DNA from: Candidatus Zipacnadum vermilionense
Lineage (GTDB): Bacteria; Armatimonadota; Zipacnadia; Zipacnadales; Zipacnadaceae
Direction of reading: 5' to 3'
DNA length: 64,000 nucleotides
NCBI GenBank assembly: GCA_029821755.1
Contig: JALGSV010000010.1
Location: forward strand, 1-64,000
The notes below the pieces were generated by a model. The model worked only from the letters and a program-made list of their open reading frames with translations, did no database searches and was not told where the DNA came from. A program made the position numbers and the translations under genes. Positions 1 through 64,000 of this stretch are shown one piece after another; position 1 is the stretch's first letter; each line of letters begins with the position of its first letter.

Positions 1-2
1 AC

Positions 3-287
3 GACGCAGACGAGGAACTCCGCCGGAGGAACAGTGCGCTCATAGACAACCGGATTGAGAGCATCAGGCAGGCAGCACAGATCAAGATCCAGCAAGTAGA
101 GGGTATCCTGGGAAGACTGCGAGCAGACGGAAGGCCCGAGGATGACGGTATCGTTAGGCTACACAGGGGGCGAATTACCAACCTCAGGGAGAACCTGGAG
201 GAGAAGGTTCAGGAGCTGGAGAGCAAGCGGCGAGTGGTTGTGACCTTCAGCCTCATACTTGGCGGCCTGGTGCAGTTTGAGCCGTAG
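3..287 (+). CDS. C-terminal fragment (5' truncated by window) of a large protein, possibly a SNF2/DEAD-type helicase tail
   Basis: Open frame from base 3 to TAG at 285-287: DADEELRRRNSALIDNRIESIRQAAQIKIQQVEGILGRLRADGRPEDDGIVRLHRGRITNLRENLEEKVQELESKRRVVVTFSLILGGLVQFEP. The charged coiled coil followed by a beta-rich tail resembles C-termini of SNF2-like helicases. Not in the ORF track. Confidence 0.5.
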   Translation, partial: DADEELRRRNSALIDNRIESIRQAAQIKIQQVEGILGRLRADGRPEDDGIVRLHRGRITNLRENLEEKVQELESKRRVVVTFSLILGGLVQFEP

Positions 288-382
288 TCCGGGGGCCCGC
301 GCTACACCACGCCTCCTGAGACCGGCGTAGGTGATCAGCGATAATCATCCCAGGATTCCAGCGACACCACACTCAACGCCCT

Positions 383-1354
383 TCACGCCCTCGGGTGCTT
401 GGTCTCGTACGTCTCCCGCAGGTGCTCCGGGGAGACGTGGGTGTATATCTCCGTGGTGCTCAGGCTGGCGTGGCCGAGCATCTCCTGGATGGCGCGTAGG
501 TCAGCGCCGCCCTCCAGGAGGTGGGTGGCGAAGGAGTGGCGGAGGGTGTGCGGGCTGGTCTCGCGGGGGAGGCCGGTCTGGGCCAGGTAGTGCTTGAGTA
601 TCTGCCAGAAACGATTGCGGGTCATGGGCCGACCGCGCTGGGAGAGGAAGAGGGCAGGCTCATGCTCGGCGGGGGAGACCTGCTCGCGCGCGTACTGGAG
701 GTAGACCTGGACCAGCTCCAGCGCGGGCGCGGCGACCGGGACCAGGCGGGCCTTGCCGCCCTTGCCGCGGACGCGGACCAGGCCGGTGCGGAAGTCGAGG
801 CCGGAGGTCTCCAGACCCACCAGCTCCGAGACGCGCAGGCCGGAGGCGTACATCAGGGCGAGCATGGCGGCGTCGCGCAGGCCGAGGGAGGTGGTGCGGT
901 CGGGGGCCTGGAGCAGGCGGCGGCATTGGTCGGCGGTGAGCACGTGCGGCAGACGCGCGGGGAGCCTGGGGCTGTCCAGGTCGGCGCTGGGATCGACCTG
1001 CGAGAGGCCCTCGCGCACCAGGAAGCGATGCAGGCCGCGGAGACTGGCCAGCTTGCGCATGAGGCTGGAGGCGGCCAGCCGGCGCTCCCGGCGCAGTCGG
1101 CCGAGGTAGTCCTCCAGGTCGGCGCGGCCGACGGCGGTGAAGTCGTCGTGCCCGCGGCCGAAGAGGAAATGCGCGTAGTCGGTGAGGTCCACGTAGTAGG
1201 CCTCGGCGGTCTTCTCGGCGCGACCAAGCTCGACGAGGAGGTACTCGAGGAAGAAGTCGATCTGGTGCTGGAAGAGAGGGGGAGGAGTCGCGACTCGCGA
1301 GTCGCGACTCGCGGGTGAACGGCCGGGAGGGGACTGGTCGGATGGTCGTTTCAT
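383..1354 (-). CDS. xerD: Tyrosine recombinase XerC/XerD family
   Basis: Catalytic signatures ASGLRVSELVGL, HTLRHSFATHLLEGGADLRAIQEMLGHASLSTTEIYTHV; N-terminal SAM-like core-binding domain. Confidence 0.9.
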   Translation of the reverse strand: MKRPSDQSPPGRSPASRDSRVATPPPLFQHQIDFFLEYLLVELGRAEKTAEAYYVDLTDYAHFLFGRGHDDFTAVGRADLEDYLGRLRRERRLAASSLMRKLASLRGLHRFLVREGLSQVDPSADLDSPRLPARLPHVLTADQCRRLLQAPDRTTSLGLRDAAMLALMYASGLRVSELVGLETSGLDFRTGLVRVRGKGGKARLVPVAAPALELVQVYLQYAREQVSPAEHEPALFLSQRGRPMTRNRFWQILKHYLAQTGLPRETSPHTLRHSFATHLLEGGADLRAIQEMLGHASLSTTEIYTHVSPEHLRETYETKHPRA

Positions 1355-1392
1355 CTAGATTCCGCGTATCTCGCCGACGCAAGAGAGGCGAG

Positions 1393-1890
1393 CTAAGGCG
1401 TGGGACGCTCCCCACTCGCGACTTTTAGCGCTTCGGCCTCCTCGGGCATCAGGTCGCGCTCGACCTGGCCGGCCTTGACGGGCCGCAGGTAGATGCGACT
1501 GCCCTGGAGGGTGCTCAGGGAGGTGAGGATGAAGCCGGTCCGCTGGTGGTCAAGCAAGGCTAGGGAGAAGCTGAGCTGGCCCTTGATCTCCTCGTTGGTG
1601 TCGAAGCGGGTGAAGCCGAGGCGGGAGTAGGCGTGCTCGCTGCGCTGAAGCAGTTCGAGGGTGCGGGTGTCGAGGGTCTGGAGCTTGCGGCCGACCTGTT
1701 CCAGGTAGCCGCCGAGTTGGCTGGCCGCTTCGGCCGGTTCCAGTTCTTTCCAGACGCTCAGGACCTGCTGCGTATCGGGCTGGATGGCCTGGGCCAGGCG
1801 GCGAGCACGGGCGGCGAGGTGCAGGGCGAAGGCGGCGACCACGAGGCCCGCCAAGCCGAGGACGGCTCCAGCGATGGTGAGGTAGAACAT
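1393..1890 (-). CDS. DUF4446-like membrane-anchored protein
   Basis: N-terminal TM helix, coiled coil, then RLGFTRFDTNEEIKGQLSFSLALLDHQRTGFILTSL. Confidence 0.7.
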   Translation of the reverse strand: MFYLTIAGAVLGLAGLVVAAFALHLAARARRLAQAIQPDTQQVLSVWKELEPAEAASQLGGYLEQVGRKLQTLDTRTLELLQRSEHAYSRLGFTRFDTNEEIKGQLSFSLALLDHQRTGFILTSLSTLQGSRIYLRPVKAGQVERDLMPEEAEALKVASGERPTP

Positions 1891-1930
1891 GGCGGACTTC
1901 TTCCTTAGGCGATACCGAGGTGTCTCTCCC

Positions 1931-2206
1931 CTAGTTCAGGCGCTTGCGGACGGCGCGGCGGTCGAAGATGGTACACACATCGGGCGCGATCTCCAGAACG
2001 AAGGTGTCCTCGCTGACCTTGACCACTCTGCCATGCATGCCGCCGGCGGTGACGACAAGGTCGCCGACCTGGAGACCGGCCACGAGCTCTTGGTGCTGGC
2101 GGGCGGCTTTGGCCTGCGGACGGATGACGACGCTCCAGAACACGACCACCATGAGGATCATGAAGACGAGGGCGGGAAGAACAAGGCGCAGATTGTCGGC
2201 GTCCAT
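1931..2206 (-). CDS. yajC: Preprotein translocase subunit YajC
   Basis: Single TM then VVIRPQAKAARQHQELVAGLQVGDLVVTAGGMHGRV; start chosen at MDADNL (2206). Confidence 0.9.
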   Translation of the reverse strand: MDADNLRLVLPALVFMILMVVVFWSVVIRPQAKAARQHQELVAGLQVGDLVVTAGGMHGRVVKVSEDTFVLEIAPDVCTIFDRRAVRKRLN

Positions 2207-2399
2207 AGGTTTGCTCTCTTTGCGGGGCGGGGGGGATGATCCGCCCGCCGGGGTTGCCCTGATTGTACCACGTTGGGGCCTGGGGGCAAGAGATGACATG
2301 GGTCTCGCCACCACGGCCGGTGCTTCCTGCTCCTGAGGAAGGCGGTCGACCGGTCGTCCCTCAAAGGAATCTCCGGGGCGCGGCGCGAATTCCTCTCCT

Positions 2400-3527
2400 A
2401 TGCCTCCTCTAACCTACGTTGCAGTGGATACCTCGGCCCTGCGGCATAACCTGGCGCAGGTGCGGGGGTTGCTGGAGCCGGCCACGCGGGTGATGGCGGT
2501 AGTGAAGGCCAATGCCTATGGGCATGGACTGACGCTCGCGGCGCGGGTGTTTGCCGAGGCCGGGGCGAATTGGCTGGGGGTGTCTACGGTGGCGGAGGGG
2601 GTGGCGTTACGGGAGGCGGGGGTGACGCTGCCGGTGCTGGTGTTCCTACCGTTCCTCCCGCAGGAGGCGGGGGAGATCGTGGCGCAGGGGCTGTCGGGGA
2701 CGGTAGTGGGCGAGGAGGGGCTGGTGTCTCTGGCGCGAGAGGCAGAGGGAGCCGGGCGGGAGGCGCACTTCCACCTCTATATGGACGGGGGCCTGGGAAG
2801 ACCGGGGGTGGAGGACCTGGCGCGACTGGTGGAGATCGCGGCGGGGTTCCCGCAGCTGGCGCTGGACGGCGTGTACCTGCACATGGACGCGGCGGCGGAG
2901 CCGCACCTGGGGGGCCTGGACGCGCTGAAACCGGGGGCGGAGTTCCGGCTGTTTGCGGCGGCGACGCGGGAGATAACGGGGCGGCTGTTGGGAGAACGAG
3001 CGCCGGTGCATGCCGCCGCGAGCGGGCTGACGCTAACGCGGCCGGAGGCACGGCTGGATATGGTGCGGCTGGGGACGCTGCTGTATGGGCAGTACCCGGT
3101 GTCGGCGCCGGCGAACCGGCGGACGCTGGAACTGCGGCCGACGCTGTCGCTGCGGAGCACGGTAGTGGCGGTGGAGACGCTGGAGCGCGGGGCGACGGTG
3201 GGCTATGGGGCGCAGTACCGGTGTCGGCGCGAGACGCGAGTGGGACTGCTGCCGGTGGGATATGCGGCGGGGCTAGGGACGATGCCGGCGGACCTGGCGC
3301 GGCGACGGCACGCGGGCCTCCGGGGCCTGGCGCGGCGGGCGCTGCGTGGGGAGGAGAAGGTGGTGGCGACGGTGGGCGGCCAGCCGGCGCCGGTGCTGGG
3401 GCGGATCGCGATGGACTGGTGCTGCGTGGACCTGACGGACTTACCGGAGGCGGGGGTGGGGACGGAGGTGGCACTGCCGGTGAGGCAGGCACTGTTGGAT
3501 GAAGGGCTGGAGCGGGTGGAGGTGTAG
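2400..3527 (+). CDS. alr: Alanine racemase
   Basis: VMAVVKANAYGHG PLP-lysine motif, GRIAMDWCCVDLT near the C-terminus. Confidence 0.92.
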   Translation: MPPLTYVAVDTSALRHNLAQVRGLLEPATRVMAVVKANAYGHGLTLAARVFAEAGANWLGVSTVAEGVALREAGVTLPVLVFLPFLPQEAGEIVAQGLSGTVVGEEGLVSLAREAEGAGREAHFHLYMDGGLGRPGVEDLARLVEIAAGFPQLALDGVYLHMDAAAEPHLGGLDALKPGAEFRLFAAATREITGRLLGERAPVHAAASGLTLTRPEARLDMVRLGTLLYGQYPVSAPANRRTLELRPTLSLRSTVVAVETLERGATVGYGAQYRCRRETRVGLLPVGYAAGLGTMPADLARRRHAGLRGLARRALRGEEKVVATVGGQPAPVLGRIAMDWCCVDLTDLPEAGVGTEVALPVRQALLDEGLERVEV

Positions 3528-3760
3528 GAGGTTCCCCGGAGGGGCCGCGTGGGGAAGCTACCGCCGTATGGCCTCAGCCCCAGCCCTCGGCAGACTCCGT
3601 CCCCGATGGGTTCGCGCCTATGACGTCAGGGTAGCGTTGAGCGTCTGGACGGGGGCCGGCCTCCTCGCGTCTGCTTAGGCAGCCGCGACTCGACGCGGCC
3701 CCTCCGGCACGGGCCGGATTCGCCGCGCACTACGTGCGCCGCTCATCATGGCCCCTCCGG

Positions 3761-4879
3761 TCAGGTCCCCCACCTGATCGCTTCGTCCATCATCGCCAGG
3801 TAGTTGTCCACGCTCACGTAGCTGGGTATCGAGTTCCCCGAGCCGAAGGCGTATCTTCCCCTCGCGCAGACCTCCAGGATGCTACGCACGTAGTGCCGTA
3901 CCTCCTCCTCCGTTCCCCGCGCCAGTACGTCAATGTCCACTCCTCCCAGGATCGCGATCCGGTCGCCGTAGCGGCGGAACGCCTCCGTTACCGGGAGGAT
4001 GGCCTCCTCGAAGGAGTGCTTGGCGTCGATGCCTACGTCGGTGATGAGGTCCTCCATGATCGCGCCGAGGTTGCCGCAGGAGTGCAGGAAGTAGAGCAGG
4101 CCGCGCTCGTGGGCCTGGGTAGCGTAGCGGCGGTGCCAGGGGAGAGTGTAGCGGCGCAGGGCGTCGGGGGCGATCAGGGTGCCGGTGCGGAAGCCCATGT
4201 CGTCGCCCTGGAGGATCGCGATGAGGTTCGGCAGGTCGCGGACTTGGGTGTAGAACTGCTCGACCAAGCCGCCGACGCGGTCGGCTACGGCCTGCGCCAG
4301 AGCGGGCTCGTCGTGGAGCAGGAAGCACAGGCGCTCGTAGGAGAGGAGGGTGCTGGTCCACTCCAGGGGGCCGCCGGCGTGGTTGAGCATCAGGCCCATG
4401 CCCTCGGGGAGGTGCGTGGCCACGTACTCGCAGGCGGAGAAGTCGAAGGTCTCCACTACCGGCCAGGGGTAGCGGTCGAAGTCGTCCCAGGAGGCGAGGG
4501 GGCCGTGGTGCTGGTCGGTCCAGGCGCGGTCCTGACTCACCCCGGGGGCGGTGTCGGCGGCCAGCAGGCGCTGGACGGTGAAGGGCAGCGAGACGCGCAT
4601 CTGGACGAAGGGGTAGCCCATGCGGTACCAGAAATGGACGTAGTTGTCCCAGTAGGCGGCGCTGTCGGAGGAGGCGGCGCCGGTGGCCCAGCCGGTGGAG
4701 GCGGCGGCGGGAGGGACCCAGATGCGGCCGAGGGACTCGAGGATCGGGCGCATGACGGCTTCATCCACCAGGTACTCAAAAAGCTGGACGCGGGAGGGGG
4801 TCTGCTCGCCGCGCAGGACGGCGAGGAAGGTCGATACGTCCGGATGCGGGTGGGAGAGCGGGACCAGGTGGGTAGGCAT
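3761..4879 (-). CDS. URO-D superfamily protein (methyltransferase-like, not HemE)
   Basis: GDDMGFRTGTLIAPDALRRYTLPWHRR, LLYFLHSCGNLGAIMEDLI, ILGGVDIDVLARGTEEEVR; start at MPTHLVPL. Confidence 0.8.
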   Translation of the reverse strand: MPTHLVPLSHPHPDVSTFLAVLRGEQTPSRVQLFEYLVDEAVMRPILESLGRIWVPPAAASTGWATGAASSDSAAYWDNYVHFWYRMGYPFVQMRVSLPFTVQRLLAADTAPGVSQDRAWTDQHHGPLASWDDFDRYPWPVVETFDFSACEYVATHLPEGMGLMLNHAGGPLEWTSTLLSYERLCFLLHDEPALAQAVADRVGGLVEQFYTQVRDLPNLIAILQGDDMGFRTGTLIAPDALRRYTLPWHRRYATQAHERGLLYFLHSCGNLGAIMEDLITDVGIDAKHSFEEAILPVTEAFRRYGDRIAILGGVDIDVLARGTEEEVRHYVRSILEVCARGRYAFGSGNSIPSYVSVDNYLAMMDEAIRWGT

Positions 4880-4977
4880 GGGTTGGGTTCCCAGACGCAC
4901 GCCAGCGGTCGCCGGAACGTAGCGTCCGCGGTCACCGCCGGCACAGGCTTTGTGGCGGTCTCCTCGTGGTCGCCGCG

Positions 4978-5019
4978 GGCGGAGGTGGCCCCGCCGACGG
5001 GCCAACCTCCGCCTCTACG
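4978..5019. repeat. Intergenic hairpin repeat
   Basis: GGCGGAGGTTGGCCC-type inverted arms around 4980-5012, followed by TCTACG; resembles other dispersed hairpins in the window. Confidence 0.5.
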
Positions 5020-5045
5020 AGCCAGTCCCCCCCACCGGGAGGGTG

Positions 5046-6167
5046 TCAGCTCCCCCAGCGCAACCCCTCGTCCAGCATCGCCAGGTAGTTTTCCATCGGG
5101 ATGTAGCTGGGGATGGAGTTGCCGGAGCCTAGCGCATACCTCCCGCCGGGGCCGCAGTGATCCAGGACGCGGCGGACGTAGGCGCGTAGCTCCTCCTCCG
5201 TCGACCGGGTCAGAACGTTGATGTCTACGCCGCCCAACAGACCCATGCGCTCGTGGTAAAGATCGTACATCTCCGTCACCGGCATGATCGCGTCCTCGTA
5301 GGAGTGCTTGGCGTCGATGCCGATGTCGTCGATCAGGTCATCCATGATGGAGGCGACATTGCCGCAGGAGTGCAGGAAGTAGAGCAAGCCCTTCTCGTGG
5401 GTCAAGGCCGCGAGGCGGCGGTGCCAGGGGAGGGTGTACCGGTGCAGGTCGTCGGGACGGATCAGCGTGCCGCTGCGGAAGCCCATGTCGTCGCCCTGGA
5501 AGACGGCGATCACACCGGGGAGGTCGACCAGTTGCTCGGTGAACTCCAGGATCAGGCCGCCGACCTTCTCGGCGACCGCGCCGACCAGGGCGGGATCGTC
5601 GTGCAGCAGCAAGGCCATGTGCTCATAGCCGAGCAGGTGGCTGGTCCACTCGAGCGGGCCGCCGCCGTGGTTGACGATGTAGCCCAGACCGTCGGGGAGG
5701 TGCTGCGAGATGTACTCGTACGGCCAGAAGTCGAAGTCGCTGACCAGCGGCCAAGGGTAAGTCTCGAAGTCCTCCCAGGTCTGCAGGCCGCCGTGGTGGT
5801 AGTCGGCCCACAGGCGATCGCTTTGCGCGCCCGGGGCAGTGTCGGCAGTGTGCAGGAGCGGGCGGGCGAAGGGGAGGGAAAGCTCCAGGCGGACATAGGG
5901 GTAGCCCATGCGGTACCAGAATTCGATGAAGTTGTCCCAGAAAGCGGGCTCGCGGGAGGGGGCGGCGTCGGCGGTGCCGTGGGAGCCCTCGGCAGGGGGC
6001 TCGACCCAGGTGCGGCCCATGCTCTCCAGGAGCGGCTTCATCAGCAGGTCGTCAACGAGGTACTCCACAAAGGGGACGCGCGTGGGGACGACTTCGCCCC
6101 GTAAACAGGCGACGAAGGCCTCGGCATCGGGTTGCGGGTGGGCGAGGGGGACAAGGTAGTTGGACAT
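5046..6167 (-). CDS. URO-D superfamily protein, paralog of the 3761-4879 gene
   Basis: GDDMGFRSGTLIRPDDLHRYTLPWHRRLAALTHEKGLLYFLHSCGN, LLGGVDINVLTRSTEEELRAYVRRVLDHCGPGGRYALGSGNSIPSYI; start at MSNYLVPLAH. Confidence 0.82.
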   Translation of the reverse strand: MSNYLVPLAHPQPDAEAFVACLRGEVVPTRVPFVEYLVDDLLMKPLLESMGRTWVEPPAEGSHGTADAAPSREPAFWDNFIEFWYRMGYPYVRLELSLPFARPLLHTADTAPGAQSDRLWADYHHGGLQTWEDFETYPWPLVSDFDFWPYEYISQHLPDGLGYIVNHGGGPLEWTSHLLGYEHMALLLHDDPALVGAVAEKVGGLILEFTEQLVDLPGVIAVFQGDDMGFRSGTLIRPDDLHRYTLPWHRRLAALTHEKGLLYFLHSCGNVASIMDDLIDDIGIDAKHSYEDAIMPVTEMYDLYHERMGLLGGVDINVLTRSTEEELRAYVRRVLDHCGPGGRYALGSGNSIPSYIPMENYLAMLDEGLRWGS

Positions 6168-6211
6168 GGGTGGGGACTCCTTGGGGAATAGCGGAACGGC
6201 GGCTAGCCTGG

Positions 6212-7774
6212 TCAAGGAAGCAGGTTGATTTCCACCCCCGGCGGGAGGGTGGGGGCGAATTGTTGCAGGTGCCGGCGGAGGGTGGCCGGGTCCTCCTCGA
6301 GGGCGTAGAAGCCGATCTGCTCTCCGCCTACGGCCACACCGGCGTCCGGGGTGGTCCAGGTACCTACCAGGCGCCAGCCCTCCGGCCAATCGCCGCGAAG
6401 CCAGTTGGTATAGACCAGGGCGATCCGCGCGCCCTGCGAGCGGGCGGTCTGGTCCAGCAGGGCCGGCGTCATCCGGCCCTGCGAGCGGGCGGCGGCAATA
6501 GGATAGCAGCCCAGGCCGACCAAATCCACCAGGCGCGCCTGCGTGTAGTAGCTGACGGCACCGATGTCGTTGAGCGCGACGGTGGCGCTATTGTAGTAGG
6601 CATGCACGAAACGCGCCATCTGGTAATGCTGCCGGTAGATCTCGTCCCTGGCCACGGGAACCTCGCGGAGGGCGGTGAGACGTTCGGCGAAGGTGAAGCC
6701 GAGGGCCAGGGACAGCGCCAGCAGGGCGAGAGCGGCGGGGATCGAGGGCGGGCGAGCCGGTGCTGGTGCCGCGGCAGGCGGGGAAGGCCCGGGCGCATAG
6801 ACCTTGGCCAGCAGGACCACGCCCAGGCCGATCAGGTAGGCCTCGTAGCGGTAGAACCAGCCGACGGAGGCCAGAAGCAACTGCAGTAGCCCGGCGACGA
6901 CGAAGGCGCCGAGGGGCAGGGTTAGGGAGCGGGAGGCCCGGTGGCGACGCAGGAAGAGGACGCCACCGACGATTACCAGGAACATCGCCAGCGCCAGGGC
7001 CTGGCGGACATTGGAGACGAAGGCCCCTAGCTTGGCCGCGACGAGGGAGTGGCCGGGACCGGCGCTGAGGGCTTTGACGAGGAAAGTATTGGGGAGCAGG
7101 GACTCGCCATGCGCCACGTTGACGGCGCCGAAGGCGGCGACTACCGCCAGGCCGGCGGCGGCCAGCCCGAGACCGAGAGCCCAACGGCGCTGCAGCAGGC
7201 AGAACAGGGCCAGGCCGGCGATGACGAAGAGGCTCTCGTAACGGACCGTGGTGGCCGCGGCCGCCAGCAGCAGCGGCCAGACCAGGGAGGTGCGCTGCTC
7301 GACGGCGGCCAGACAGGTCAGGACCAGGGCCACTACTAGGGCCAGGTGCAGCAGATGCTCCATGCCGGTGAAGGCCAGGGGGATCACCGGGACCATGAAG
7401 ACGAAGGCGAGACCGAGGACAAGCGTCACCAGCGGAGAGTAGCCCCGCTGCAGCAAGAAGCCGGTCAGCCACCAGATCAGGCCCGCCGCTACCGCGAGGT
7501 TCAGCACCAAGGGCGCCAGCAGTTGATCGCCGGCCAGGAGATAGAGCCCCGCGAGCAGGACGGTCCAGGCGGGGGCGGAGGAGGCGCTGGACCACTCGCC
7601 GGAGTTGACGCCGACCAGGCCGGTGGTGGCCAGGTTGCGGGCGAGAGTGAGGTGGATGTAGGGATCGTCCAAGGCGTAGACGAAGGGGCGGTCCCCGAAG
7701 GCATGAAAGACCCACCAGACCTGGACGGTCAGGAGCAGCAGCAAGGCCAAGCGCAGCAGTAGGCGGGTAGTCAT
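6212..7774 (-). CDS. Polytopic membrane protein, probable GT-C type glycosyltransferase
   Basis: Multiple TM helices, N-terminal YALDDPYIHLTLARNLATTG, C-terminal soluble tail VALNDIGAVSYYTQARLVDLVGLG typical of GT39/87-like proteins; start at MTTRLLLRL. Confidence 0.65.
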   Translation of the reverse strand: MTTRLLLRLALLLLLTVQVWWVFHAFGDRPFVYALDDPYIHLTLARNLATTGLVGVNSGEWSSASSAPAWTVLLAGLYLLAGDQLLAPLVLNLAVAAGLIWWLTGFLLQRGYSPLVTLVLGLAFVFMVPVIPLAFTGMEHLLHLALVVALVLTCLAAVEQRTSLVWPLLLAAAATTVRYESLFVIAGLALFCLLQRRWALGLGLAAAGLAVVAAFGAVNVAHGESLLPNTFLVKALSAGPGHSLVAAKLGAFVSNVRQALALAMFLVIVGGVLFLRRHRASRSLTLPLGAFVVAGLLQLLLASVGWFYRYEAYLIGLGVVLLAKVYAPGPSPPAAAPAPARPPSIPAALALLALSLALGFTFAERLTALREVPVARDEIYRQHYQMARFVHAYYNSATVALNDIGAVSYYTQARLVDLVGLGCYPIAAARSQGRMTPALLDQTARSQGARIALVYTNWLRGDWPEGWRLVGTWTTPDAGVAVGGEQIGFYALEEDPATLRRHLQQFAPTLPPGVEINLLP

Positions 7775-7912
7775 AGGCGGGCAGGTTAGCGAGGGGAGTT
7801 TCCCCCCAGGCACTCCGACAACCTGCCCCCAGGGGAGGGCCCGAGGGGCCGGAGGGGTCCCGCTAGCACCCGCATCGGGGGCGCTGACCCCCATGCGGCC
7901 ACCCGGCGTAAG

Positions 7913-8878
7913 TCAGATGCCGTCCTTGGCCATTTTGAGGCTGCGGGTGTCCTGTTCCAGGCCGGTGGGGACAGTCAGCGGACCGTAGAGTTCGGGGCGC
8001 CGGCTCTTGATCCAGCGGCGGCCAGTGCAGCGTTCGAGCAGGGAGGCGTCTAGGTCGGCGGTGACCATGTCGTCGCCAGCCTTGCCGGTCTCGCTGAGGA
8101 TGCGGCCGTAGCAATCGAGGATCATGGCGTTGCCGGTGCGAATCTCGTCGTCGTCAATGCCGACGCCGTTGGCGAAGACCAGGAACATGCCGTTGTCGTG
8201 GGCGCGGCTGGGGAGCCAGCGCAGCAGCCAGTCGCGGCCCTTGGGACCGGCCAACTCGGCCTCGATAGCGGTCGGGTCCTGCTCGCGACGGTCCCATAGC
8301 TCGCGGTCTACCAGGCCCATGAGGTGCGGGTTCTTGGAGTCCACGCCGCCGGTCTGGTGCGGAGCGAGAAGAATGTCCGCGCCCTGCAGGGCGGTGAGGC
8401 GGCAGTTCTCGATGATATTGCAGTCGTAGCAGATGAGGACGCCGACGCGGCAGCCGTGGGGGGTGTCGAAAACGGTGTACTGGTCGCCGGGGATGATCCA
8501 CTCGCTCTCGAAGGCGTGAATCTTGCGGTGCCATTTTACCTGGCCGTCGGGCATCGCCACCACATAGGTGTTGTGCATCAGCCCCTCGGGGTCCCTCTCC
8601 ACCAGCCCCGCCCCGATAGTCATGCCGTGCGTCGCGGAGAGGCGGAGCAACTCCTGGGTGGAAGGCCCGTCCGGAACGGGCTCCGACAGGGCCTCCAGTT
8701 GCTCCTTGCTGAGGGTGCGGAGGAACCAGTAGCCGGTGATGCAGCCCTCCGGGAAGGCGAGAATCTCCACGCCCTGGGCCGCGGCCTGTTCGGTGAAGGC
8801 GCGGATCTTGGCGAAGTTGGCCGCCTTATCCCCGGCGGCATGCTCGAACTGAACGGCAGCTACGCGCAGGTCGCGCAT
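7913..8878 (-). CDS. Carbon-nitrogen hydrolase (nitrilase superfamily)
   Basis: ILAFPEGCITGYW (Glu), KWHRKIHAFESEWIIPGD (Lys), VGVLICYDCNIIENCR (Cys). Confidence 0.88.
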   Translation of the reverse strand: MRDLRVAAVQFEHAAGDKAANFAKIRAFTEQAAAQGVEILAFPEGCITGYWFLRTLSKEQLEALSEPVPDGPSTQELLRLSATHGMTIGAGLVERDPEGLMHNTYVVAMPDGQVKWHRKIHAFESEWIIPGDQYTVFDTPHGCRVGVLICYDCNIIENCRLTALQGADILLAPHQTGGVDSKNPHLMGLVDRELWDRREQDPTAIEAELAGPKGRDWLLRWLPSRAHDNGMFLVFANGVGIDDDEIRTGNAMILDCYGRILSETGKAGDDMVTADLDASLLERCTGRRWIKSRRPELYGPLTVPTGLEQDTRSLKMAKDGI

Positions 8879-8894
8879 GGGGGTGTCTCCAATC

Positions 8895-8967
8895 GCGTGG
8901 GGCGGGCTTTCTAGCCCGCCCTGGTGGGGGGCGGCAGAGCGCGGGCGGGGAAGCCCGCGCCACGCGG
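8895..8967. repeat. Pair of oppositely oriented REP-like hairpins
   Basis: CGCGTGGGGCGGGCTTTCTAGCCCGCC ... GCGCGGGCGGGGAAGCCCGCGCCACGCG; the outer CGCGTGG/CCACGCG arms make the two units mirror images. Confidence 0.8.
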
Positions 8968-8969
8968 AG

Positions 8970-10229
8970 TCATTCCTCCAGCAGCGCCGCCGTCATTTGC
9001 AGGACGTCATCTAGGGCGGTCAGGAGCGTGTCTACCTCGGCCTCGGTGATGATGGCGGGGGGCTCGAGGCGCAGGGTCTCCCGGGCATTCATGGCGAAGG
9101 CGGCGAGGATGTGGTTCTGCAGCAGACCGCCGATGACCAAGCCGCCCATGTCGGGGTCGGCGAACTGGATACCTACCAGCAGGCCGCGGCCCCGGGCCTC
9201 GACGATCAGGGAGGGATACTTCGCGGCCAGGCGCTGGCAGCCGGCTAGGAGTTGCTCGCCGCGGACCTGGCAGAGAGCAGCGACGTCTTGCGTCTGCAGG
9301 GCCTCCAGGGCGGCGAGGGCCGCGGCGCAGGCGAGCGGGTTGCCCCCGAAGGTGGAGGTGTGGATGTAGGGGTTCTTTGCGAAGACGTCCCAGATGGCCG
9401 GACGGGCGACCATCGCGCCGAGGGGCATGACACCGCCACCCAGGGCTTTGCCGAGGGTGAGGAGGTCGGGACAGACACCCTCCCAGTCGCAGGCGAGCCA
9501 CTTGCCGGTGCGGCCCAGGCCAGTCTGGATCTCGTCGAGGATGAGTAGCGCGCCGGTGCGGTCGCAGACCTCACGGGCGGCGGCGAGATAGCCGTCGGGC
9601 GGGACGATGATGCCGGCCTCGCACTGGATCGGTTCGAGGATCACCGCGGCGGTCTGGTCGTCCACCGCGGCGGCCAGGGCGTCGGCGTCGCCGAAGGGGA
9701 CGTGGGTGAAGCCGGAGAGCAGCGGCTGGAAGGGAGCCCGGTAGCTCTCGCGGCCGGAGGCGGACAGGGCGCCGAAGGTCTTGCCGTGGAAGGCGCCCTG
9801 GGCGGCGACGAAATGGGGACGTTGGGTGTGGGCACGGGCCAGCTTGAGCGCGCCCTCGACGGCCTCGGCGCCGGAGTTGCAGACGAAGGAGTATTGTAGG
9901 TCGCCCGGGGTCAGCTCCGCCAGGCGCTCGGCAAGCTCGGCCAGGACGGGGTCCGGGAGGATGTGGCTGGAGAGGGGCATCTCGTCGAGTTGACGCCGGA
10001 CGGCCGCGATCACCGAAGCCGGGCGATGGCCCAGGGTGAAGACGCCGGGGCCACCGAAGTAGTCCAGGTAGCGGGTGCCATCGGAAGCGATAACGTAGCA
10101 ACCCTCGGCGGAGACCTCGGCGATTTCCAGGCCCATGAACTTGAGCAAGGTCACCATACCGGGGTTGAGGTGGTCGTGGTAGCGCCGGAGGGTAAGAGCA
10201 CCGAGGTCGTCGGGAGAGGTTGGGGACAT
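8970..10229 (-). CDS. Class-III (PLP) aminotransferase, acetylornithine/4-aminobutyrate type
   Basis: [70 protein letters not shown]. Confidence 0.9.
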
Positions 10230-10269
10230 GGGTGAGGCTCCTTAGGGCGAGATGCGAGACGCCTCCTGC

Positions 10270-10433
10270 GCTGCTCTGTACCCTCTCCCGCGAAGCGGGA
10301 AGGGTGGCGGTGCGCAGCGGCACCGGGAGGGGGTCGCGCAGTGACGGTCGCGCCCCAGGCCTGGCCCCCTCTCGTCGGCCCGCGCCAGCGCGGTCCGACA
10401 CTCTTCCCCGCTAGCGGGGAGGAGAAGGGAGTC
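10270..10433. repeat. Cluster of palindromic repeats (CCCTCTCCCGCGAAGCGGG type)
   Basis: CCCTCTCCCGCGAAGCGGGAAGGG, GGTGCGCAGCGGCACC and CTCTTCCCCGCTAGCGGGGAGGAGAAGGG. Confidence 0.7.
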
Positions 10434-10520
10434 ATGACAGGACATCCCGGCAAAGAAAAACAACATTCCCGACCGGGGGACGCACGCAGCGTTCCAGGGA
10501 GGATGCTGTCGGGAAGGGGT

Positions 10521-10598
10521 TGGTCGGGGCGGCCAGATTTGAACTGGCGACCTTTAGACCCCCAGTCTAACGCGCTAACCGGGCTGCGCTACGCCCCG
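10521..10598 (-). tRNA. tRNA-Pro (anticodon GGG), CCA encoded
   Basis: Minus strand CGGGGCGTAGCGCAGCCCGGTTAGCGCGTTAGACTGGGGGTCTAAAGGTCGCCAGTTCAAATCTGGCCGCCCCGACCA; full cloverleaf with acceptor CGGGGCG/CGCCCCG. Confidence 0.95.
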
Positions 10599-10713
10599 AC
10601 CAGAACTGTACGCCGCCAGCGCGGGGGTGGCGCCGGGCGTCGTCTCGGGTACCTTGTACCTACGTCCGCCGCGGGGGCGGAGTCAAGTAAGGTGTCCCCC
10701 GCAAATGACTGAA

Positions 10714-10998
10714 CTAGCTGACGGCCTTCTTGAGGTTGGCGCCAGCCTTGAACTTCGGGCTCTTGCGGGCCGCGATCTTGATCTTCTCCCCGGTTTGCGG
10801 GTTGACGCCAGTCCGGGCCTTCGACTTGACGACCGTGAAGGAACCAAAGCCGGTGAACTGCACGGTGTTGCCCTTCTTGAGGGCCGCCGTAATGGCGCCC
10901 AGTGCCGCGTCCACTGCCTGGCCCGCGCCAGCCTTGCTTAGCCCGGTCTCCTTCGCCACCGCCTCGATGATCTGCGTCTTGTTAACGGTTCCGGCCAT
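10714..10998 (-). CDS. hup: HU-family DNA-binding protein
   Basis: MAGTVNKTQIIEAVAKETGLSK...VQFTGFGSFTVVKSKARTGVNPQTGEKIKIAARKSPKFKAG. Confidence 0.95.
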   Translation of the reverse strand: MAGTVNKTQIIEAVAKETGLSKAGAGQAVDAALGAITAALKKGNTVQFTGFGSFTVVKSKARTGVNPQTGEKIKIAARKSPKFKAGANLKKAVS

Positions 10999-11151
10999 GG
11001 TTAGTGCCTCCCTTTTGAGTGTGGGTGTCGCCGGGTGAGGGCGTCCACCGCCGACGGTCATATTCTGCGTACGGCGCGGTTTCTCCTGCGCCACCGCGGG
11101 GACAGCGTAGAATCCGGAGTAGGCGGCCTAGGCTGGGAAGCCTGGCTACCC

Positions 11152-12177
11152 CTACCGGTCAAGGCCCCAGTTCTCTTCGGCCTTCTCGGGACGGGTCATG
11201 AGCGACTCAACGGCGCACTGGGCCGGGACGCCCTCGAAGAGCACCTGGCAGATGGCGTCGGTGATGGGCAGAGCTATGCCGTGCTCGTTACCCAGGCGCT
11301 GCGCGGCCTGGGCGGTGTAGACACCCTCAGCCACCGAGATGCTGCCGCGGTTGATTTCTTCCCAGGTCTCGCCGTGCGCCAGGCGCCAGCCGACGTTCCA
11401 GTTGCGGCTGTCGTGGCTGATGCTGGTAGCGACCAGGTCGCCGACGCCGGCCGCTCCCCAGAAGGTGGCCGGCTGGGCCCCCAGGCACAACCCCAGGCGA
11501 GTCATCTCGGCCAGGCCCCGCGTCACCAACGCGCCCTTGGCGTTGGCCCCAAACCCCAGGCCCTCACTGACACCGGCGCCGATGGCGATGACGTTCTTGA
11601 GGGCTCCACATAACTCGATGCCGATTATATCACAGTTCCGGTAAACACGGAAGAGGGGAGTGGTTAGGATTCTCTGCGCGCGAGCGGCTATCTCCTCGTC
11701 GGGAGAGGCGGCGACGCTCACGGCGGGCGTACCCAGAGCGATCTCCCGGGACAGGTTGGGTCCGCTCAGGGCTGCCAGGGGCAGGTCCTCGGGGAGGACC
11801 TGGCGGATGACCTGGCTCATACGCAGGCCCGTGGACTCCTCCAGGCCCTTGCTGGCGCTAATCAGCAGCGGGCGTCCGACCAGGTGCGGGCGGGCTTGCT
11901 CCAGCACCCCGCGCGCGAAACGCGAGGGCGGCGCTATCACTACGGTCTCCGCTCCCACGAGGGCGGTAGCCAGGTCGGTATGGACGCGCAGGTTGTCCGG
12001 GAGCTCGATCTCCGGGCGATAGCGGCCGTTGCGGCGAGTAGTGCGTATCTCCTCGGCCAGGTCGGGCTCGAGGCACCACAAGCGGACGGCGTGGCCCGAG
12101 GAGGCTAGCATCCAGGCGAGGGTGGTACCCCAGGCGCCAGCGCCGAGGACGGTGATATTGGAGGTGGGATCAGACAT
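11152..12177 (-). CDS. gpsA: Glycerol-3-phosphate dehydrogenase [NAD(P)+]
   Basis: ITVLGAGAWGTTLAWMLA, SASKGLEESTG, LSGPNLSREIALG, ELCGALKNVIAIGAGVSEGLGFGANAKGAL. Confidence 0.95.
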   Translation of the reverse strand: MSDPTSNITVLGAGAWGTTLAWMLASSGHAVRLWCLEPDLAEEIRTTRRNGRYRPEIELPDNLRVHTDLATALVGAETVVIAPPSRFARGVLEQARPHLVGRPLLISASKGLEESTGLRMSQVIRQVLPEDLPLAALSGPNLSREIALGTPAVSVAASPDEEIAARAQRILTTPLFRVYRNCDIIGIELCGALKNVIAIGAGVSEGLGFGANAKGALVTRGLAEMTRLGLCLGAQPATFWGAAGVGDLVATSISHDSRNWNVGWRLAHGETWEEINRGSISVAEGVYTAQAAQRLGNEHGIALPITDAICQVLFEGVPAQCAVESLMTRPEKAEENWGLDR

Positions 12178-12290
12178 GGATGATACGTAGTGCGAAGAAT
12201 TCGCCGAGGGAGGGTGGAATCCCTGCCGAGCCGAGGCGGTCGGCGACACCGGAGATTAGTGACCCCGGCGCGGGGACAAGGGCGCAAGCG

Positions 12291-12316
12291 GCGCGGGCTG
12301 AAAGCCCGCGCCACGC
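12291..12316. repeat. REP-like hairpin
   Basis: GCGCGGGCTGAAAGCCCGCGCCACGC. Confidence 0.75.
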
Positions 12317-12450
12317 AAGGGATTAACCATGCGGTTAGGGCAGCAGATGCAGTCCCACCGTGCAGTCGCTGATGAAGACCCGGTAGAGGCGCGCGTCCGG
12401 GACGCCGGGGGGCAGGGGCAGGATGGGGCGGATGGGAAGAAGCCTCCTCA

Positions 12451-14004
12451 TCAGGGCTTGACCCCTGCCGGGATGGCGACCGGTTGGGCCGGCGTCCGCC
12501 AGGTGGCGACCGTGAAAGGGCCTATCTCTTGTCGGGCGGCGCCGGATGGCAGGGGTTCAAGATCACGGTCCCGTTCCACGATCACCACGGGCCGACCAGG
12601 AGGAAGCTGCCTGAGAAGGGCGGTGAGTTCCACGGCGTCGCGGCAGACATAGGCGGTCTTGCTGGTGAGGCAGGTTACGTACGGGCTGGGCCAGGGATCG
12701 TCGCGGCGGGCGAGGTCGAGTTGCTCGTCCGTAAGCCGGCCCATGACGGCAACCGATCCCAGTATGGCGGTGTCGCCCTGCGCTGCTCGTCCCAGTGCAG
12801 TGGCCAGGTCCCGCAGTTGGTAATCGATTGGGCTGGGCAAGAGTTGTTCTCGGGCCGGCCAAGTGGCCGTGGCGAAGATCGCCATCAACAGCAAGACTGA
12901 CACAGCCGGCCGTAGTACCCGCGAACGCTTTGCGTTACCTAGGTGATCGTTTGCGGAGGCGGCAGCCAGTGCACAGGAGATCGCGACGAGTGGGGCAAAG
13001 AGCCCCAGGAAGCCATCGTGAAATGTTGCCATATTGGGGAGAAGCAAGGTGAAAGGCGTCCCGTACGCGGCGAGGGCGAGGAGCCAGCCGTCACCGCGGA
13101 CGGCCATACGCCGCGTCACTCGGGCGAAAAGCGCCCAGGCGAGGACGCCAGCAGTTAGCAGAGCAGCTAGCGTACCGAAGAAGGCATGCGGGTGGAAGGA
13201 CCAGATCAAGAAGCGATGGAGAAGGTCGAGGTGACTGAGAGTGCGTACTCCGGGGGCATACTGGTCGAACCCAAGGCGTTGCTGGAGGTGTGCGACGCTG
13301 GCTGCCACGGACGTGCCTGTGACAAGAACGGCGGCTACGGGAAGCAACACGGACACGCCAGCGACAGACGCGGCCACTGCGACGGCAGGCCCCCGATTGC
13401 CTCGCCGCCACTCCAGCCACATGCAGGGCAGGATCAACACGAGACTATACCACGACAACAGACTCGCCAGAAGGCCGCACATGATCATGCGTGCTGACCA
13501 GCCGGCCAAGTGAGGGCGAGGCAGTGTGTAAAGCGCCAAGAAACTGAAAAGAGGCGCCAACGCCATACCGTCTCCCGTGATGAGCGCGTATCGGAGGGTC
13601 ACAGGCAAGATTGCCAGGACTGCGACGGCGACGTTGGCGACCGGGCGACCCCATACGTTCCGAACGAAGAACCAGAAGGCAGCGAGGAACCACAGGAAGA
13701 AAAGGAACGAGACTGTGTGGACGGCCGGTTGGAAGGGCAAGCCAAGGGCCAGGGGAATCGCGACCAGCCAGGAGACCAGGGGGGAGAACGAGTAATAGAC
13801 GGTGGGCTTCCCACTGTAATTGACGGCCAGGATGTTCGCACCATGCGTCACTCCGAGCCCCAGCTTGAGGTGGTTGAGTGCAAAGGCGCCGTAGTGCGAA
13901 CTGATGTAGCTATCATGCCCCGCCTTGAAGGGCTGGACAATGCGCGGGGCATTACAGACCGCCCAGAGCACCAACACCACAAGTAACCAACGGTATTGCT
14001 TCAT
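12451..14004 (-). CDS. Polytopic membrane protein, possible glycosyltransferase (GT39-like)
   Basis: About 10 predicted TM segments; N-terminal FKAGHDSYISSHYGAFALNHLKLGLGVTHGAN motif. Confidence 0.55.
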   Translation of the reverse strand: MKQYRWLLVVLVLWAVCNAPRIVQPFKAGHDSYISSHYGAFALNHLKLGLGVTHGANILAVNYSGKPTVYYSFSPLVSWLVAIPLALGLPFQPAVHTVSFLFFLWFLAAFWFFVRNVWGRPVANVAVAVLAILPVTLRYALITGDGMALAPLFSFLALYTLPRPHLAGWSARMIMCGLLASLLSWYSLVLILPCMWLEWRRGNRGPAVAVAASVAGVSVLLPVAAVLVTGTSVAASVAHLQQRLGFDQYAPGVRTLSHLDLLHRFLIWSFHPHAFFGTLAALLTAGVLAWALFARVTRRMAVRGDGWLLALAAYGTPFTLLLPNMATFHDGFLGLFAPLVAISCALAAASANDHLGNAKRSRVLRPAVSVLLLMAIFATATWPAREQLLPSPIDYQLRDLATALGRAAQGDTAILGSVAVMGRLTDEQLDLARRDDPWPSPYVTCLTSKTAYVCRDAVELTALLRQLPPGRPVVIVERDRDLEPLPSGAARQEIGPFTVATWRTPAQPVAIPAGVKP

Positions 14005-14044
14005 CCTCGCGCCTCCATTCTGTCTGATTCGTTTCCGCCCCCCT

Positions 14045-15136
14045 TTACCCCTCCTCCCCCAGTATTGCCGCCACGTAGTTCTTCTCCCGGTATTCCTCCA
14101 CCATCTTCTCGTCCAGCGGATAGACGCCGAACTCGCGGGTGGCCCACATCATCGTTTTGTAGAGTTCCGGGTCTACCGCCGGGTGAATGGAGTTGCTGGA
14201 GGCCATGATGTGCCCGCCGCCGGGGGAGGCTTTCGCTATCGTCTCCTTGACGGCCTCGATGACCAGCTCCTTGCTGCCGCGGGTGAGGACTACGCTGCAG
14301 TCTACGTTGCCGCAGAGGCAGACGCGGTGGCCGTACTGCTGCTTCGCCTGGCCGATGTCCATGGTCGCGATCGGCTCCAACGGGTCGATGCCGTCGATGC
14401 CCGCCTCGTCCACCATCATGTCCAGGAGCGACCAGATGTTGCCGTCGGTGTGTTTGATGTAGGGGAAGCCCTGCGCGTGGGCCATGTCCACGATCTGCTT
14501 CAGGTAGGGCAGGATGAACTCGCGGAAGTGGGTAGGGGACATCATGGGAGCGTGGCGGTAGGCGTAGTCGTCGCCGGTGAGGGCTACATCCGCGCCCAGC
14601 TCCAGGGCCCGCTCGAGGACGCGGAGCTTGTAGTCGAGGGTGACCTGCGCCACGCGATGGGCCAGGTCGGGGTTGAGGGCGTAGTCCATCAGCAGGTTGT
14701 CCATGCCGCGCAGGTTGGCGGAGAACTCGTAGACATCGTGGCCGAGGAAGACGATGGCCCTCTCGCCCTTGAAGCGGCGGACAGCTTCCTCGAGAGTGAC
14801 GAGGCGGTGGTCGGCGTCGGGGTCGGGGGGGACGAGCTTATCCAGGTCGGCCTCGGAGTGGATGGGGTGCTGGGCGGGGTAGGGCACGTCGGCCTTGCCA
14901 TAGCCCCAGAGGATGCCCCACTCGTCATGGAAGTGGTTGTCGTCCACCGGGGTTTGGCGGAGGTCCTCGAAGACGCAGACGCCGTCGAGGTCTTCCTTCT
15001 CAGCGAAATCGAGGTAGGAGACCTCCGGGCCGTACATCTTATCGATGACGGGGCGGTTGACCAGGAGTTCCCAGATAGGGACGCGGTCGGGCTGCTCCCG
15101 GCGCAAGGCGGTCATAAAACGTTCGTAGCCGTTCAT
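14045..15136 (-). CDS. URO-D superfamily protein (third family member in window)
   Basis: MNGYERFMTALRREQPDRVPIWELLVNRPVI, GDDYAYRHAPMMSP, FPYIKHTDGNIWSLLDMMVDEAGIDGIDPLEP. Confidence 0.8.
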   Translation of the reverse strand: MNGYERFMTALRREQPDRVPIWELLVNRPVIDKMYGPEVSYLDFAEKEDLDGVCVFEDLRQTPVDDNHFHDEWGILWGYGKADVPYPAQHPIHSEADLDKLVPPDPDADHRLVTLEEAVRRFKGERAIVFLGHDVYEFSANLRGMDNLLMDYALNPDLAHRVAQVTLDYKLRVLERALELGADVALTGDDYAYRHAPMMSPTHFREFILPYLKQIVDMAHAQGFPYIKHTDGNIWSLLDMMVDEAGIDGIDPLEPIATMDIGQAKQQYGHRVCLCGNVDCSVVLTRGSKELVIEAVKETIAKASPGGGHIMASSNSIHPAVDPELYKTMMWATREFGVYPLDEKMVEEYREKNYVAAILGEEG

Positions 15137-15189
15137 GGTGAGGGTCCTTTCGGTTGGGTGTGACGAGCGGGGGTCAGGAAGCGCGGTCC

Positions 15190-16614
15190 TTACCGCCACC
15201 ACCAATCCTCCAACTCCTCCGCCTCTTTGTCAACCGGGTCGGCCTTTACCCCCGGCATATAACGGCAGGCCTCCCAGAGGATCGGGGCTAGCTGGCCGTG
15301 AATGCCGGCGATATGGTGGAGGTAGGGGCCGCGGATGAACTTGCGCTCCCAGCGCAGCCAGTCGTCTACCTCCATCCACACATAGGTGCCGACCGTCTCG
15401 GGACCGGTGGTGCCGCGGCCCTCACCGAAGGCCAGAAAGTACTCGCCGCGGAGAGAGGCCAGACGGGCTACCGTGAGGTCGCCACCCTTGATCCGCCAGT
15501 GGCCGACCCCGGCGGCGTTCTCGGGCATGATGAAGTGCTCGCCGAGCAGCGGCTGGGTGCCCTCGTCCGCGAGGCTGACCGGGAAGGACCCGCAGTGCCA
15601 GAGCAGCTCGGCGTTGTCGTTGTCCGGGTGGCGGATGGTCAGGTCGGCGAAGAAGGGCGGCGTCTCGCCCAGGGCGGCGGCCTGGAGCAGGACGGAAGTC
15701 ATGGCGCCGTGGATGTCGGTCTCGCAGATGACGGGGACGCCCTCCATAGTGAGCAGGCTGTTGGCGTAGCAGGGGTAGATGCCGAAGCGCTTCTGCAAGC
15801 CGGGGAAGCATTGCAGGGCGATGGCGCTGAGGTGCTCGCGAGCGGCGAGGTCGGTGAGGACCAGCTTGAGAGCGGCGATGGCGGCCAGTTGGGTCTGATC
15901 GAGAGAGCGGAAGGCGACCTCGGCGGCCATGCGGGCGAGGAGGGCCTGCAAGTCGGCGGTGGGTGCTTCGACCAGGGCCTCTACGCGATCGAGGATTTCG
16001 TCGTCATAGACCTGCCAGACCTGGGTGCCGAAGCGCTCGAGCATCTCCGCCTCGTTGACCATGGTCGTCCAGAAGAAGTCGATGCGCTGGCCGATCTGGC
16101 CGATCTTCATCCCCCGCCAGGCGCGGACGACGGCGGCCACCCGCCGGAAAGCCAGGACGCCGCGGGAGAAGACGGGGTCCTCCAGGCGGCAGTTGGGGAG
16201 GTAAGTGAAGGGGACGCCGAGGCGCTGGAGGATCTGGCTGGTGGCGAAGAGGCCGCACTGGGTGTCGCGCAGGCGGGTGCCGTCGGGGAGGGGAGCTTCG
16301 TCGCGCGGGCCCCAGAGGAGATAGGGCAGGCCCATCTCCTGGCCCAGGAGCGCGGCCACGTCCTCGGTGCCGAAGTTGCAGTGCGGGCAGAAGAGAGCGT
16401 CCACCCGGTGGTCGCGGAGGTGGCGCAGGACGGCGGGGAGGTCCTCGTGGCGGTACAACATGCCGTCGCTAGTGATACCCTCCAGGTCCACGAAGTCTAC
16501 ACCGAGGCCGCGCAGGGAGGCAGCGGTGAGGTTGGCGTAGCGGCGAGCGTTCTCCTGGCTGAAGACGAACTTACCGATGGGCACGAGACCGAGCTTAACA
16601 GGCGGGACGGGCAT
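15190..16614 (-). CDS. L-fucose/L-arabinose isomerase-like protein
   Basis: LVPIGKFVFSQENARRYANLTAASLRGLGVDFVDLEGITSDG, CETDIHGAMTSVLLQAAALGETPPFFADLTIRHPDNDNAELLWHCGSFP. Confidence 0.7.
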   Translation of the reverse strand: MPVPPVKLGLVPIGKFVFSQENARRYANLTAASLRGLGVDFVDLEGITSDGMLYRHEDLPAVLRHLRDHRVDALFCPHCNFGTEDVAALLGQEMGLPYLLWGPRDEAPLPDGTRLRDTQCGLFATSQILQRLGVPFTYLPNCRLEDPVFSRGVLAFRRVAAVVRAWRGMKIGQIGQRIDFFWTTMVNEAEMLERFGTQVWQVYDDEILDRVEALVEAPTADLQALLARMAAEVAFRSLDQTQLAAIAALKLVLTDLAAREHLSAIALQCFPGLQKRFGIYPCYANSLLTMEGVPVICETDIHGAMTSVLLQAAALGETPPFFADLTIRHPDNDNAELLWHCGSFPVSLADEGTQPLLGEHFIMPENAAGVGHWRIKGGDLTVARLASLRGEYFLAFGEGRGTTGPETVGTYVWMEVDDWLRWERKFIRGPYLHHIAGIHGQLAPILWEACRYMPGVKADPVDKEAEELEDWWWR

Positions 16615-16738
16615 GGGCGGGACCTCCCGGGAGGGTGTGGGGAGATAATTGGACGTGTGAGGGGATGGTTCCTGCCTGGGAGAGGGAGGTGGAACGTGGA
16701 AGGTGGAACGTGGGGGAGGGGGAAGTGGGAGGACAGCC

Positions 16739-16774
16739 GGTAGCGGTAGCGGTAGCGGTAGCGGTAGCGGTAGC
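16739..16774. repeat. Hexanucleotide microsatellite (GGTAGC)x6
   Basis: Six perfect GGTAGC copies read directly. Confidence 0.95.
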
Positions 16775-16861
16775 GCAGGGCACTGGGGCGGGGGCCGGCC
16801 TCGCGTCCCGCGACGCTGGCGCGGGCCACTCGACACGGCCCCTCCGGGGGAGCGGCCTTTT

Positions 16862-16891
16862 TTGACACCCCAAGGGAGCCACAGGTATAAT
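16862..16891 (+). promoter_or_regulatory. Consensus sigma70-type promoter of pyrF
   Basis: TTGACA (16862-16867), 18-nt spacer, TATAAT (16886-16891), about 29 nt upstream of the ATG at 16920. Confidence 0.75.
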
Positions 16892-16919
16892 CCGCGCACC
16901 CCAGCACAGGAGTGAGACC

Positions 16920-17804
16920 ATGGCCACTAACTTCGCGGATCGCTTGTTTGGAGCGGTGGAAGAGAAGAACAGCCGGGTTTGCGTGGGGCTGGATCCGCGG
17001 GTAAGCCAACTGCCGCCGCCGATACTGGAGCAATACCCCAATGCCGCAGAGGCCGTGGTGGCCTTCTGCCGGGATATCTGCGCCGCAGTGGCGGAGCATG
17101 CGGCGGTGGTGAAGCTCCAGTCGGCTTACTTTGAGACGCTGGGGAGGTCGGCGTTCAGTACCTTGTGGGCGGTGGTGGCGGAGGCGCATCGGGCGGGGCT
17201 GCCGGCCATCGTGGATGCCAAGCGCGGCGACATCGGACCGACCGCGGAGGCCTACGCGCAGGCGTTTTTCGGCGGGGAAATCGCCGCGGACGCGCTGACG
17301 GTCAACCCGTACCTGGGTAGTGACGGGATCATGCCCTTTGTGGACGCGGCGGAGGAGAAGGGAGCCGGCGTGTTCGTGCTGGTCAAGACCTCCAACCCCT
17401 CCTCCGGCGACCTGCAAGACCTGCGGCTGGAGGGGGGATACCACCGGGTGTACCAGCACGTGGGGGAGGAAGTGCGGTTGATGGGGGCGCACCTGCGCGG
17501 GGAGTGCGGGTACTCGGCGGTGGGGGCGGTGGTGGGGGCGACCTACCCGGAGCAGTTGGCGGAGTTGCGCCGGGACCTGCCGGGCGTGCCCTTCTTGGTG
17601 CCGGGCTACGGGGCGCAGGGGGCGGGGCCGGAGGAGGTTGTCGCGGCCTTCGACAAGGACGGGTGGGGGGCGGTAGTTAACGCCTCTCGCAGCATCATCT
17701 TCGCGTACCAGGGAGGAGACGGGGAGCCGGAGCAATTCGCGCAGGCGGCCGGGGAGGCGGCGCGGGAGATGAAGGACGCGATCAACGGGGCGATAGGGGG
17801 ATAG
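16920..17804 (+). CDS. pyrF: Orotidine 5'-phosphate decarboxylase (type 2)
   Basis: RVCVGLDPRVSQLP, IVDAKRGDIGPTAEAYAQAFFG, VKTSNPSSGDLQDL. Confidence 0.93.
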   Translation: MATNFADRLFGAVEEKNSRVCVGLDPRVSQLPPPILEQYPNAAEAVVAFCRDICAAVAEHAAVVKLQSAYFETLGRSAFSTLWAVVAEAHRAGLPAIVDAKRGDIGPTAEAYAQAFFGGEIAADALTVNPYLGSDGIMPFVDAAEEKGAGVFVLVKTSNPSSGDLQDLRLEGGYHRVYQHVGEEVRLMGAHLRGECGYSAVGAVVGATYPEQLAELRRDLPGVPFLVPGYGAQGAGPEEVVAAFDKDGWGAVVNASRSIIFAYQGGDGEPEQFAQAAGEAAREMKDAINGAIGG

Positions 17805-17996
17805 GGGGGAGGGGAAGTCGGAAGTCGAAAGTGTCAGGGGGAGGGGAGTGGAAGGTGGCGAGGGGAAGCAGTAGTTGCGTGTGGGGACGGCGAGGCCGCA
17901 TGACCGGCGGCAGGGGCGAAATGGCACTGCGCGACTTTCTGGAATTGGCTCACTCCTCACACTTCCTGGAGAGGGCCACACGCTAAGGAGAGAACC

Positions 17997-18962
17997 ATGT
18001 CCCTCACCGGCCGAGACCTTATATCCCTCGACGACTACTCCCTCGAAGAAATCACCTGCCTCCTCGACCTGGCGGAGAAGATGGCCGCGGCCTTGGCCGA
18101 GGAGGAACCCTCGACCTTCACCCCGCTGGATCGCATCCTCGCCACCTGCTTCTACGAGCCCTCGACGCGTACCCGGATGTCCTTTGCCTCGGCGATGCTG
18201 CGGCTGGGGGGCAGCACCATCTGCATGCAGGACGTGAAGATGTCCAGCGCCTCCAAGGGGGAGAGCCTGGCGGACACCATGCGGATGATGAGCGCGTACA
18301 GCGATGTCATCGTCATTCGCCATGCGCAGGAGGGAGCGGCCGCGGAGGCGGCGGAGGCGGCGTCGGTGCCCGTGATCAACGCCGGAGACGGGACGCGCAA
18401 CCACCCTACGCAGGCCCTGACCGACCTGTTCGCCCTGCGACGGCGCAAAGGGACGCTGCAGGGGCTGAAGGTCGGGCTGTGCGGGGACCTGAAGAACGGG
18501 CGGACGGTGCATTCGCTGGCGCCGGTGCTGGCGCGGCTGGGGAACGAGATGGTGTGCATCGCGCCGCAGGCGCTGGCCCTGCCGGAAGAGTACCTGGAAG
18601 AGGTGGAGCGGGCTGGCGGGAAGCGACCGGCGGAGACGGAGGACCTGGCCGGGGCGTTGGCGGGGCTGGATATGCTGTACATGACCCGCATCCAGCAGGA
18701 GCGCTTCCCCAGCCCGGAGGAGTACGAGAAGTACAAGGGCGTGTACATGCTGGACGCGACGGTGATGGCGCAGGCGCCGGAGGGGATGATCGTGCTGCAC
18801 CCGCTCCCCCGGGTGGCCGAGATCACCGAGCAGGTGGACGCCGACCCGCGGGCGGCGTACTTCGAGCAGGCCGCCGGCGGGGTGCCGGTGCGGATGGCGC
18901 TGATCGCGTTGCTGCTGGGGTTGGTGGAGGAAGGCGGGGGGAAGAAGAAGTATGCGTTCTGA
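17997..18962 (+). CDS. pyrB: Aspartate carbamoyltransferase catalytic subunit
   Basis: FYEPSTRTRMSFASAMLRLGG, GDGTRNHPTQALTDLFALRR, VLHPLPRVAEITEQVDADPRAAYFEQ. Confidence 0.95.
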   Translation: MSLTGRDLISLDDYSLEEITCLLDLAEKMAAALAEEEPSTFTPLDRILATCFYEPSTRTRMSFASAMLRLGGSTICMQDVKMSSASKGESLADTMRMMSAYSDVIVIRHAQEGAAAEAAEAASVPVINAGDGTRNHPTQALTDLFALRRRKGTLQGLKVGLCGDLKNGRTVHSLAPVLARLGNEMVCIAPQALALPEEYLEEVERAGGKRPAETEDLAGALAGLDMLYMTRIQQERFPSPEEYEKYKGVYMLDATVMAQAPEGMIVLHPLPRVAEITEQVDADPRAAYFEQAAGGVPVRMALIALLLGLVEEGGGKKKYAF

Positions 18963-18980
18963 GAACTCTCAAGTCTGCGT

Positions 18981-19142
18981 TGGATGACACTGCCGTCGCT
19001 GACACGCGTTTCCGGATCACGATCCCCAAGAGCGTTAGACAGAGGTTGGGGCCGCGGCCTGGGCAGAAGCTCGATTGGCTAAGCACGGGTGGGTATCTCG
19101 AGGCAGTTCCCCTCCCCCGCGCGCCGCGCCGCCCGGAGTGAA
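18981..19142 (+). CDS. Small SpoVT/AbrB-like DNA-binding domain protein (TTG start)
   Basis: MDDTAVADTRFRITIPKSVRQRLGPRPGQKLDWLSTGGYLEAVPLPRAPRRPE; R(F/I)TIPK.VR..LG..PG swapped-hairpin signature. Start is uncertain. Confidence 0.55.
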
Positions 19143-19159
19143 AAAGTAGAGGAACCGGC

Positions 19160-20893
19160 ATGACTAATATGGCTGACTTTCCCCGTCCCGAATACCCCCG
19201 CCCCCAGTTCGTCCGCGACCAGTGGCTGAACCTGAACGGTTGGTGGGAGTTCGCCTATGATCCCGGGAAGTCGGGCGCGACGCGGGGGCTGACCGGAGAG
19301 GCAGCCTATCCCGAGCGAATCCTGGTGCCGTTCTGCCCGGAGAGTGAGCTGTCGGGGATCGGGAATACCGACTTCATGCCCTGCGTGTGGTACCGGCGCA
19401 ACTTTACCGTGCCGGGGGACTGGGCGGGGCAGCGAGTGCTGCTGCACTTCGGGGCGGTGGACTATGAGGCGACCGTGTGGGTGAATGGGGCGAAGGTGGG
19501 CTCGCACCGGGGCGGGTATACGCCGTTCTCGTTCGACATCACCGAGCAGTTGCGGGCCGGGGAGAACGTGGTGTGCGTGCGGGCGGTGGACGATACGCGC
19601 AGCCCCCTGCAACCGAGCGGCAAACAGAGCCAGCAGTACGCCAGCTACGCATGTCTGTACACGCGCACAACGGGCATCTGGCAGACGGTGTGGCTGGAGG
19701 CGGCGCCAGAGACGCGGATCGAGAAGCTGCGGCTGCGCGGGAGTCCGACACGGGGGAGCTTGCTGGTAGAGGCAGCCGTGACCGGACGGTCGCAGGAAAC
19801 ATGGCTGCAGGTGATCGCTTCTCTGGAGGGGGAGATCGTCGGGGAGTTGGCTGTACCGGCTGCTGCTCACACTTGCGTCGAGGTCCCTCTGGCTCAGGTC
19901 GAGCCCTGGTCGCCCGGCGCCCCGACGCTGTACGACCTGCGGCTGACGCTGCGGGACGAGCAGGGGCGAACGGTGGACGAGGTCGGCAGCTACTGCGGTC
20001 TGCGGGAGATCGAGGTGGCTGACGACCGACTGCTGCTAAACGGGGAGCCGCTCTTTATGCGCCTGGTGTTGGACCAAGGCTTCTACCCTGAGGGCATCTA
20101 TACGGCGCCCCGCGACGAGGACCTGCGGGGGGATGTGGAGCGAGGGCTAGCGATGGGGTTTAACGGGGCGCGGTTGCATCAGAAAGTGTTTGAGCCTCGG
20201 TTCCTCTACTGGGCGGATAAACTGGGCTACCTGGTGTGGGGAGAGTATGCCGACTGGGGGCTGGACGTGTCGCGGCCGGAGGCGCTGGCGGCAATGCTGC
20301 CCGAGTGGCTGGAGGCGGTCGAGCGCGACCGGAATCACCCGGCGCTAATCGGCTGGTGTCCCTTCAATGAGACGCCGGCCCAGCGCGATCCGGAGGTGCT
20401 GCGGACGGTGTACCGGGTCACTAAGGCTCTGGACCCGACGCGGCCGGTGATCGACACCAGCGGCTACCACCATGTGGAGACGGACCTGTACGACAGCCAC
20501 AACTATGAGCAGGACCCGGAGAAGTTCGCGGCGGCCTTCGCGGAGTTTCGGGAGGGTGGAGCGCCTCCCCACGGGGAGCCGGGGAAGGAAGCGGATTACG
20601 CCGGGCAGCCGTACTTCGTAAGCGAGTATGGGGGGATCTGGTGGAATCCGGGGCAGACCGACGAGCAGGCGTGGGGCTATGGCAACCGACCGCAGAGCCA
20701 AGAGGAGTTCTTCGCCCGCTACCGGGCGTTGACCGAGACGCTGCTGTCTAACTCGCGGATGTGCGGATTCTGTTATACTCAACTGTACGACGTCGAACAG
20801 GAAGTGAACGGGCTATACACGTACGTGCGGGAGGAAAAGTTCTCCCCCGACCCCATCGCAGACATCAACCGGCAGCAGGCGGCGTCTGAATAG
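19160..20893 (+). CDS. Glycoside hydrolase family 2 protein
   Basis: LNLNGWWEFAYDP, VLLHFGAVDYEATVWVNGAKVGSHRGGYTPFSFDIT, DRNHPALIGWCPFNET (acid/base Asn-Glu). Confidence 0.9.
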   Translation: MTNMADFPRPEYPRPQFVRDQWLNLNGWWEFAYDPGKSGATRGLTGEAAYPERILVPFCPESELSGIGNTDFMPCVWYRRNFTVPGDWAGQRVLLHFGAVDYEATVWVNGAKVGSHRGGYTPFSFDITEQLRAGENVVCVRAVDDTRSPLQPSGKQSQQYASYACLYTRTTGIWQTVWLEAAPETRIEKLRLRGSPTRGSLLVEAAVTGRSQETWLQVIASLEGEIVGELAVPAAAHTCVEVPLAQVEPWSPGAPTLYDLRLTLRDEQGRTVDEVGSYCGLREIEVADDRLLLNGEPLFMRLVLDQGFYPEGIYTAPRDEDLRGDVERGLAMGFNGARLHQKVFEPRFLYWADKLGYLVWGEYADWGLDVSRPEALAAMLPEWLEAVERDRNHPALIGWCPFNETPAQRDPEVLRTVYRVTKALDPTRPVIDTSGYHHVETDLYDSHNYEQDPEKFAAAFAEFREGGAPPHGEPGKEADYAGQPYFVSEYGGIWWNPGQTDEQAWGYGNRPQSQEEFFARYRALTETLLSNSRMCGFCYTQLYDVEQEVNGLYTYVREEKFSPDPIADINRQQAASE

Positions 20894-20992
20894 AGGCAGG
20901 CACGGCCGAACACCGGTCTGGAGACCGGCGTCACTGGACACGCTTAGTCGTGGCGAGCGCAGGCCCCAACTGCACACTATTAGCCATAGACC

Positions 20993-22432
20993 ATGCCACC
21001 AATCATCGCCATAATCGGTCGTACCAACGTGGGCAAATCGGCCCTCTTCAACCGCCTGGTCGGGCAGCGGCGCACTATCGTGGAGGACTTCCCGGGAGTC
21101 ACGCGGGATCGCGTGTACTCCGAGATTGGCCTGAAGGGAAAGACGGCCGTGCTGGTGGACACCGGAGGGCTGGTGGGGGCGGAGAACGATGCGCTGATCG
21201 GGCAGGTCAAGGAGCAGGCGGCGCAGGCACTGGCCGAGGCGGACCTGCTGCTGCTACTCTTTGATGGGCAGGAGGGGATCGTGGCGCTGGATTACGAGGT
21301 GGCCGAGGCGGCTCGGCGCAGCGGCAAACCGGTGTTGGCCGTGGTCAACAAGATGGAATCGGGACGGGGGGATGTGACGCAGTTCGCGGAGTTGGGGTTC
21401 GGGCTGCCGCTGGCTATATCGGCGCTGCATGGGAAGGGCGGGGCGGCGCTGGAGGAGGCCCTGGCGGAGATGCTGCCGGAGGAGGAAGAAGAGGAGAGGG
21501 CGGAGGCGCCGCCGGGGGCGGTGTCGGTGGCGATCGTGGGGCGGCCGAACGTAGGCAAGTCGGCGCTGGTGAATGCGTTGCTGGGCCAGCCGCGGATGAT
21601 CGTTAGCGAGATTCCCGGCACCACCCGCGACACGGTTGACACGCTGCTGCGGGCCGGGGAGCAGCAGTACCAGCTAGTGGATACACCGGGCCTGCGGCGG
21701 CGGGGCAAGCGCTCGCAGGGGGTGGAGTTCTACAGCAGCCTGCGCAGCATCAAGGCCCTGCAGCGGGCGGAGGTAGGCGTGGTGGTGTTTGATGCGGGGG
21801 AGGGTCTGACCCAGCAGGACGCGGCGATTGCCCTGGAGGTGGACACGGCGCGGCGGCCGCTGGTCATGGTCGCCAACAAGTGGGACCTGGTACTAGAGCG
21901 GGCCTTTGGTGAGGGGGTGCCTCCCCCCCCTGTGCCCCTCACGGGAGAGGGGGAAGAGATACCTCCCCCCCCGGTCCCCCTGTCTGCGCAGGAGAGGAAA
22001 GTGGCGGAGCGGCTGCTGAGGAAGGATTTCGAGACCATAGCGCGCTCGCGGCTGAGGTTTGCCGCGCAGGCACCGCTGGTCTTCACCTGCGCGCTGACCG
22101 GGGAGAGGGTGGAGGAGATTCTGCCGCTGGCGGCCAAGATCAGCGTGCAGTTCAAGCGACGGCTGGACACCGGCAAGCTCAACCGGGCGCTGGCGGAGGC
22201 CATGGACAAGCACAACCCGCCCACCCGGGGCGGGAAGCAACTGCGCATCTACTATGCGACCCAGGTGAAGGCAGCGCCGCCGACCTTCGTGTTGTTCGTC
22301 AACGACCCCAAGCTGATGCACTTCTCCTACGAGCGCTATCTGCTCAACTTCCTGAGAGATAAGTTCGGCTTCGATATGGTGCCGCTGACCTTGAGGGTAA
22401 GGCAGTCGACGGGGAAAGAGAAGCGAAGGTAA
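20993..22432 (+). CDS. der: GTPase Der (EngA)
   Basis: Two G domains: GRTNVGKSALFNRLVG...DTGG and GRPNVGKSALVNALLG...DTPGLRRRGKRSQGVEFYSSLRS; C-terminal KH-like domain. Confidence 0.96.
   Translation: MPPIIAIIGRTNVGKSALFNRLVGQRRTIVEDFPGVTRDRVYSEIGLKGKTAVLVDTGGLVGAENDALIGQVKEQAAQALAEADLLLLLFDGQEGIVALDYEVAEAARRSGKPVLAVVNKMESGRGDVTQFAELGFGLPLAISALHGKGGAALEEALAEMLPEEEEEERAEAPPGAVSVAIVGRPNVGKSALVNALLGQPRMIVSEIPGTTRDTVDTLLRAGEQQYQLVDTPGLRRRGKRSQGVEFYSSLRSIKALQRAEVGVVVFDAGEGLTQQDAAIALEVDTARRPLVMVANKWDLVLERAFGEGVPPPPVPLTGEGEEIPPPPVPLSAQERKVAERLLRKDFETIARSRLRFAAQAPLVFTCALTGERVEEILPLAAKISVQFKRRLDTGKLNRALAEAMDKHNPPTRGGKQLRIYYATQVKAAPPTFVLFVNDPKLMHFSYERYLLNFLRDKFGFDMVPLTLRVRQSTGKEKRR
21921..21981. repeat. 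In-frame duplicated C-rich element within der
   Basis: CTCCCCCCCCTGTGCCCCT (from 21921) and CTCCCCCCCCGGTCCCCCT (from 21963), encoding PPPPVPL twice. Confidence 0.75.
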
Positions 22433-22465
22433 GAGGCGTCACGGGACAGGGAGGCGAGGACCGTC

Positions 22466-23140
22466 ATGTATCTGCCGTGGATACTCATAGCTGGGGGCTA
22501 TCTGGTGGGGGGCATCCCCATCGGGTTCATGGTGGGGCGGAGGCGGGGGGTAGACCTGACTCAGGTGGGGAGTGGGAACATCGGCGCCAGCAACGTCATG
22601 CGGACGCTGGGGGCGAAGCTGGGGATTGTGGTGTGGCTGGCCGACCTGCTCAAGGGTCTGGTGCCGGTGATCTGGGCCCGGCAGTTCCTGCATACCATGG
22701 ACAACCCCTGGCCGTACCTGGCCGGGGTGGCCCTGGCCGCGGTGCTGGGGCACTGTTTCTCGCCGTATCTGCGGATGCGGGGAGGGCGGGGAGTATCCAC
22801 CTCGCTGGGGGCGGTGCTGGCACTAGACTGGCGCGTGGGGCTGATCGCCTTCGGCGCGTGGGTCTTCGTCCTGATCATCTCCCGCTTTATCTCCGTGTCG
22901 TCAATGGTGGCGGCGATCACCGTGGCAGTATGCTTTGGGCTGATCAAGCCGGAGGACCCCGCCGCCCACGGGCCTTTCCTCGCCGCCGGCGTCGCCCTGG
23001 CCTTGCTGGTCGTGCTCAAGCATCTCCCCAACGTGAAGCGGCTGCTAGCCGGCACCGAGAGTCGGGTCGGGGAGAAACCGGACTTGCCACAGCCGGAGGG
23101 GATTGAGGGCGGACCGGAGAGCGAGACGGAGTATCGCTAG
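22466..23140 (+). CDS. plsY: Glycerol-3-phosphate acyltransferase PlsY
   Basis: YLVGGIPIGFMVGRRRGVDLTQVGSGNIGASNVMRTLG, GHCFSPYLRMRGGRGVSTSLGA. Confidence 0.93.
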   Translation: MYLPWILIAGGYLVGGIPIGFMVGRRRGVDLTQVGSGNIGASNVMRTLGAKLGIVVWLADLLKGLVPVIWARQFLHTMDNPWPYLAGVALAAVLGHCFSPYLRMRGGRGVSTSLGAVLALDWRVGLIAFGAWVFVLIISRFISVSSMVAAITVAVCFGLIKPEDPAAHGPFLAAGVALALLVVLKHLPNVKRLLAGTESRVGEKPDLPQPEGIEGGPESETEYR

Positions 23141-23210
23141 GGACGACAGGCCCAACGACAGGCACGACGGCAGCGTCGCTCAGCGCTGGGGTAACCCCGC
23201 CAATTCTTCG

Positions 23211-26200
23211 ATGAAGGTGATCTCCTTGTCAAGAACCCGTTTCCCACTCGTTCTCGCCCTCCTTACGGTGGTCGGAGCGGCGCTGGCGGCGCCGGCCGTC
23301 CCTCCCTCGCCTTCTCTGCTCTTCATCGGCAAGCCCCAGATCTACATGGAGGCAGCCTACCTGGAGGAGTTGCAGGCGCATGGATTCCAGGTGGACGCGG
23401 CGCCCTGGGACATCATCACCCCCGACCTAATGCGGCGATACAACGCCGTCATCATTACCGGCTACTGGCGGGAGTACTCCAAGGGCAACGTGGAGCAGGG
23501 CATCCAGGAGGGCTTCGCTGGAGTGGTGCAGCGGTATATCGCCGAGTACATGAAAGCCGGCGGCGGGGTACTGGTGGACCTGAACAGCATGGGCGCCTAC
23601 GGCGAGGGGCGACTGGGCGAGGTGCCGGACTGGCTCAAGCAGTTCGACTGCAACTTCTGGGTGGAGGCGATCACCGATCCCGCGCGGGAGGTCCTGGCTA
23701 CGCCGCCCTCCCTTCGGCGCTATTCGACGAAGCTGGCCTGGACCGACGATTTGGCCAAGCACCCGATCACTGAGGGCGTCAAGAACCTGTGGTACCCGAC
23801 CGGCTGGGGCGGGCATGAGGCCTTCTGGTCGGGGCCGGTGGACTGCGGGCACCAGTGGACCGCCATCGTGCGCACCGGCCCGCAGGCCAAGTCGGCAGGG
23901 ACCGACACCGTCTGGGCGGACATGTGGCGCCCGCAGCCGCTGCCGGGACCCTACAGCCTACTGTCGGTGCGCAACGTCAACAACGGGCGGATGGCAGTCT
24001 TGGGCGTGAACTCGATGTGGCTCCTGTGGTCGCCGTACCACGACGCCCTGGGGCAAGTGGTGATGAAGAAGGGCGAGCAAGGCAAGCCGAGCGACTGGTG
24101 GAAGCTGCTGGAGAATACCTATCGGTGGCTAGCGGAACCCTCGCTGCAGATGGGCACGAATGGTCTGCAGGTGGCCAAGTACCCGCCAGTGGCCGGCGAT
24201 ACCCCCGCCGTGGCCTGGGACCAACAGGCCTTCCCGGAGAAGCCCTCGCACTACTACCGGGGGCTGGTGGGGGCGCATACGGCGCTGTCTACCGGCAAGG
24301 GCACAGTCGGCGACTGGGCGGCGGCGGCCGAGGCGGCAGGCTGGGACTTCCTGGTGTTCACCGAGGACCTCGCGGCCCTGAACGCCGACAAGTGGGCGGA
24401 GCTGAAAAAGCAGTGCCAGGGGGCCACAAGCGACACCTTTGTAGCCTACCCGGGGATCGAGTACATGAACGCCTCGAACCACCGCGGCTTTGCGCCACTG
24501 GGGTATGTCGACTGGTTCCCCGCCGACTGGCTCACCGACGACGGCAAGCGCATCAACACCGACCGGGGCTGGACGCCACAGAAGGGTTGGGGGGCTACCC
24601 AGCACAAGTCCGGGCAGATCATGATGTTCCTGACCTGGGGGATGAACGGGTATCTCAACTACGAGAAGAATCCCTCGCCGTACTGGGACTACAAGCTGTA
24701 CAACCTCTTCCCCATCTGGTCGATGGAGCGCGGAGAGGTCGTGGACAGCTCCATCCAGGACTACCTGGAGGTCTGCCAGGCGGACCACAACCCGGCGGCG
24801 TATGCGGTGAACCTGATGTACGACCCGGCGGAGCTGGCCACGGCGCGGGCGGAGGGGCGGCCGCACCTGGTGGTGTCGGCCGATCCCGACCCGCGCGCTC
24901 CCGACAAGCCCGGCCTGCGGGCGACCTTTGACCGCATGGTTGTGGACGACGTGCCCTACGGCCTGGGGGCGGGCTGCTATCGCGGATGGACCGGGCCAGT
25001 GGCGACGCAGGGGCCGGCGATGCGCTGGATGTTCCGCGGCGGGTACCTGTGGGAGGGCGTGGAGTTCCCCCGCTACTGGATCGAGCGCCATGCCGCGCCG
25101 CAGGAGAAGGACTGGTACATGCCGAGTTGGTACCGGCTGAAGCTGCGGCTGGACGCGGAGAGCGAGACGGGGCTGCAGGAGATAACCATCTACGACGGCC
25201 CGGAGGCCATCCGCCGCTTTGACCCTAAGGGGCAGAAGCAATACACGGTGGAGATGGACGTAGCCCAGGCGCCAACGCGGCACCTGGTGGCGGTGGTGAC
25301 CGACAACCAGGGGCGGCAGGCGGTCAGTCGGGAGATGTGGGTGGAGCAGCAGATGATCCTGCACAACTACTGCGGAGACCGGGTGAATATCCCCGGCCCG
25401 ATCTTCAGCGCGATGCACGGCCATCCCTGGAAGACCTTCGACGGCCGGGACGTGGAGGTGCGGCGTTTCTTCACCGACATGGTCAGCCCGGATTTGCTGA
25501 TCGAGCGCTACCTCACGGATTGGGTGTACAAGTACGAGGAACTGACCGACACGATGTCCTGGCACAACTGGGCCCCGCACTACGAGCGGGACGACTACAG
25601 CTTCGAGCAGCGCGGGTATCTGTGGTACAGCCGCCACGGGGGGCAGGTCAGCTATGCCTCCCATCCCAGCCAGGCCGTGTACTGGGACGGCTTTGCGGCG
25701 GTGGAGGAAGTCAAGGCGAAGCAGCTTCCCCCGGCGAAGCTGGAAGTCTTCGAGAGCACGATGACGCTGAAGAAGCCGTACAAGCTGGACGCGGAGGGGT
25801 TCCTGCCGCCGAGTGCGATCGTCTGGGAGCACAAGTTGGTGAAGGGCGAAGACGGGGCGTTGACGATTATCTCCCCCAGCCGGAGAAACAGGTTCGATTT
25901 CCTGGGAGACATTACGGAGCCGACCAGGGGCGATCTGCCTTCGGGCTCCGTGGTCGTCTGCTCCGCAGGGGGCCTCCCCGCCGGGCAGAGCGTCAAGTGG
26001 ACGGGCGAGCACCTGGGGTACGCCGTGTCGGTCAAAGACGGGACGGTTACCGTCAAAGTGGGGGTCCTGCCCGGTGAGCTGAACCAGGCTGGGCAGCAGT
26101 TCACCTGGCGCACCGAGAAGATCAACCGGGCGGCCCTCGACGTGGTCAAACCGACCTGGTTCGCGGTCAAGATCGGGACAGCGCAGCCTGCGCCGCTCGC

Positions 26201-26642
26201 CGACCTGCACCTGACCGCCAAGGACGGGGTGGCCCAGGTGGACCTCAAGCGGGCGGCCTTCGACACCAATAGCCAGGGGATCGTGGTGGACGGGGTGAAC
26301 GGGAACTGGACGGCGGTGTACTACGAGAAGCCGCAGGGGCTGATCCGCCCCATTGGGGTGTGGGAGGGGAAGGCCTTCGCGCAACTGCCGGGGACAAAGA
26401 AGGACGTGACCATCACCATCGGCAACCTGGTTCGCTGCGACCAGCCCGAGGTGATGATTGAGGCTCTCCAACTCACCGACGACGCGGGCAAGCCGACCGG
26501 CCAGTGGCAGGTGGAGGCGCACAATCCCACGGATCAGGCGCTAACCGTCAACTTCCAGGTGCTGGCGGCGTTTGACCTGATAGAGACGAAGACACACACG
26601 GAGCAGATCGCGCCCCGGAGCAGCGTGAAGTTTGCGTTGTAA
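23211..26642 (+). CDS. Large secreted multidomain protein (N-terminal GATase1/ThuA-like region, central degenerate PHP-like region)
   Basis: Signal peptide MKVISLSRTRFPLVLALLTVVGAALAAPA; LLFIGKPQIYMEAAYLEELQAHGFQVD; YYRGLVGAHTALSTGKGTVGDWAAAAEAAGWDFLVFTEDL. Confidence 0.6.
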   Translation: MKVISLSRTRFPLVLALLTVVGAALAAPAVPPSPSLLFIGKPQIYMEAAYLEELQAHGFQVDAAPWDIITPDLMRRYNAVIITGYWREYSKGNVEQGIQEGFAGVVQRYIAEYMKAGGGVLVDLNSMGAYGEGRLGEVPDWLKQFDCNFWVEAITDPAREVLATPPSLRRYSTKLAWTDDLAKHPITEGVKNLWYPTGWGGHEAFWSGPVDCGHQWTAIVRTGPQAKSAGTDTVWADMWRPQPLPGPYSLLSVRNVNNGRMAVLGVNSMWLLWSPYHDALGQVVMKKGEQGKPSDWWKLLENTYRWLAEPSLQMGTNGLQVAKYPPVAGDTPAVAWDQQAFPEKPSHYYRGLVGAHTALSTGKGTVGDWAAAAEAAGWDFLVFTEDLAALNADKWAELKKQCQGATSDTFVAYPGIEYMNASNHRGFAPLGYVDWFPADWLTDDGKRINTDRGWTPQKGWGATQHKSGQIMMFLTWGMNGYLNYEKNPSPYWDYKLYNLFPIWSMERGEVVDSSIQDYLEVCQADHNPAAYAVNLMYDPAELATARAEGRPHLVVSADPDPRAPDKPGLRATFDRMVVDDVPYGLGAGCYRGWTGPVATQGPAMRWMFRGGYLWEGVEFPRYWIERHAAPQEKDWYMPSWYRLKLRLDAESETGLQEITIYDGPEAIRRFDPKGQKQYTVEMDVAQAPTRHLVAVVTDNQGRQAVSREMWVEQQMILHNYCGDRVNIPGPIFSAMHGHPWKTFDGRDVEVRRFFTDMVSPDLLIERYLTDWVYKYEELTDTMSWHNWAPHYERDDYSFEQRGYLWYSRHGGQVSYASHPSQAVYWDGFAAVEEVKAKQLPPAKLEVFESTMTLKKPYKLDAEGFLPPSAIVWEHKLVKGEDGALTIISPSRRNRFDFLGDITEPTRGDLPSGSVVVCSAGGLPAGQSVKWTGEHLGYAVSVKDGTVTVKVGVLPGELNQAGQQFTWRTEKINRAALDVVKPTWFAVKIGTAQPAPLADLHLTAKDGVAQVDLKRAAFDTNSQGIVVDGVNGNWTAVYYEKPQGLIRPIGVWEGKAFAQLPGTKKDVTITIGNLVRCDQPEVMIEALQLTDDAGKPTGQWQVEAHNPTDQALTVNFQVLAAFDLIETKTHTEQIAPRSSVKFAL

Positions 26643-26866
26643 GTGGTCCGGGTCACCTACGTGTTTCCCGTCTCCAAGCAGGAGTGTCGGTCGGAGATCG
26701 CGCAAGACCCGAGAGGGCTGTTGCGCACCGGCGCCGATACGTTGGAGGCGTGCCGTCCGGTCTAGAACGCCCGCCCCGCGATCTTCCCCAGCCGATGAAC
26801 CCTGGGCTTACTCTGAGTGTCTGTATCAGCACTGTTCATCCTACGGAGGGACGGGAGCGATCATCC

Positions 26867-27589
26867 ATGGAACTGCAACCGGACAGCAAGGTGCATGACC
26901 TGCCGGAGTTGCGGGACCGGGCGCCAGTATTTGAGAACCGGGAGCAGGTGGGGGAGCTATTGGCGGAGATGCTCAAAGAGTATGAGGGCAGCGGGGCGCT
27001 GGTGCTGGCCATCCCGCGTGGCGCGCTGGTGATCGGGGCGGCAATCGCGCGGGAGCTGAAGCTGGACCTGGACATTGTGGTGGTGGCCAAGGTCACGCCC
27101 CCGTGGAACCCGGAATTCGGGTTCGGGGGGGTGGCCTGGGAGGGGACGGTGTGGCTGGATCAGGCCATCGTGCCCGGACTGGGCCTGAGCAGAGAGCAGA
27201 TCGAGGCGGCGGTGTGGCGGGCGAGCGACAAGGTGGAGCGGCGGTCGCGGATTCTGCGGGGCGACCGACCCTTCCCCAAGCTGGAGGGCCGACCGGTCAT
27301 CATCGTAGACGATGGCCTGGCCACGGGCTCGACCATGCGGGTAACGGTCCAGGCGCTGCGCAAAGCCGGCGCCCAGCAACTGGTGGCGGCCGTTGGCACC
27401 GGCCATCACGAGGCGCTCTGGTCCCTGGCCCAACTGGTAGACGCCGTCTATTGTCCCAACCTGCGCGAGACCCGCCATTTCTCCGCGGTAGGCGAGGCGT
27501 ACTACCGCTTCGACCAGGTCAGCGACGAGGAGGCGGCGCGGATACTGCGGGAGTTCGTGCCATCGGAGGAAGGGGCCGGGACAGCCTAA
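26867..27589 (+). CDS. Phosphoribosyltransferase family protein
   Basis: ALVLAIPRGALVIGAAIARELKLDLDIVVVAKV, VIIVDDGLATGSTMRVTVQAL (PRPP motif). Confidence 0.88.
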   Translation: MELQPDSKVHDLPELRDRAPVFENREQVGELLAEMLKEYEGSGALVLAIPRGALVIGAAIARELKLDLDIVVVAKVTPPWNPEFGFGGVAWEGTVWLDQAIVPGLGLSREQIEAAVWRASDKVERRSRILRGDRPFPKLEGRPVIIVDDGLATGSTMRVTVQALRKAGAQQLVAAVGTGHHEALWSLAQLVDAVYCPNLRETRHFSAVGEAYYRFDQVSDEEAARILREFVPSEEGAGTA

Positions 27590-27878
27590 GAGCGCGTGCG
27601 AGAAGTCGCGCCGAGCCCCCCCCCGAAGCCGCCGGGGCTTCCCCCTCCCGCCCTAGGCGGCGCCCAGCGGTGGCACAGCAGTCTCCCCTACTCGATCTCC
27701 CGGACGACGGTCGCCCCTGCCCCTACCTCTCCCTTCAGCCCCTCCGGGTTGGCCAGGTCGAACCATCGCAAGCGGGTGATCCCTTCGCCGTGCGGCGGCG
27801 GACCCCGGCAGGTCCGCAGGCGAGCAGCGGGGAAACGTGCGCTGGACCGCATCCCGGCCCGCCGCGGGGCATCCGCCT

Positions 27879-29804
27879 ATGGAGCGAGAGCCGCTCGCCG
27901 CAAGAACCGCTGTTGTGGCCCTGTTCTTCGTCCTGTGTGTGGCGGCGGGGGGAGCCGTAGCGGCATTGGTGCGCTATGACCTCATCGGCTTTGGTCACCT
28001 GCCCCGCACCGCCCTCATCGCCCTGGTCCTGCTGCTGCTCGTTAACCTGTTCGCCCGCCCCCTGGTACGGCGCAACCTGTTCAGCGCCGGCCAATTGTTG
28101 TACGTTTACGTGGCCGTGCTAGTCGTTTCCGGCTTCCCGGGGCAGCAGTTGGTTACGCACCTTTACGTCGGGCTGGTCGGCCCAGCCCACTACGCCAGCC
28201 CGGAGAACCACTACCGCGACCAGTTCTTCGAGCACATTCCCAAGTGGAGCGTGCCCTCCCTCGCGTCGGAGAATCCGGCGGTCAAGTGGGCCTTTTGGGG
28301 GCTGCCCTCCGGAGCGACGCTGCCCTGGCAAGAGTGGGTTGTGCCTCTGGCCTGTTGGAGCGGGTTCTTCCTCTTGTTGTTCCTCAACTACCTCTGCCTG
28401 GCAGGGCTATTCCGGCGCCAATGGGTAGACCGTCAGCGGATGCTCTTCCCCCTGGCGGAGATCCCCTTCCAGATGGCGCGCTACCGGGGCGGCGAGTGGG
28501 TTCCCGGCCCGTTCCGCAGTGGCTGGTTCTGGTTGGCCTTCCTCATCCCGCTGACCATCCACAGCCTCAACGGCCTGCACGCGCATTACCCTCAGGTCCG
28601 GGGCATCGACATCTACCCCTTGTATCTGCGGAGCGCGTTCAGCGGCCGCCCCTGGGATCAGCTCAACGCGATAGCCTTCTACTTCTACTTTGACGTGATC
28701 GGCATCACCTACCTGCTGCCAGCGGATGTGAGCCTCAGTCTGTGGTTCTTCTGGCTGCTCCGATTCGGGCTGCGGGTAGCCCGCAGCGCGACAGGTCGCA
28801 CGGAAACCGAAGTGTTCTTCACGCACGTCGGGATTGGCTCTTACCTACTGGTAGCCGCGCTGAGCGTGTACCAGGCGTGGGGGAGTTTGCGGGCAATCGG
28901 GCGCGAAGCGGTGAGGCGCCTGCGCGGGGAAGCCCCGAGCCAGACGAACGCAGACGAGTCGGTGCTCTTCTGGGGCTTCTGGGCTACCGCCGCAGGGCTG
29001 ATCCTGTTCTACCGGGCTTTGGGGGCGGACTGGGGACCCGCATTTCTGGGGCTGGGGCTGTTTCTGGTCAGTGCACTGGTGGTGGCGCGCATCGTGTCGG
29101 AAGCGGGCATCTACGCCGTATGGTCGCCGTTCTGGGGCAGTAACAGCCTCTTGGGAGCGATCTTCGGACCGGCGCGGTTGGGTGCGAGGAATGTCACGGC
29201 CCTGGCCATGGTCTCCTTCCAGAACGGCGATACCGCCTCCCTGACGCTGGCCAGCATCTTCCAGGGGCTGAAGCTGCAGGAGCTGGGGAGGCTGCGCGCT
29301 TCCCACGTGCTGGGGCTGATAGCGGCGGCGCTGGCGTTGGGGATCGTCGGGTCGCACCCCACGGCACTGTACTCCATCTACTCCCGAGGCATCCCGGGCC
29401 TGGGCTGGTGGATGCGCGGGGCGGGGGCGGCGCTGCCGGCGGACATCGCCAACCAGCTCAACTATCCCGAGAGCGTCTACACCGCGGGCCATTACGGCAA
29501 CATGGCAGTGGGCGCGGCGGTAGTGATGACGCTGAGCCTGCTGCACATCCGTTATCTATGGTGGCCGCTGCACCCGCTGGGTTGGGCCGCGGCTTTTTCG
29601 CCTATCGTCGCTGACCGCTTCGGGTTCTCCTTCTTGCTGGGCTGGATTCTGCACCGGCTAGCCCTCAAGGCGGGTGGGTATCCCGGCTACCGGCGCTTCC
29701 AGCCGCTGATCCTGGGCCTGATCATCGGCAACGGCCTGACGCTGCTGGTCTGGACGGTCATCCACTACTTCTACCCGATCACCGGAGCGTTGGTGATTGA
29801 GTAG
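27879..29804 (+). CDS. Polytopic membrane protein, DUF6785/DUF6784-like
   Basis: 12+ hydrophobic segments; VSGFPGQQLVTHLYVGLVGPAHYASPENHYRDQFFEHIPKW; YPLYLRSAFSGRPWDQLN. Confidence 0.65.
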   Translation: MEREPLAARTAVVALFFVLCVAAGGAVAALVRYDLIGFGHLPRTALIALVLLLLVNLFARPLVRRNLFSAGQLLYVYVAVLVVSGFPGQQLVTHLYVGLVGPAHYASPENHYRDQFFEHIPKWSVPSLASENPAVKWAFWGLPSGATLPWQEWVVPLACWSGFFLLLFLNYLCLAGLFRRQWVDRQRMLFPLAEIPFQMARYRGGEWVPGPFRSGWFWLAFLIPLTIHSLNGLHAHYPQVRGIDIYPLYLRSAFSGRPWDQLNAIAFYFYFDVIGITYLLPADVSLSLWFFWLLRFGLRVARSATGRTETEVFFTHVGIGSYLLVAALSVYQAWGSLRAIGREAVRRLRGEAPSQTNADESVLFWGFWATAAGLILFYRALGADWGPAFLGLGLFLVSALVVARIVSEAGIYAVWSPFWGSNSLLGAIFGPARLGARNVTALAMVSFQNGDTASLTLASIFQGLKLQELGRLRASHVLGLIAAALALGIVGSHPTALYSIYSRGIPGLGWWMRGAGAALPADIANQLNYPESVYTAGHYGNMAVGAAVVMTLSLLHIRYLWWPLHPLGWAAAFSPIVADRFGFSFLLGWILHRLALKAGGYPGYRRFQPLILGLIIGNGLTLLVWTVIHYFYPITGALVIE

Positions 29805-29886
29805 GGGAGGATTTCCTCGGGGCAGCCCTTTCTCTGGGTTGTGCCTCTTCCGGGGGCCGCCGGCGGCGGAACACGGATGGTTCTCC

Positions 29887-31338
29887 TCAAGGCGCCAGGC
29901 TGAAGGCCCGCCACTTCTTGCCGTCGTAGAACATCGGCCCGGGCTGCTGGTCGGGGGTGTTAAGGCCACTGTCTACGGCCAGGTCACCGAGCTGGGGATT
30001 CGGTATCTTGGTTACGTCGCATGGGGGCATGTTCAGCAGGGCGGGCAGGCCGCCGGAGCCCTGGTAGGTGCGCATCACGCCGCCGTCCTCGAGCGCGCGG
30101 ATTAGGTTGCCGGTGTCCTCGCCGGTAAACTCCACGTCAGCGCGGCGGCGGACGGTGATCTCGTTGCCGCCGGCGCCGGCCTCAAACACTATCGCCTTGC
30201 CCGGCGGGTAGGAGGCCTCGAACTCGCCCTGGTCGTTCTTCGTGAACAGGGTGGGGTAGTTGTCCATGATCTCCAGCTTGCTATCGCGCAGGGGAGAGGC
30301 GAAGCGGGCCATGCGGTAGTGCTCCTGCCCCGGCGCGTATTTCACGTAGATGCCGTCGTAAATGATCAGGCCCAGGCCGCTGATATCCCAGTAGCGGCCG
30401 GCGCCGCCCGGCTCGAAGAAGATGGGCTCGGCAGAGCCGGATATCCAGTGACCGTTGCGGGCGCGTACGTCATCCACGTTCCCCCGGGCCAGCAGGCAGT
30501 GCTGGGCCCGCTCGCCCTCGATGCGCACGCCGTCGATCGAGACAGCGGCCACCCGCCCCCCGCCCTTCGTCCCGTCCAGCAGAATCCCGGCCAGCCCCGT
30601 GGCCGAGATGTACCCACCGAACAGGCTCACGTCACTCGTTGAGGGCCCGCAGATCCACAGGTCTACACAGTTGCCTCCGCCCCAGGCCGCGAAAGTGCAC
30701 CCGTAGAACTTGAACTCCGTGTTGGAGCAGCCAGTAGTCAGTTCGTTATAGGGGCTCTTGAGGTCCCAGTAGTTGTGCGGGGTGATGATGAAGCAGACGC
30801 CATCCTTGAGGTTGTTCTGGAAATAGCAGTTGTACCAGCGGCAGACCTCCGCCGCGTAGCAGTAGACGCTGGCTACCGAGAAGGAGCCATCTACCATAAT
30901 GTTGGTGAAGAAGCCGTTGCTACCGCCGTTGCCTTTTTCGCGGGCCAGAAGAATCCCAACGTTGGCGGTGTTGGACATGATCTTCAGGTCGCGCATGGTG
31001 CAGTAGGTGGTGTCGGTGAGGTCCACTACCGGCTGGTCCTTCATCGTGCCGTAGATGGTGGTGTTGAGCATCCCGGAGCCGGTGAGGGTGATGAAGTCGC
31101 CGGACCGGGGATACTGCTCGGTGCGCGGGCGGGTGTTGCGCCCCGTCAGGTCGAGGGTCTTGTCGAGGTTGTAGGTCCCCGGCGGCAGGAAGACCTCGCC
31201 GCCACCCTCTGGAAGAGCGTCGACCGCCGCCTGGAGATTGGGGAAATCGGCGGCATTGACGCGAGCGGGCGTGGCCTCGGCAGCGAGGGCGAGGGAAGGG
31301 AGGAGCAGGCAAAGGAAGACGGGGTAGAATCTGTGCAT
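29887..31338 (-). CDS. Secreted right-handed beta-helix (pectate-lyase-like) protein
   Basis: Signal peptide MHRFYPVFLCLLLPSLALAAEA; FPNLQAAVDALPEGGGEVFLPPGTYNLDKTLDLTGRN. Confidence 0.75.
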   Translation of the reverse strand: MHRFYPVFLCLLLPSLALAAEATPARVNAADFPNLQAAVDALPEGGGEVFLPPGTYNLDKTLDLTGRNTRPRTEQYPRSGDFITLTGSGMLNTTIYGTMKDQPVVDLTDTTYCTMRDLKIMSNTANVGILLAREKGNGGSNGFFTNIMVDGSFSVASVYCYAAEVCRWYNCYFQNNLKDGVCFIITPHNYWDLKSPYNELTTGCSNTEFKFYGCTFAAWGGGNCVDLWICGPSTSDVSLFGGYISATGLAGILLDGTKGGGRVAAVSIDGVRIEGERAQHCLLARGNVDDVRARNGHWISGSAEPIFFEPGGAGRYWDISGLGLIIYDGIYVKYAPGQEHYRMARFASPLRDSKLEIMDNYPTLFTKNDQGEFEASYPPGKAIVFEAGAGGNEITVRRRADVEFTGEDTGNLIRALEDGGVMRTYQGSGGLPALLNMPPCDVTKIPNPQLGDLAVDSGLNTPDQQPGPMFYDGKKWRAFSLAP

Positions 31339-31410
31339 AGCGATCACCTCAGGTCGAAATGGGGACGTCTTGGCAGTAGCGGGCGCAAGCGGAGACCGCA
31401 GCATTCGTCC

Positions 31411-33153
31411 CTATCCGGAGCGGAGAGCCCCCCGCTTTTCCCTCGCCCGCGCCAGCATCTCCTCGGCGTGGTGGAGGGCTTTCTCCTGGCCCTCGCGGGC
31501 ACCCATCATGCGGGCAATTTCGGCTATGCGCTCCTCCTCGGTCAGCTCGCGGGCAGTGATGACCGTGCGGCCGTCCTGGACCGCCTTGCTCACGTGGATC
31601 TGGTGGTCGGCGAGGCTAGCGATCTGGGGGAGGTGGGTGACGCAGAGAACCTGGGCCGAGGCGGCGACCTGGGCCAGCTTCTCGGCGACGGCGTGGGCGG
31701 TGACGCCGCCGATGCCGACGTCTATCTCGTCGAAGACCAGGGTGGGGACGCCGAGGGCCGGGGTGCAGACCGACTTGAAGGCCAGCATGAGCCGCGACAG
31801 CTCCCCGCCACTGGCAACGGCGGAGAGGGGGCGGAGCGGCTCCCCAGCATTGGCCGACAGCAGGAAGCGGACGCGGTCCATACCGCGGGCAGTGGCGGCG
31901 TAGCGGTGGCCATCGGCGCCAGGCAGGCCGTCCGCGTCGGGCTCGCGCTCGAACTCCACGCCGAAGCGGCCCTGCTCCATCCCCAGCTTCCTGATCTCCT
32001 TGACCATCGCCTTTTGCAGCGCAGTCGCCTGCTTATGGCGCAGGGAGGAGAGGGCCTCGGCGGCCTGGCCGGCGATAGTGCGGGCGGCTTCCACCTCGGC
32101 CTCGATCTCGGCGCGGCGGCTGTCGAGGGACTGTAGCTCGGCCAGCTCCTCCGCAGCGCGCTGGTGATAGGCGAGGATCTCCTCCACCGTCTCGCCATAC
32201 TTGCGGCGCAGGCGGTCGAGTAGGGCCAGGCGCTCCTCGGCCTGAGCCAGCTTACGCGGGTCGAAGTGCAGCCCGGCCGCGTAGTCGCGCAGGGAGCGGG
32301 CGACCTCGCGCAGGACGGTCTCGGCGGTGGTCAGCTCTTCGGTGAGGGGCAGGAGGGACTCGTCGTACTTGGCCGTGGCGACCAGGGCGGCGGCGGCGGC
32401 GGCGGTGGACTCGGCGGCGCCTCGGCCCTCACCCCATTCACCCTCCAGGGATTGCAGGGCCTCTTCGACTGATTCGCGCAGGCGCTCGGCATGGGCGAGG
32501 CGGCGGTGCTCGGTGGGGAGGGCGCTATCGCGCTCGACGTCGAGGCTTGCCTCCTCCAACTCCTGCACCTGAAAGGCCAGAAGATCAAGGCGCTGCGCCC
32601 GGTCGCGCTCGGCGGCGCGCAAGCGCTGGAGTTCCTCGCACAGGACCTGGTACTCGCCCCCGGCCGCCTCCCAGGCGGCGTGCGGCGCGGCGAGGACGGG
32701 ACCGCCGCACGCGTCGAGGAAGTCCAGGTGGGTCTGCTCGTGGATGAGCGTCTGGTGCTGGTGCTGGCCGTGGATGTCCACCAGCTTCTCGCCCAGGTTG
32801 CGGACGAGGCCCCGCGTGGCGGCATGGCCGACGACATAGTAGTAGCTGCGGCCCTCCTCGATGCGGCGGGCCAGGAGCAGGAGGCCGTCGTCGGCCTCTA
32901 CTCCGGTCTCCTCGAGGGCGGCCTGCAGGTCCGGGCGCTCGGCGATCTCAAAGACGCCCTCCACCCGAGCCCGGCTCTCCCCGGCACGGATGATTTCCGC
33001 CCCGACCTGCTCACCCAGCAGGGCGTTGAGCGCGTCGATGATAATGGACTTGCCCGCCCCCGTCTCGCCGGAAAGCACGGTGAACCCGCCGCGGAGGGAA
33101 AGGCGGAGGGTGGTGATAAGGGCGAAGTTGGAGATGGCTAGTTCGCGGAGCAT
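31411..33153 (-). CDS. recN: DNA repair protein RecN
   Basis: MLRELAISNFALI...FTVLSGETGAGKSIIIDALNALLG; ASGGELSRLMLAFKSV; LVFDEIDVGIGG. Confidence 0.95.
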   Translation of the reverse strand: MLRELAISNFALITTLRLSLRGGFTVLSGETGAGKSIIIDALNALLGEQVGAEIIRAGESRARVEGVFEIAERPDLQAALEETGVEADDGLLLLARRIEEGRSYYYVVGHAATRGLVRNLGEKLVDIHGQHQHQTLIHEQTHLDFLDACGGPVLAAPHAAWEAAGGEYQVLCEELQRLRAAERDRAQRLDLLAFQVQELEEASLDVERDSALPTEHRRLAHAERLRESVEEALQSLEGEWGEGRGAAESTAAAAAALVATAKYDESLLPLTEELTTAETVLREVARSLRDYAAGLHFDPRKLAQAEERLALLDRLRRKYGETVEEILAYHQRAAEELAELQSLDSRRAEIEAEVEAARTIAGQAAEALSSLRHKQATALQKAMVKEIRKLGMEQGRFGVEFEREPDADGLPGADGHRYAATARGMDRVRFLLSANAGEPLRPLSAVASGGELSRLMLAFKSVCTPALGVPTLVFDEIDVGIGGVTAHAVAEKLAQVAASAQVLCVTHLPQIASLADHQIHVSKAVQDGRTVITARELTEEERIAEIARMMGAREGQEKALHHAEEMLARAREKRGALRSG

Positions 33154-33165
33154 GGTCTGTGGTGG

Positions 33166-33200
33166 GCAGGAGCACAGGCTAGAAAGCCTGTGGTCCTGTC
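33166..33200. repeat. REP-like hairpin
   Basis: GGGCAGGAGCACAGGCTAGAAAGCCTGTGGTCCTG. Confidence 0.6.
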
Positions 33201-33207
33201 CTCCTCT

Positions 33208-34089
33208 CTACCTCTGCGCTCCCCAGTGCAGCTTTTCTCTGAGCCTCCCGTAGAAGCCGCTGCCGCCCAGCCGGACTAGTTTCGCCCGGTGCTCAGCGGC
33301 GGTGATTACTACTTGCTCTTCGCTGCCGACCATGGTGTCTAGCTGGCCGTCTACCGTGAGGCGGACCGGGGGGGCGGGCCGGGCGCGCGGGGAGAGGGCC
33401 AGACGGAGGGTGGCCGTCGCCGGGACCACGAGGGGCCGGGTGTAGAGAGTGTGCGCACAGATGGCGGTGAGGATGAAGCAGTCCACCTGAGGGTCCACCA
33501 GGGGGCCGCCGGCAGAGAGGTTGTAGGCGGTGGAGCCGGTGGGGGTGGCGACGATCAGGCCGTCCGCCGGGTACTCGGTGACGAAGCTGTCATTTACCCA
33601 GACGTCCAACTGCACCAGGCGCACCGGCTCGTGCTTGCCGATGACCGCGTCGTTGAGTCCCAGGAACTCCTGGCGCACGGTGTTCTCGGCCCCTACGCGG
33701 GCGCGGAGCATGAGGCGCTCCTCCATCTCGAAGTCGCCCTGCAAGAGCCGGGGAACGGCGTCCAACACGCGGTCGAACTCCTGCTCGGCCAGGAAGCCGA
33801 AGCCGCCCAGGTCCACGCCGAGGACGGGCGTACCGGTCAGAGCGGCCGCACGGGCCGCGGCGAGCAGCGTACCGTCCCCGCCCATGGCGATGACCAAGTC
33901 ACTGGTCTGGCCCCACTCGGCGTCGGAGCAGATGTCGCCATCCCTCAGCTCCGAGCCGCCCATACGTTCGTGCAGGAGCACCTGCACCCCGGCCGCCTGC
34001 AGGGCGTGCACCAGCGCGACGGTGCGCTCCTGTGCCAGGGGCTTATGCAGGGCCGTCAGGAGGCCCACGCGGCGGATTGGGTGGGGCAT
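33208..34089 (-). CDS. nadK: NAD kinase
   Basis: LVIAMGGDGTLLAAARAA, VDLGGFGFL, DGLIVATPTGSTAYNLSAGGPLV. Confidence 0.93.
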   Translation of the reverse strand: MPHPIRRVGLLTALHKPLAQERTVALVHALQAAGVQVLLHERMGGSELRDGDICSDAEWGQTSDLVIAMGGDGTLLAAARAAALTGTPVLGVDLGGFGFLAEQEFDRVLDAVPRLLQGDFEMEERLMLRARVGAENTVRQEFLGLNDAVIGKHEPVRLVQLDVWVNDSFVTEYPADGLIVATPTGSTAYNLSAGGPLVDPQVDCFILTAICAHTLYTRPLVVPATATLRLALSPRARPAPPVRLTVDGQLDTMVGSEEQVVITAAEHRAKLVRLGGSGFYGRLREKLHWGAQR

Positions 34090-34220
34090 AGTAGACTCCT
34101 GGGAGGCTGTGGGACCGGATAGGTGGGCGGGCCGGATGCTAGCGGGCGGCGCGCTGCTGCGCAACACGCCGTCCTCGTATTCGGCCCCCCCCCGGAGCAG
34201 AGCCAGTGAGAGCCGCCTCC

Positions 34221-35687
34221 CTAGGCCGGGGCGCGGGCGGTGGTGGGCGCCTGCAGTTGCTCCAGGTTCTTCCTAGCCGGCTCGTAGTTGGGGTCTGCGT
34301 CAAGGGCCTTGAGGTACTGCGCTTTGGCCTTCGCCAGGTTCCCCTGCTTCTGGTAGACCACGCCCAGGTTGTTCAGCGCCGGGGGGAACCGGGGCGCGAC
34401 CACCAGCGCGGCCTGGAAATACTGGAGCGCCTCGGCAAGCTTGTTGCGATCCAGGTAGATGAGGCCGGCGTTGTTCTGCGCGGCGGCGTTGGCGGGGTTA
34501 AGCTTGACCACTGCCAGATACTCCGGCAAGGCATGGTCGCGGTCGTTCTGGTCGTAGTAAGCGTCGGCCAGGCCCAGGTGGCCCCCCTCGCTCTTGGGGA
34601 AGAGGCGGGTGATAGTCAGCCAGACCTGCAGCGCCGAGTTGCGCTCGCCGGCCTTGGCCAGGGAGCGGGCGCGGTTGAGGTAGGCCAGCTCTAGCTGCGG
34701 GTTGACCTGGATGGCCTTCTGGAAGGTCTCGGCGGCCTCCTGGTACTTGCCCTGCTCGAACTGCAGCGCGCCGAGGTTGTTCAGGCAATTGGCGTTGTTG
34801 AGGCGCAGCTCCAGCGCCCGGCCGTAGGACTCCTCCGCCGCCGGGTAGTCCCTCATCGCCGACTGGGCCAGGGCTAGGTTGTACTGGGCCTCGAAGCTCT
34901 GGGGGAGGACCGCGGCGGCGGCCTGCAAGGCGCCAATAGCCTCCTCGTTCTTGCCCAGGTTATACAGGCCCGTCCCCATACCCAGCAGGGCCTCGGGCTG
35001 GCCGGGCTCCTTCAGCAGCACGCCCCGATAGGTCTCCACCGCCTCGAGGTCCCGCTTAGCCTCCAGCAGCAGCACGCCCAGGCTCATCTGGGTCTCGATC
35101 CGGTCCGGCTCCAGCTTGACCGCCAGGCCGTACTCGCGGATGGCCTTGTCCAGGACCCCGGCCTTGCGCAGGTTGAAGCCGAAGTTCAGGTGTACTCCCG
35201 GATCGTTGGGATTGGCCTTAGCAGCCCGACTGTATTCGTTGAAGGCCACCTCCCATTCGCTTTGGGCCGCCTTGAGGTTGGCGAGGTTGAAGTGGGCGTC
35301 AAAGTAGTTGGGGGCGAGGAAGAGCGCTGCGCGGTAGGCGGCCTCGGCCTTTTCCTTCTGCCCGTCCGCAGCGTAAGCGTTGCCCAGGTTATTGAAGTAG
35401 ACCTTGGACTTGGGGTCTTCCTTGGTGGCCGCGTTCAGGTACTTGATGGCCTCGGGGAGGCGCCCCAGCTCCAGAGCTACCGTGCCGCACCAGGCGAGGA
35501 TCACCGGGTCCTTGGGCTGAGCTTGCAGAGCGGCCAGGAACTGCCTCAGCGCGTCGGGCAGGTCGCCTTGCTCGTGGAGCGCGAGACCCTTCTGGAAGGG
35601 GGTCTGCGGCTCCTGGGCCAGGGCGAGACTGGTGGCCAGGACAGCCAGCAGCAGGCAAGTGAGCAGCAGGCGGGCAGTTATGGGCAT
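34221..35687 (-). CDS. Secreted/periplasmic tetratricopeptide repeat protein
   Basis: Signal peptide MPITARLLLTCLLLAVLATSLALA and about 12 TPR units. Confidence 0.85.
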   Translation of the reverse strand: MPITARLLLTCLLLAVLATSLALAQEPQTPFQKGLALHEQGDLPDALRQFLAALQAQPKDPVILAWCGTVALELGRLPEAIKYLNAATKEDPKSKVYFNNLGNAYAADGQKEKAEAAYRAALFLAPNYFDAHFNLANLKAAQSEWEVAFNEYSRAAKANPNDPGVHLNFGFNLRKAGVLDKAIREYGLAVKLEPDRIETQMSLGVLLLEAKRDLEAVETYRGVLLKEPGQPEALLGMGTGLYNLGKNEEAIGALQAAAAVLPQSFEAQYNLALAQSAMRDYPAAEESYGRALELRLNNANCLNNLGALQFEQGKYQEAAETFQKAIQVNPQLELAYLNRARSLAKAGERNSALQVWLTITRLFPKSEGGHLGLADAYYDQNDRDHALPEYLAVVKLNPANAAAQNNAGLIYLDRNKLAEALQYFQAALVVAPRFPPALNNLGVVYQKQGNLAKAKAQYLKALDADPNYEPARKNLEQLQAPTTARAPA

Positions 35688-35767
35688 GGTTGTGTCCTCC
35701 AGGAACGGCGAACGGCAGGTTGGGGGGGCGGACTGAGAATCCGTATCCCCGTGCCCGTATAAACACC

Positions 35768-35985
35768 TCAAGCGGTCTCGGAGTTCGGCAGCGACAGGGT
35801 GAGGGTGAAGGTCGCGCCGGCCCGGGAGCGCTCTCCACCCAGATACGGCCTCCGTGGGCCTCTACGGCCAGCTTGGAGAATACCCACTCAGGCCCACGCG
35901 GGAGGGGGGCCGGCAAGGTGGTCAGCCGCCGCCATCAGATCCACCAGTGTCAGGGGTCTCGATTCGAGCGCCCACCTCACCATTT
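35768..35985 (-). pseudogene. C-terminal remnant of a sensor histidine kinase (HATPase_c)
   Basis: VFSKLAVEAHGGRIWVESAPG in one frame continues as GATFTLTLSLPNSETA* in another; upstream VRWALESRPLTLVDLMAAADHLAG in a different frame. No intact kinase ORF. Confidence 0.7.
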
Positions 35986-35992
35986 GTGTCGC

Positions 35993-37909
35993 CTACCCCT
36001 CTCCCCGCACCCCTCGCTCCGCCGCCCGCGCAATCCCGGCAGCATCTAGCCCCGCCGCGGCCAGCAGGGAGCCACGCTCCCCATGCTCGACGAAAGCGTC
36101 GGCCAGGCCCAGCCGCGTCAGACGGGTGTCGTGCAAGCCCCGATCCTCCAGGAACTCCGCCACCGCCGCCCCGTAGCCTCCCGCCAGCGCGTTTTCCTCG
36201 ATAGTCACCAGGCAGCCGGTCTCGCGGGCCAGCCGCTCGAGGAGTTCCTCGTCCAGGGGTTTGATGAAGCGGACATCGACGACCGCACAACTTATCTCCT
36301 TCTTCGCCAGCAGGTCCGCGGCCTCCTTCGCGGGCTGCAGCCTGGTGCCCACGGCCAGCAGGGCGCAGTCGGTCCCCTCCCGGACCACCCGGGAGCGACC
36401 GAGGGGGAGAGCGCCGTCGCCAGCCGGGCCGGATTCGCCCAGCGCGTCCGCGCGCAACTCATCCGGTCCCTCCTGGGGCGCGAGGCCGCGGGGATAGCGA
36501 ATCGCCGCCGGGCCGGGCAGGGCCAGGGCGGTGGCCAGCATCCGCCTCAGCTCCTCGGCGCCGGACGGGGCCATGACCGTCAGGCCAGGGATGTGTCGCA
36601 GAAGACTAAGGTCAAAGACGCCGTGGTGGGTGGGGCCATCGTCACCGACCAGGCCGGCGCGGTCCAGACAGAACGTGACGGGCAGGTTTTGCAGCGCCAC
36701 GTCGTGCATGATCTGGTCATAAGCGCGCTGCATGAAAGTGGAGTAGACCGCCACCACCGGGCGTAGGCCCGCTGCGGCCAGGCCGGCTGCGTAGCAGACC
36801 GCGTGCTCTTCCGCCATCCCCACGTCGAAGCACCGGTCAGGGAAGTTGCGCTTGAACTCCGCCAGCCCGGTTCCGTCGAGCATCGCCGCCGACACCGCGA
36901 CGATCCGCTGGTCCTGGGCCGCCAACTCTCCCAGCGCCTGACCGAAGGCCTGGCTGAAGGTCAGCCCCTCCGTTGGTTCGCACTCGCCGTTGTCCAGGGC
37001 GAAGGGGGCGGTCCCGTGGAAGCGACGCGGGTCCTTCTCCGCCGGGGAGTAGCCGCGTCCCTTCTGGGTGAGAGTGTGGACCAGCACCGGTCCGGGCAGG
37101 CGGCGGGCGGATTCGAGCACCTCCACGGTCTGGCGCACGTCGTGGCCGTCTATCGGCCCCAGGTAGGTGAAGCCCAGCTCCTCAAAGAGCATCCCCGGCA
37201 CCACCAGGTGCTTGAGGCCGTCCTTGAAGCGGTCGAGGGCATCCAGGACCGAGTCACCCAGCGGCCAGGAGGAGAGGAAGCGAGCGGTCTCGGCGCGGGC
37301 CCAGCGGACATGGGGTTCGACGGCAGTGCGCAGGGAGGTGAGGTAGGCCGAGAGGGCGCCGGTGTTGCGGCCGATGGACATCTCGTTGTCGTTGAGCACC
37401 ACCAGCAGATCGCGCCCGGCGTGGCCGGCCTGGTTGAGTCCGGCCAAGGCCAGGCCGCCGGTGAGGGCGCCGTCACCGATGATCGCCACGACGCTCTCCG
37501 TCCCCCCGCGCAGATCGCGGGCGGTGGCAAAGCCCAGCGCGGCGGAGATGGAGGTGGAGCCGTGCCCCGCGCCAAAGGGATCGTGCTCGGACTCGTCGCG
37601 CCGGGTGAAGCCCGACAGCCCGCCGGCCTGGCGGATAGTGGAGAACTGCTCGCGCCGACCGGTTAGTAACTTGTGCGCATAGGACTGGTGCCCTACGTCC
37701 CAGATGAGCTTGTCGGTGGGCGAGTTGAAGACGCGATGCAGGGCGATGGTGAGCTCCACCACGCCCAGACTAGGCGCCAGATGCCCGCCCGCGTAGGAGG
37801 TGACCTCCAGGATACGGTCGCGAATTTCCTGCGCGAGGTCCTCCAGCGCGTCCAGCGGGAGGCGCTTGAGATCGGCGGGGGAGTTGATGGTGTCGAGATA
37901 GTTGGACAT
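35993..37909 (-). CDS. dxs: 1-deoxy-D-xylulose-5-phosphate synthase
   Basis: GGHLAPSLGVVELTIALHRVFNSPTDKLIWDVGHQSYAHKLLTGR, GDGALTGGLALAGLNQAG, DRAGLVGDDGPTHHGVFDLSLL. Confidence 0.97.
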   Translation of the reverse strand: MSNYLDTINSPADLKRLPLDALEDLAQEIRDRILEVTSYAGGHLAPSLGVVELTIALHRVFNSPTDKLIWDVGHQSYAHKLLTGRREQFSTIRQAGGLSGFTRRDESEHDPFGAGHGSTSISAALGFATARDLRGGTESVVAIIGDGALTGGLALAGLNQAGHAGRDLLVVLNDNEMSIGRNTGALSAYLTSLRTAVEPHVRWARAETARFLSSWPLGDSVLDALDRFKDGLKHLVVPGMLFEELGFTYLGPIDGHDVRQTVEVLESARRLPGPVLVHTLTQKGRGYSPAEKDPRRFHGTAPFALDNGECEPTEGLTFSQAFGQALGELAAQDQRIVAVSAAMLDGTGLAEFKRNFPDRCFDVGMAEEHAVCYAAGLAAAGLRPVVAVYSTFMQRAYDQIMHDVALQNLPVTFCLDRAGLVGDDGPTHHGVFDLSLLRHIPGLTVMAPSGAEELRRMLATALALPGPAAIRYPRGLAPQEGPDELRADALGESGPAGDGALPLGRSRVVREGTDCALLAVGTRLQPAKEAADLLAKKEISCAVVDVRFIKPLDEELLERLARETGCLVTIEENALAGGYGAAVAEFLEDRGLHDTRLTRLGLADAFVEHGERGSLLAAAGLDAAGIARAAERGVRGEG

Positions 37910-37916
37910 AAATGAT

Positions 37917-38906
37917 TTAGAGCCGGCACAGCCACCTGCACAAGGCAGAAAGTTGTTTTTGGTTTGTCAGATTAGCTGCATTACTAAGCTCGCCGCTACC
38001 CAGTCTTTCCCATATCTCGTCCGCCATGTCGTCAACTATCGCTGCTCCCGTAAAGAAAATGCCAGGGCCGGCGTCCACCTCTGCAAAAGCCTTCTTGACT
38101 CGGTCCAAGGCCGATCTTGCCGTCTTCCAGTGTTCATCAGCACCGGCGGGGTCAATGCCGCCCTTGAGTTCGCCAACTGACAGATATGCGGCTGGGCGTA
38201 GCAACGCACCTTGGGCGTCGGTGGGTCCGGAGGAGAGTAGGACAAAGTCAACATTCTTTCTTACAAAAGGAATTGTACGGTTGTAGAGGGCGGTCCTCTC
38301 GCCGTTATCTCCGACCCAGCTTAGCGCCTTGACTCGCCCTGCCAGCGCGGGGGCCTCCGAGTCGGCGCGAATCCATCTCGTGCTGCCGGAGCATTGGCAC
38401 TGGCAGGGCCATCCGGCCAGGCTGATCGTCGCGAGTAGGCAGGCTGTAAACTTTCTCTCGGCAATTTCGCCGCCCAGATTACGCATTTGCCCACCTAAGG
38501 CATCCCCTTTGGTAAGGAGAAATCGGTAGACCAACTCCTCCGCAAATGACTGGCCCGCGGGCATCAAGAACTTCTCGACCAACTCCAGGATCGCCTTGTC
38601 CTTATCCCCTTGCGTGAGATGGCTTGCCGCCTTGTCTGATATACCGGCGGCTTGCAAGAGCGCTCGTTGCACTCCCTTCATCCCGATCAGTTCATCAGGA
38701 CTGCGTAGTTCCGACACCGCAGACATTAGCGCTCGGCCTTCCTCCACGGCAGGTGTAGCTCGTCGATTTTTCTCCAGCGCCAGAGCCACGAATCCCGCTC
38801 GGATCGCCTCGTGAGGCGTGACCAAATCCGCGCTTGTTCGCAGGTGTGCGGGGAATTTAACCCTTTCTCCAGACGTAGACGCACTTACGGAGAACCTCGC
38901 GCCCAT
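37917..38906 (-). CDS. Type II restriction endonuclease, AvaI/BsoBI-like
   Basis: SADLVTPHEAIRAGFVALALEKNRRATPAVEEGRALM, FAEELVYRFLLTKGDALGGQMRNLGGEIAERKFTACLLA; adjacent overlapping methyltransferase. Start uncertain. Confidence 0.65.
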   Translation of the reverse strand: MGARFSVSASTSGERVKFPAHLRTSADLVTPHEAIRAGFVALALEKNRRATPAVEEGRALMSAVSELRSPDELIGMKGVQRALLQAAGISDKAASHLTQGDKDKAILELVEKFLMPAGQSFAEELVYRFLLTKGDALGGQMRNLGGEIAERKFTACLLATISLAGWPCQCQCSGSTRWIRADSEAPALAGRVKALSWVGDNGERTALYNRTIPFVRKNVDFVLLSSGPTDAQGALLRPAAYLSVGELKGGIDPAGADEHWKTARSALDRVKKAFAEVDAGPGIFFTGAAIVDDMADEIWERLGSGELSNAANLTNQKQLSALCRWLCRL

Positions 38907-40299
38907 GCGCCCCCATCTGTTGGCTGCTGTTACCCTTGCCATTGGGCAGCAGCAGGATGTTCTGCACGTTGAATCCCAGTTCTTGTGCGAGGTCCGACAG
39001 TATCAGGTCAACCGAGACGCTTGCGCCCGCATACCGAACGTTGTCGTTCACCATGACCACGACTCCGCCCGGCTTCAGGACTCGGTGACACTCCGCCATG
39101 ACGCACGCCATTTCGTAGAAATACCCGCGGACCATACGGGGAATGCCATTGTTGTTGAGTTTCCCCGCAAGCTTCTGCCCTTCCAGATAGCCAATGACCA
39201 GCTGGAGCAGAGCTTGGCTATCGGCAGCGTGAATGGCGCGTTCCCACCCCTCGTTCATTGGCAGCAGTTCCTTGCCCCGGCTCTCCACGGTGCAGGTAAG
39301 CATTGCCTGCCGGAGCTCACTGATGGCCGTTTCGTCAACCCCGAGCAGCGCCAACTCCAACGCATAGGTCCGCGTGTAGTCGTATCGATTGCAGTACGGC
39401 GGAGAGGTGAAAACCACATCATATCCAGTGTCGGGCAGCGTTGGCATGACGTCCAGGCACGATCCCTCCAGCAGCGAGACCGAACCTGTCGGCGTAGCCT
39501 CACCAAACAACGTCGTCTGCGTGCTATTCACGTCGACAAGTATCTCGTGTAGCTTGGAGGTATATGCCTCATCAAACGGCGGAATCCGTCCCTTGTCGAA
39601 TATCCTTGCGCGAACGCGCCGCCCTGCGCGGTGGTCCCACCGGAGGTACTGACCGTCCTTCCTCGTGTAACTTACTGCCTCCAATATGCACAATAGGGCG
39701 AACCGGAGAACTTGGCGCACGGTCGGGGACTCGTCCTGCATCGCCTTGAGGCACGCTCGAATCGCCCACTCCGTATCGGGTGGATATGCCCCGCGAGTTA
39801 TTCTTAGCTCCTCAAGGGGCTCATCCGGCGTCACGGTGCGCCAAGGTCGAGAGTTGGTCCAGTACCGCAGAGCCTGCAAGTCCTCTGCTCTCAGGCCCCG
39901 TTGAGCCGCCAACCGGGTACTGATGACCTCGATGCCGATGGGCAGAAGCTCAATGCCTGCAGCGTCCATGCCGCGCTCACCTGCAACAAAGAGGGCGGTC
40001 CCGGTGCCTGCGAACGGGTCGAGTAGCGTGCCGGAGGTGCCCCCCACCTCATCGAGCATATACCTGACCAACGCCGCCGCAAATCCCTCCTTGTACTTGT
40101 ACCACCTATATACCGGTCTCGCCTTGTTGTCTTGGAAGCTGACGAGTTGGCGCGTCAGCTTCCTGTCGGTTCGCATGATGTCTGCATACTGCTGCCCCAG
40201 AGCGGCATCTGCTGCCGCAATGTCGCCCAGGGTGGCGGCCTCGAGCGGCCACTCCACGCCCTCCGCCACTCCGACAAAGCTGCGTTGTTTGGCTGCCAT
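38857..40299 (-). CDS. DNA methyltransferase (N4-cytosine/N6-adenine class) of the R-M pair
   Basis: SAM motif GTLLDPFAGTGTALFVAGERG; catalytic TSPPYCNRYDYTRTYALELALLG; start at MAAKQRSFVG (40299). Confidence 0.85.
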   Translation of the reverse strand: MAAKQRSFVGVAEGVEWPLEAATLGDIAAADAALGQQYADIMRTDRKLTRQLVSFQDNKARPVYRWYKYKEGFAAALVRYMLDEVGGTSGTLLDPFAGTGTALFVAGERGMDAAGIELLPIGIEVISTRLAAQRGLRAEDLQALRYWTNSRPWRTVTPDEPLEELRITRGAYPPDTEWAIRACLKAMQDESPTVRQVLRFALLCILEAVSYTRKDGQYLRWDHRAGRRVRARIFDKGRIPPFDEAYTSKLHEILVDVNSTQTTLFGEATPTGSVSLLEGSCLDVMPTLPDTGYDVVFTSPPYCNRYDYTRTYALELALLGVDETAISELRQAMLTCTVESRGKELLPMNEGWERAIHAADSQALLQLVIGYLEGQKLAGKLNNNGIPRMVRGYFYEMACVMAECHRVLKPGGVVVMVNDNVRYAGASVSVDLILSDLAQELGFNVQNILLLPNGKGNSSQQMGAHGREVLRKCVYVWRKG

Positions 40300-40673
40300 A
40301 GTGATCACCAGAAGCTGGCCTACCACAGCGGGCCCCGGAACGTGTCCTTCGTCGATCGGGTCGCCTGGGCCTTCAAGTAACTGACGAAGGTACGCAGGTG
40401 ACCGCCCTCCCGCGCCACGGTCGCCACCAGGTGCAGGTGATTCGGCATCAAGCAGTAGGCATAGAGCCGCACGCCACAATGCTCCGCCGCGCCCGGGATG
40501 AGGTCCCAGACCAACCTCGCCAAGTCCCGTCGGTGTGCGAAGGTACACTCTCCGCGATGAGTGCGCACGTTTAGGTGGCACGCGTATCCCGACTTGCCGT
40601 AGACCCAGTCATCCAGGCGCGGTGCGCGGTTCCGACGGCGGGGACGGGGCTTGTCGCGCATGGTCATAGCCAC
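40300..40673 (-). pseudogene. REP-associated tyrosine transposase (RAYT, Y1_Tnp/IS200-like), 3'-disrupted
   Basis: SGYACHLNVRTHRGECTF...GVRLYAYCLMPNHLHLVA (HUH) then LKAQATRSTKDTFRGPLW-TAG-ASFW, with +1 shift DHY; the expected 3' third is absent. Confidence 0.8.
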
Positions 40674-40679
40674 CTCCGG

Positions 40680-40702
40680 GTGCGGTAAACCGCACCCCTA
40701 CG
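40680..40702. repeat. REP-like hairpin just upstream of the RAYT start
   Basis: GGTGCGGTAAACCGCACCCCTACG; hairpin with CTACG tail. Confidence 0.7.
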
Positions 40703-41531
40703 AGAGCCCCAGCAGCCTTTGGGCGTTGCCGGCGGCTATCGCCTCCCGGACTTCCTCCTCCACCTGCAGCTCCTGCAGCCACTTGATGATCGGCATACCC
40801 ATGCCCGCGCCGAGGTAGTCGGTGCCGAAGAGCAGCTTGCGCCAGTGGCGCTGGACGAAGCCGCGGGTGTACTCCGGGTCGCGGGTCATGGCGTTGAAAC
40901 CGGACCAGGCGGAGAGGTCCACCCAGAGGTTGTCGTACTCGCTCAGCAGCCGGTCCACCGCGCCGCCGGGGGTGATGGGGCCCTTGGCGTACATGGGCGT
41001 TCCCTCGGCATCCGTATCGTCGCCCGAAATCGCCGCCCAGAAGCGCGGACCGTGGCCGACAAAGGTGACGTTGCGATAGTCCTTCAGGCAGCTCTCCAGC
41101 CGCGGCAGGCCCACGGTATCCCAGCACAGCCCGACCGTCATGTCCAGCACCAGCGGCAGGCCATACTCGTCGCACTTGGCGTACAGCACCCGGTTGAGCG
41201 GGTCGTCGAAGGCCAGGCCATTGATGTGCTCGCCGAAGCCTTTGCATCCGAGGTGGTTGACCGCGTAGTCAATCAACTGGGTCGCCTCCGGGTAGCGCGG
41301 ATCGGCGCAGCAAAAGGCGATGAGCCGCTCGGGGAACAGGTCGCGGGCGGCGGCGGCTTCCTCGGTGAGGAAGTAGCCCCAGTTGCCCTCCGGGCTCTCC
41401 AGGGGGAGCAAGACGCCCATCTCGATCCCCTCGCGATCCATCTTGTCAAGCAACTGATGGACCGACATAGGCTGCAGCCGGGGGTAGTGCGGGCGGAACA
41501 TGTTACCGATATGCAGGTGGAAGTCGATCAT
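40698..41531 (-). CDS. Amidohydrolase-2 family metal-dependent hydrolase
   Basis: MIDFHLHIGNMF, FCCADPRYPEATQLIDYAVNHLGCKGFGEH, LLFGTDYLGAGMGMPIIKWL. Confidence 0.85.
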   Translation of the reverse strand: MIDFHLHIGNMFRPHYPRLQPMSVHQLLDKMDREGIEMGVLLPLESPEGNWGYFLTEEAAAARDLFPERLIAFCCADPRYPEATQLIDYAVNHLGCKGFGEHINGLAFDDPLNRVLYAKCDEYGLPLVLDMTVGLCWDTVGLPRLESCLKDYRNVTFVGHGPRFWAAISGDDTDAEGTPMYAKGPITPGGAVDRLLSEYDNLWVDLSAWSGFNAMTRDPEYTRGFVQRHWRKLLFGTDYLGAGMGMPIIKWLQELQVEEEVREAIAAGNAQRLLGLS

Positions 41532-41564
41532 GGTTATCTGGGTGGCGCTCCGCCGCGGGTGCCG

Positions 41565-41789
41565 CTACTCCTTTTCCGCAGTGTCCTCCCCCGCCTCCTC
41601 CGTCAACTCCTCAATCCGCGCCTCAGCCTTGGCCAATAGCTCCTCGCACTGCTTCTTGAGACGCATGGCCAGCTCGAACTTCTCCAGGGCCTGCTCCACG
41701 GGGAGGCCGCCGGACTCCAGTTCGGTGACGATAGTCTCCAGTTGGCTCAGGGCTTCCTCGAAGGCAAGCTCGGTGTTGTCGTCGGGCAT
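41565..41789 (-). CDS. xseB: Exodeoxyribonuclease VII small subunit
   Basis: LAFEEALSQLETIVTELESGGLPVEQALEKFELAMRLKKQCEELLAKAEARIEEL. Confidence 0.93.
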   Translation of the reverse strand: MPDDNTELAFEEALSQLETIVTELESGGLPVEQALEKFELAMRLKKQCEELLAKAEARIEELTEEAGEDTAEKE

Positions 41790-41828
41790 GGTATCTCCTT
41801 GGAGGCGCGGTGGACTGCGCCCCGGTGC

Positions 41829-43046
41829 TTAGAACAGGCTCTCCTGTGCCTGGCCGCCGACCACCCGTGCCGGGATGACGCCGTCGCTGACGGCGATGGT
41901 CAGCTCCTCGCCGGGCGAGGCCAGCGCCACCTGGCTCACCAGGGCTCCGTCGCGGGTCCTTTGTACCAGCGCGTAGCCGCGACTGAGGACCTCCCGGGGG
42001 TCGAGGGCGCGGAGGCTGGCCTCGAGGCGCTGCAGCACTTGGCCGGCGCGCTCCAGGCGGCGACGGAGGGTGTCCACCGCCCGCTCGGCGGCCAGGTCTA
42101 TCCGCTGCAGCCAGGGGGTGAGCAGGGCCTCCGGACGGGTGAAGATCGGGTTCTGGTCGAGGCGGGCCAGGCGCAGGCCCCGGCTGCGGGCCAGGCTCTC
42201 CAACCCGGCGCGGGCCTCGCGGCCCAGGGCGGACAAGTGCGCCCGCAGCTCGGCCTGATCCGGCACGACCAACTCCGCCGCCGCCGAGGGCGTGGGCGCC
42301 CGCAGGTCGGCCACCAGGTCGGCGATAGTAATGTCGGTCTCATGGCCCACTGCGCTGACCACCGGGACCGGGCTGGCGAAAATGGCGCGGGCTACCGCCT
42401 CCTCGTTGAAGGCCCACAAATCCTCCAACGAGCCGCCGCCGCGCCCGGCGATGATGACCTCCGCCCCGGAGCGGGCGGCCCGGCGCAGGGAGTTGACGAT
42501 ACCGGCCGTGGCCGCCTCGCCCTGCACGAGAGTGGGCACAATCAGCACTCGCGCCAGGGGGTAGCGGCGGCTGAGGATGTTGAGCAGATCCCGGATGGCC
42601 GCGCCGGTGGGGGAAGTGACCAGGGCAATGGTGCGCGGGAAGCGGGGCAGCGGGCGCTTGCGCTCCGGGGCGAAGAGGCCCTCCGCTTCCAGGCGTGCCT
42701 TGAGCGCCTCGAAGCGCTGGTGCAACTCGCCGAGGCCGTCCGGCTGCATGAAGGTGACGATCAGTTGGTACTTGCCCTGCGGTTCGTAGACGGAGATGTT
42801 GCCCCAGGCCACCACCTGCTCGCCCTCGTGGGGGTCTAAGGGCAACTTGCCGGCCGACCCGCGGAAGCAGACGCAGGAGAGCAGGGCCTTGTCATCTTTC
42901 AAGGAGAAGTACAGGTGGCCGGAGGAGTGGCGCTTGAAGTTGGATATCTCCCCACGCACCTGAACCTGGGAGAGCAAGGCGTCGCTCTCCAGCAGGCGCT
43001 TGAGATAGGAGGTAAGCTCACCGACACTCCAGATGGCGACAGCCAC
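41829..43046 (-). CDS. xseA: Exodeoxyribonuclease VII large subunit
   Basis: WSVGELTSYLKRLLESDALLSQVQVRGEISNFKRHSSGHLYFSLKD, IIAGRGGGSLEDLWAFNEEAVARAIFASPVPVVSAVGHETD. Confidence 0.96.
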   Translation of the reverse strand: MAVAIWSVGELTSYLKRLLESDALLSQVQVRGEISNFKRHSSGHLYFSLKDDKALLSCVCFRGSAGKLPLDPHEGEQVVAWGNISVYEPQGKYQLIVTFMQPDGLGELHQRFEALKARLEAEGLFAPERKRPLPRFPRTIALVTSPTGAAIRDLLNILSRRYPLARVLIVPTLVQGEAATAGIVNSLRRAARSGAEVIIAGRGGGSLEDLWAFNEEAVARAIFASPVPVVSAVGHETDITIADLVADLRAPTPSAAAELVVPDQAELRAHLSALGREARAGLESLARSRGLRLARLDQNPIFTRPEALLTPWLQRIDLAAERAVDTLRRRLERAGQVLQRLEASLRALDPREVLSRGYALVQRTRDGALVSQVALASPGEELTIAVSDGVIPARVVGGQAQESLF

Positions 43047-43048
43047 GG

Positions 43049-43750
43049 TTAGTCCGCCTCCGCCAGAGGGACATCGGGGTCGGCGTCGGGGGGGGCGGCA
43101 TCCAGACCAGGGCCCGGCTCCTCTCCCCCTCTTTCTGGAGAGGGGGCGGGGGGACAGGGGGCGACGGGCGAGACGTCCGTCGTACCGGGAGGCACGGAGG
43201 CTTGGAGGCCAGCGCTACCCGGAGTGGCCACCTTCCGCGTTTGCTGTAGTTCGCGCGCTACCGTGCCCAGGATGCCGTTAACGAACTTGCCGCTTTCGGA
43301 GGTACCGTACTCCTTGGCCAGATCCACCGCCTCGTCAATGGTGGCGCCGATGGGGATATCTCCGAGGTAGAGCAGCTCCGCCATGGCCATGCGCAGGATG
43401 TTGCGGTCCACCACGGGCATGCGCTCGAGGGTCCAGCCCTGGGAGAGGCGGTCAATGCGCTGGTCGATGTCCTCCCGGTGGCTGAGGTACTCCTCACACA
43501 GGGCACGGCCGAACTCACTAACCGCGGGGCGCAACTTGCGGGTCTCCAGCGGGGAGAAACGCCATTCTTCCACCAGCGAGGTGAGGATGTCCTCGGCCTG
43601 GGCCCAAGCTCGGGCCGTGCCGCCCACCCCGGCATCGGAGGCGTACAGCAGGGCCAGGCAGAACTCGCGGCCGCGCCGCCGAGCGCCTGCTCTTTCCCGC
43701 TTGCTGATGGCCGACTGTTCAGGTCGCATGGTGAATGTACAGGTGCGCAT
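43049..43750 (-). CDS. nusB: Transcription antitermination factor NusB with long C-terminal tail
   Basis: RQDFCLALLYASDAG-type N-terminus (RRRGREFCLALLYASD), MAELLYLGDIPIGATIDEAVDLAKEYGTSESGKFVNGILGTVARELQ, followed by an extra Pro-rich tail of about 60 aa. Confidence 0.9.
   Translation of the reverse strand: MRTCTFTMRPEQSAISKRERAGARRRGREFCLALLYASDAGVGGTARAWAQAEDILTSLVEEWRFSPLETRKLRPAVSEFGRALCEEYLSHREDIDQRIDRLSQGWTLERMPVVDRNILRMAMAELLYLGDIPIGATIDEAVDLAKEYGTSESGKFVNGILGTVARELQQTRKVATPGSAGLQASVPPGTTDVSPVAPCPPAPSPERGGEEPGPGLDAAPPDADPDVPLAEAD
43130..43222. repeat. Tandem set of three different palindromic elements inside the nusB 3' coding end
   Basis: CTCTCCCCCTCTTTCTGGAGAGGGGG; GACGGGCGAGACGTCCGTCGTACCGG; GGAGGCTTGGAGGCCAGCGCTACCC. 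Confidence 0.75.
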
Positions 43751-43796
43751 CAGGCTGTCCGCAGAGCCGCAGGGCGTGAGGGAAGGACCGCCGCAG

Positions 43797-43845
43797 ACGG
43801 CGGAAGCTCCGCCGTACCGGAGGGGGCGCGAGGCATCGTGCCTCT
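43797..43845. repeat. Two REP-like hairpins upstream of nusB
   Basis: ACGGCGGAAGCTCCGCCGTACCGG and GAGGCATCGTGCCTC. Confidence 0.7.
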
Positions 43846-43848
43846 AGC

Positions 43849-44046
43849 TCACCTCTCGCCTACCCAGAGCCTCCCGACCATCCCGCCTACTACCGCGAAG
43901 AGCACGGCTACCAGGAATTGCCAGAAGCCACCGAACGCCAGGATAGCCGCCAGGGCGATCCCCATCCCGGCCCCTATCAGGGCGGCCGTGCCATTGCGGC
44001 GCGGCTTGCTGATGATACCCGGTCCGAAGTCCTCGAAATCCTCCAC
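43849..44046 (-). CDS. Small integral membrane protein (DUF2273-like)
   Basis: Two TM helices ALIGAGMGIALAAILAFGGFWQFLVAVLFAVVGGMVGRL; located between nusB and accC as in other genomes. Confidence 0.7.
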   Translation of the reverse strand: MEDFEDFGPGIISKPRRNGTAALIGAGMGIALAAILAFGGFWQFLVAVLFAVVGGMVGRLWVGER

Positions 44047-44049
44047 GTT

Positions 44050-45405
44050 CTAACCTCCTTCTGCCATGCCGAAGCGACGCTCCAAGAAGTGTGTGTCGAT
44101 CTCGCCCCGGCGGAAGTACGCATTACCTAAGACGCGCAGGTGGAAACTCAGGTTCGTACGGATGCCCTCCACCTTCATCCCGGCCAGAGTCGCCTCCATC
44201 CGGGCAATGGCCCGGTCCCGATCCGGCGCCCAGCAGATGACCTTGGCGACCATGGGGTCGTAGTAGGTGGACACCTCCGACCCGGACACCACGCCGCTGT
44301 CTACTCGCACGCCGGGGCCGAAGGGGACCTCCCAGCGGGTGATTCTCCCCGGCGAGGGCAGGAAGTTGCGCTCCCCGTCCGCCGCCAGGATCCGGCATTC
44401 GAGGGCGTGCCCGTTGAACCAGATCTGTCCTTGCTCCAGATCCAGCTCCTCCCCCGCGGCGATGCGAATCTGCCAGGCGACCAGGTCGACCCCGGTGAGC
44501 ATTTCCGTGACCGCATGCTCCACCTGGATGCGCGTGTTCATCTCGATGAAGTAGAAGCGCCCGCGGTCGTCAAGCAGGAACTCTACCGTCCCGGCGTTAC
44601 GGTAGCCCGCGGCCTGAGCGGCCTTGATCGCAGCCTCCCCCAGGCGCCGCCGCAGGGAACTATTCACCGCTGCGGAGGGCGACTCCTCGACGAGCTTCTG
44701 GTGGCGGTGTTGGATGGAACAATCGCGCTCACCTAGATGGATGGTGTTGCCGTGCTCGTCGGCTAGGATCTGGACCTCGATATGGCGCGGCTCGGCCAGG
44801 TACTTCTCTATGTAGACCTCGCCGGAGCCAAACGCCGCCCGCGCCTCCATGCGCGCCTGCTCCAGGACGGAGCCGATAGACTCGGGGTTGTGTGCGACGC
44901 GAATGCCGCGGCCGCCGCCACCGAGGGCCGCCTTGATCATGACGGGGTAGCCCAATTCGGCAGCGATGGCGCGGGCGGCCCGAGCGTCGCGCACGTTGTC
45001 CTCGCTCCCCGGCACCACGGGCACCCCCGCCTCGCGCACGGTTCGCCGGGCTACCGCCTTGTCGCCCATCTTCTCGATCACGTCCGAGGGAGGGCCGATG
45101 AACTTGAGCTTACAGGCCTCGCAGGCCTCGGCGAGGTTCGAGTCCTCTGACAGGTTCCCGTAGCCGGGATGGAGGGCCTCCGCGCCGGTGATCACCGCCG
45201 CGGAGAGAATATTGGCCGCGTTGAGATACGAGTCGCGGTTCTGTGAGGACCCGATGCAGACGGCCTCGTCGGCCATGCGTACGTGCAGCGACTCACGGTC
45301 CGCCTCGGAGTAGACGGCCACGGTCTTGATCTTCAGTTCGCGGCAAGCCTGCAGGACGCGGCAGGCAATCTCGCCTCGATTGGCTACCAGGACTTTCTCG
45401 AACAT
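44050..45405 (-). CDS. accC: Acetyl-CoA carboxylase biotin carboxylase subunit
   Basis: MFEKVLVANRGEIACRVLQACRELKIKTVAVYSEAD, MIKAALGGGGRGIRV, FIEMNTRIQVEHAVTEMLTGVDLV. Confidence 0.97.
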   Translation of the reverse strand: MFEKVLVANRGEIACRVLQACRELKIKTVAVYSEADRESLHVRMADEAVCIGSSQNRDSYLNAANILSAAVITGAEALHPGYGNLSEDSNLAEACEACKLKFIGPPSDVIEKMGDKAVARRTVREAGVPVVPGSEDNVRDARAARAIAAELGYPVMIKAALGGGGRGIRVAHNPESIGSVLEQARMEARAAFGSGEVYIEKYLAEPRHIEVQILADEHGNTIHLGERDCSIQHRHQKLVEESPSAAVNSSLRRRLGEAAIKAAQAAGYRNAGTVEFLLDDRGRFYFIEMNTRIQVEHAVTEMLTGVDLVAWQIRIAAGEELDLEQGQIWFNGHALECRILAADGERNFLPSPGRITRWEVPFGPGVRVDSGVVSGSEVSTYYDPMVAKVICWAPDRDRAIARMEATLAGMKVEGIRTNLSFHLRVLGNAYFRRGEIDTHFLERRFGMAEGG

Positions 45406-45457
45406 GGCTCTCCTAGCACTGAGAGTCAGGGACAAAGGGGCAAGATCAGCGGCGGCC

Positions 45458-45583
45458 CTACTGGCGTAGAGTGATGAACTCCTCGACAGTCAGGCCGGGT
45501 TGCTGGAGCATGACCGCGGGCTGGATGCGCCGGTAGGGCGCCGAGGTTTCTTCAGCAGCCGGAAGCCCGTCAGAACTTCTCAT
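45458..45583 (-). CDS. 41-aa small ORF overlapping the stop of the upstream gene
   Basis: ATG overlaps the preceding stop region (ATGAGAAGTTCTGA): MRSSDGLPAAEETSAPYRRIQPAVMLQQPGLTVEEFITLRQ*. Not in the ORF track. Confidence 0.35.
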   Translation of the reverse strand: MRSSDGLPAAEETSAPYRRIQPAVMLQQPGLTVEEFITLRQ

Positions 45584-45953
45584 GCCCCGGCGTAGGGTCC
45601 CAGACCCTTCCCGTGGTCGGGTCGTACCCGAAGTCCTGGCCGCTGACGCTGCACTTAAGCGGCACCCCCCACTTGGGGTCCAGTTGGGCGGGGTACTCCC
45701 CGGTAGAGTCCTTCTCCATCTGGATGAAGGAGCGCAGTTGCTGCAGGTACTGCTGGCATTCGACGCTCTTGCCCTTCTGCAGGGCCTGGCCCAGCGGAGT
45801 TTGCGCCTCGCCCTCGAAGCGCGGCTTTTTCTCCACCCCGCCCTGCGGCCGCAGCCAAACCCACCAGACGACTACCATGATGATGGCGATCGCCACCAGC
45901 AGACCGATCAGCGTGGCCTGACCCGCGCGCGAGTCGAACCGGGTGCGCGTCAT
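45570..45953 (-). CDS. Prepilin/pseudopilin-like single-TM protein
   Basis: GQATLIGLLVAIAIIMVVVWW resembles a TLIELLVVIAII helix; C-terminus VPLKCSVSGQDFGYDPTTGRVWDPTPGHEKF. Confidence 0.5.
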   Translation of the reverse strand: MTRTRFDSRAGQATLIGLLVAIAIIMVVVWWVWLRPQGGVEKKPRFEGEAQTPLGQALQKGKSVECQQYLQQLRSFIQMEKDSTGEYPAQLDPKWGVPLKCSVSGQDFGYDPTTGRVWDPTPGHEKF

Positions 45954-45960
45954 CGTCCCC

Positions 45961-46398
45961 TCAGTCCTCCCTATCCGGGCGCAAGATGATCAGGGCATCG
46001 CCGAATTGCACCGGCTGATGCTCCTGGGCAATGACCTCCTCCACCGTGCCGTTCACCGGCGCGGTGACGGCCGTGATCTGGCGGAGCGATTCGATAGTCC
46101 CGATAGTCTGGCCCTGCGCAACATGGTCGCCGGCCTCGACCAGCGGTTCGCTGTCCGGCCCCTGGCCCGGATGGAAAAACCCCACCAGGCGCGCCCCGAC
46201 CACCACGGTCTTGGCGACGGGGGCGGTCAGCCCGGGAACCACGGCCATGCCGGGGGTCGGCGGCGCCTCCTCCGGCGCGGCGGGCACCGCGGGGGCGCGG
46301 CGCAGGCGTGCGTAGGAGTCCCCCTCCCGCACCGCCAACTCCGCGGCGTCGGAGGACTTCAGCAGGTCGAGTAGGCTCAGGATGCGCTCTCGGTCCAC
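45961..46398 (-). CDS. accB: Biotin carboxyl carrier protein of acetyl-CoA carboxylase
   Basis: VDRERILSLLDLLKSSDAAELAVREGD...VGFFHPGQGPDSEPLVEAGDHVAQGQTIGTIESLRQITAVTAPVNGTVEEV; GTG start at 46398 with upstream AGGAGA. Note ESLRQ replaces the usual E(A/S)MK biotin motif. Confidence 0.85.
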   Translation of the reverse strand: MDRERILSLLDLLKSSDAAELAVREGDSYARLRRAPAVPAAPEEAPPTPGMAVVPGLTAPVAKTVVVGARLVGFFHPGQGPDSEPLVEAGDHVAQGQTIGTIESLRQITAVTAPVNGTVEEVIAQEHQPVQFGDALIILRPDRED

Positions 46399-46529
46399 GA
46401 TGGTTCTCCTGTCTGCCGCATGACGTGGGGCCGGTCTGGGTGGCACCGGCATCTCGCCGGCCAGGAAGGGCAAGCCGCAATCGGAATTCGCTCCAGGTCC
46501 ACCCCACGCGGGCAGCGGGTGAAGCTCCC

Positions 46530-47093
46530 CTATTTCGCCCGCGTCATGTACTCCCCGCTGCGGGTATCCACTACGATGGCCTCGCCGGTCTCGATGAACA
46601 GCGGTACGGTTACCTTGATGTCGCCCTCGATGGTCGCCGGCTTGGAGCCGCCCTGGGCGGTGTCGCCCTTCAGGCCCGGCTCGGCATAGACGATCTCGCG
46701 CTGCACCGTGTTGGGCAGCTCCAGGCCGACGATGCGGGTCTCGTAGATGGTGATGAAGAGGTCCTCGCCCTCCTTGAGCCACGGCAGGGACTCGCCTATC
46801 TGTGCCGCGGTCAATTCACGCTCCTCGTAGGTCTCATTGTCGAGAAAGTGGTAGATCTCCCCGTCGGTCCACAGGTACTGATGGGGACGCTTCTCCAGAC
46901 GCGCGGGCTCCAGGCGGTCCTCGGGATTGAAGGTCTTGTCGAAGGACTCTCCGCTGATCACGTCGCGCAGCTTGGTGCGGATCATGGCGGAGCCGCGGCC
47001 TACGCCCATGTGATGGTCGGCAGACAGCACCCGCAGAATACGCCCGTCCATGTCGACAGTTGTGCCTTCCCGAAGTTTCGTAGCCAGAATCAA
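46530..47093 (-). CDS. efp: Elongation factor P-like protein
   Basis: TTG start at 47093; ILATKLREGTTVDMDGRILRVLSADHHMGVGRGSAMIRTKLRDVISGESFDKTFNPEDRLEPARLEKRPHQYLWTDGEIYHFLDNETYEE. Confidence 0.92.
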   Translation of the reverse strand: MILATKLREGTTVDMDGRILRVLSADHHMGVGRGSAMIRTKLRDVISGESFDKTFNPEDRLEPARLEKRPHQYLWTDGEIYHFLDNETYEERELTAAQIGESLPWLKEGEDLFITIYETRIVGLELPNTVQREIVYAEPGLKGDTAQGGSKPATIEGDIKVTVPLFIETGEAIVVDTRSGEYMTRAK

Positions 47094-47297
47094 GACGCCA
47101 ACCTCCTGCCTAAGCCGCAACGCCGCCCACCCACGCAACTACTCCCGTCAACCCGACCGGGAGACGAGAGGGGGGAATGGTGCGGCGATGAGTGCGACGA
47201 TGAATGTATGAAGGAGTGTACAAGAACGGGGGGGAGATTGTAAAGGCAGGGGAACCGGCGCCGGCACAACCGCAGCGGCTGATACCGTGGACCCGAA

Positions 47298-47328
47298 AGC
47301 GCCCACGGTCATGGAGGCCGTGGGCGCT
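47298..47328 (-). terminator. Rho-independent terminator downstream of the RRM gene
   Basis: Perfect 11-bp stem AGCGCCCACGG/CCGTGGGCGCT, 9-nt loop, short T run on the minus strand. Confidence 0.7.
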
Positions 47329-47376
47329 GAGTCTACTGCTAGATTGTCTGAGTCAGTGTTTGGCGCTTAGCGACTA

Positions 47377-47694
47377 TTACCAGCCGCGACCGCCACCACC
47401 GCCACCACCGCCGCCGAAGCCGCCGCGGCCACCGCGGCCGCCGCCGCGGTTGCCCTGCGGGCGCGCCTCATTGACCGTCAGCGCACGGCCCTCTAGCTCG
47501 GTGCCGTTCAGACCGGCGATGGCCCGCTGGGCCTCCTCAAGGTCGCCCATCTCGACGAACCCGAAGCCTCGGGACCGCCCGGTCTCGTTGTCCTGCATGA
47601 CGATGGCATCGTCGACGGTGCCAAACTTCTCGAACTCATCACGCAACGTGCTACTGGTGGTCGAATACGGCAGATTCCCTACGTAGATACGCAT
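47377..47694 (-). CDS. Glycine-rich RRM RNA-binding protein
   Basis: MRIYVGNLPYSTTSSTLRDEFEKFG (RNP2), GRSRGFGFVEM (RNP1), Gly-rich tail. Confidence 0.95.
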   Translation of the reverse strand: MRIYVGNLPYSTTSSTLRDEFEKFGTVDDAIVMQDNETGRSRGFGFVEMGDLEEAQRAIAGLNGTELEGRALTVNEARPQGNRGGGRGGRGGFGGGGGGGGGRGW

Positions 47695-47847
47695 TCCGCT
47701 TCTCTCCTTCGCGTCTCAGGGACGCTCCGACAAGTATGGGTGGGTCACCAAACGAGAAGCAAAGGAGCAGGAATCCGGGCAGGAACCTGATGTTCCGGGG
47801 TTCTGCTGACGAGTCGCCGGCCGCTTTTCTTCGCGAAGGTACGCGCT

Positions 47848-47876
47848 ATTATCCACAAAACCCGTACGGAATGCAA
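47848..47876 (-). promoter_or_regulatory. Promoter of the RRM gene
   Basis: Minus strand TTGCAT (47876-47871), 17-nt spacer, GATAAT (47853-47848). Confidence 0.55.
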
Positions 47877-47969
47877 GACCCTACCCCATTTCTGGCGTGT
47901 TCATCTTCCTAAGGGGGAGCCGCACGAGTGGCTTGCTCGCATGGGCTGCGCGCGAGACCAGACACCGAA

Positions 47970-47996
47970 AAGCGCGGGCCTGACGGCCCGCGCTCG
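47970..47996. repeat. REP-like hairpin
   Basis: AAGCGCGGGCCTGACGGCCCGCGCTCG. Confidence 0.7.
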
Positions 47997-48027
47997 AAGG
48001 AACTGTTCGGCTTGTGGCTGCGCTACT

Positions 48028-48573
48028 CTATGCAGAATCAGGCAGGTGCAGCAAGTCGGCGGTCCGCGCCTCCTCCTCGCGCTTCAGCTCTTCTTCGGCT
48101 TGCCAGTATTCGAACACCAGCAATTCGGGCCTGTAGATCAGCGTTCGCGCCCACATGACATTGACGGCCACCAGCGGGCCTCCGAGCGGCGGGAAAACCC
48201 ACACCCAACCCACTGCAAAGGCCACCACGGAAGCTGCCAGCCAGGGCCAAGGCCCAGCCAGCCACGGATCCAGCGTCAGCAACGTCTGCACCGGCGCCCC
48301 GCGCTCCACCCGCGCCACCCGCGACCGCAGGTACGCCGCTTGCAGCCCCGCAATGGGTAGCCCAAACAGCACCCCGAGGAGCATGCACACGAAAAGCCCC
48401 GCCCAGCCCCATGACACGACAAATAGCATTCCCCCACCTCGTAGGACCAGCGTCCCGCCGAGAGGGAACAAGTCTTTCATGTGCACCGCACACAGCACGT
48501 TGATGGCGAGCGGCACCACCAAGTACAGCAGCAAGTGTACAGTGGGGTGGGGTGGGAAATGCTTGGGCTTCAC
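48028..48573 (-). CDS. Uncharacterised membrane protein
   Basis: 181 aa with several TM segments; no recognised family. Confidence 0.55.
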   Translation of the reverse strand: MKPKHFPPHPTVHLLLYLVVPLAINVLCAVHMKDLFPLGGTLVLRGGGMLFVVSWGWAGLFVCMLLGVLFGLPIAGLQAAYLRSRVARVERGAPVQTLLTLDPWLAGPWPWLAASVVAFAVGWVWVFPPLGGPLVAVNVMWARTLIYRPELLVFEYWQAEEELKREEEARTADLLHLPDSA

Positions 48574-48889
48574 TGCAAACCTCCTGGACAGTGCGGAGTA
48601 TGCGTCGTTAGACGTTTCTCCCCCCTCGGCTTCGCTGCCCTAGAACACCCGGCCCGGAAACGCAAAAAGTCTGAAGGATTGCTCCCCCCAGACTCTAACA
48701 GGACAATACTCAGTATCGGCCACCCGGTCAACGCACTTGAGAGAAACATGAGTAAAACCAGATAGCAACGATACTTTGTCTGGGGACCATAACCGTCCCC
48801 CGGCACCGTCGCCAAGCAGTAATCTCCGTCCCCAACACGGCTGCCGGCCGCACTCACCGGGCGGGCTGGCGACTTCCGGCTCCCTCACC

Positions 48890-48918
48890 TTGCCTCCGCC
48901 TCTTCCCTCTGCTATACT
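48890..48918 (+). promoter_or_regulatory. Promoter of tRNA-Val
   Basis: TTGCCT (48890-48895), 17-nt spacer, TATACT (48913-48918), 12 nt before the tRNA. Confidence 0.55.
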
Positions 48919-48929
48919 TGCCCTAGTTC

Positions 48930-49005
48930 GGGCGCTTAGTTCAGGGGCTAGAACGCTACCTTGACACGGTAGAGGTCGGTGGTTCAATTCCACCAGCGCC
49001 CACCA
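48930..49005 (+). tRNA. tRNA-Val (anticodon GAC), CCA encoded
   Basis: GGGCGCTTAGTTCAGGGGCTAGAACGCTACCTTGACACGGTAGAGGTCGGTGGTTCAATTCCACCAGCGCCCACCA. Confidence 0.95.
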
Positions 49006-49018
49006 TTTTGCCGAATCC

Positions 49019-49051
49019 GCCGCGGCCGGCCCTACCGGGCGCGGCATTTTT
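49019..49051 (+). terminator. Rho-independent terminator of tRNA-Val
   Basis: GCCGCGGCCGG..CCGGGCGCGGC stem followed by ATTTTT. Confidence 0.75.
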
Positions 49052-49072
49052 GTATGCCTGGCAGTAGGCCCG

Positions 49073-49133
49073 GGGGACAGGCTCTGCTGCCTGTCTTTCC
49101 CCCTCGGCGCAGGCTTGGAAGCCTGCGCTACCC
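49073..49133. repeat. Two REP-like hairpins upstream of thrS
   Basis: GGGGGACAGGCTCTGCTGCCTGTCTTTCCCCC and GCGCAGGCTTGGAAGCCTGCGCTACCC. Confidence 0.75.
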
Positions 49134-49154
49134 AGACCAAAGGAGGTTGCCCCG

Positions 49155-51065
49155 ATGAGCAAGATTGCGCTAACGCTGCCCGACGGCTCTCTCAAAGAAG
49201 TGGATCGGGGCACCACCGCCCTCGAGGTCGCGCAGCAGATCGGCCCTCGCCTCGCCGCGGCCGCCGTGGCTTGCGTCTACCAGGGCGAGCCGCGCGATCT
49301 CACGCGCCCCCTGGAGGAGGATGGCGATTTCTCCATCCTCACCTTCAAGGACGAGCTGGGCCAGCAGGTGTACTGGCACACCGCCGCCCATGTCATGGCC
49401 GCCGCGGTGCTGCAGGTCTTCCCCGAGGCCAAGCCCACCATCGGCCCGGCCATCGCCGACGGCTTCTACTACGACTTTGACGTCCACCGCCCCTTCACAG
49501 ACGAGGACCTGGAGCGTATCCACGCCCGCATGCACGAGCTGGTCAAGGCCGACTTGCCCGTCGAGCGCCGGGAGGTCTCTCGCGACGAGGCGCTGGCCCT
49601 CTTCGCCGACAACCCCTACAAGGTGGAATTGATCGAGGAGTTGGAGGAGGGCGTGCCCCTCACGCTGTACACGGTAGGCGACTTCACCGACCTGTGCCGG
49701 GGGCCGCACCTGCCCTCCACGAGTCGGGTGAAGGCCTTCCAGTTGACCTCGGTGGCCGCCTCTTACTGGCGCGGGGACGAGAACCGGGCCAGCCTGCAGC
49801 GCATCTACGGCACGGCTTACCCCGACGCCCGCCAGCTCCAGGAGCACCTGGATCGCCTGGAGGAGGCCAAGCGCCGCGACCACCGCCGCCTGGGGCGCGA
49901 GTTGGAGCTATTCACCTTCTTCGAGGAAGCCGGCGCGGGGCTGCCCTACTACTTGCCCAACGGCGCCATGCTCCGCCAGCTCGTCTGCGACTACGCCACC
50001 CAGCAGCACCTGCGCCGGGGCTACCAGCTCCTACGCACGCCCCACCTGATCCGCGCCGACATCTGGCAAACCTCCGGCCACGCCCAGCAGGGCTACCCGA
50101 TGTACTACACCGATGTGGAGGGCGTCTCCTACGGCATCAAGCCGATGAACTGCCCCGGCCACATCCTGCTCTACAAGCACAAGACGCGCTCGTACCGCGA
50201 CCTGCCTCTGCGCTTCTTCGAACTGGGTACGGTGTACCGCCACGAACGCAGCGGCGTTCTGCACGGTCTGCTTCGAGTGCGAGGCTTCACGCAGGATGAC
50301 GCGCATATCTTCTGCACGCCCGAGCAGCTCACGGACGAATTGGTCGGCGTGCTGTCTTTCGCGCGGGATATTCTGGGCGTCTTCGGTTTCTCCGACTTGG
50401 AGACAGACCTGGCGACGCGCCCCGAGAAGTCCATTGGCGATGACGAGAGCTGGGAGAAGGCTACCGCCGCCCTCGCTCACGCTCTAGAGGTCGCCGGCCT
50501 GGAGTATCACGTCGACGAGGGCCAGGGCGCTTTCTACGGCCCCAAGATCGACATCAAGCTCAAGGACGCTATCGGCCGGCTCTGGCAGGGCCCGACGATC
50601 CAGTGCGATTTCAACCTTCCGGAGCGCTTCGACGTCAGTTATGTAGGAGAGGACGGCGGCGAGCATCGGGCCGTCATGATCCACCGCGTAGTCTTGGCCG
50701 GGATTGAGCGTTTCCTGGGCGTGCTCATCGAGCATTACGCCGGCGCTTTCCCCATGTGGCTGGCGCCGGTACAGGCGCGGATTCTGCCCATCACCGACCG
50801 GGCGGTGGAATACGGCCGCCGCGTCCGCGACCGGCTACGGGAGGCGGGCCTGCGGGTGGAACTGGACGAGTCCCACGGCACGCTCAACTCCAAAGTGCGC
50901 GACGCAGAAATCCTGCGCCTGCCCTACATGCTGGTGGTAGGCGACCGCGAGGCCGAGGCGGAGACGGTAGCCGTCCGGCACCGCGCCGAGGGTGACCTGG
51001 GCCCGCAACCTTTGGAGGAGGTTGTGGCGCGGTTGGTGAAGGAGAATACGCCGCCCCAGTCGTAA
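49155..51065 (+). CDS. thrS: Threonyl-tRNA synthetase
   Basis: TGS domain start, HTAAHVMAAAVLQVFPEAKPTIGPAIADGFYYDFD, GIKPMNCPGHILLYK, VRGFTQDDAHIFCTPEQ. The ORF begins at ATG 49155; no upstream extension needed. Confidence 0.97.
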   Translation: MSKIALTLPDGSLKEVDRGTTALEVAQQIGPRLAAAAVACVYQGEPRDLTRPLEEDGDFSILTFKDELGQQVYWHTAAHVMAAAVLQVFPEAKPTIGPAIADGFYYDFDVHRPFTDEDLERIHARMHELVKADLPVERREVSRDEALALFADNPYKVELIEELEEGVPLTLYTVGDFTDLCRGPHLPSTSRVKAFQLTSVAASYWRGDENRASLQRIYGTAYPDARQLQEHLDRLEEAKRRDHRRLGRELELFTFFEEAGAGLPYYLPNGAMLRQLVCDYATQQHLRRGYQLLRTPHLIRADIWQTSGHAQQGYPMYYTDVEGVSYGIKPMNCPGHILLYKHKTRSYRDLPLRFFELGTVYRHERSGVLHGLLRVRGFTQDDAHIFCTPEQLTDELVGVLSFARDILGVFGFSDLETDLATRPEKSIGDDESWEKATAALAHALEVAGLEYHVDEGQGAFYGPKIDIKLKDAIGRLWQGPTIQCDFNLPERFDVSYVGEDGGEHRAVMIHRVVLAGIERFLGVLIEHYAGAFPMWLAPVQARILPITDRAVEYGRRVRDRLREAGLRVELDESHGTLNSKVRDAEILRLPYMLVVGDREAEAETVAVRHRAEGDLGPQPLEEVVARLVKENTPPQS

Positions 51066-51114
51066 GGATGGAGGGCGACGTCCGGGCCACGTGGGAGGGG
51101 GAGGCGAGTTCGAT

Positions 51115-51621
51115 ATGGTAGAGATGTTCGTCTATCGAGTAGCTCTGGACCCCGAGCAGGGCACCGCGGTGGTGCTGCTCACCGACGAGGCGGTGCAGCG
51201 GCTCCTACCCATCTGGATTCGCGTCTTTGAGGCGCAGGCCATCGCCATGGAGCTGCAGGGCGAGACCTCCCCGCGTCCGTACACCCACGACCTCCTGGCC
51301 GCGGTGGTGCGGGACACCGGCTGGCAGCTCGACCGCGTCACCGTCACCGACGTGCGCGATAGCACCTTCTACGCGCTGCTGACTCTCAGCCGCGACGACG
51401 AGGTCGTCGAGACCGACGCTCGGCCCAGCGACGGCATCGCGCTGGCCCTGCGCCTGGACGCTAAAATCTATGTCGCGAACGAAGTCCTGGCCCAGGCCGA
51501 GATCCGCCCGGACATGATCACCCCAGGTGACGATGTCGAAGCCTTCCAGCGGATCATGGACGGGGTCCAGATTACCGACCACCCCATGGACGAGGAGTCG
51601 CCACCCAACAACGAAGGCTAA
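51115..51621 (+). CDS. Bifunctional nuclease domain (DUF151) protein
   Basis: VVLLTDEAVQRLLPIWIRVFEAQAIAMELQGETSPRPYTHDLLAAVV, DARPSDGIALALRLDAKIYVANEVL. Confidence 0.92.
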   Translation: MVEMFVYRVALDPEQGTAVVLLTDEAVQRLLPIWIRVFEAQAIAMELQGETSPRPYTHDLLAAVVRDTGWQLDRVTVTDVRDSTFYALLTLSRDDEVVETDARPSDGIALALRLDAKIYVANEVLAQAEIRPDMITPGDDVEAFQRIMDGVQITDHPMDEESPPNNEG

Positions 51622-51789
51622 GGGAGGGACCGGATCGACGCCGTCCCGGCGCGCGGGACGAGGATCCAGCCCGCCCTTCCATTACTAAGCGGTCCCCAGG
51701 ACTGATGGGAAGCTTGCCCCGCCCAGAAGACGCGGACGCAGGACGCATCCGACTTGGCCCCGCCGTCTGACTCCCGGAGGACACATATC

Positions 51790-54700
51790 GTGACAAAAAC
51801 CAATCGGCTCTTCGCCTGGATACTAGGTCTATTCTTGGTAGTCCTGGCCCTCATGCGCCTGCTCACCGTCTACACCGATTACCTGTGGATGGGCTCGATC
51901 GACCAGCAGGCCGTCTTCACCAAGCTCCTGTGGACCAAGGGTGCCCTCGGCCTGGTGATGGGCGCCGTCTTCTTCATTTGGCTGTGGTTCAACGTCCGCC
52001 TGGCCCGGCGCAAGCCCATCGAGGACGTCCCCCTTATCGGTAAGCGCCTGCTGCCCGATGAGGACCGCGAGCAGATCGAGATCTACGCCGACAAGGCGCT
52101 GCTCATCTTCTGCCTCATTGGCGCCATCTTCGCCGCCGTCTACGCTGCTGCCCAAGCCCTGCCCCTGCTCCAGTTCTTCAACGCTGTGCCGTTCGGCAAG
52201 ACCGACGCCATGTTCGGGAAGGACGTGGGCTTCTACATCTTCCGCCTGCCCTTCATTCTCTACCTATACCGGACGGCCATGTATATGATCGTCTTCGCCC
52301 TGATCACCTCGTTGCTGATCCACCTCTACCAGGAGAACATCCGCCTGGTCGGCAACACCATCCACGCCGACTCCCGCGCCCGCCGGCAGCTCCTGCTGCT
52401 GCTGGGGGCGGCGCTGGTCGTCAAGATCTACGGCTATCGCCTGGCCATGTACAACCTGCTCTACTCCGGCACCGGCAAGGTCTTCTGGGGCGCCTCCTAC
52501 ACCGATGTCTACGCTCGCCTGCCCGTGCTCTGGCTGATGATGTTGGTGGCCCTGGGCACTGCCGTAGTCATTTTTCTCTCCGTCAAGCGCCGCAGTTTCA
52601 AGGCCGCTGGTTGGTCGTTGGGCCTACTGATCGTGGCGTCACTGCTGGGGGGCACGGTCTACCCGGCGGCCATCCAGAAGCTAGTCGTCGGCCCCAACCA
52701 GCTCGAGAAGGAGCAGCTTTACATCCGCCGCAACATCGAGGCCACGCGCGACGCCTTCGGCCTGACCCAGGTGCATCGCAGCACTTACACGGTGGAGACC
52801 AGCATAACGCCTGCTCGTCTGGACGCCAACCGCGAGACGCTTAAGTCCATCCGCCTGTGGGACTACCGGCCCGTGGAGACCACCTTCGACATGCTCCAGA
52901 CGCTGCGCTCCTACTACAGCTTCCCCGGCGTGGATGTGGACCGCTACCGCGTGGGCGGGGAGCTGCGCCAGGTCTCCATCTCCGCCCGGCAACTGGACTA
53001 TACAAAGCTGCCCTCCACCAACTGGCTCAACGAGCGCCTCATCTACACCCACGGCTACGGCGCGGTAGTCTCGCCGGTCAACGAGGCCGACTCCCGCGGG
53101 CTGCCGATCTTCTGGGTCAGCGGCCTGCCTCCGACCAGCACCGTGCCGCAAATGGAGATCAAGCAGCCGGCGATCTACTACATGTCCGCCTCTCTGCCGC
53201 CGCTAATCGAGCTGGTCTCCTCGCCGCCTTCCCTGGAGGGTCCCCTGTCCGACGGGCAGTCCCCGGCCATGCCCGGCGGCTCCGCCGCCGGTCCGGGAGC
53301 CGCACCGCCTCCCGCCCTCACCGGACCGCTTTCCAAGCAGCCCGCCGGCGAGGTTTCCTACGTCCTGGTCAACACCAAACAACAGGAGTTGGACTACCCC
53401 TCGCTGGCCTCGGGCGACAGCACGCCCACCGGCGGCGACCAGAACCAGATGACCAGCTATAAGGGCCAGGGGGGTGTCTTGCTTAATTCCTTCTTCCGCC
53501 GCGTGGCTTTCGCCGCCCGCTTCTCCGACTTGCAGATTCTGTTGACCGCCTATCTCAAGTCGGACAGCCGCATCCAGATCAACCGCTATCTGCCGCAGTC
53601 TCTCACGGCCGCAGCCTCCTTTATGATCTACGACCCTGACCCTTACCTGGTCATGGAGGACGGCAACCTGCGCTGGATCTGCGATGCCTACACCGCCTCC
53701 AGTCGTTACCCGTACGCCACCCTGGCCTCGGAGATCGCCGCCGACTCGGTCAACCTGCCACGCGTCAACTATCTGCGCAACTCCGTCAAGGTCGTGGTGG
53801 ACGCCTACGAGGGCAAGCCTACCTTCTACGTGGTCGACCCCCAGGACCCCATCGTCCAGTGCTACCGTAAGATCTTCCCCACGCTCTTCACGGACGCGGG
53901 ACAGATGACGCCCACCATCCGCCGGCACCTGCGCTACCCGCTGCTGCAGTTCCTGACCCAGGCCAAGGTCTACGGCCTGTACCACATCGAGGACCCCACT
54001 ACCTACTTCAGCCGCGAGGATCAGTGGGCGGTGCCGCCGGAGGTCTACCAGGGCGCGCCGCGCCCCACCGAGCCGTACTACGTGGTCATGCAACTCCCCG
54101 GTACTGACCAGCAGCAGTTCTTGGTCATGCTTCCCTTCGTGCTCAAGGGCCGCGAGGAGCGCGTGGCGGTCGCCTGGATGGCCGCCATCTGCGACGACCC
54201 CGATTACGGCAAGCTGGTGGTCTACGACTTCCCCAAGGGCGAGGCGGTGATGGGCCCGATGCAGTTTGAGGGCCTCATCGACCAGAACCCGCAGATCTCC
54301 CAGGACTTCACCCTGTGGGGACAGTCGGGGTCGCGGGTGGTGCGGGGCAACACGCTGATGATCCCGATTGACGGGAACATGTTGTACATCGAGCCGGTGT
54401 ACCTGGTCTCAACGGAGAAGAACGCCATTCCCCAGCTCCAGCGGGTGATTGTCGCGCACGGCGAGAAGATCGTCATGGAACCGACGCTGGATCAGGCGCT
54501 CACCAGCTTGTTCGGCGTGGAGTTGAATCTGGCGGAGGGCGGCCCGAAGAAGATCATCGTCTCCGGCTTCGGCGCCACTACCGCCTCCCCCGCGGTAGCC
54601 CCGCCGGCGGTCCCCGGTAGCGCCGCCGTCTCGCCCGTGCCCGCCACCGGCACCAACCAGGAGCTGATCAAGCGCGCCAGCCAGACCTTCCAGGAGGGCG

Positions 54701-54795
54701 ACGCCGCCCGCCAGAAGGGCGATCTGGCCACCTATCAGCAGAAGATGAAGGAGGTCGGCCAGATCCTGAGGCAGCTGGAGGGCAGCGGAGGATAG
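51790..54795 (+). CDS. UPF0182 family membrane protein
   Basis: GTG start; 7 N-terminal TM helices; RNIEATRDAFGL, IRLWDYRPVETTFDMLQTLRSYYSFPGVDVDRY, YTHGYGAVVSPVNEADSRGLPIFWVSGLPP. Confidence 0.93.
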   Translation: MTKTNRLFAWILGLFLVVLALMRLLTVYTDYLWMGSIDQQAVFTKLLWTKGALGLVMGAVFFIWLWFNVRLARRKPIEDVPLIGKRLLPDEDREQIEIYADKALLIFCLIGAIFAAVYAAAQALPLLQFFNAVPFGKTDAMFGKDVGFYIFRLPFILYLYRTAMYMIVFALITSLLIHLYQENIRLVGNTIHADSRARRQLLLLLGAALVVKIYGYRLAMYNLLYSGTGKVFWGASYTDVYARLPVLWLMMLVALGTAVVIFLSVKRRSFKAAGWSLGLLIVASLLGGTVYPAAIQKLVVGPNQLEKEQLYIRRNIEATRDAFGLTQVHRSTYTVETSITPARLDANRETLKSIRLWDYRPVETTFDMLQTLRSYYSFPGVDVDRYRVGGELRQVSISARQLDYTKLPSTNWLNERLIYTHGYGAVVSPVNEADSRGLPIFWVSGLPPTSTVPQMEIKQPAIYYMSASLPPLIELVSSPPSLEGPLSDGQSPAMPGGSAAGPGAAPPPALTGPLSKQPAGEVSYVLVNTKQQELDYPSLASGDSTPTGGDQNQMTSYKGQGGVLLNSFFRRVAFAARFSDLQILLTAYLKSDSRIQINRYLPQSLTAAASFMIYDPDPYLVMEDGNLRWICDAYTASSRYPYATLASEIAADSVNLPRVNYLRNSVKVVVDAYEGKPTFYVVDPQDPIVQCYRKIFPTLFTDAGQMTPTIRRHLRYPLLQFLTQAKVYGLYHIEDPTTYFSREDQWAVPPEVYQGAPRPTEPYYVVMQLPGTDQQQFLVMLPFVLKGREERVAVAWMAAICDDPDYGKLVVYDFPKGEAVMGPMQFEGLIDQNPQISQDFTLWGQSGSRVVRGNTLMIPIDGNMLYIEPVYLVSTEKNAIPQLQRVIVAHGEKIVMEPTLDQALTSLFGVELNLAEGGPKKIIVSGFGATTASPAVAPPAVPGSAAVSPVPATGTNQELIKRASQTFQEGDAARQKGDLATYQQKMKEVGQILRQLEGSGG

Positions 54796-54806
54796 GGCTG
54801 CCGTTA

Positions 54807-54855
54807 GTAGGGCGGACATGCCGCGGAGTATTGTCCCGCGAAATGTCCGCCCTAC
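54807..54855. repeat. 49-bp nested inverted repeat
   Basis: GTAGGGCGGACAT (54807-54819) / ATGTCCGCCCTAC (54843-54855) perfect 13-bp arms, inner CCGCGG/CCCGCG. Confidence 0.85.
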
Positions 54856-54895
54856 GGGACCCAGATTCGACTTCACATACGCCCCTCACGCACTC

Positions 54896-55567
54896 ATGAC
54901 TCCCAACCGCCTTCCCCAGGCCGTCGTCTTCGACTTCGACGGTACTCTCGTCGATTCGCAGATCGACTTTGGCCTCATGCGCCGTCGAGTCGTGGAGCAC
55001 CTCGCCGACTGGCGCTTTGAGCCCGACCCCGCGGCAGCCCGCATGATTCTGGAGGCGGTGCACTGGGCCCGCGAGCGCCTGGCGGAGCGGTCGCGGGAGG
55101 AGGCCGAGCGCTACTACCGTGAGGCTCAGGCGATCATCTGGGAGGTGGAGCGCCCCTTCTGTGAGCGCGCTCAGCCCTTCCCCGGCGTGCCGGAAGCCCT
55201 CGAGCGCGCTCACGCCGCCGGTCTGCGCCTGGCGGTTATCACTCGCAACTCCCACGCCGGGGTCGACCTGGTGCTGCAGCGTCATCCCTTGCGCCTCGAG
55301 ACCTTCGTCACCCGGGAGGACGTCTCCCAAGTCAAGCCCCACCCGGCCCATCTGCTGCTGGCCTTGGACCAACTGGGCGTGGCGGTGCAGAATACCTGGA
55401 TGATCGGCGATCATCCTACCGACATCACGTGCGGTCGCGAGGCCGGCGCTCACACCGGCGCCGTTCTTACCACCGGCACCTGCGCCGACGAGTTCCGTCG
55501 CCTGGGCGCCGACCTAGTCTGCGACACCACGCCGGAACTGGTGGATTGTTTGCTAACCATATGTTAG
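54896..55567 (+). CDS. HAD-superfamily phosphatase
   Basis: AVVFDFDGTLVDS, LAVITRNSHAGVD, WMIGDHPTDITCGREAGAHTGAV. Confidence 0.9.
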   Translation: MTPNRLPQAVVFDFDGTLVDSQIDFGLMRRRVVEHLADWRFEPDPAAARMILEAVHWARERLAERSREEAERYYREAQAIIWEVERPFCERAQPFPGVPEALERAHAAGLRLAVITRNSHAGVDLVLQRHPLRLETFVTREDVSQVKPHPAHLLLALDQLGVAVQNTWMIGDHPTDITCGREAGAHTGAVLTTGTCADEFRRLGADLVCDTTPELVDCLLTIC

Positions 55568-55650
55568 CCGCAACGCTTGCGGCTCGGGCCGCAGAGGCGG
55601 CACCGTCGCCGAACTCAGTTCGTATGCTGGCGAAACGGCGGTGACGGCCG

Positions 55651-55709
55651 ACGCAGGCTTGGAAGCCTGCGCTACCCCAGAGGGCGGGCTGGAAGCCCGC
55701 CCCACGCGG
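55651..55709. repeat. Two adjacent REP-like hairpins
   Basis: ACGCAGGCTTGGAAGCCTGCGCTACC and GGGCGGGCTGGAAGCCCGCCCCACGCGG. Confidence 0.8.
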
Positions 55710-55713
55710 AGCA

Positions 55714-56718
55714 TTGACCATGACCGCCTGCCACCTGCCTACCGGCAAGCTCCCGCACGATCTCCTTTGCCGCCTGCTCGTCGGCCTCCCGCCTGACCCC
55801 AGCGTCGTAGTCGGCCCCGGCTGGGGGCGGGATGTAGCCGTGCTGGAGGTCGGGGCCGGCCCCGACTACCTCGCCGCCACCGCCGACCCGATCACCTTCG
55901 CCACCGACGCCCTGGGTGAATACGCCCTCGCCGTCAACCTCAACGACCTGGCCACCAGCGGCGGCGAGCCGCGCTGGTTCCTGGTGACGCTGCTTCTCCC
56001 CGCCGGCCCGGCCACCGAGCAGACCGCCGCGGACCTTTTCGGCCAGTTGCGCCGGGCTGCCGAGCGCTACGGCGTCTCCCTGGTGGGCGGGCATACCGAG
56101 GTCACCCCGGCGGTGACGCAGCCAGTGGTCTGTGGAACGATGCTGGGAACAGTGCCACGGGGCGGCTACCTCACCTCCGCCGGTACGCAAGCGGGGGACG
56201 AGATCCTGGTCCTGGGCGCCGTGCCGGTGGAAGGGACCTCTCTGCTGGCGCGGGAGCAGGGAGAGAAGCTCCAGGAGTTGGGGTTCACCGCAGCGGATAT
56301 CGCCGAGGCCGCAGCGCTGCTGTACGACCCGGGGATCTGCGTGCTTGCCTACGCCCGGCTGCTGCGGGAGGCGGGGGCGCAGGTCCACGCCTTGCACGAC
56401 CCGACCGAGGGTGGCCTGGCCACGGGCTTGTGGGAAATGGCTGGGGCTTCCGGCGTCCAGATCGACGCGGACCTGGCGGCAGCCCCGCTACTGCCGCTGG
56501 CCGAGCGCTTCTGCACGGCGTTGGGGCTGGACTGGCAAGGCCTCATCGCCTCCGGCTGTCTGCTGGCCGCGGTAGCGCCGGGGGGAGCAGCGGCGGTGGG
56601 AGTCGCGGCAGCGCAGCGGGGCATCCCGGTTGCACAAATAGGGACGGCAAGCAAAGCCGCACAACCAGGCGTGCCGGGTGTGCCACTGTTCGAACAGGAT
56701 GAGCTGACCAGACTGTGA
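55714..56718 (+). CDS. AIR synthase-related protein (HypE/ThiL-like fold)
   Basis: ALAVNLNDLATSGGEPRWFLVTLLLP, VSLVGGHTEVTPAVTQPVVCGTMLG, HDPTEGGLATGLWEMA. Confidence 0.8.
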   Translation: MTMTACHLPTGKLPHDLLCRLLVGLPPDPSVVVGPGWGRDVAVLEVGAGPDYLAATADPITFATDALGEYALAVNLNDLATSGGEPRWFLVTLLLPAGPATEQTAADLFGQLRRAAERYGVSLVGGHTEVTPAVTQPVVCGTMLGTVPRGGYLTSAGTQAGDEILVLGAVPVEGTSLLAREQGEKLQELGFTAADIAEAAALLYDPGICVLAYARLLREAGAQVHALHDPTEGGLATGLWEMAGASGVQIDADLAAAPLLPLAERFCTALGLDWQGLIASGCLLAAVAPGGAAAVGVAAAQRGIPVAQIGTASKAAQPGVPGVPLFEQDELTRL

Positions 56719-56851
56719 CCCTCGGTGAGGCCGGCCCCCGAGCGCCGGCAGATTTCCCGCCTGTCGCCAGGCCAGGCACCCTGACTCGACCTAACCCTCC
56801 CCGAGGTTGTCAGATTCCTGAACGCGACCTGCTTCATTTAGAGTTGACCCC

Positions 56852-56880
56852 TTGATGTAAGCCGGATTTCACTATATAAT
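56852..56880 (+). promoter_or_regulatory. Promoter upstream of the winged-helix regulator
   Basis: TTGATG (56852-56857), 17-nt spacer, TATAAT (56875-56880). Confidence 0.55.
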
Positions 56881-57084
56881 CATAGTGTTGTCGAGCCAGT
56901 GTCCATCTGCGGGGGCCTCCCACCCTCCGCCTGGGCTATCCCGATCATCCCTATTTGAACTGACTCGTACCGGAAGGCACGCTGTACCGGGGCCTTCCTG
57001 ATGCCAGTTGGGCGCCGATTGCCACTCGCCATCGGCTTGTATCGTTGTGCCCAGTGCTATCGCGTCGGTCCGGAGTGGATCAGG

Positions 57085-57738
57085 ATGAGTGTAAGCGCCG
57101 CAGTCATCGGTATGCTGCCCGAGAGCCCGGACTTCACCGAACTGGAGGAACTGGCCGGGGATCACCTTTCCCACCTGCACTTCGCTCGCGATCTGGGGGA
57201 GGCGGGCGAGTTCGTGCCCGGCTCCGATTACGTGCTGGTGCTCGCCGCCCACCTGTGCCATGCCTCCGAGGCCCAGATGCTGGCCGTGCGCGCCAACTCG
57301 AACGCCACCTGGGTGCTGCTACAAGGCGACGCCGACGGCGTACTCCCCTCCTGGGCCCGCGGTCTCCAGTTCGACCATCGACTTCACTGTGGATACGACT
57401 CATCTGCGCCCTGCCCTTCTTCGCCAATGCGGTTCTCCTCCCACTTACTGCGCGTAGGTTCCCTCGCCCTCAACACGCGCAGCGGCGAGCTCGAAGTCGG
57501 CGACCGCACCGTCCAGCTCACCCCGCGTGAGTGCCGCCTGCTCAGCGTCTTCCTCAGCCGCCCCAACGAGGTGCTGAAGAAGGAGGAGCTGATGGAGGGC
57601 TGCTGGGGCGAGACCAATCACCACATCAATCTCGTCCAGGTGACGATCCGCCGCCTACGCCAGAAGCTATCCGCACTGGCCGATACCTCCGATCTGATCG
57701 AGAACTGTCGGGGCTTCGGCTACAAGCTGAACGCCTAG
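57085..57738 (+). CDS. Winged-helix (OmpR/PhoB C-terminal) transcriptional regulator with atypical N-terminus
   Basis: LTPRECRLLSVFLSRPNEVLKKEELMEGCWGETNHHINLVQVTIRRLRQKL...IENCRGFGYKL. Confidence 0.8.
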   Translation: MSVSAAVIGMLPESPDFTELEELAGDHLSHLHFARDLGEAGEFVPGSDYVLVLAAHLCHASEAQMLAVRANSNATWVLLQGDADGVLPSWARGLQFDHRLHCGYDSSAPCPSSPMRFSSHLLRVGSLALNTRSGELEVGDRTVQLTPRECRLLSVFLSRPNEVLKKEELMEGCWGETNHHINLVQVTIRRLRQKLSALADTSDLIENCRGFGYKLNA

Positions 57739-57869
57739 ATACGGCAGGCCCGACGGTTCTCCGGCGAGGCCGCGTCGCGCGGCCTGCAATGAGGGTCGCG
57801 GGCCGGGAGGCCGGCCCCTCCGCTCCTGAAGGTTACAGCCCGCCCCAAGTCGAATCACCCTCCTCGGCC

Positions 57870-58463
57870 ATGTACCTGCGTTACGGCAAGCGCCTTCTCG
57901 ATTTCACTGTCGCGCTAGTGTCCCTGCCTTTCCTGCTTCTGCCGGGGGCCTTGCTGGCCGTCGCCGTTTGGGCCGGCTCCGGACGCCCAGTCTTCTACCG
58001 CCAGGAGCGCGTGGGCCGGGGCGGGAAGCCCTTCCGCATCGCCAAGTTCCGCACCATGGTCGTGCGCGCTCCCGGCGACAGCACCGTTACCGTCGCCGGC
58101 GACACCCGCATGACTTCGGTCGGCCGCTTCCTGCGCCGCTGCAAGCTGGACGAGCTGCCGCAGTTGTGGAACGTCTTGGTCGGCGACATGAGCCTGGTCG
58201 GCCCCCGCCCGGACGTCCCCGGCTACGCCGACCGCCTGCAGGGCGAGGCCCGGCGCGTGCTGGAGTTGCGCCCCGGGATCACCGGCCCCGCCACCCTCGC
58301 TTACCGCAACGAGGAAGACATCCTCTCCCACCAACCCGATCCGGTGCGGTATAATGACGAGGTCATCTGGCCGGACAAGGTCCGGCTGAACCTGGAGTAC
58401 CTCGACGCCGCGAGCCTGGGGAAGGACCTGGGCTACGTGTGGCGGACCGCCCTGGGAAAATAG
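57870..58463 (+). CDS. Bacterial sugar transferase (undecaprenyl-phosphate glycosyl-1-phosphate transferase, WcaJ-like)
   Basis: RVGRGGKPFRIAKFRTM, GRFLRRCKLDELPQLWNVLVGDMSLVGPRPDVP. Confidence 0.93.
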   Translation: MYLRYGKRLLDFTVALVSLPFLLLPGALLAVAVWAGSGRPVFYRQERVGRGGKPFRIAKFRTMVVRAPGDSTVTVAGDTRMTSVGRFLRRCKLDELPQLWNVLVGDMSLVGPRPDVPGYADRLQGEARRVLELRPGITGPATLAYRNEEDILSHQPDPVRYNDEVIWPDKVRLNLEYLDAASLGKDLGYVWRTALGK

Positions 58464-58497
58464 CGCAGGAGCGCGGGCGAAAAGCCCGCCCCCTGCG
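58463..58497. repeat. REP-like hairpin
   Basis: GCGCAGGAGCGCGGGCGAAAAGCCCGCCCCCTGCG. Confidence 0.7.
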
Positions 58498-58508
58498 AAG
58501 AAGACACC

Positions 58509-59651
58509 ATGCCCCTCCCGCTCTCCCAACCTGATCTGACCGACGCCGAGATCACCGCGGTCCTGGAGGTCCTGCGCTCACCCCGCCTGGCGCTGGGACC
58601 CAAGGTCACCGCGTTCGAGCAGGCCCTGGCCGACTACTCCGGCTGCCGCTTTGGCGTGGCCGTCAACAGTGGCACCAGCGCTCTGCACCTGATCGTCCGT
58701 GCCCTGGGGATCGGCGAGGGCGACGAGGTCCTCACCACCCCCTTCAGCTTCGTCGCCTCCGCCAACTGCATCCTGTTCGAGCGTGCCGTCCCGGTCTTCG
58801 TGGACATTGATCCGATCACCCTGAACCTCGATGTTGACCGCGTCGAAGCCGCCATCACTCCCCGCACCCGTGCCATTCTGGCCGTGGACATCTTCGGCCG
58901 GCCCGCGGACTGGGCACGCCTACAGGAGATCTCCCGCCGCCACGGTCTGCTGCTCATCGAGGACTCTTGCGAAGCGATTGGGGCCCGCTATCGCCAGCCG
59001 GACGGGGCCTGGGCCCGCTGCGGCTCCCTGGCCGACGCCGGCTGCTTCGCCTTCTACCCCAACAAGCAGATGACCACCGGCGAGGGCGGCATGATCGTCA
59101 CCGACAACGAGGAAACCGCCCGCCTGTGCCGGAGCATGTCCAACCAGGGGCGCGACGAGGGCGCCGGCTGGCTGCAGCATGCTCGTTTGGGCTATAACTA
59201 CCGCCTCTCCGACCTCAACTGCGCCCTGGGGATTGCCCAGCTTCAGCGCCTGCCGGAGATGCTGGCGGCCCGCGCGCAGGTGGCCACCTGGTACAACGAG
59301 GCCCTGGCCGACCTGCCCCAGATCGAGACCCCCGCCGAGCGCGAGGGCGAGGAGATCAGTTGGTTCGTCTACGTCGTGCGCCTCACTGAGGGCCACACTC
59401 GCGCCGACCGCGACGCCGTCCTGGCCCACCTGCGCGCGCGGGAAATCGGTTGCAGCGACTACTTCACGCCCATCCATCTGCAGCCGTATCTCCGGGAGCA
59501 ACTGAGCCACGCCCCGGGCGACTTCCCCGTCACCGAGAGCGTCTCCGCCCGTACGGTCGCCCTACCTTTCTACAACCGCCTGACCCGGGAGCAGGTTGCC
59601 GAGGTGTCGGCGGCGCTGCAGGAGGGGCTGGCTACCCGGAGCCCCCGATGA
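58509..59651 (+). CDS. DegT/DnrJ/EryC1/StrS aminotransferase (nucleotide-sugar aminotransferase)
   Basis: AVNSGTSALHLIVRALGIGEGDEVLTTPFSFVASANCILF, IEDSCEAIGARY, GCFAFYPNKQMTTGEGGMIVT. Confidence 0.94.
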   Translation: MPLPLSQPDLTDAEITAVLEVLRSPRLALGPKVTAFEQALADYSGCRFGVAVNSGTSALHLIVRALGIGEGDEVLTTPFSFVASANCILFERAVPVFVDIDPITLNLDVDRVEAAITPRTRAILAVDIFGRPADWARLQEISRRHGLLLIEDSCEAIGARYRQPDGAWARCGSLADAGCFAFYPNKQMTTGEGGMIVTDNEETARLCRSMSNQGRDEGAGWLQHARLGYNYRLSDLNCALGIAQLQRLPEMLAARAQVATWYNEALADLPQIETPAEREGEEISWFVYVVRLTEGHTRADRDAVLAHLRAREIGCSDYFTPIHLQPYLREQLSHAPGDFPVTESVSARTVALPFYNRLTREQVAEVSAALQEGLATRSPR

Positions 59652-60127
59652 GGCGCGGGCTGTCGGCGCTGGCGCCCGTCGCGGCCTGGCTGGGCCTCAT
59701 CGCCTTGTGGTCCAGCGGGGTCGGCGCGCATGACCACATCACCCGTTGGGTGATCGAGCGCCTGGGCGGCTGGTTCCCCGGCTTGTGGTCCGACACCGCC
59801 GCCTGCGCCCACCTCTCCAACGCTCTGTGGGACCTGCGCAAGCCGGCGCACCTGCTCGAGTACGCCGTCCTGGCGCTGCTTACCTACCGCGCCGCGGCCA
59901 TACTCACCTCGGCGAGTCGCCGGCGCCTAGCCGTCACGGCGGTAGTTTTCTGCAGTCTGGTCGGTGCGCTGGACGAACTCCACCAATCCCTCGACCCGAT
60001 TCGCACCGGCCTCCCCACCGACGCGCTGGTGGACGTCCTGGGCGCAGTGCTAGGCCTGGCCTGCGGCGCGTTGGTGAGGCGCTGGCGGGATACGCGCCGA
60101 CGATCATGCTCCCCCTCCTCCACATAG
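59648..60127 (+). CDS. VanZ-like family membrane protein
   Basis: KPAHLLEYAVLALLTYRA, GALDELHQSLDPIRTGLPTDALVDVLGAVLGL; ATGA overlap with the preceding gene. Confidence 0.8.
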   Translation: MRRGLSALAPVAAWLGLIALWSSGVGAHDHITRWVIERLGGWFPGLWSDTAACAHLSNALWDLRKPAHLLEYAVLALLTYRAAAILTSASRRRLAVTAVVFCSLVGALDELHQSLDPIRTGLPTDALVDVLGAVLGLACGALVRRWRDTRRRSCSPSST

Positions 60128-60798
60128 CCGACCTGGCGTGTCGTGACTTCGCGCAAGTCCGAGGCCTGCAGGAGCGCCTGGTGCAGGCGCGCCGGGCGGG
60201 GCGGATTCCGGACACCCTGCTGTTCTGCTCCCACCCCCCCGTCGTAACCGCCGGCCGCGCCACTACCCCCGCCGAGCTCGCCGCCGCCCACCCGGCCCTG
60301 GAGGCCGCCGGGATTCCCCTCCTCCGCTGCGAGCGCGGGGGGCAGCTCACCTACCACAACCCCGGCCAGGTCATTCTCTACCCTATCGTCCGGCTGGAGG
60401 GCGCCGAGCGCGATCTGCACGCCTTCCAGCACGGCCTGGAGGAGACGACCCTCGCGGCGCTGGCGGAGGCCGGCGTCACCGCGGCTCGGCGCAAGGGGTA
60501 CCCTGGCGTCTGGATGGGCTCCGCCAAGCTCGCCTCCCTGGGGATCGCGGTGCGCGGCTGGGTCACCTGGCACGGCCTGGCGCTCAATCTGGAGGGCGAC
60601 CTTTCCCCCTTCCGTCTCTTCGATCCCTGCGGAATCAGCGCCCTAACCGTAACGTCTCTGGAGGTGGAGAGGGGCGTTGCGCCGAATCGCCGGCGGCTGC
60701 AGGAACTGCTGGCCGCCGCCTTTTGTCACCACTTCCGGCGTGAAGGCTGCTGGGTCCCGGCGGAGGAGATCTGCTCCGAAGAAGTGCACGTCGGCTAG
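60106..60798 (+). CDS. lipB: Lipoyl(octanoyl) transferase
   Basis: LFCSHPPVVTAGRATTPAEL, ERGGQLTYHNPGQVILYPIVRL, YPGVWMGSAKLASLGIAVRGWVTWHGLALNLE. Confidence 0.94.
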   Translation: MLPLLHIADLACRDFAQVRGLQERLVQARRAGRIPDTLLFCSHPPVVTAGRATTPAELAAAHPALEAAGIPLLRCERGGQLTYHNPGQVILYPIVRLEGAERDLHAFQHGLEETTLAALAEAGVTAARRKGYPGVWMGSAKLASLGIAVRGWVTWHGLALNLEGDLSPFRLFDPCGISALTVTSLEVERGVAPNRRRLQELLAAAFCHHFRREGCWVPAEEICSEEVHVG

Positions 60799-60902
60799 GA
60801 ACCTCTGCCGCCGGTAATGTGTCATAAACAACAGTTGCCGACCGGGCCCGTCCTCATCGGGACGGGCCTTGTTATCGTCATCAAGCGCAGGGAGGAGCGC
60901 CA

Positions 60903-61604
60903 GTGGCCACCGCAGTAGACAGCGCCGTCGTGCCTTCGCCGCCACGAGGGCTGCCTGCGGCCTGGGGGATTCACCTTGGGTTGTTGCTGCTGGCAGGTTC
61001 GGCCTTGTATAGCAGGCAGATACCCCCGCTGCACCTCAAGCAGATCGGGGTGCTGGGCGTGGTGGGGCTGGCGTTGATAATCTGGGCGGCACTAGACAGC
61101 CGCCGCACCTATCTCGCCCGGGGTCTGCGCTTGCTCATGGGCCTGGCGGCGGCGCTGCTCTTCGGCTTGGCCCACGCGCCCCGCGCCATGTCCTGGGTGG
61201 CGGAGGGCAGCACCCGCGACCTGCTGGAGTACCTGCAGGTGAACCTGGGCACCCTCGCGATTCTCGTGCTCTTCCTGTCCTGGCTGGCCTACTACGCCAC
61301 GGGCGGGGAGCGTTCTCGCCCGCCCGCCCCGCTGCGTCCCGCGGCATTGGCGACGGGCGGCCTTATCGTCTTTCTCGCGCTGTTCGCGTATGTCGCGCTC
61401 TTTAACATGTACGGACGCAAGGGCGACCTGGGTACCGGCCTGGTGATCTTCCAGGCCTTGCAGTTCATGGCCCTGCTCGCGGCGGTGTTGGGTAGCTCCG
61501 GCGGACCCCTAGTCCGCCGCGCCCCGGCCTACTATCTGGGGGCGGCCCTGCTCGGAGTCGCCGCCCTGAGCTTGCTGGCGCTGAAGGCGGGTGCCCTCGG
61601 ATGA
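60903..61604 (+). CDS. Uncharacterised polytopic membrane protein
   Basis: About 7 TM segments; stop overlaps the start of the following O-antigen ligase-like gene (ATGA at 61601). Confidence 0.6.
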   Translation: MATAVDSAVVPSPPRGLPAAWGIHLGLLLLAGSALYSRQIPPLHLKQIGVLGVVGLALIIWAALDSRRTYLARGLRLLMGLAAALLFGLAHAPRAMSWVAEGSTRDLLEYLQVNLGTLAILVLFLSWLAYYATGGERSRPPAPLRPAALATGGLIVFLALFAYVALFNMYGRKGDLGTGLVIFQALQFMALLAAVLGSSGGPLVRRAPAYYLGAALLGVAALSLLALKAGALG

Positions 61605-62905
61605 GCGCCGCACCGCTGCGCAAGCCCTCCGCCCCCTTGCCCGACTGGGCCTTCTACGCCGCCCTGGTCATCATCTTCCTGTCGCCGTCTCAGTTGGCCT
61701 ACCCGATCACCAAGAAGGACGGCCCCTTCATCGGGTATGCCGATGTGCTGGCCGGGCTGGTTTGTCTGGTGGCCTTCGTCGCGGTGCTGGTCCGCCGCAA
61801 CTGGGGTGACCTCGCCCCGGCGCCGCTCGCGGCCTGGGCCCTGCTGGTGCTACTCGCGCTCTCGGTCAGCCAGGCCGTGCACCCCCAGAGCGCGGTCATC
61901 GAGACCATCCAGTGGGGCCTGTACCTGATCGCCGTCTACATGCTCTTTGCCAACGTGTTGACCGACCGTCGGCGGATCCGGATTGCGTTGCTGGCTCTGG
62001 CGGCCTCCACCACGCTTGTGGTAGTATGGGCCTTCTGGCAGTACCTGCGGGAGTCCGACCCGGCCCAAGTCTGCGCGGGTTTCACCAACCGCAACACCTA
62101 CAGCGCCTTCCTGGCCGTCGTCTTGCCGCTGTTGCTGGGAGGAGCCCTGCACGCCAGCCGTCGGGCCCAGCGGCTCTGGTGGCTGGTCGTGGTGGCTCTG
62201 GGGCTGGTGACCATGCTCTCCGGCCCGCTGATCTGGATCACGATCCTGGCCCTGGCGCTGGTGGCGTTCACCGTCCCCGGCGTCCGGCGCTGGGCGACTC
62301 TGGCCGTACTGGCCGGATTCGTTGCGGCCATGCCCTGGGCCCTGCCGCGCAACTACGAGGCGGCGGTTACCGAGCAGCTCAACCCGTACGAGTCGGTCGT
62401 GCTGCACGCTCTATTCGGGCAGGAGAGCAAGTCCGCCGTGGTCGTGAAGAAGCGCTGGCTGGAGTGGGCCCCAGCCCTGCGCATGCTCAGCGCCAACCCG
62501 GTCCTGGGCGTCGGCGCCGGGAACTACCAGGCCAACATCGGCCAGTACTATGAGGGTAGCCAGAGTGGCGCCCTCACCGGAGCTACGCTGCCCAACGTCA
62601 AGAAGAGCGAACCTGACAGCAACAACTTGTACCTGGTCATCGCCGGTTCGCTAGGCTTCTGCGGGCTGGCGGCCCTGCTGGGGGTCCTCGGGTATTTCTG
62701 GCGATGCAGCCGTCGGCTGCTCCCGGCGGCGCATGACCGTCTCGGCCGGGGCCTGGCCGCCGGCCTCCCGGCGGCGATGCTAGCCCTGGTGGTAGGCAAC
62801 CTATTCACCGCCATGTTTGTCAGAGGACTGAGCCTGGTGCTTATCTTGCTCTTCGCTCTGGCCTACGTCGCATCGAAGCTCTGGCTCGAGGCGAAATCCG
62901 GGTAG
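61601..62905 (+). CDS. O-antigen ligase/polymerase family (Wzy_C-like) membrane protein
   Basis: GFTNRNTYSAFLAVVLPLLLGGAL, LRMLSANPVLGVGAGNYQANIGQYY, DSNNLYLVIAGSLGFCGL. Confidence 0.85.
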   Translation: MSAAPLRKPSAPLPDWAFYAALVIIFLSPSQLAYPITKKDGPFIGYADVLAGLVCLVAFVAVLVRRNWGDLAPAPLAAWALLVLLALSVSQAVHPQSAVIETIQWGLYLIAVYMLFANVLTDRRRIRIALLALAASTTLVVVWAFWQYLRESDPAQVCAGFTNRNTYSAFLAVVLPLLLGGALHASRRAQRLWWLVVVALGLVTMLSGPLIWITILALALVAFTVPGVRRWATLAVLAGFVAAMPWALPRNYEAAVTEQLNPYESVVLHALFGQESKSAVVVKKRWLEWAPALRMLSANPVLGVGAGNYQANIGQYYEGSQSGALTGATLPNVKKSEPDSNNLYLVIAGSLGFCGLAALLGVLGYFWRCSRRLLPAAHDRLGRGLAAGLPAAMLALVVGNLFTAMFVRGLSLVLILLFALAYVASKLWLEAKSG

Positions 62906-62976
62906 CCCGCACCGGCCAAATCAGAACAAGCCGTCTGTATGGCTCTCGCGACTCTCTCTCGAAGAAAGGGTTCAAC

Positions 62977-63537
62977 ATGTGGAAACTAACTCTCGCCCTG
63001 ATCGTATCACTCGTCCTGGGCGTGGTGCTGGTCAATGCCGCTGGCGCCGTCACCCTCGTCTTTGAGGGCGAAAACTACTCGTGGATCAAGCCCACCATGA
63101 CGGTCGGCACCGGCGACTTCAAGGGGAACGACTCTGGCGGCCACGTGTACATCAAGCTGCGACGCCCCCACGCCGAGAACGAGACCGGCCCCGGCGACGA
63201 CGGTAACACGACTTACAAGGTCTACGTGCCTGTGGCGGAGGACTATACGCTCTGGAGCCTGGTGCGCTGGTATGATGGCTGCGGCAACTCCTTCTTCACC
63301 CTGGTCGACGACATGTCCCCGGAAACCCCAGCCTACATCACCGACGCGCGCTACCAGGAGTGGCACTGGGTCAAGGGTAAGAAGTTCCATCTCACCGTGG
63401 GCTGGCACCTCATCCGCTTCCAGAACCGCGAGGACGGCGCCAAGCTCGATCAGTTCTTGATCACCACCGCCGACGAGTTTACTCCGACCCGCCGCATGCC
63501 CGAGACCTCCGCATACCTCTGGCGGCCGTCGGAGTAG
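62977..63537 (+). CDS. Secreted protein with carbohydrate-binding-module-like fold
   Basis: Signal peptide MWKLTLALIVSLVLGVVLVNAAGA; TLVFEGENYSW...VAEDYTLWSLVRWYDGCGNSFF...GWHLIRFQNREDGAKLDQFLITTADEFTPT. Confidence 0.55.
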   Translation: MWKLTLALIVSLVLGVVLVNAAGAVTLVFEGENYSWIKPTMTVGTGDFKGNDSGGHVYIKLRRPHAENETGPGDDGNTTYKVYVPVAEDYTLWSLVRWYDGCGNSFFTLVDDMSPETPAYITDARYQEWHWVKGKKFHLTVGWHLIRFQNREDGAKLDQFLITTADEFTPTRRMPETSAYLWRPSE

Positions 63538-63540
63538 TAA

Positions 63541-63612
63541 CACAGGCACGACTACCGGCACAGGGACAGGCACAGGGACAGATTCAACGACGGCAACGGC
63601 GACAACGGCAGC
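63541..63612. repeat. Degenerate short-unit tandem repeat
   Basis: GGCACGACTACCGGCACAGGGACAGGCACAGGGACAG ... CGACGGCAACGGCGACAACGGCAGCAAC. Confidence 0.7.
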
Positions 63613-63659
63613 AACAGTCCGATGTCGTTGTGCCTGATTTGCTCAGGGGTAGGTACAAC

Positions 63660-64000
63660 GTGAAAGACAGACCGCTTATCTTGTTGGTGCTCTGCTCGGC
63701 CCTCCTGGCCGGGCTGATCCTGCCTGCGTGGGCACAGCCCCCCCCTGCGGTGCCCACCGCGCCCGAAGTCGAGATCCCCGGCGTCGGCAAGCTGGAGATG
63801 CTCCCCGACATGGCCGACGGCGACTGGGTCTTCTTCGGCAAGCTCACCCCCGATGACCCCGAGGCCCTCAAGCTCACCGTCGCCTTGCTCTACAGCGAGA
63901 ACGGCGACCACTATCAGCTCCGCCTGAGCGCCAAGGAGGCTCAGTTCTTCCTGGTGCGCGGCGGCAAAGCCCTCCCCCTGGGCCGTGCCGGTAATCCCGG
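63660..64000 (+). CDS. Secreted protein, 3' truncated by window end
   Basis: GTG start, open to the window end: MKDRPLILLVLCSALLAGLILPAWAQPPPAVPTAPEVEIPGVGKLEMLPDMADGDWVFFGKLTPDDPEALKLTVALLYSENGDHYQLRL. Not in the ORF track. Confidence 0.6.
   Translation, partial: MKDRPLILLVLCSALLAGLILPAWAQPPPAVPTAPEVEIPGVGKLEMLPDMADGDWVFFGKLTPDDPEALKLTVALLYSENGDHYQLRLSAKEAQFFLVRGGKALPLGRAGNP

Follow-up and report, generated by a model that had tools for sequence, protein, structure and literature searches.

Why does an essential GTPase of one bacterial species carry an extra peptide, encoded by C-rich DNA, that its counterparts lack? The stretch of DNA analyzed here (64,000 nucleotides of a contig from Candidatus Zipacnadum vermilionense; hereafter, the window) encodes the ribosome biogenesis GTPase Der, into which the original prediction had placed an extra in-frame segment, at 21908-21990, that is missing from canonical Der proteins. 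The der gene is essential and functions in ribosome assembly. The product of the gene scored 484.5 bits against TIGR03594 (curated cutoff 306.7), its best PDB matches were all Der/EngA proteins, and its nucleotide-binding motifs are intact. Since the reading frame is open and relatives lack the segment, the presence of an extra stretch within a complete Der was confirmed.

The extent of the insertion was read from protein alignments with relatives from the genus, the family and the order, and from DNA alignments with two sister species of the same genus (G001 and G002), whose Der proteins are 73% and 68% identical, respectively, to that of the window. The net gain is 20 amino acids (60 nt), located ~10 residues past the second NKWD motif; the added peptide is GEGVPPPPVPLTGEGEEIPPPPVP, with native AF before it and native LS after it. 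In the MAFFT alignment, the Der of the window has AFGEGVPPPPVPLTGEGEEIPPPPVPLSAQERK, G001 has AFGDSDLSPEEQK and G002 has AFEDSDLSPPQRK; taken from the second NKWD to the next helix, the corresponding stretches are NKWDLVLERAFGEGVPPPPVPLTGEGEEIPPPPVPLSAQERKVAERLL, NKWDLVRAKAFGDSDLSPEEQKRAERLL and NKWDLVREKAFEDSDLSPPQRKTAERLL. Both AFGE, ahead of the insert, and LSAQERK, behind it, are native, the latter aligning without gaps with LSPEEQK/LSPPQRK; thus, the predicted segment is real, but its net length is 60 nt and not 83. We did not find the insertion in G001, in G002 or in any relative from the family or the order with a readable alignment row (the rows of L037 and L039, translated on the wrong strand, were left out), and the best pairwise Der matches of the remaining members of the order gave no hint of it. 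The close relatives therefore lack the loop in the ortholog alignment, which the original prediction had proposed as a check. Across the order, this loop differs in both length and sequence, so the element appears to have landed where variation was already tolerated. The 3’ edge of the insert is ambiguous, as 21981-22003 could belong equally well to the hairpin of the second repeat unit or to the original der sequence, resembling both, and no target-site duplication was readable at the site.

The structural context was obtained from an AlphaFold2 model of the protein (mean pLDDT 80), for which the nearest solved structures are Der proteins. Residues 306-331 form a coil (pLDDT 54-71) with helices on either side (297-305 and 332-353). 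In this model the insert sits in a loop of G domain 2, after the G4 motif (NKWD) and before a long helix, in the location where the original prediction had suggested looking. The inserted loop is expected to be flexible, to lie at the surface and to have little effect on Der.

The DNA of the insert is, as predicted, a direct duplication of a C-rich unit (32 nt, 78% identical, 42 nt apart), and each unit contains the C8 tract that had been noted in it (Table 1). Both units belong to a dispersed hairpin family, read on the minus strand. We searched with a covariance model (R1) built from 33 copies of the element, the der copy excluded. The first unit was the top match in the 64-kb window (27.6 bits, E=1.8e-5) and covered model positions 1-48; the second also covered positions 1-48, with 15.2 bits in a search of a 76-base stretch (nhmmer E=0.13). 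When the local 111 bp were shuffled 2000 times with dinucleotides kept, no shuffled sequence reached the profile score of the der segment. Typical copies of the element score ~70 bits, against which the two der copies are decayed; this marks the inserted segment as old and leaves its edges uncertain. Both units carry the variant CCTCCCCCCCC, for which there is one exact match elsewhere in the genome; given this shared variant, local duplication may explain how one unit became two.

Table 1. Positions in the window of the der gene, its insertion and the copies of the element.
Feature	Position	Strand	Evidence
der (engA), frame intact, encoding the 479-aa ribosome biogenesis GTPase	20993..22432	+	TIGR03594, continuous ORF, PDB matches
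Inserted DNA (net +60 nt, 20 aa), approximate extent as judged against the sister species	21908..21979	+	protein and DNA alignments
First element copy, end to end; left stem arm partly shortened, ~5 nt missing	21914..21958	-	covariance model R1, consensus alignment, shuffles
Second element copy, head-to-tail, more decayed; hairpin half overlaps native-like der codons	21956..22003	-	R1, nhmmer
C8 homopolymer, first unit	21923..21930	+	
C8 homopolymer, second unit	21965..21972	+	
Sole other fair element copy in the window, decayed	43120..43164	+	R1, 22.0 bits, E=5.4e-4

The complete element is 48 nt long and consists of a hairpin, CCCCCTCTCC-TGCAA-GGAGAGGGGG, followed by a tail, CAGGGGGTGAGGCTC; across aligned copies, a weak CTCTT flank precedes the 10-bp stem, the 5-nt loop and then CAGGGGGTGAGGCTCCCC. 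A genome search, another of the checks proposed, found copies outside der to be abundant: a 23-nt consensus (GGAGAGGGGGCAGGGGGTGAGGC, up to 3 mismatches) had 123 matches in the whole genome, compared to 0 for the reversed control. Neither of the two outcomes that the original prediction had named as counter-evidence was thus observed. A looser hairpin pattern (CCCCCTCTCC..GGAGAGGGGG, both strands) gave 261 matches, a number inflated by overlaps, versus 19 for its reversed control. Using a profile made from 13 seeds in a sample of 861 kb (20% of the genome), we identified ~79 distinct sites at E<1e-3, that is, ~1 per 11 kb, or ~400 when scaled to the genome. The original prediction had likened the insert to palindromes elsewhere in the window; the family is real, but its bulk lies elsewhere in the genome, and the window holds a single other fair copy. 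In the sample the element occurs mostly alone, and inverted doublets are not its main form: the 79 sites included 4 pairs of neighbours less than 200 nt apart, all 4 in the same orientation.

Among the 33 aligned copies, 94.8% of the stem cells are paired, and one of the 10 stem pairs shows a compensatory change (U-A to C-G, in 6 copies). Covariation and pairing exceeded those of all 500 shuffles, while the remaining pairs vary on one side or by mispairs alone; the covariation support for the stem is thus real but narrow. In the same alignment we found no conserved CGTC beside the stem, nor GTAG, the 5’ flank being unconserved and the 3’ side reading CAGGGGGTGAGGC. Another dispersed family of palindromes, GCGGGCTAGAAAGCCCGCCCCACGCGG, is repeated still more often (its top 16-mer has 27 copies in the 861 kb); 4 of its 26 exact core matches are inside genes, and it was located in contigs C71, C1, C53 and C85 of the genome sample (G000) and in the window at 8893-8967 and 55653-55709.

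Most copies of the element lie between genes (62 of the 93 hits that the profile gave at E<1e-3, in a sample that is ~88% genic according to a simple codon-usage ORF finder), and 26 hits fall in genes, a count in which some palindromes appear twice, once per strand. With duplicates and weak ORFs taken out, and considering hosts supported by Pfam or NCBIfam, we counted at least 12 elements in frame in 11 genes of the 861 kb sample, der included. Besides Der, the hosts are ValS, HolB (DNA polymerase III delta’), thymidylate kinase (C-terminal), a two-domain FAD oxidase, a SF2 helicase (with two elements), a Type ISP restriction enzyme, a PIG-L deacetylase, a polysaccharide deacetylase, BadF (C-terminal) and a ketosynthase. 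All six frames of the consensus element but one can be read without a stop, the exception being closed by the TGA in GGTGAGG. Three peptides recur: PHPLPPLLAGEGE, which comes from the frame that der uses, ASPPGPLSLTGEGEE and PPLLQGEGAGGEA. Relatives without the insert were found for HolB and for both sites of the SF2 helicase, the first of which holds an insert of exactly 20 aa, the same as in der. The ValS insert is missing in other genera, and the same-genus G002 has GGGGCAGGGGGTGGGGC there, which resembles a decayed copy; the picture at the FAD oxidase site is more equivocal, as G002 has extra residues there too. The additional residues of G002 at these two sites (L147 for ValS, L216 for the FAD oxidase) are diverged, which suggests that part of the insertions are older than the split and have decayed since. 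The HolB insert (G000:C71:104234-104360) is composite: behind the C-rich element comes another type of repeat, which encodes ETPGPPTQAGKPALP, and the neighbouring thymidylate kinase Tmk ends in a similar composite (G000:C71:104454-104580). In-gene copies are concentrated in G000:C85:1-22400, where seven elements occur in six genes within ~22 kb.

With E<=0.001 as the cutoff, 64 of 101 genomes had matches to the element, which extend across the order and, more weakly, into the wider phylum. The 123 near-consensus copies of this genome compare with 4 and 8 in its two sisters, 5 in a member of the family and 40 in another member of the order (G017), where many nearly identical copies form inverted pairs ~80 nt apart. 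In G017 the element also forms a tandem array with a period of ~49 nt (C211:4957-5200). Across 41 genomes of the order, the copy number of the element correlated with the number of Y1 transposases (Spearman 0.62, p=1.4e-5), phylogeny being ignored and the copy counts largely saturating near 60. Y1 genes were present in 20 of 21 element-rich and 12 of 20 element-poor genomes (Fisher p=0.009, also ignoring phylogeny), and they occur in element-poor genomes of the family too (3 of 8). One of five Y1 loci (L121), whose translation shows the HUH-type motif MPDHVHL, has an element ~100 nt upstream of its likely start codon; with five loci searched and one element per ~11 kb, this is near chance expectation. 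A relic of a Y1-type transposase, interrupted by two stop codons, lies in the window itself at 40305-40523 on the minus strand (PF01797, E=1.1e-5). Taken as a reasonable inference from these sequence patterns, the element was probably moved by a Y1/HUH enzyme.

The explanation that we favour, with a probability of about 0.88, is that a head-to-tail pair of a REP-like, non-autonomous palindromic element entered der after this species parted from its sequenced sisters, and was retained as a tolerated loop. Transposition would have brought it there, with a Y1/HUH transposase that works on the single-stranded hairpin as the most likely enzyme. Its retention would be owed to the five open frames of the element, to a net length divisible by three and to its having fallen in a variable surface loop. 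The ribosome would then translate it as a proline- and glycine-rich loop, probably disordered, and presumably neutral for Der.

The main competing explanation is that the loop grew on the spot, a GC-rich stretch having slipped or been duplicated in tandem, and that its resemblance to the dispersed element is a coincidence. The two similar C-rich units in direct repeat, the variable loop length within the order and the GC content of the genome (~67%) are all in keeping with such growth. However, the first unit matches the element over its whole length, the two flanks included (GGGG.GCCTC ... GGGGGAAGAG), which no shuffled sequence of the same composition does, and copies of the element are in frame within unrelated genes; we therefore consider local growth improbable. 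An artefact of assembly or binning is by far the least credible explanation. The assembly is fragmented (115 contigs) and repeats can be mis-assembled, but this repeat is shorter than 100 nt, too short to break a short-read assembly, the der frame is intact and continuous on both sides of it, and independent in-frame copies exist at many other loci.

An insertion of the element could also have been followed by domestication, the peptide having acquired a selected role in Der (e.g., ribosome contact or regulation), or its C8 tracts serving as a phase-variation switch. The insert has been retained despite the divergence of Der from that of the sisters, and der has two of these tracts whereas C8/G8 or longer runs number only 38 in the 861 kb sample. 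Nevertheless, the peptide is conserved in no relative and is modeled as a low-confidence coil, and the occurrence of the same peptides in unrelated proteins argues against a role specific to Der. As for the switch, a slip of +1 or -1 at either tract is computed to cut the protein off at 456 or 341 residues, truncating or reframing an essential protein; slippage would thus be expected to harm Der rather than regulate it, and judging from the sequence, regulated slippage at these tracts is unlikely. Altogether, we regard domestication or a switch as very improbable, more so than local growth. The original description of a repeat domesticated as protein sequence holds in that the repeat is translated, but “domesticated” is too strong if it means a functional peptide. 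Runs longer than those of der, C9 homopolymers, are found in the window at 27616-27624 and 34185-34193.

Returning to the insertion itself, its significance extends beyond der. In-frame palindromic inserts are already known, and the der insert is a new example, which extends the phenomenon to another bacterial lineage and to a family without GTAG or CGTC tags. A dozen inserts in conserved genes were found within a fifth of one genome, and most of the inserts checked are missing in relatives, so that the way in which mobile DNA adds segments to proteins becomes directly testable, in terms of tolerance of loops, rate of decay and roles gained. They also call for caution, since a loop in a protein known from metagenomes of such lineages can stem from repeat DNA and not reflect function. 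A bolder proposal is that a tagless REP-like family has recently expanded in a single species and is even now adding sequence to core proteins throughout the genome, in effect as a mobile protein-linker. It draws on the flexible, Pro/Gly-rich loops encoded in the open frames of the element, and on the excess of near-consensus copies over those of the sisters; we see it as speculative and rather doubtful.

Among known systems, Rickettsia palindromic elements (RPEs) are a family of short palindromes with many copies, a good share of which lie in frame within unrelated genes, where they encode a recurrent peptide and are retained in essential housekeeping proteins (PMC10969869, PMC3733652). The comparison with RPEs made in the original prediction is apt in that one repeat is read in frame within unrelated, essential genes. 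The element described here differs in being ~48 nt long, C/G-rich and mostly intergenic. It is not an RPE: RPEs are described as ~150 bp long (PMC10969869) and those of R. conorii end in CGTC (PMC3733652), a tag absent beside this stem.

GTAG/CGTC REPs are hairpins of a few tens of bp, with tens to hundreds of mostly intergenic copies (PMC3733652). Intragenic cases are known in several phyla (e.g., in Opitutus terrae, Thauera and Xanthomonas), in hosts that include tRNA synthetases and DNA replication and repair genes, and many are dimers or clusters encoding 20-30 aa (PMC3733652). The der insert, a dimer of 20 aa, closely matches this description. In contrast to GTAG/CGTC REPs, the element has no such tetranucleotide at the stem, bears a 13-nt G-rich tail and is paired head-to-tail in der, an arrangement rare or absent in most GTAG families (PMC3733652); lacking GTAG beside its stem, it was rejected as a GTAG REP. 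A literature search for the element in Armatimonadetes-like genomes returned no relevant report. Given the missing tags, the G-rich tail and the head-to-tail pairing in der, we regard the element, compared with published families by tag, length and arrangement, as a probable new family with a known kind of behaviour.

REPINs, in Pseudomonas and E. coli, are inverted pairs, and RAYT is their dedicated Y1 transposase, flanked by the element. Unlike in that system, the element is mostly single in the genome of the window, and its link to a transposase is one of co-occurrence. The inverted pairs of G017, the co-occurring Y1 transposases and the hairpin with compensatory changes are all features that it has in common with REPINs and RAYT.
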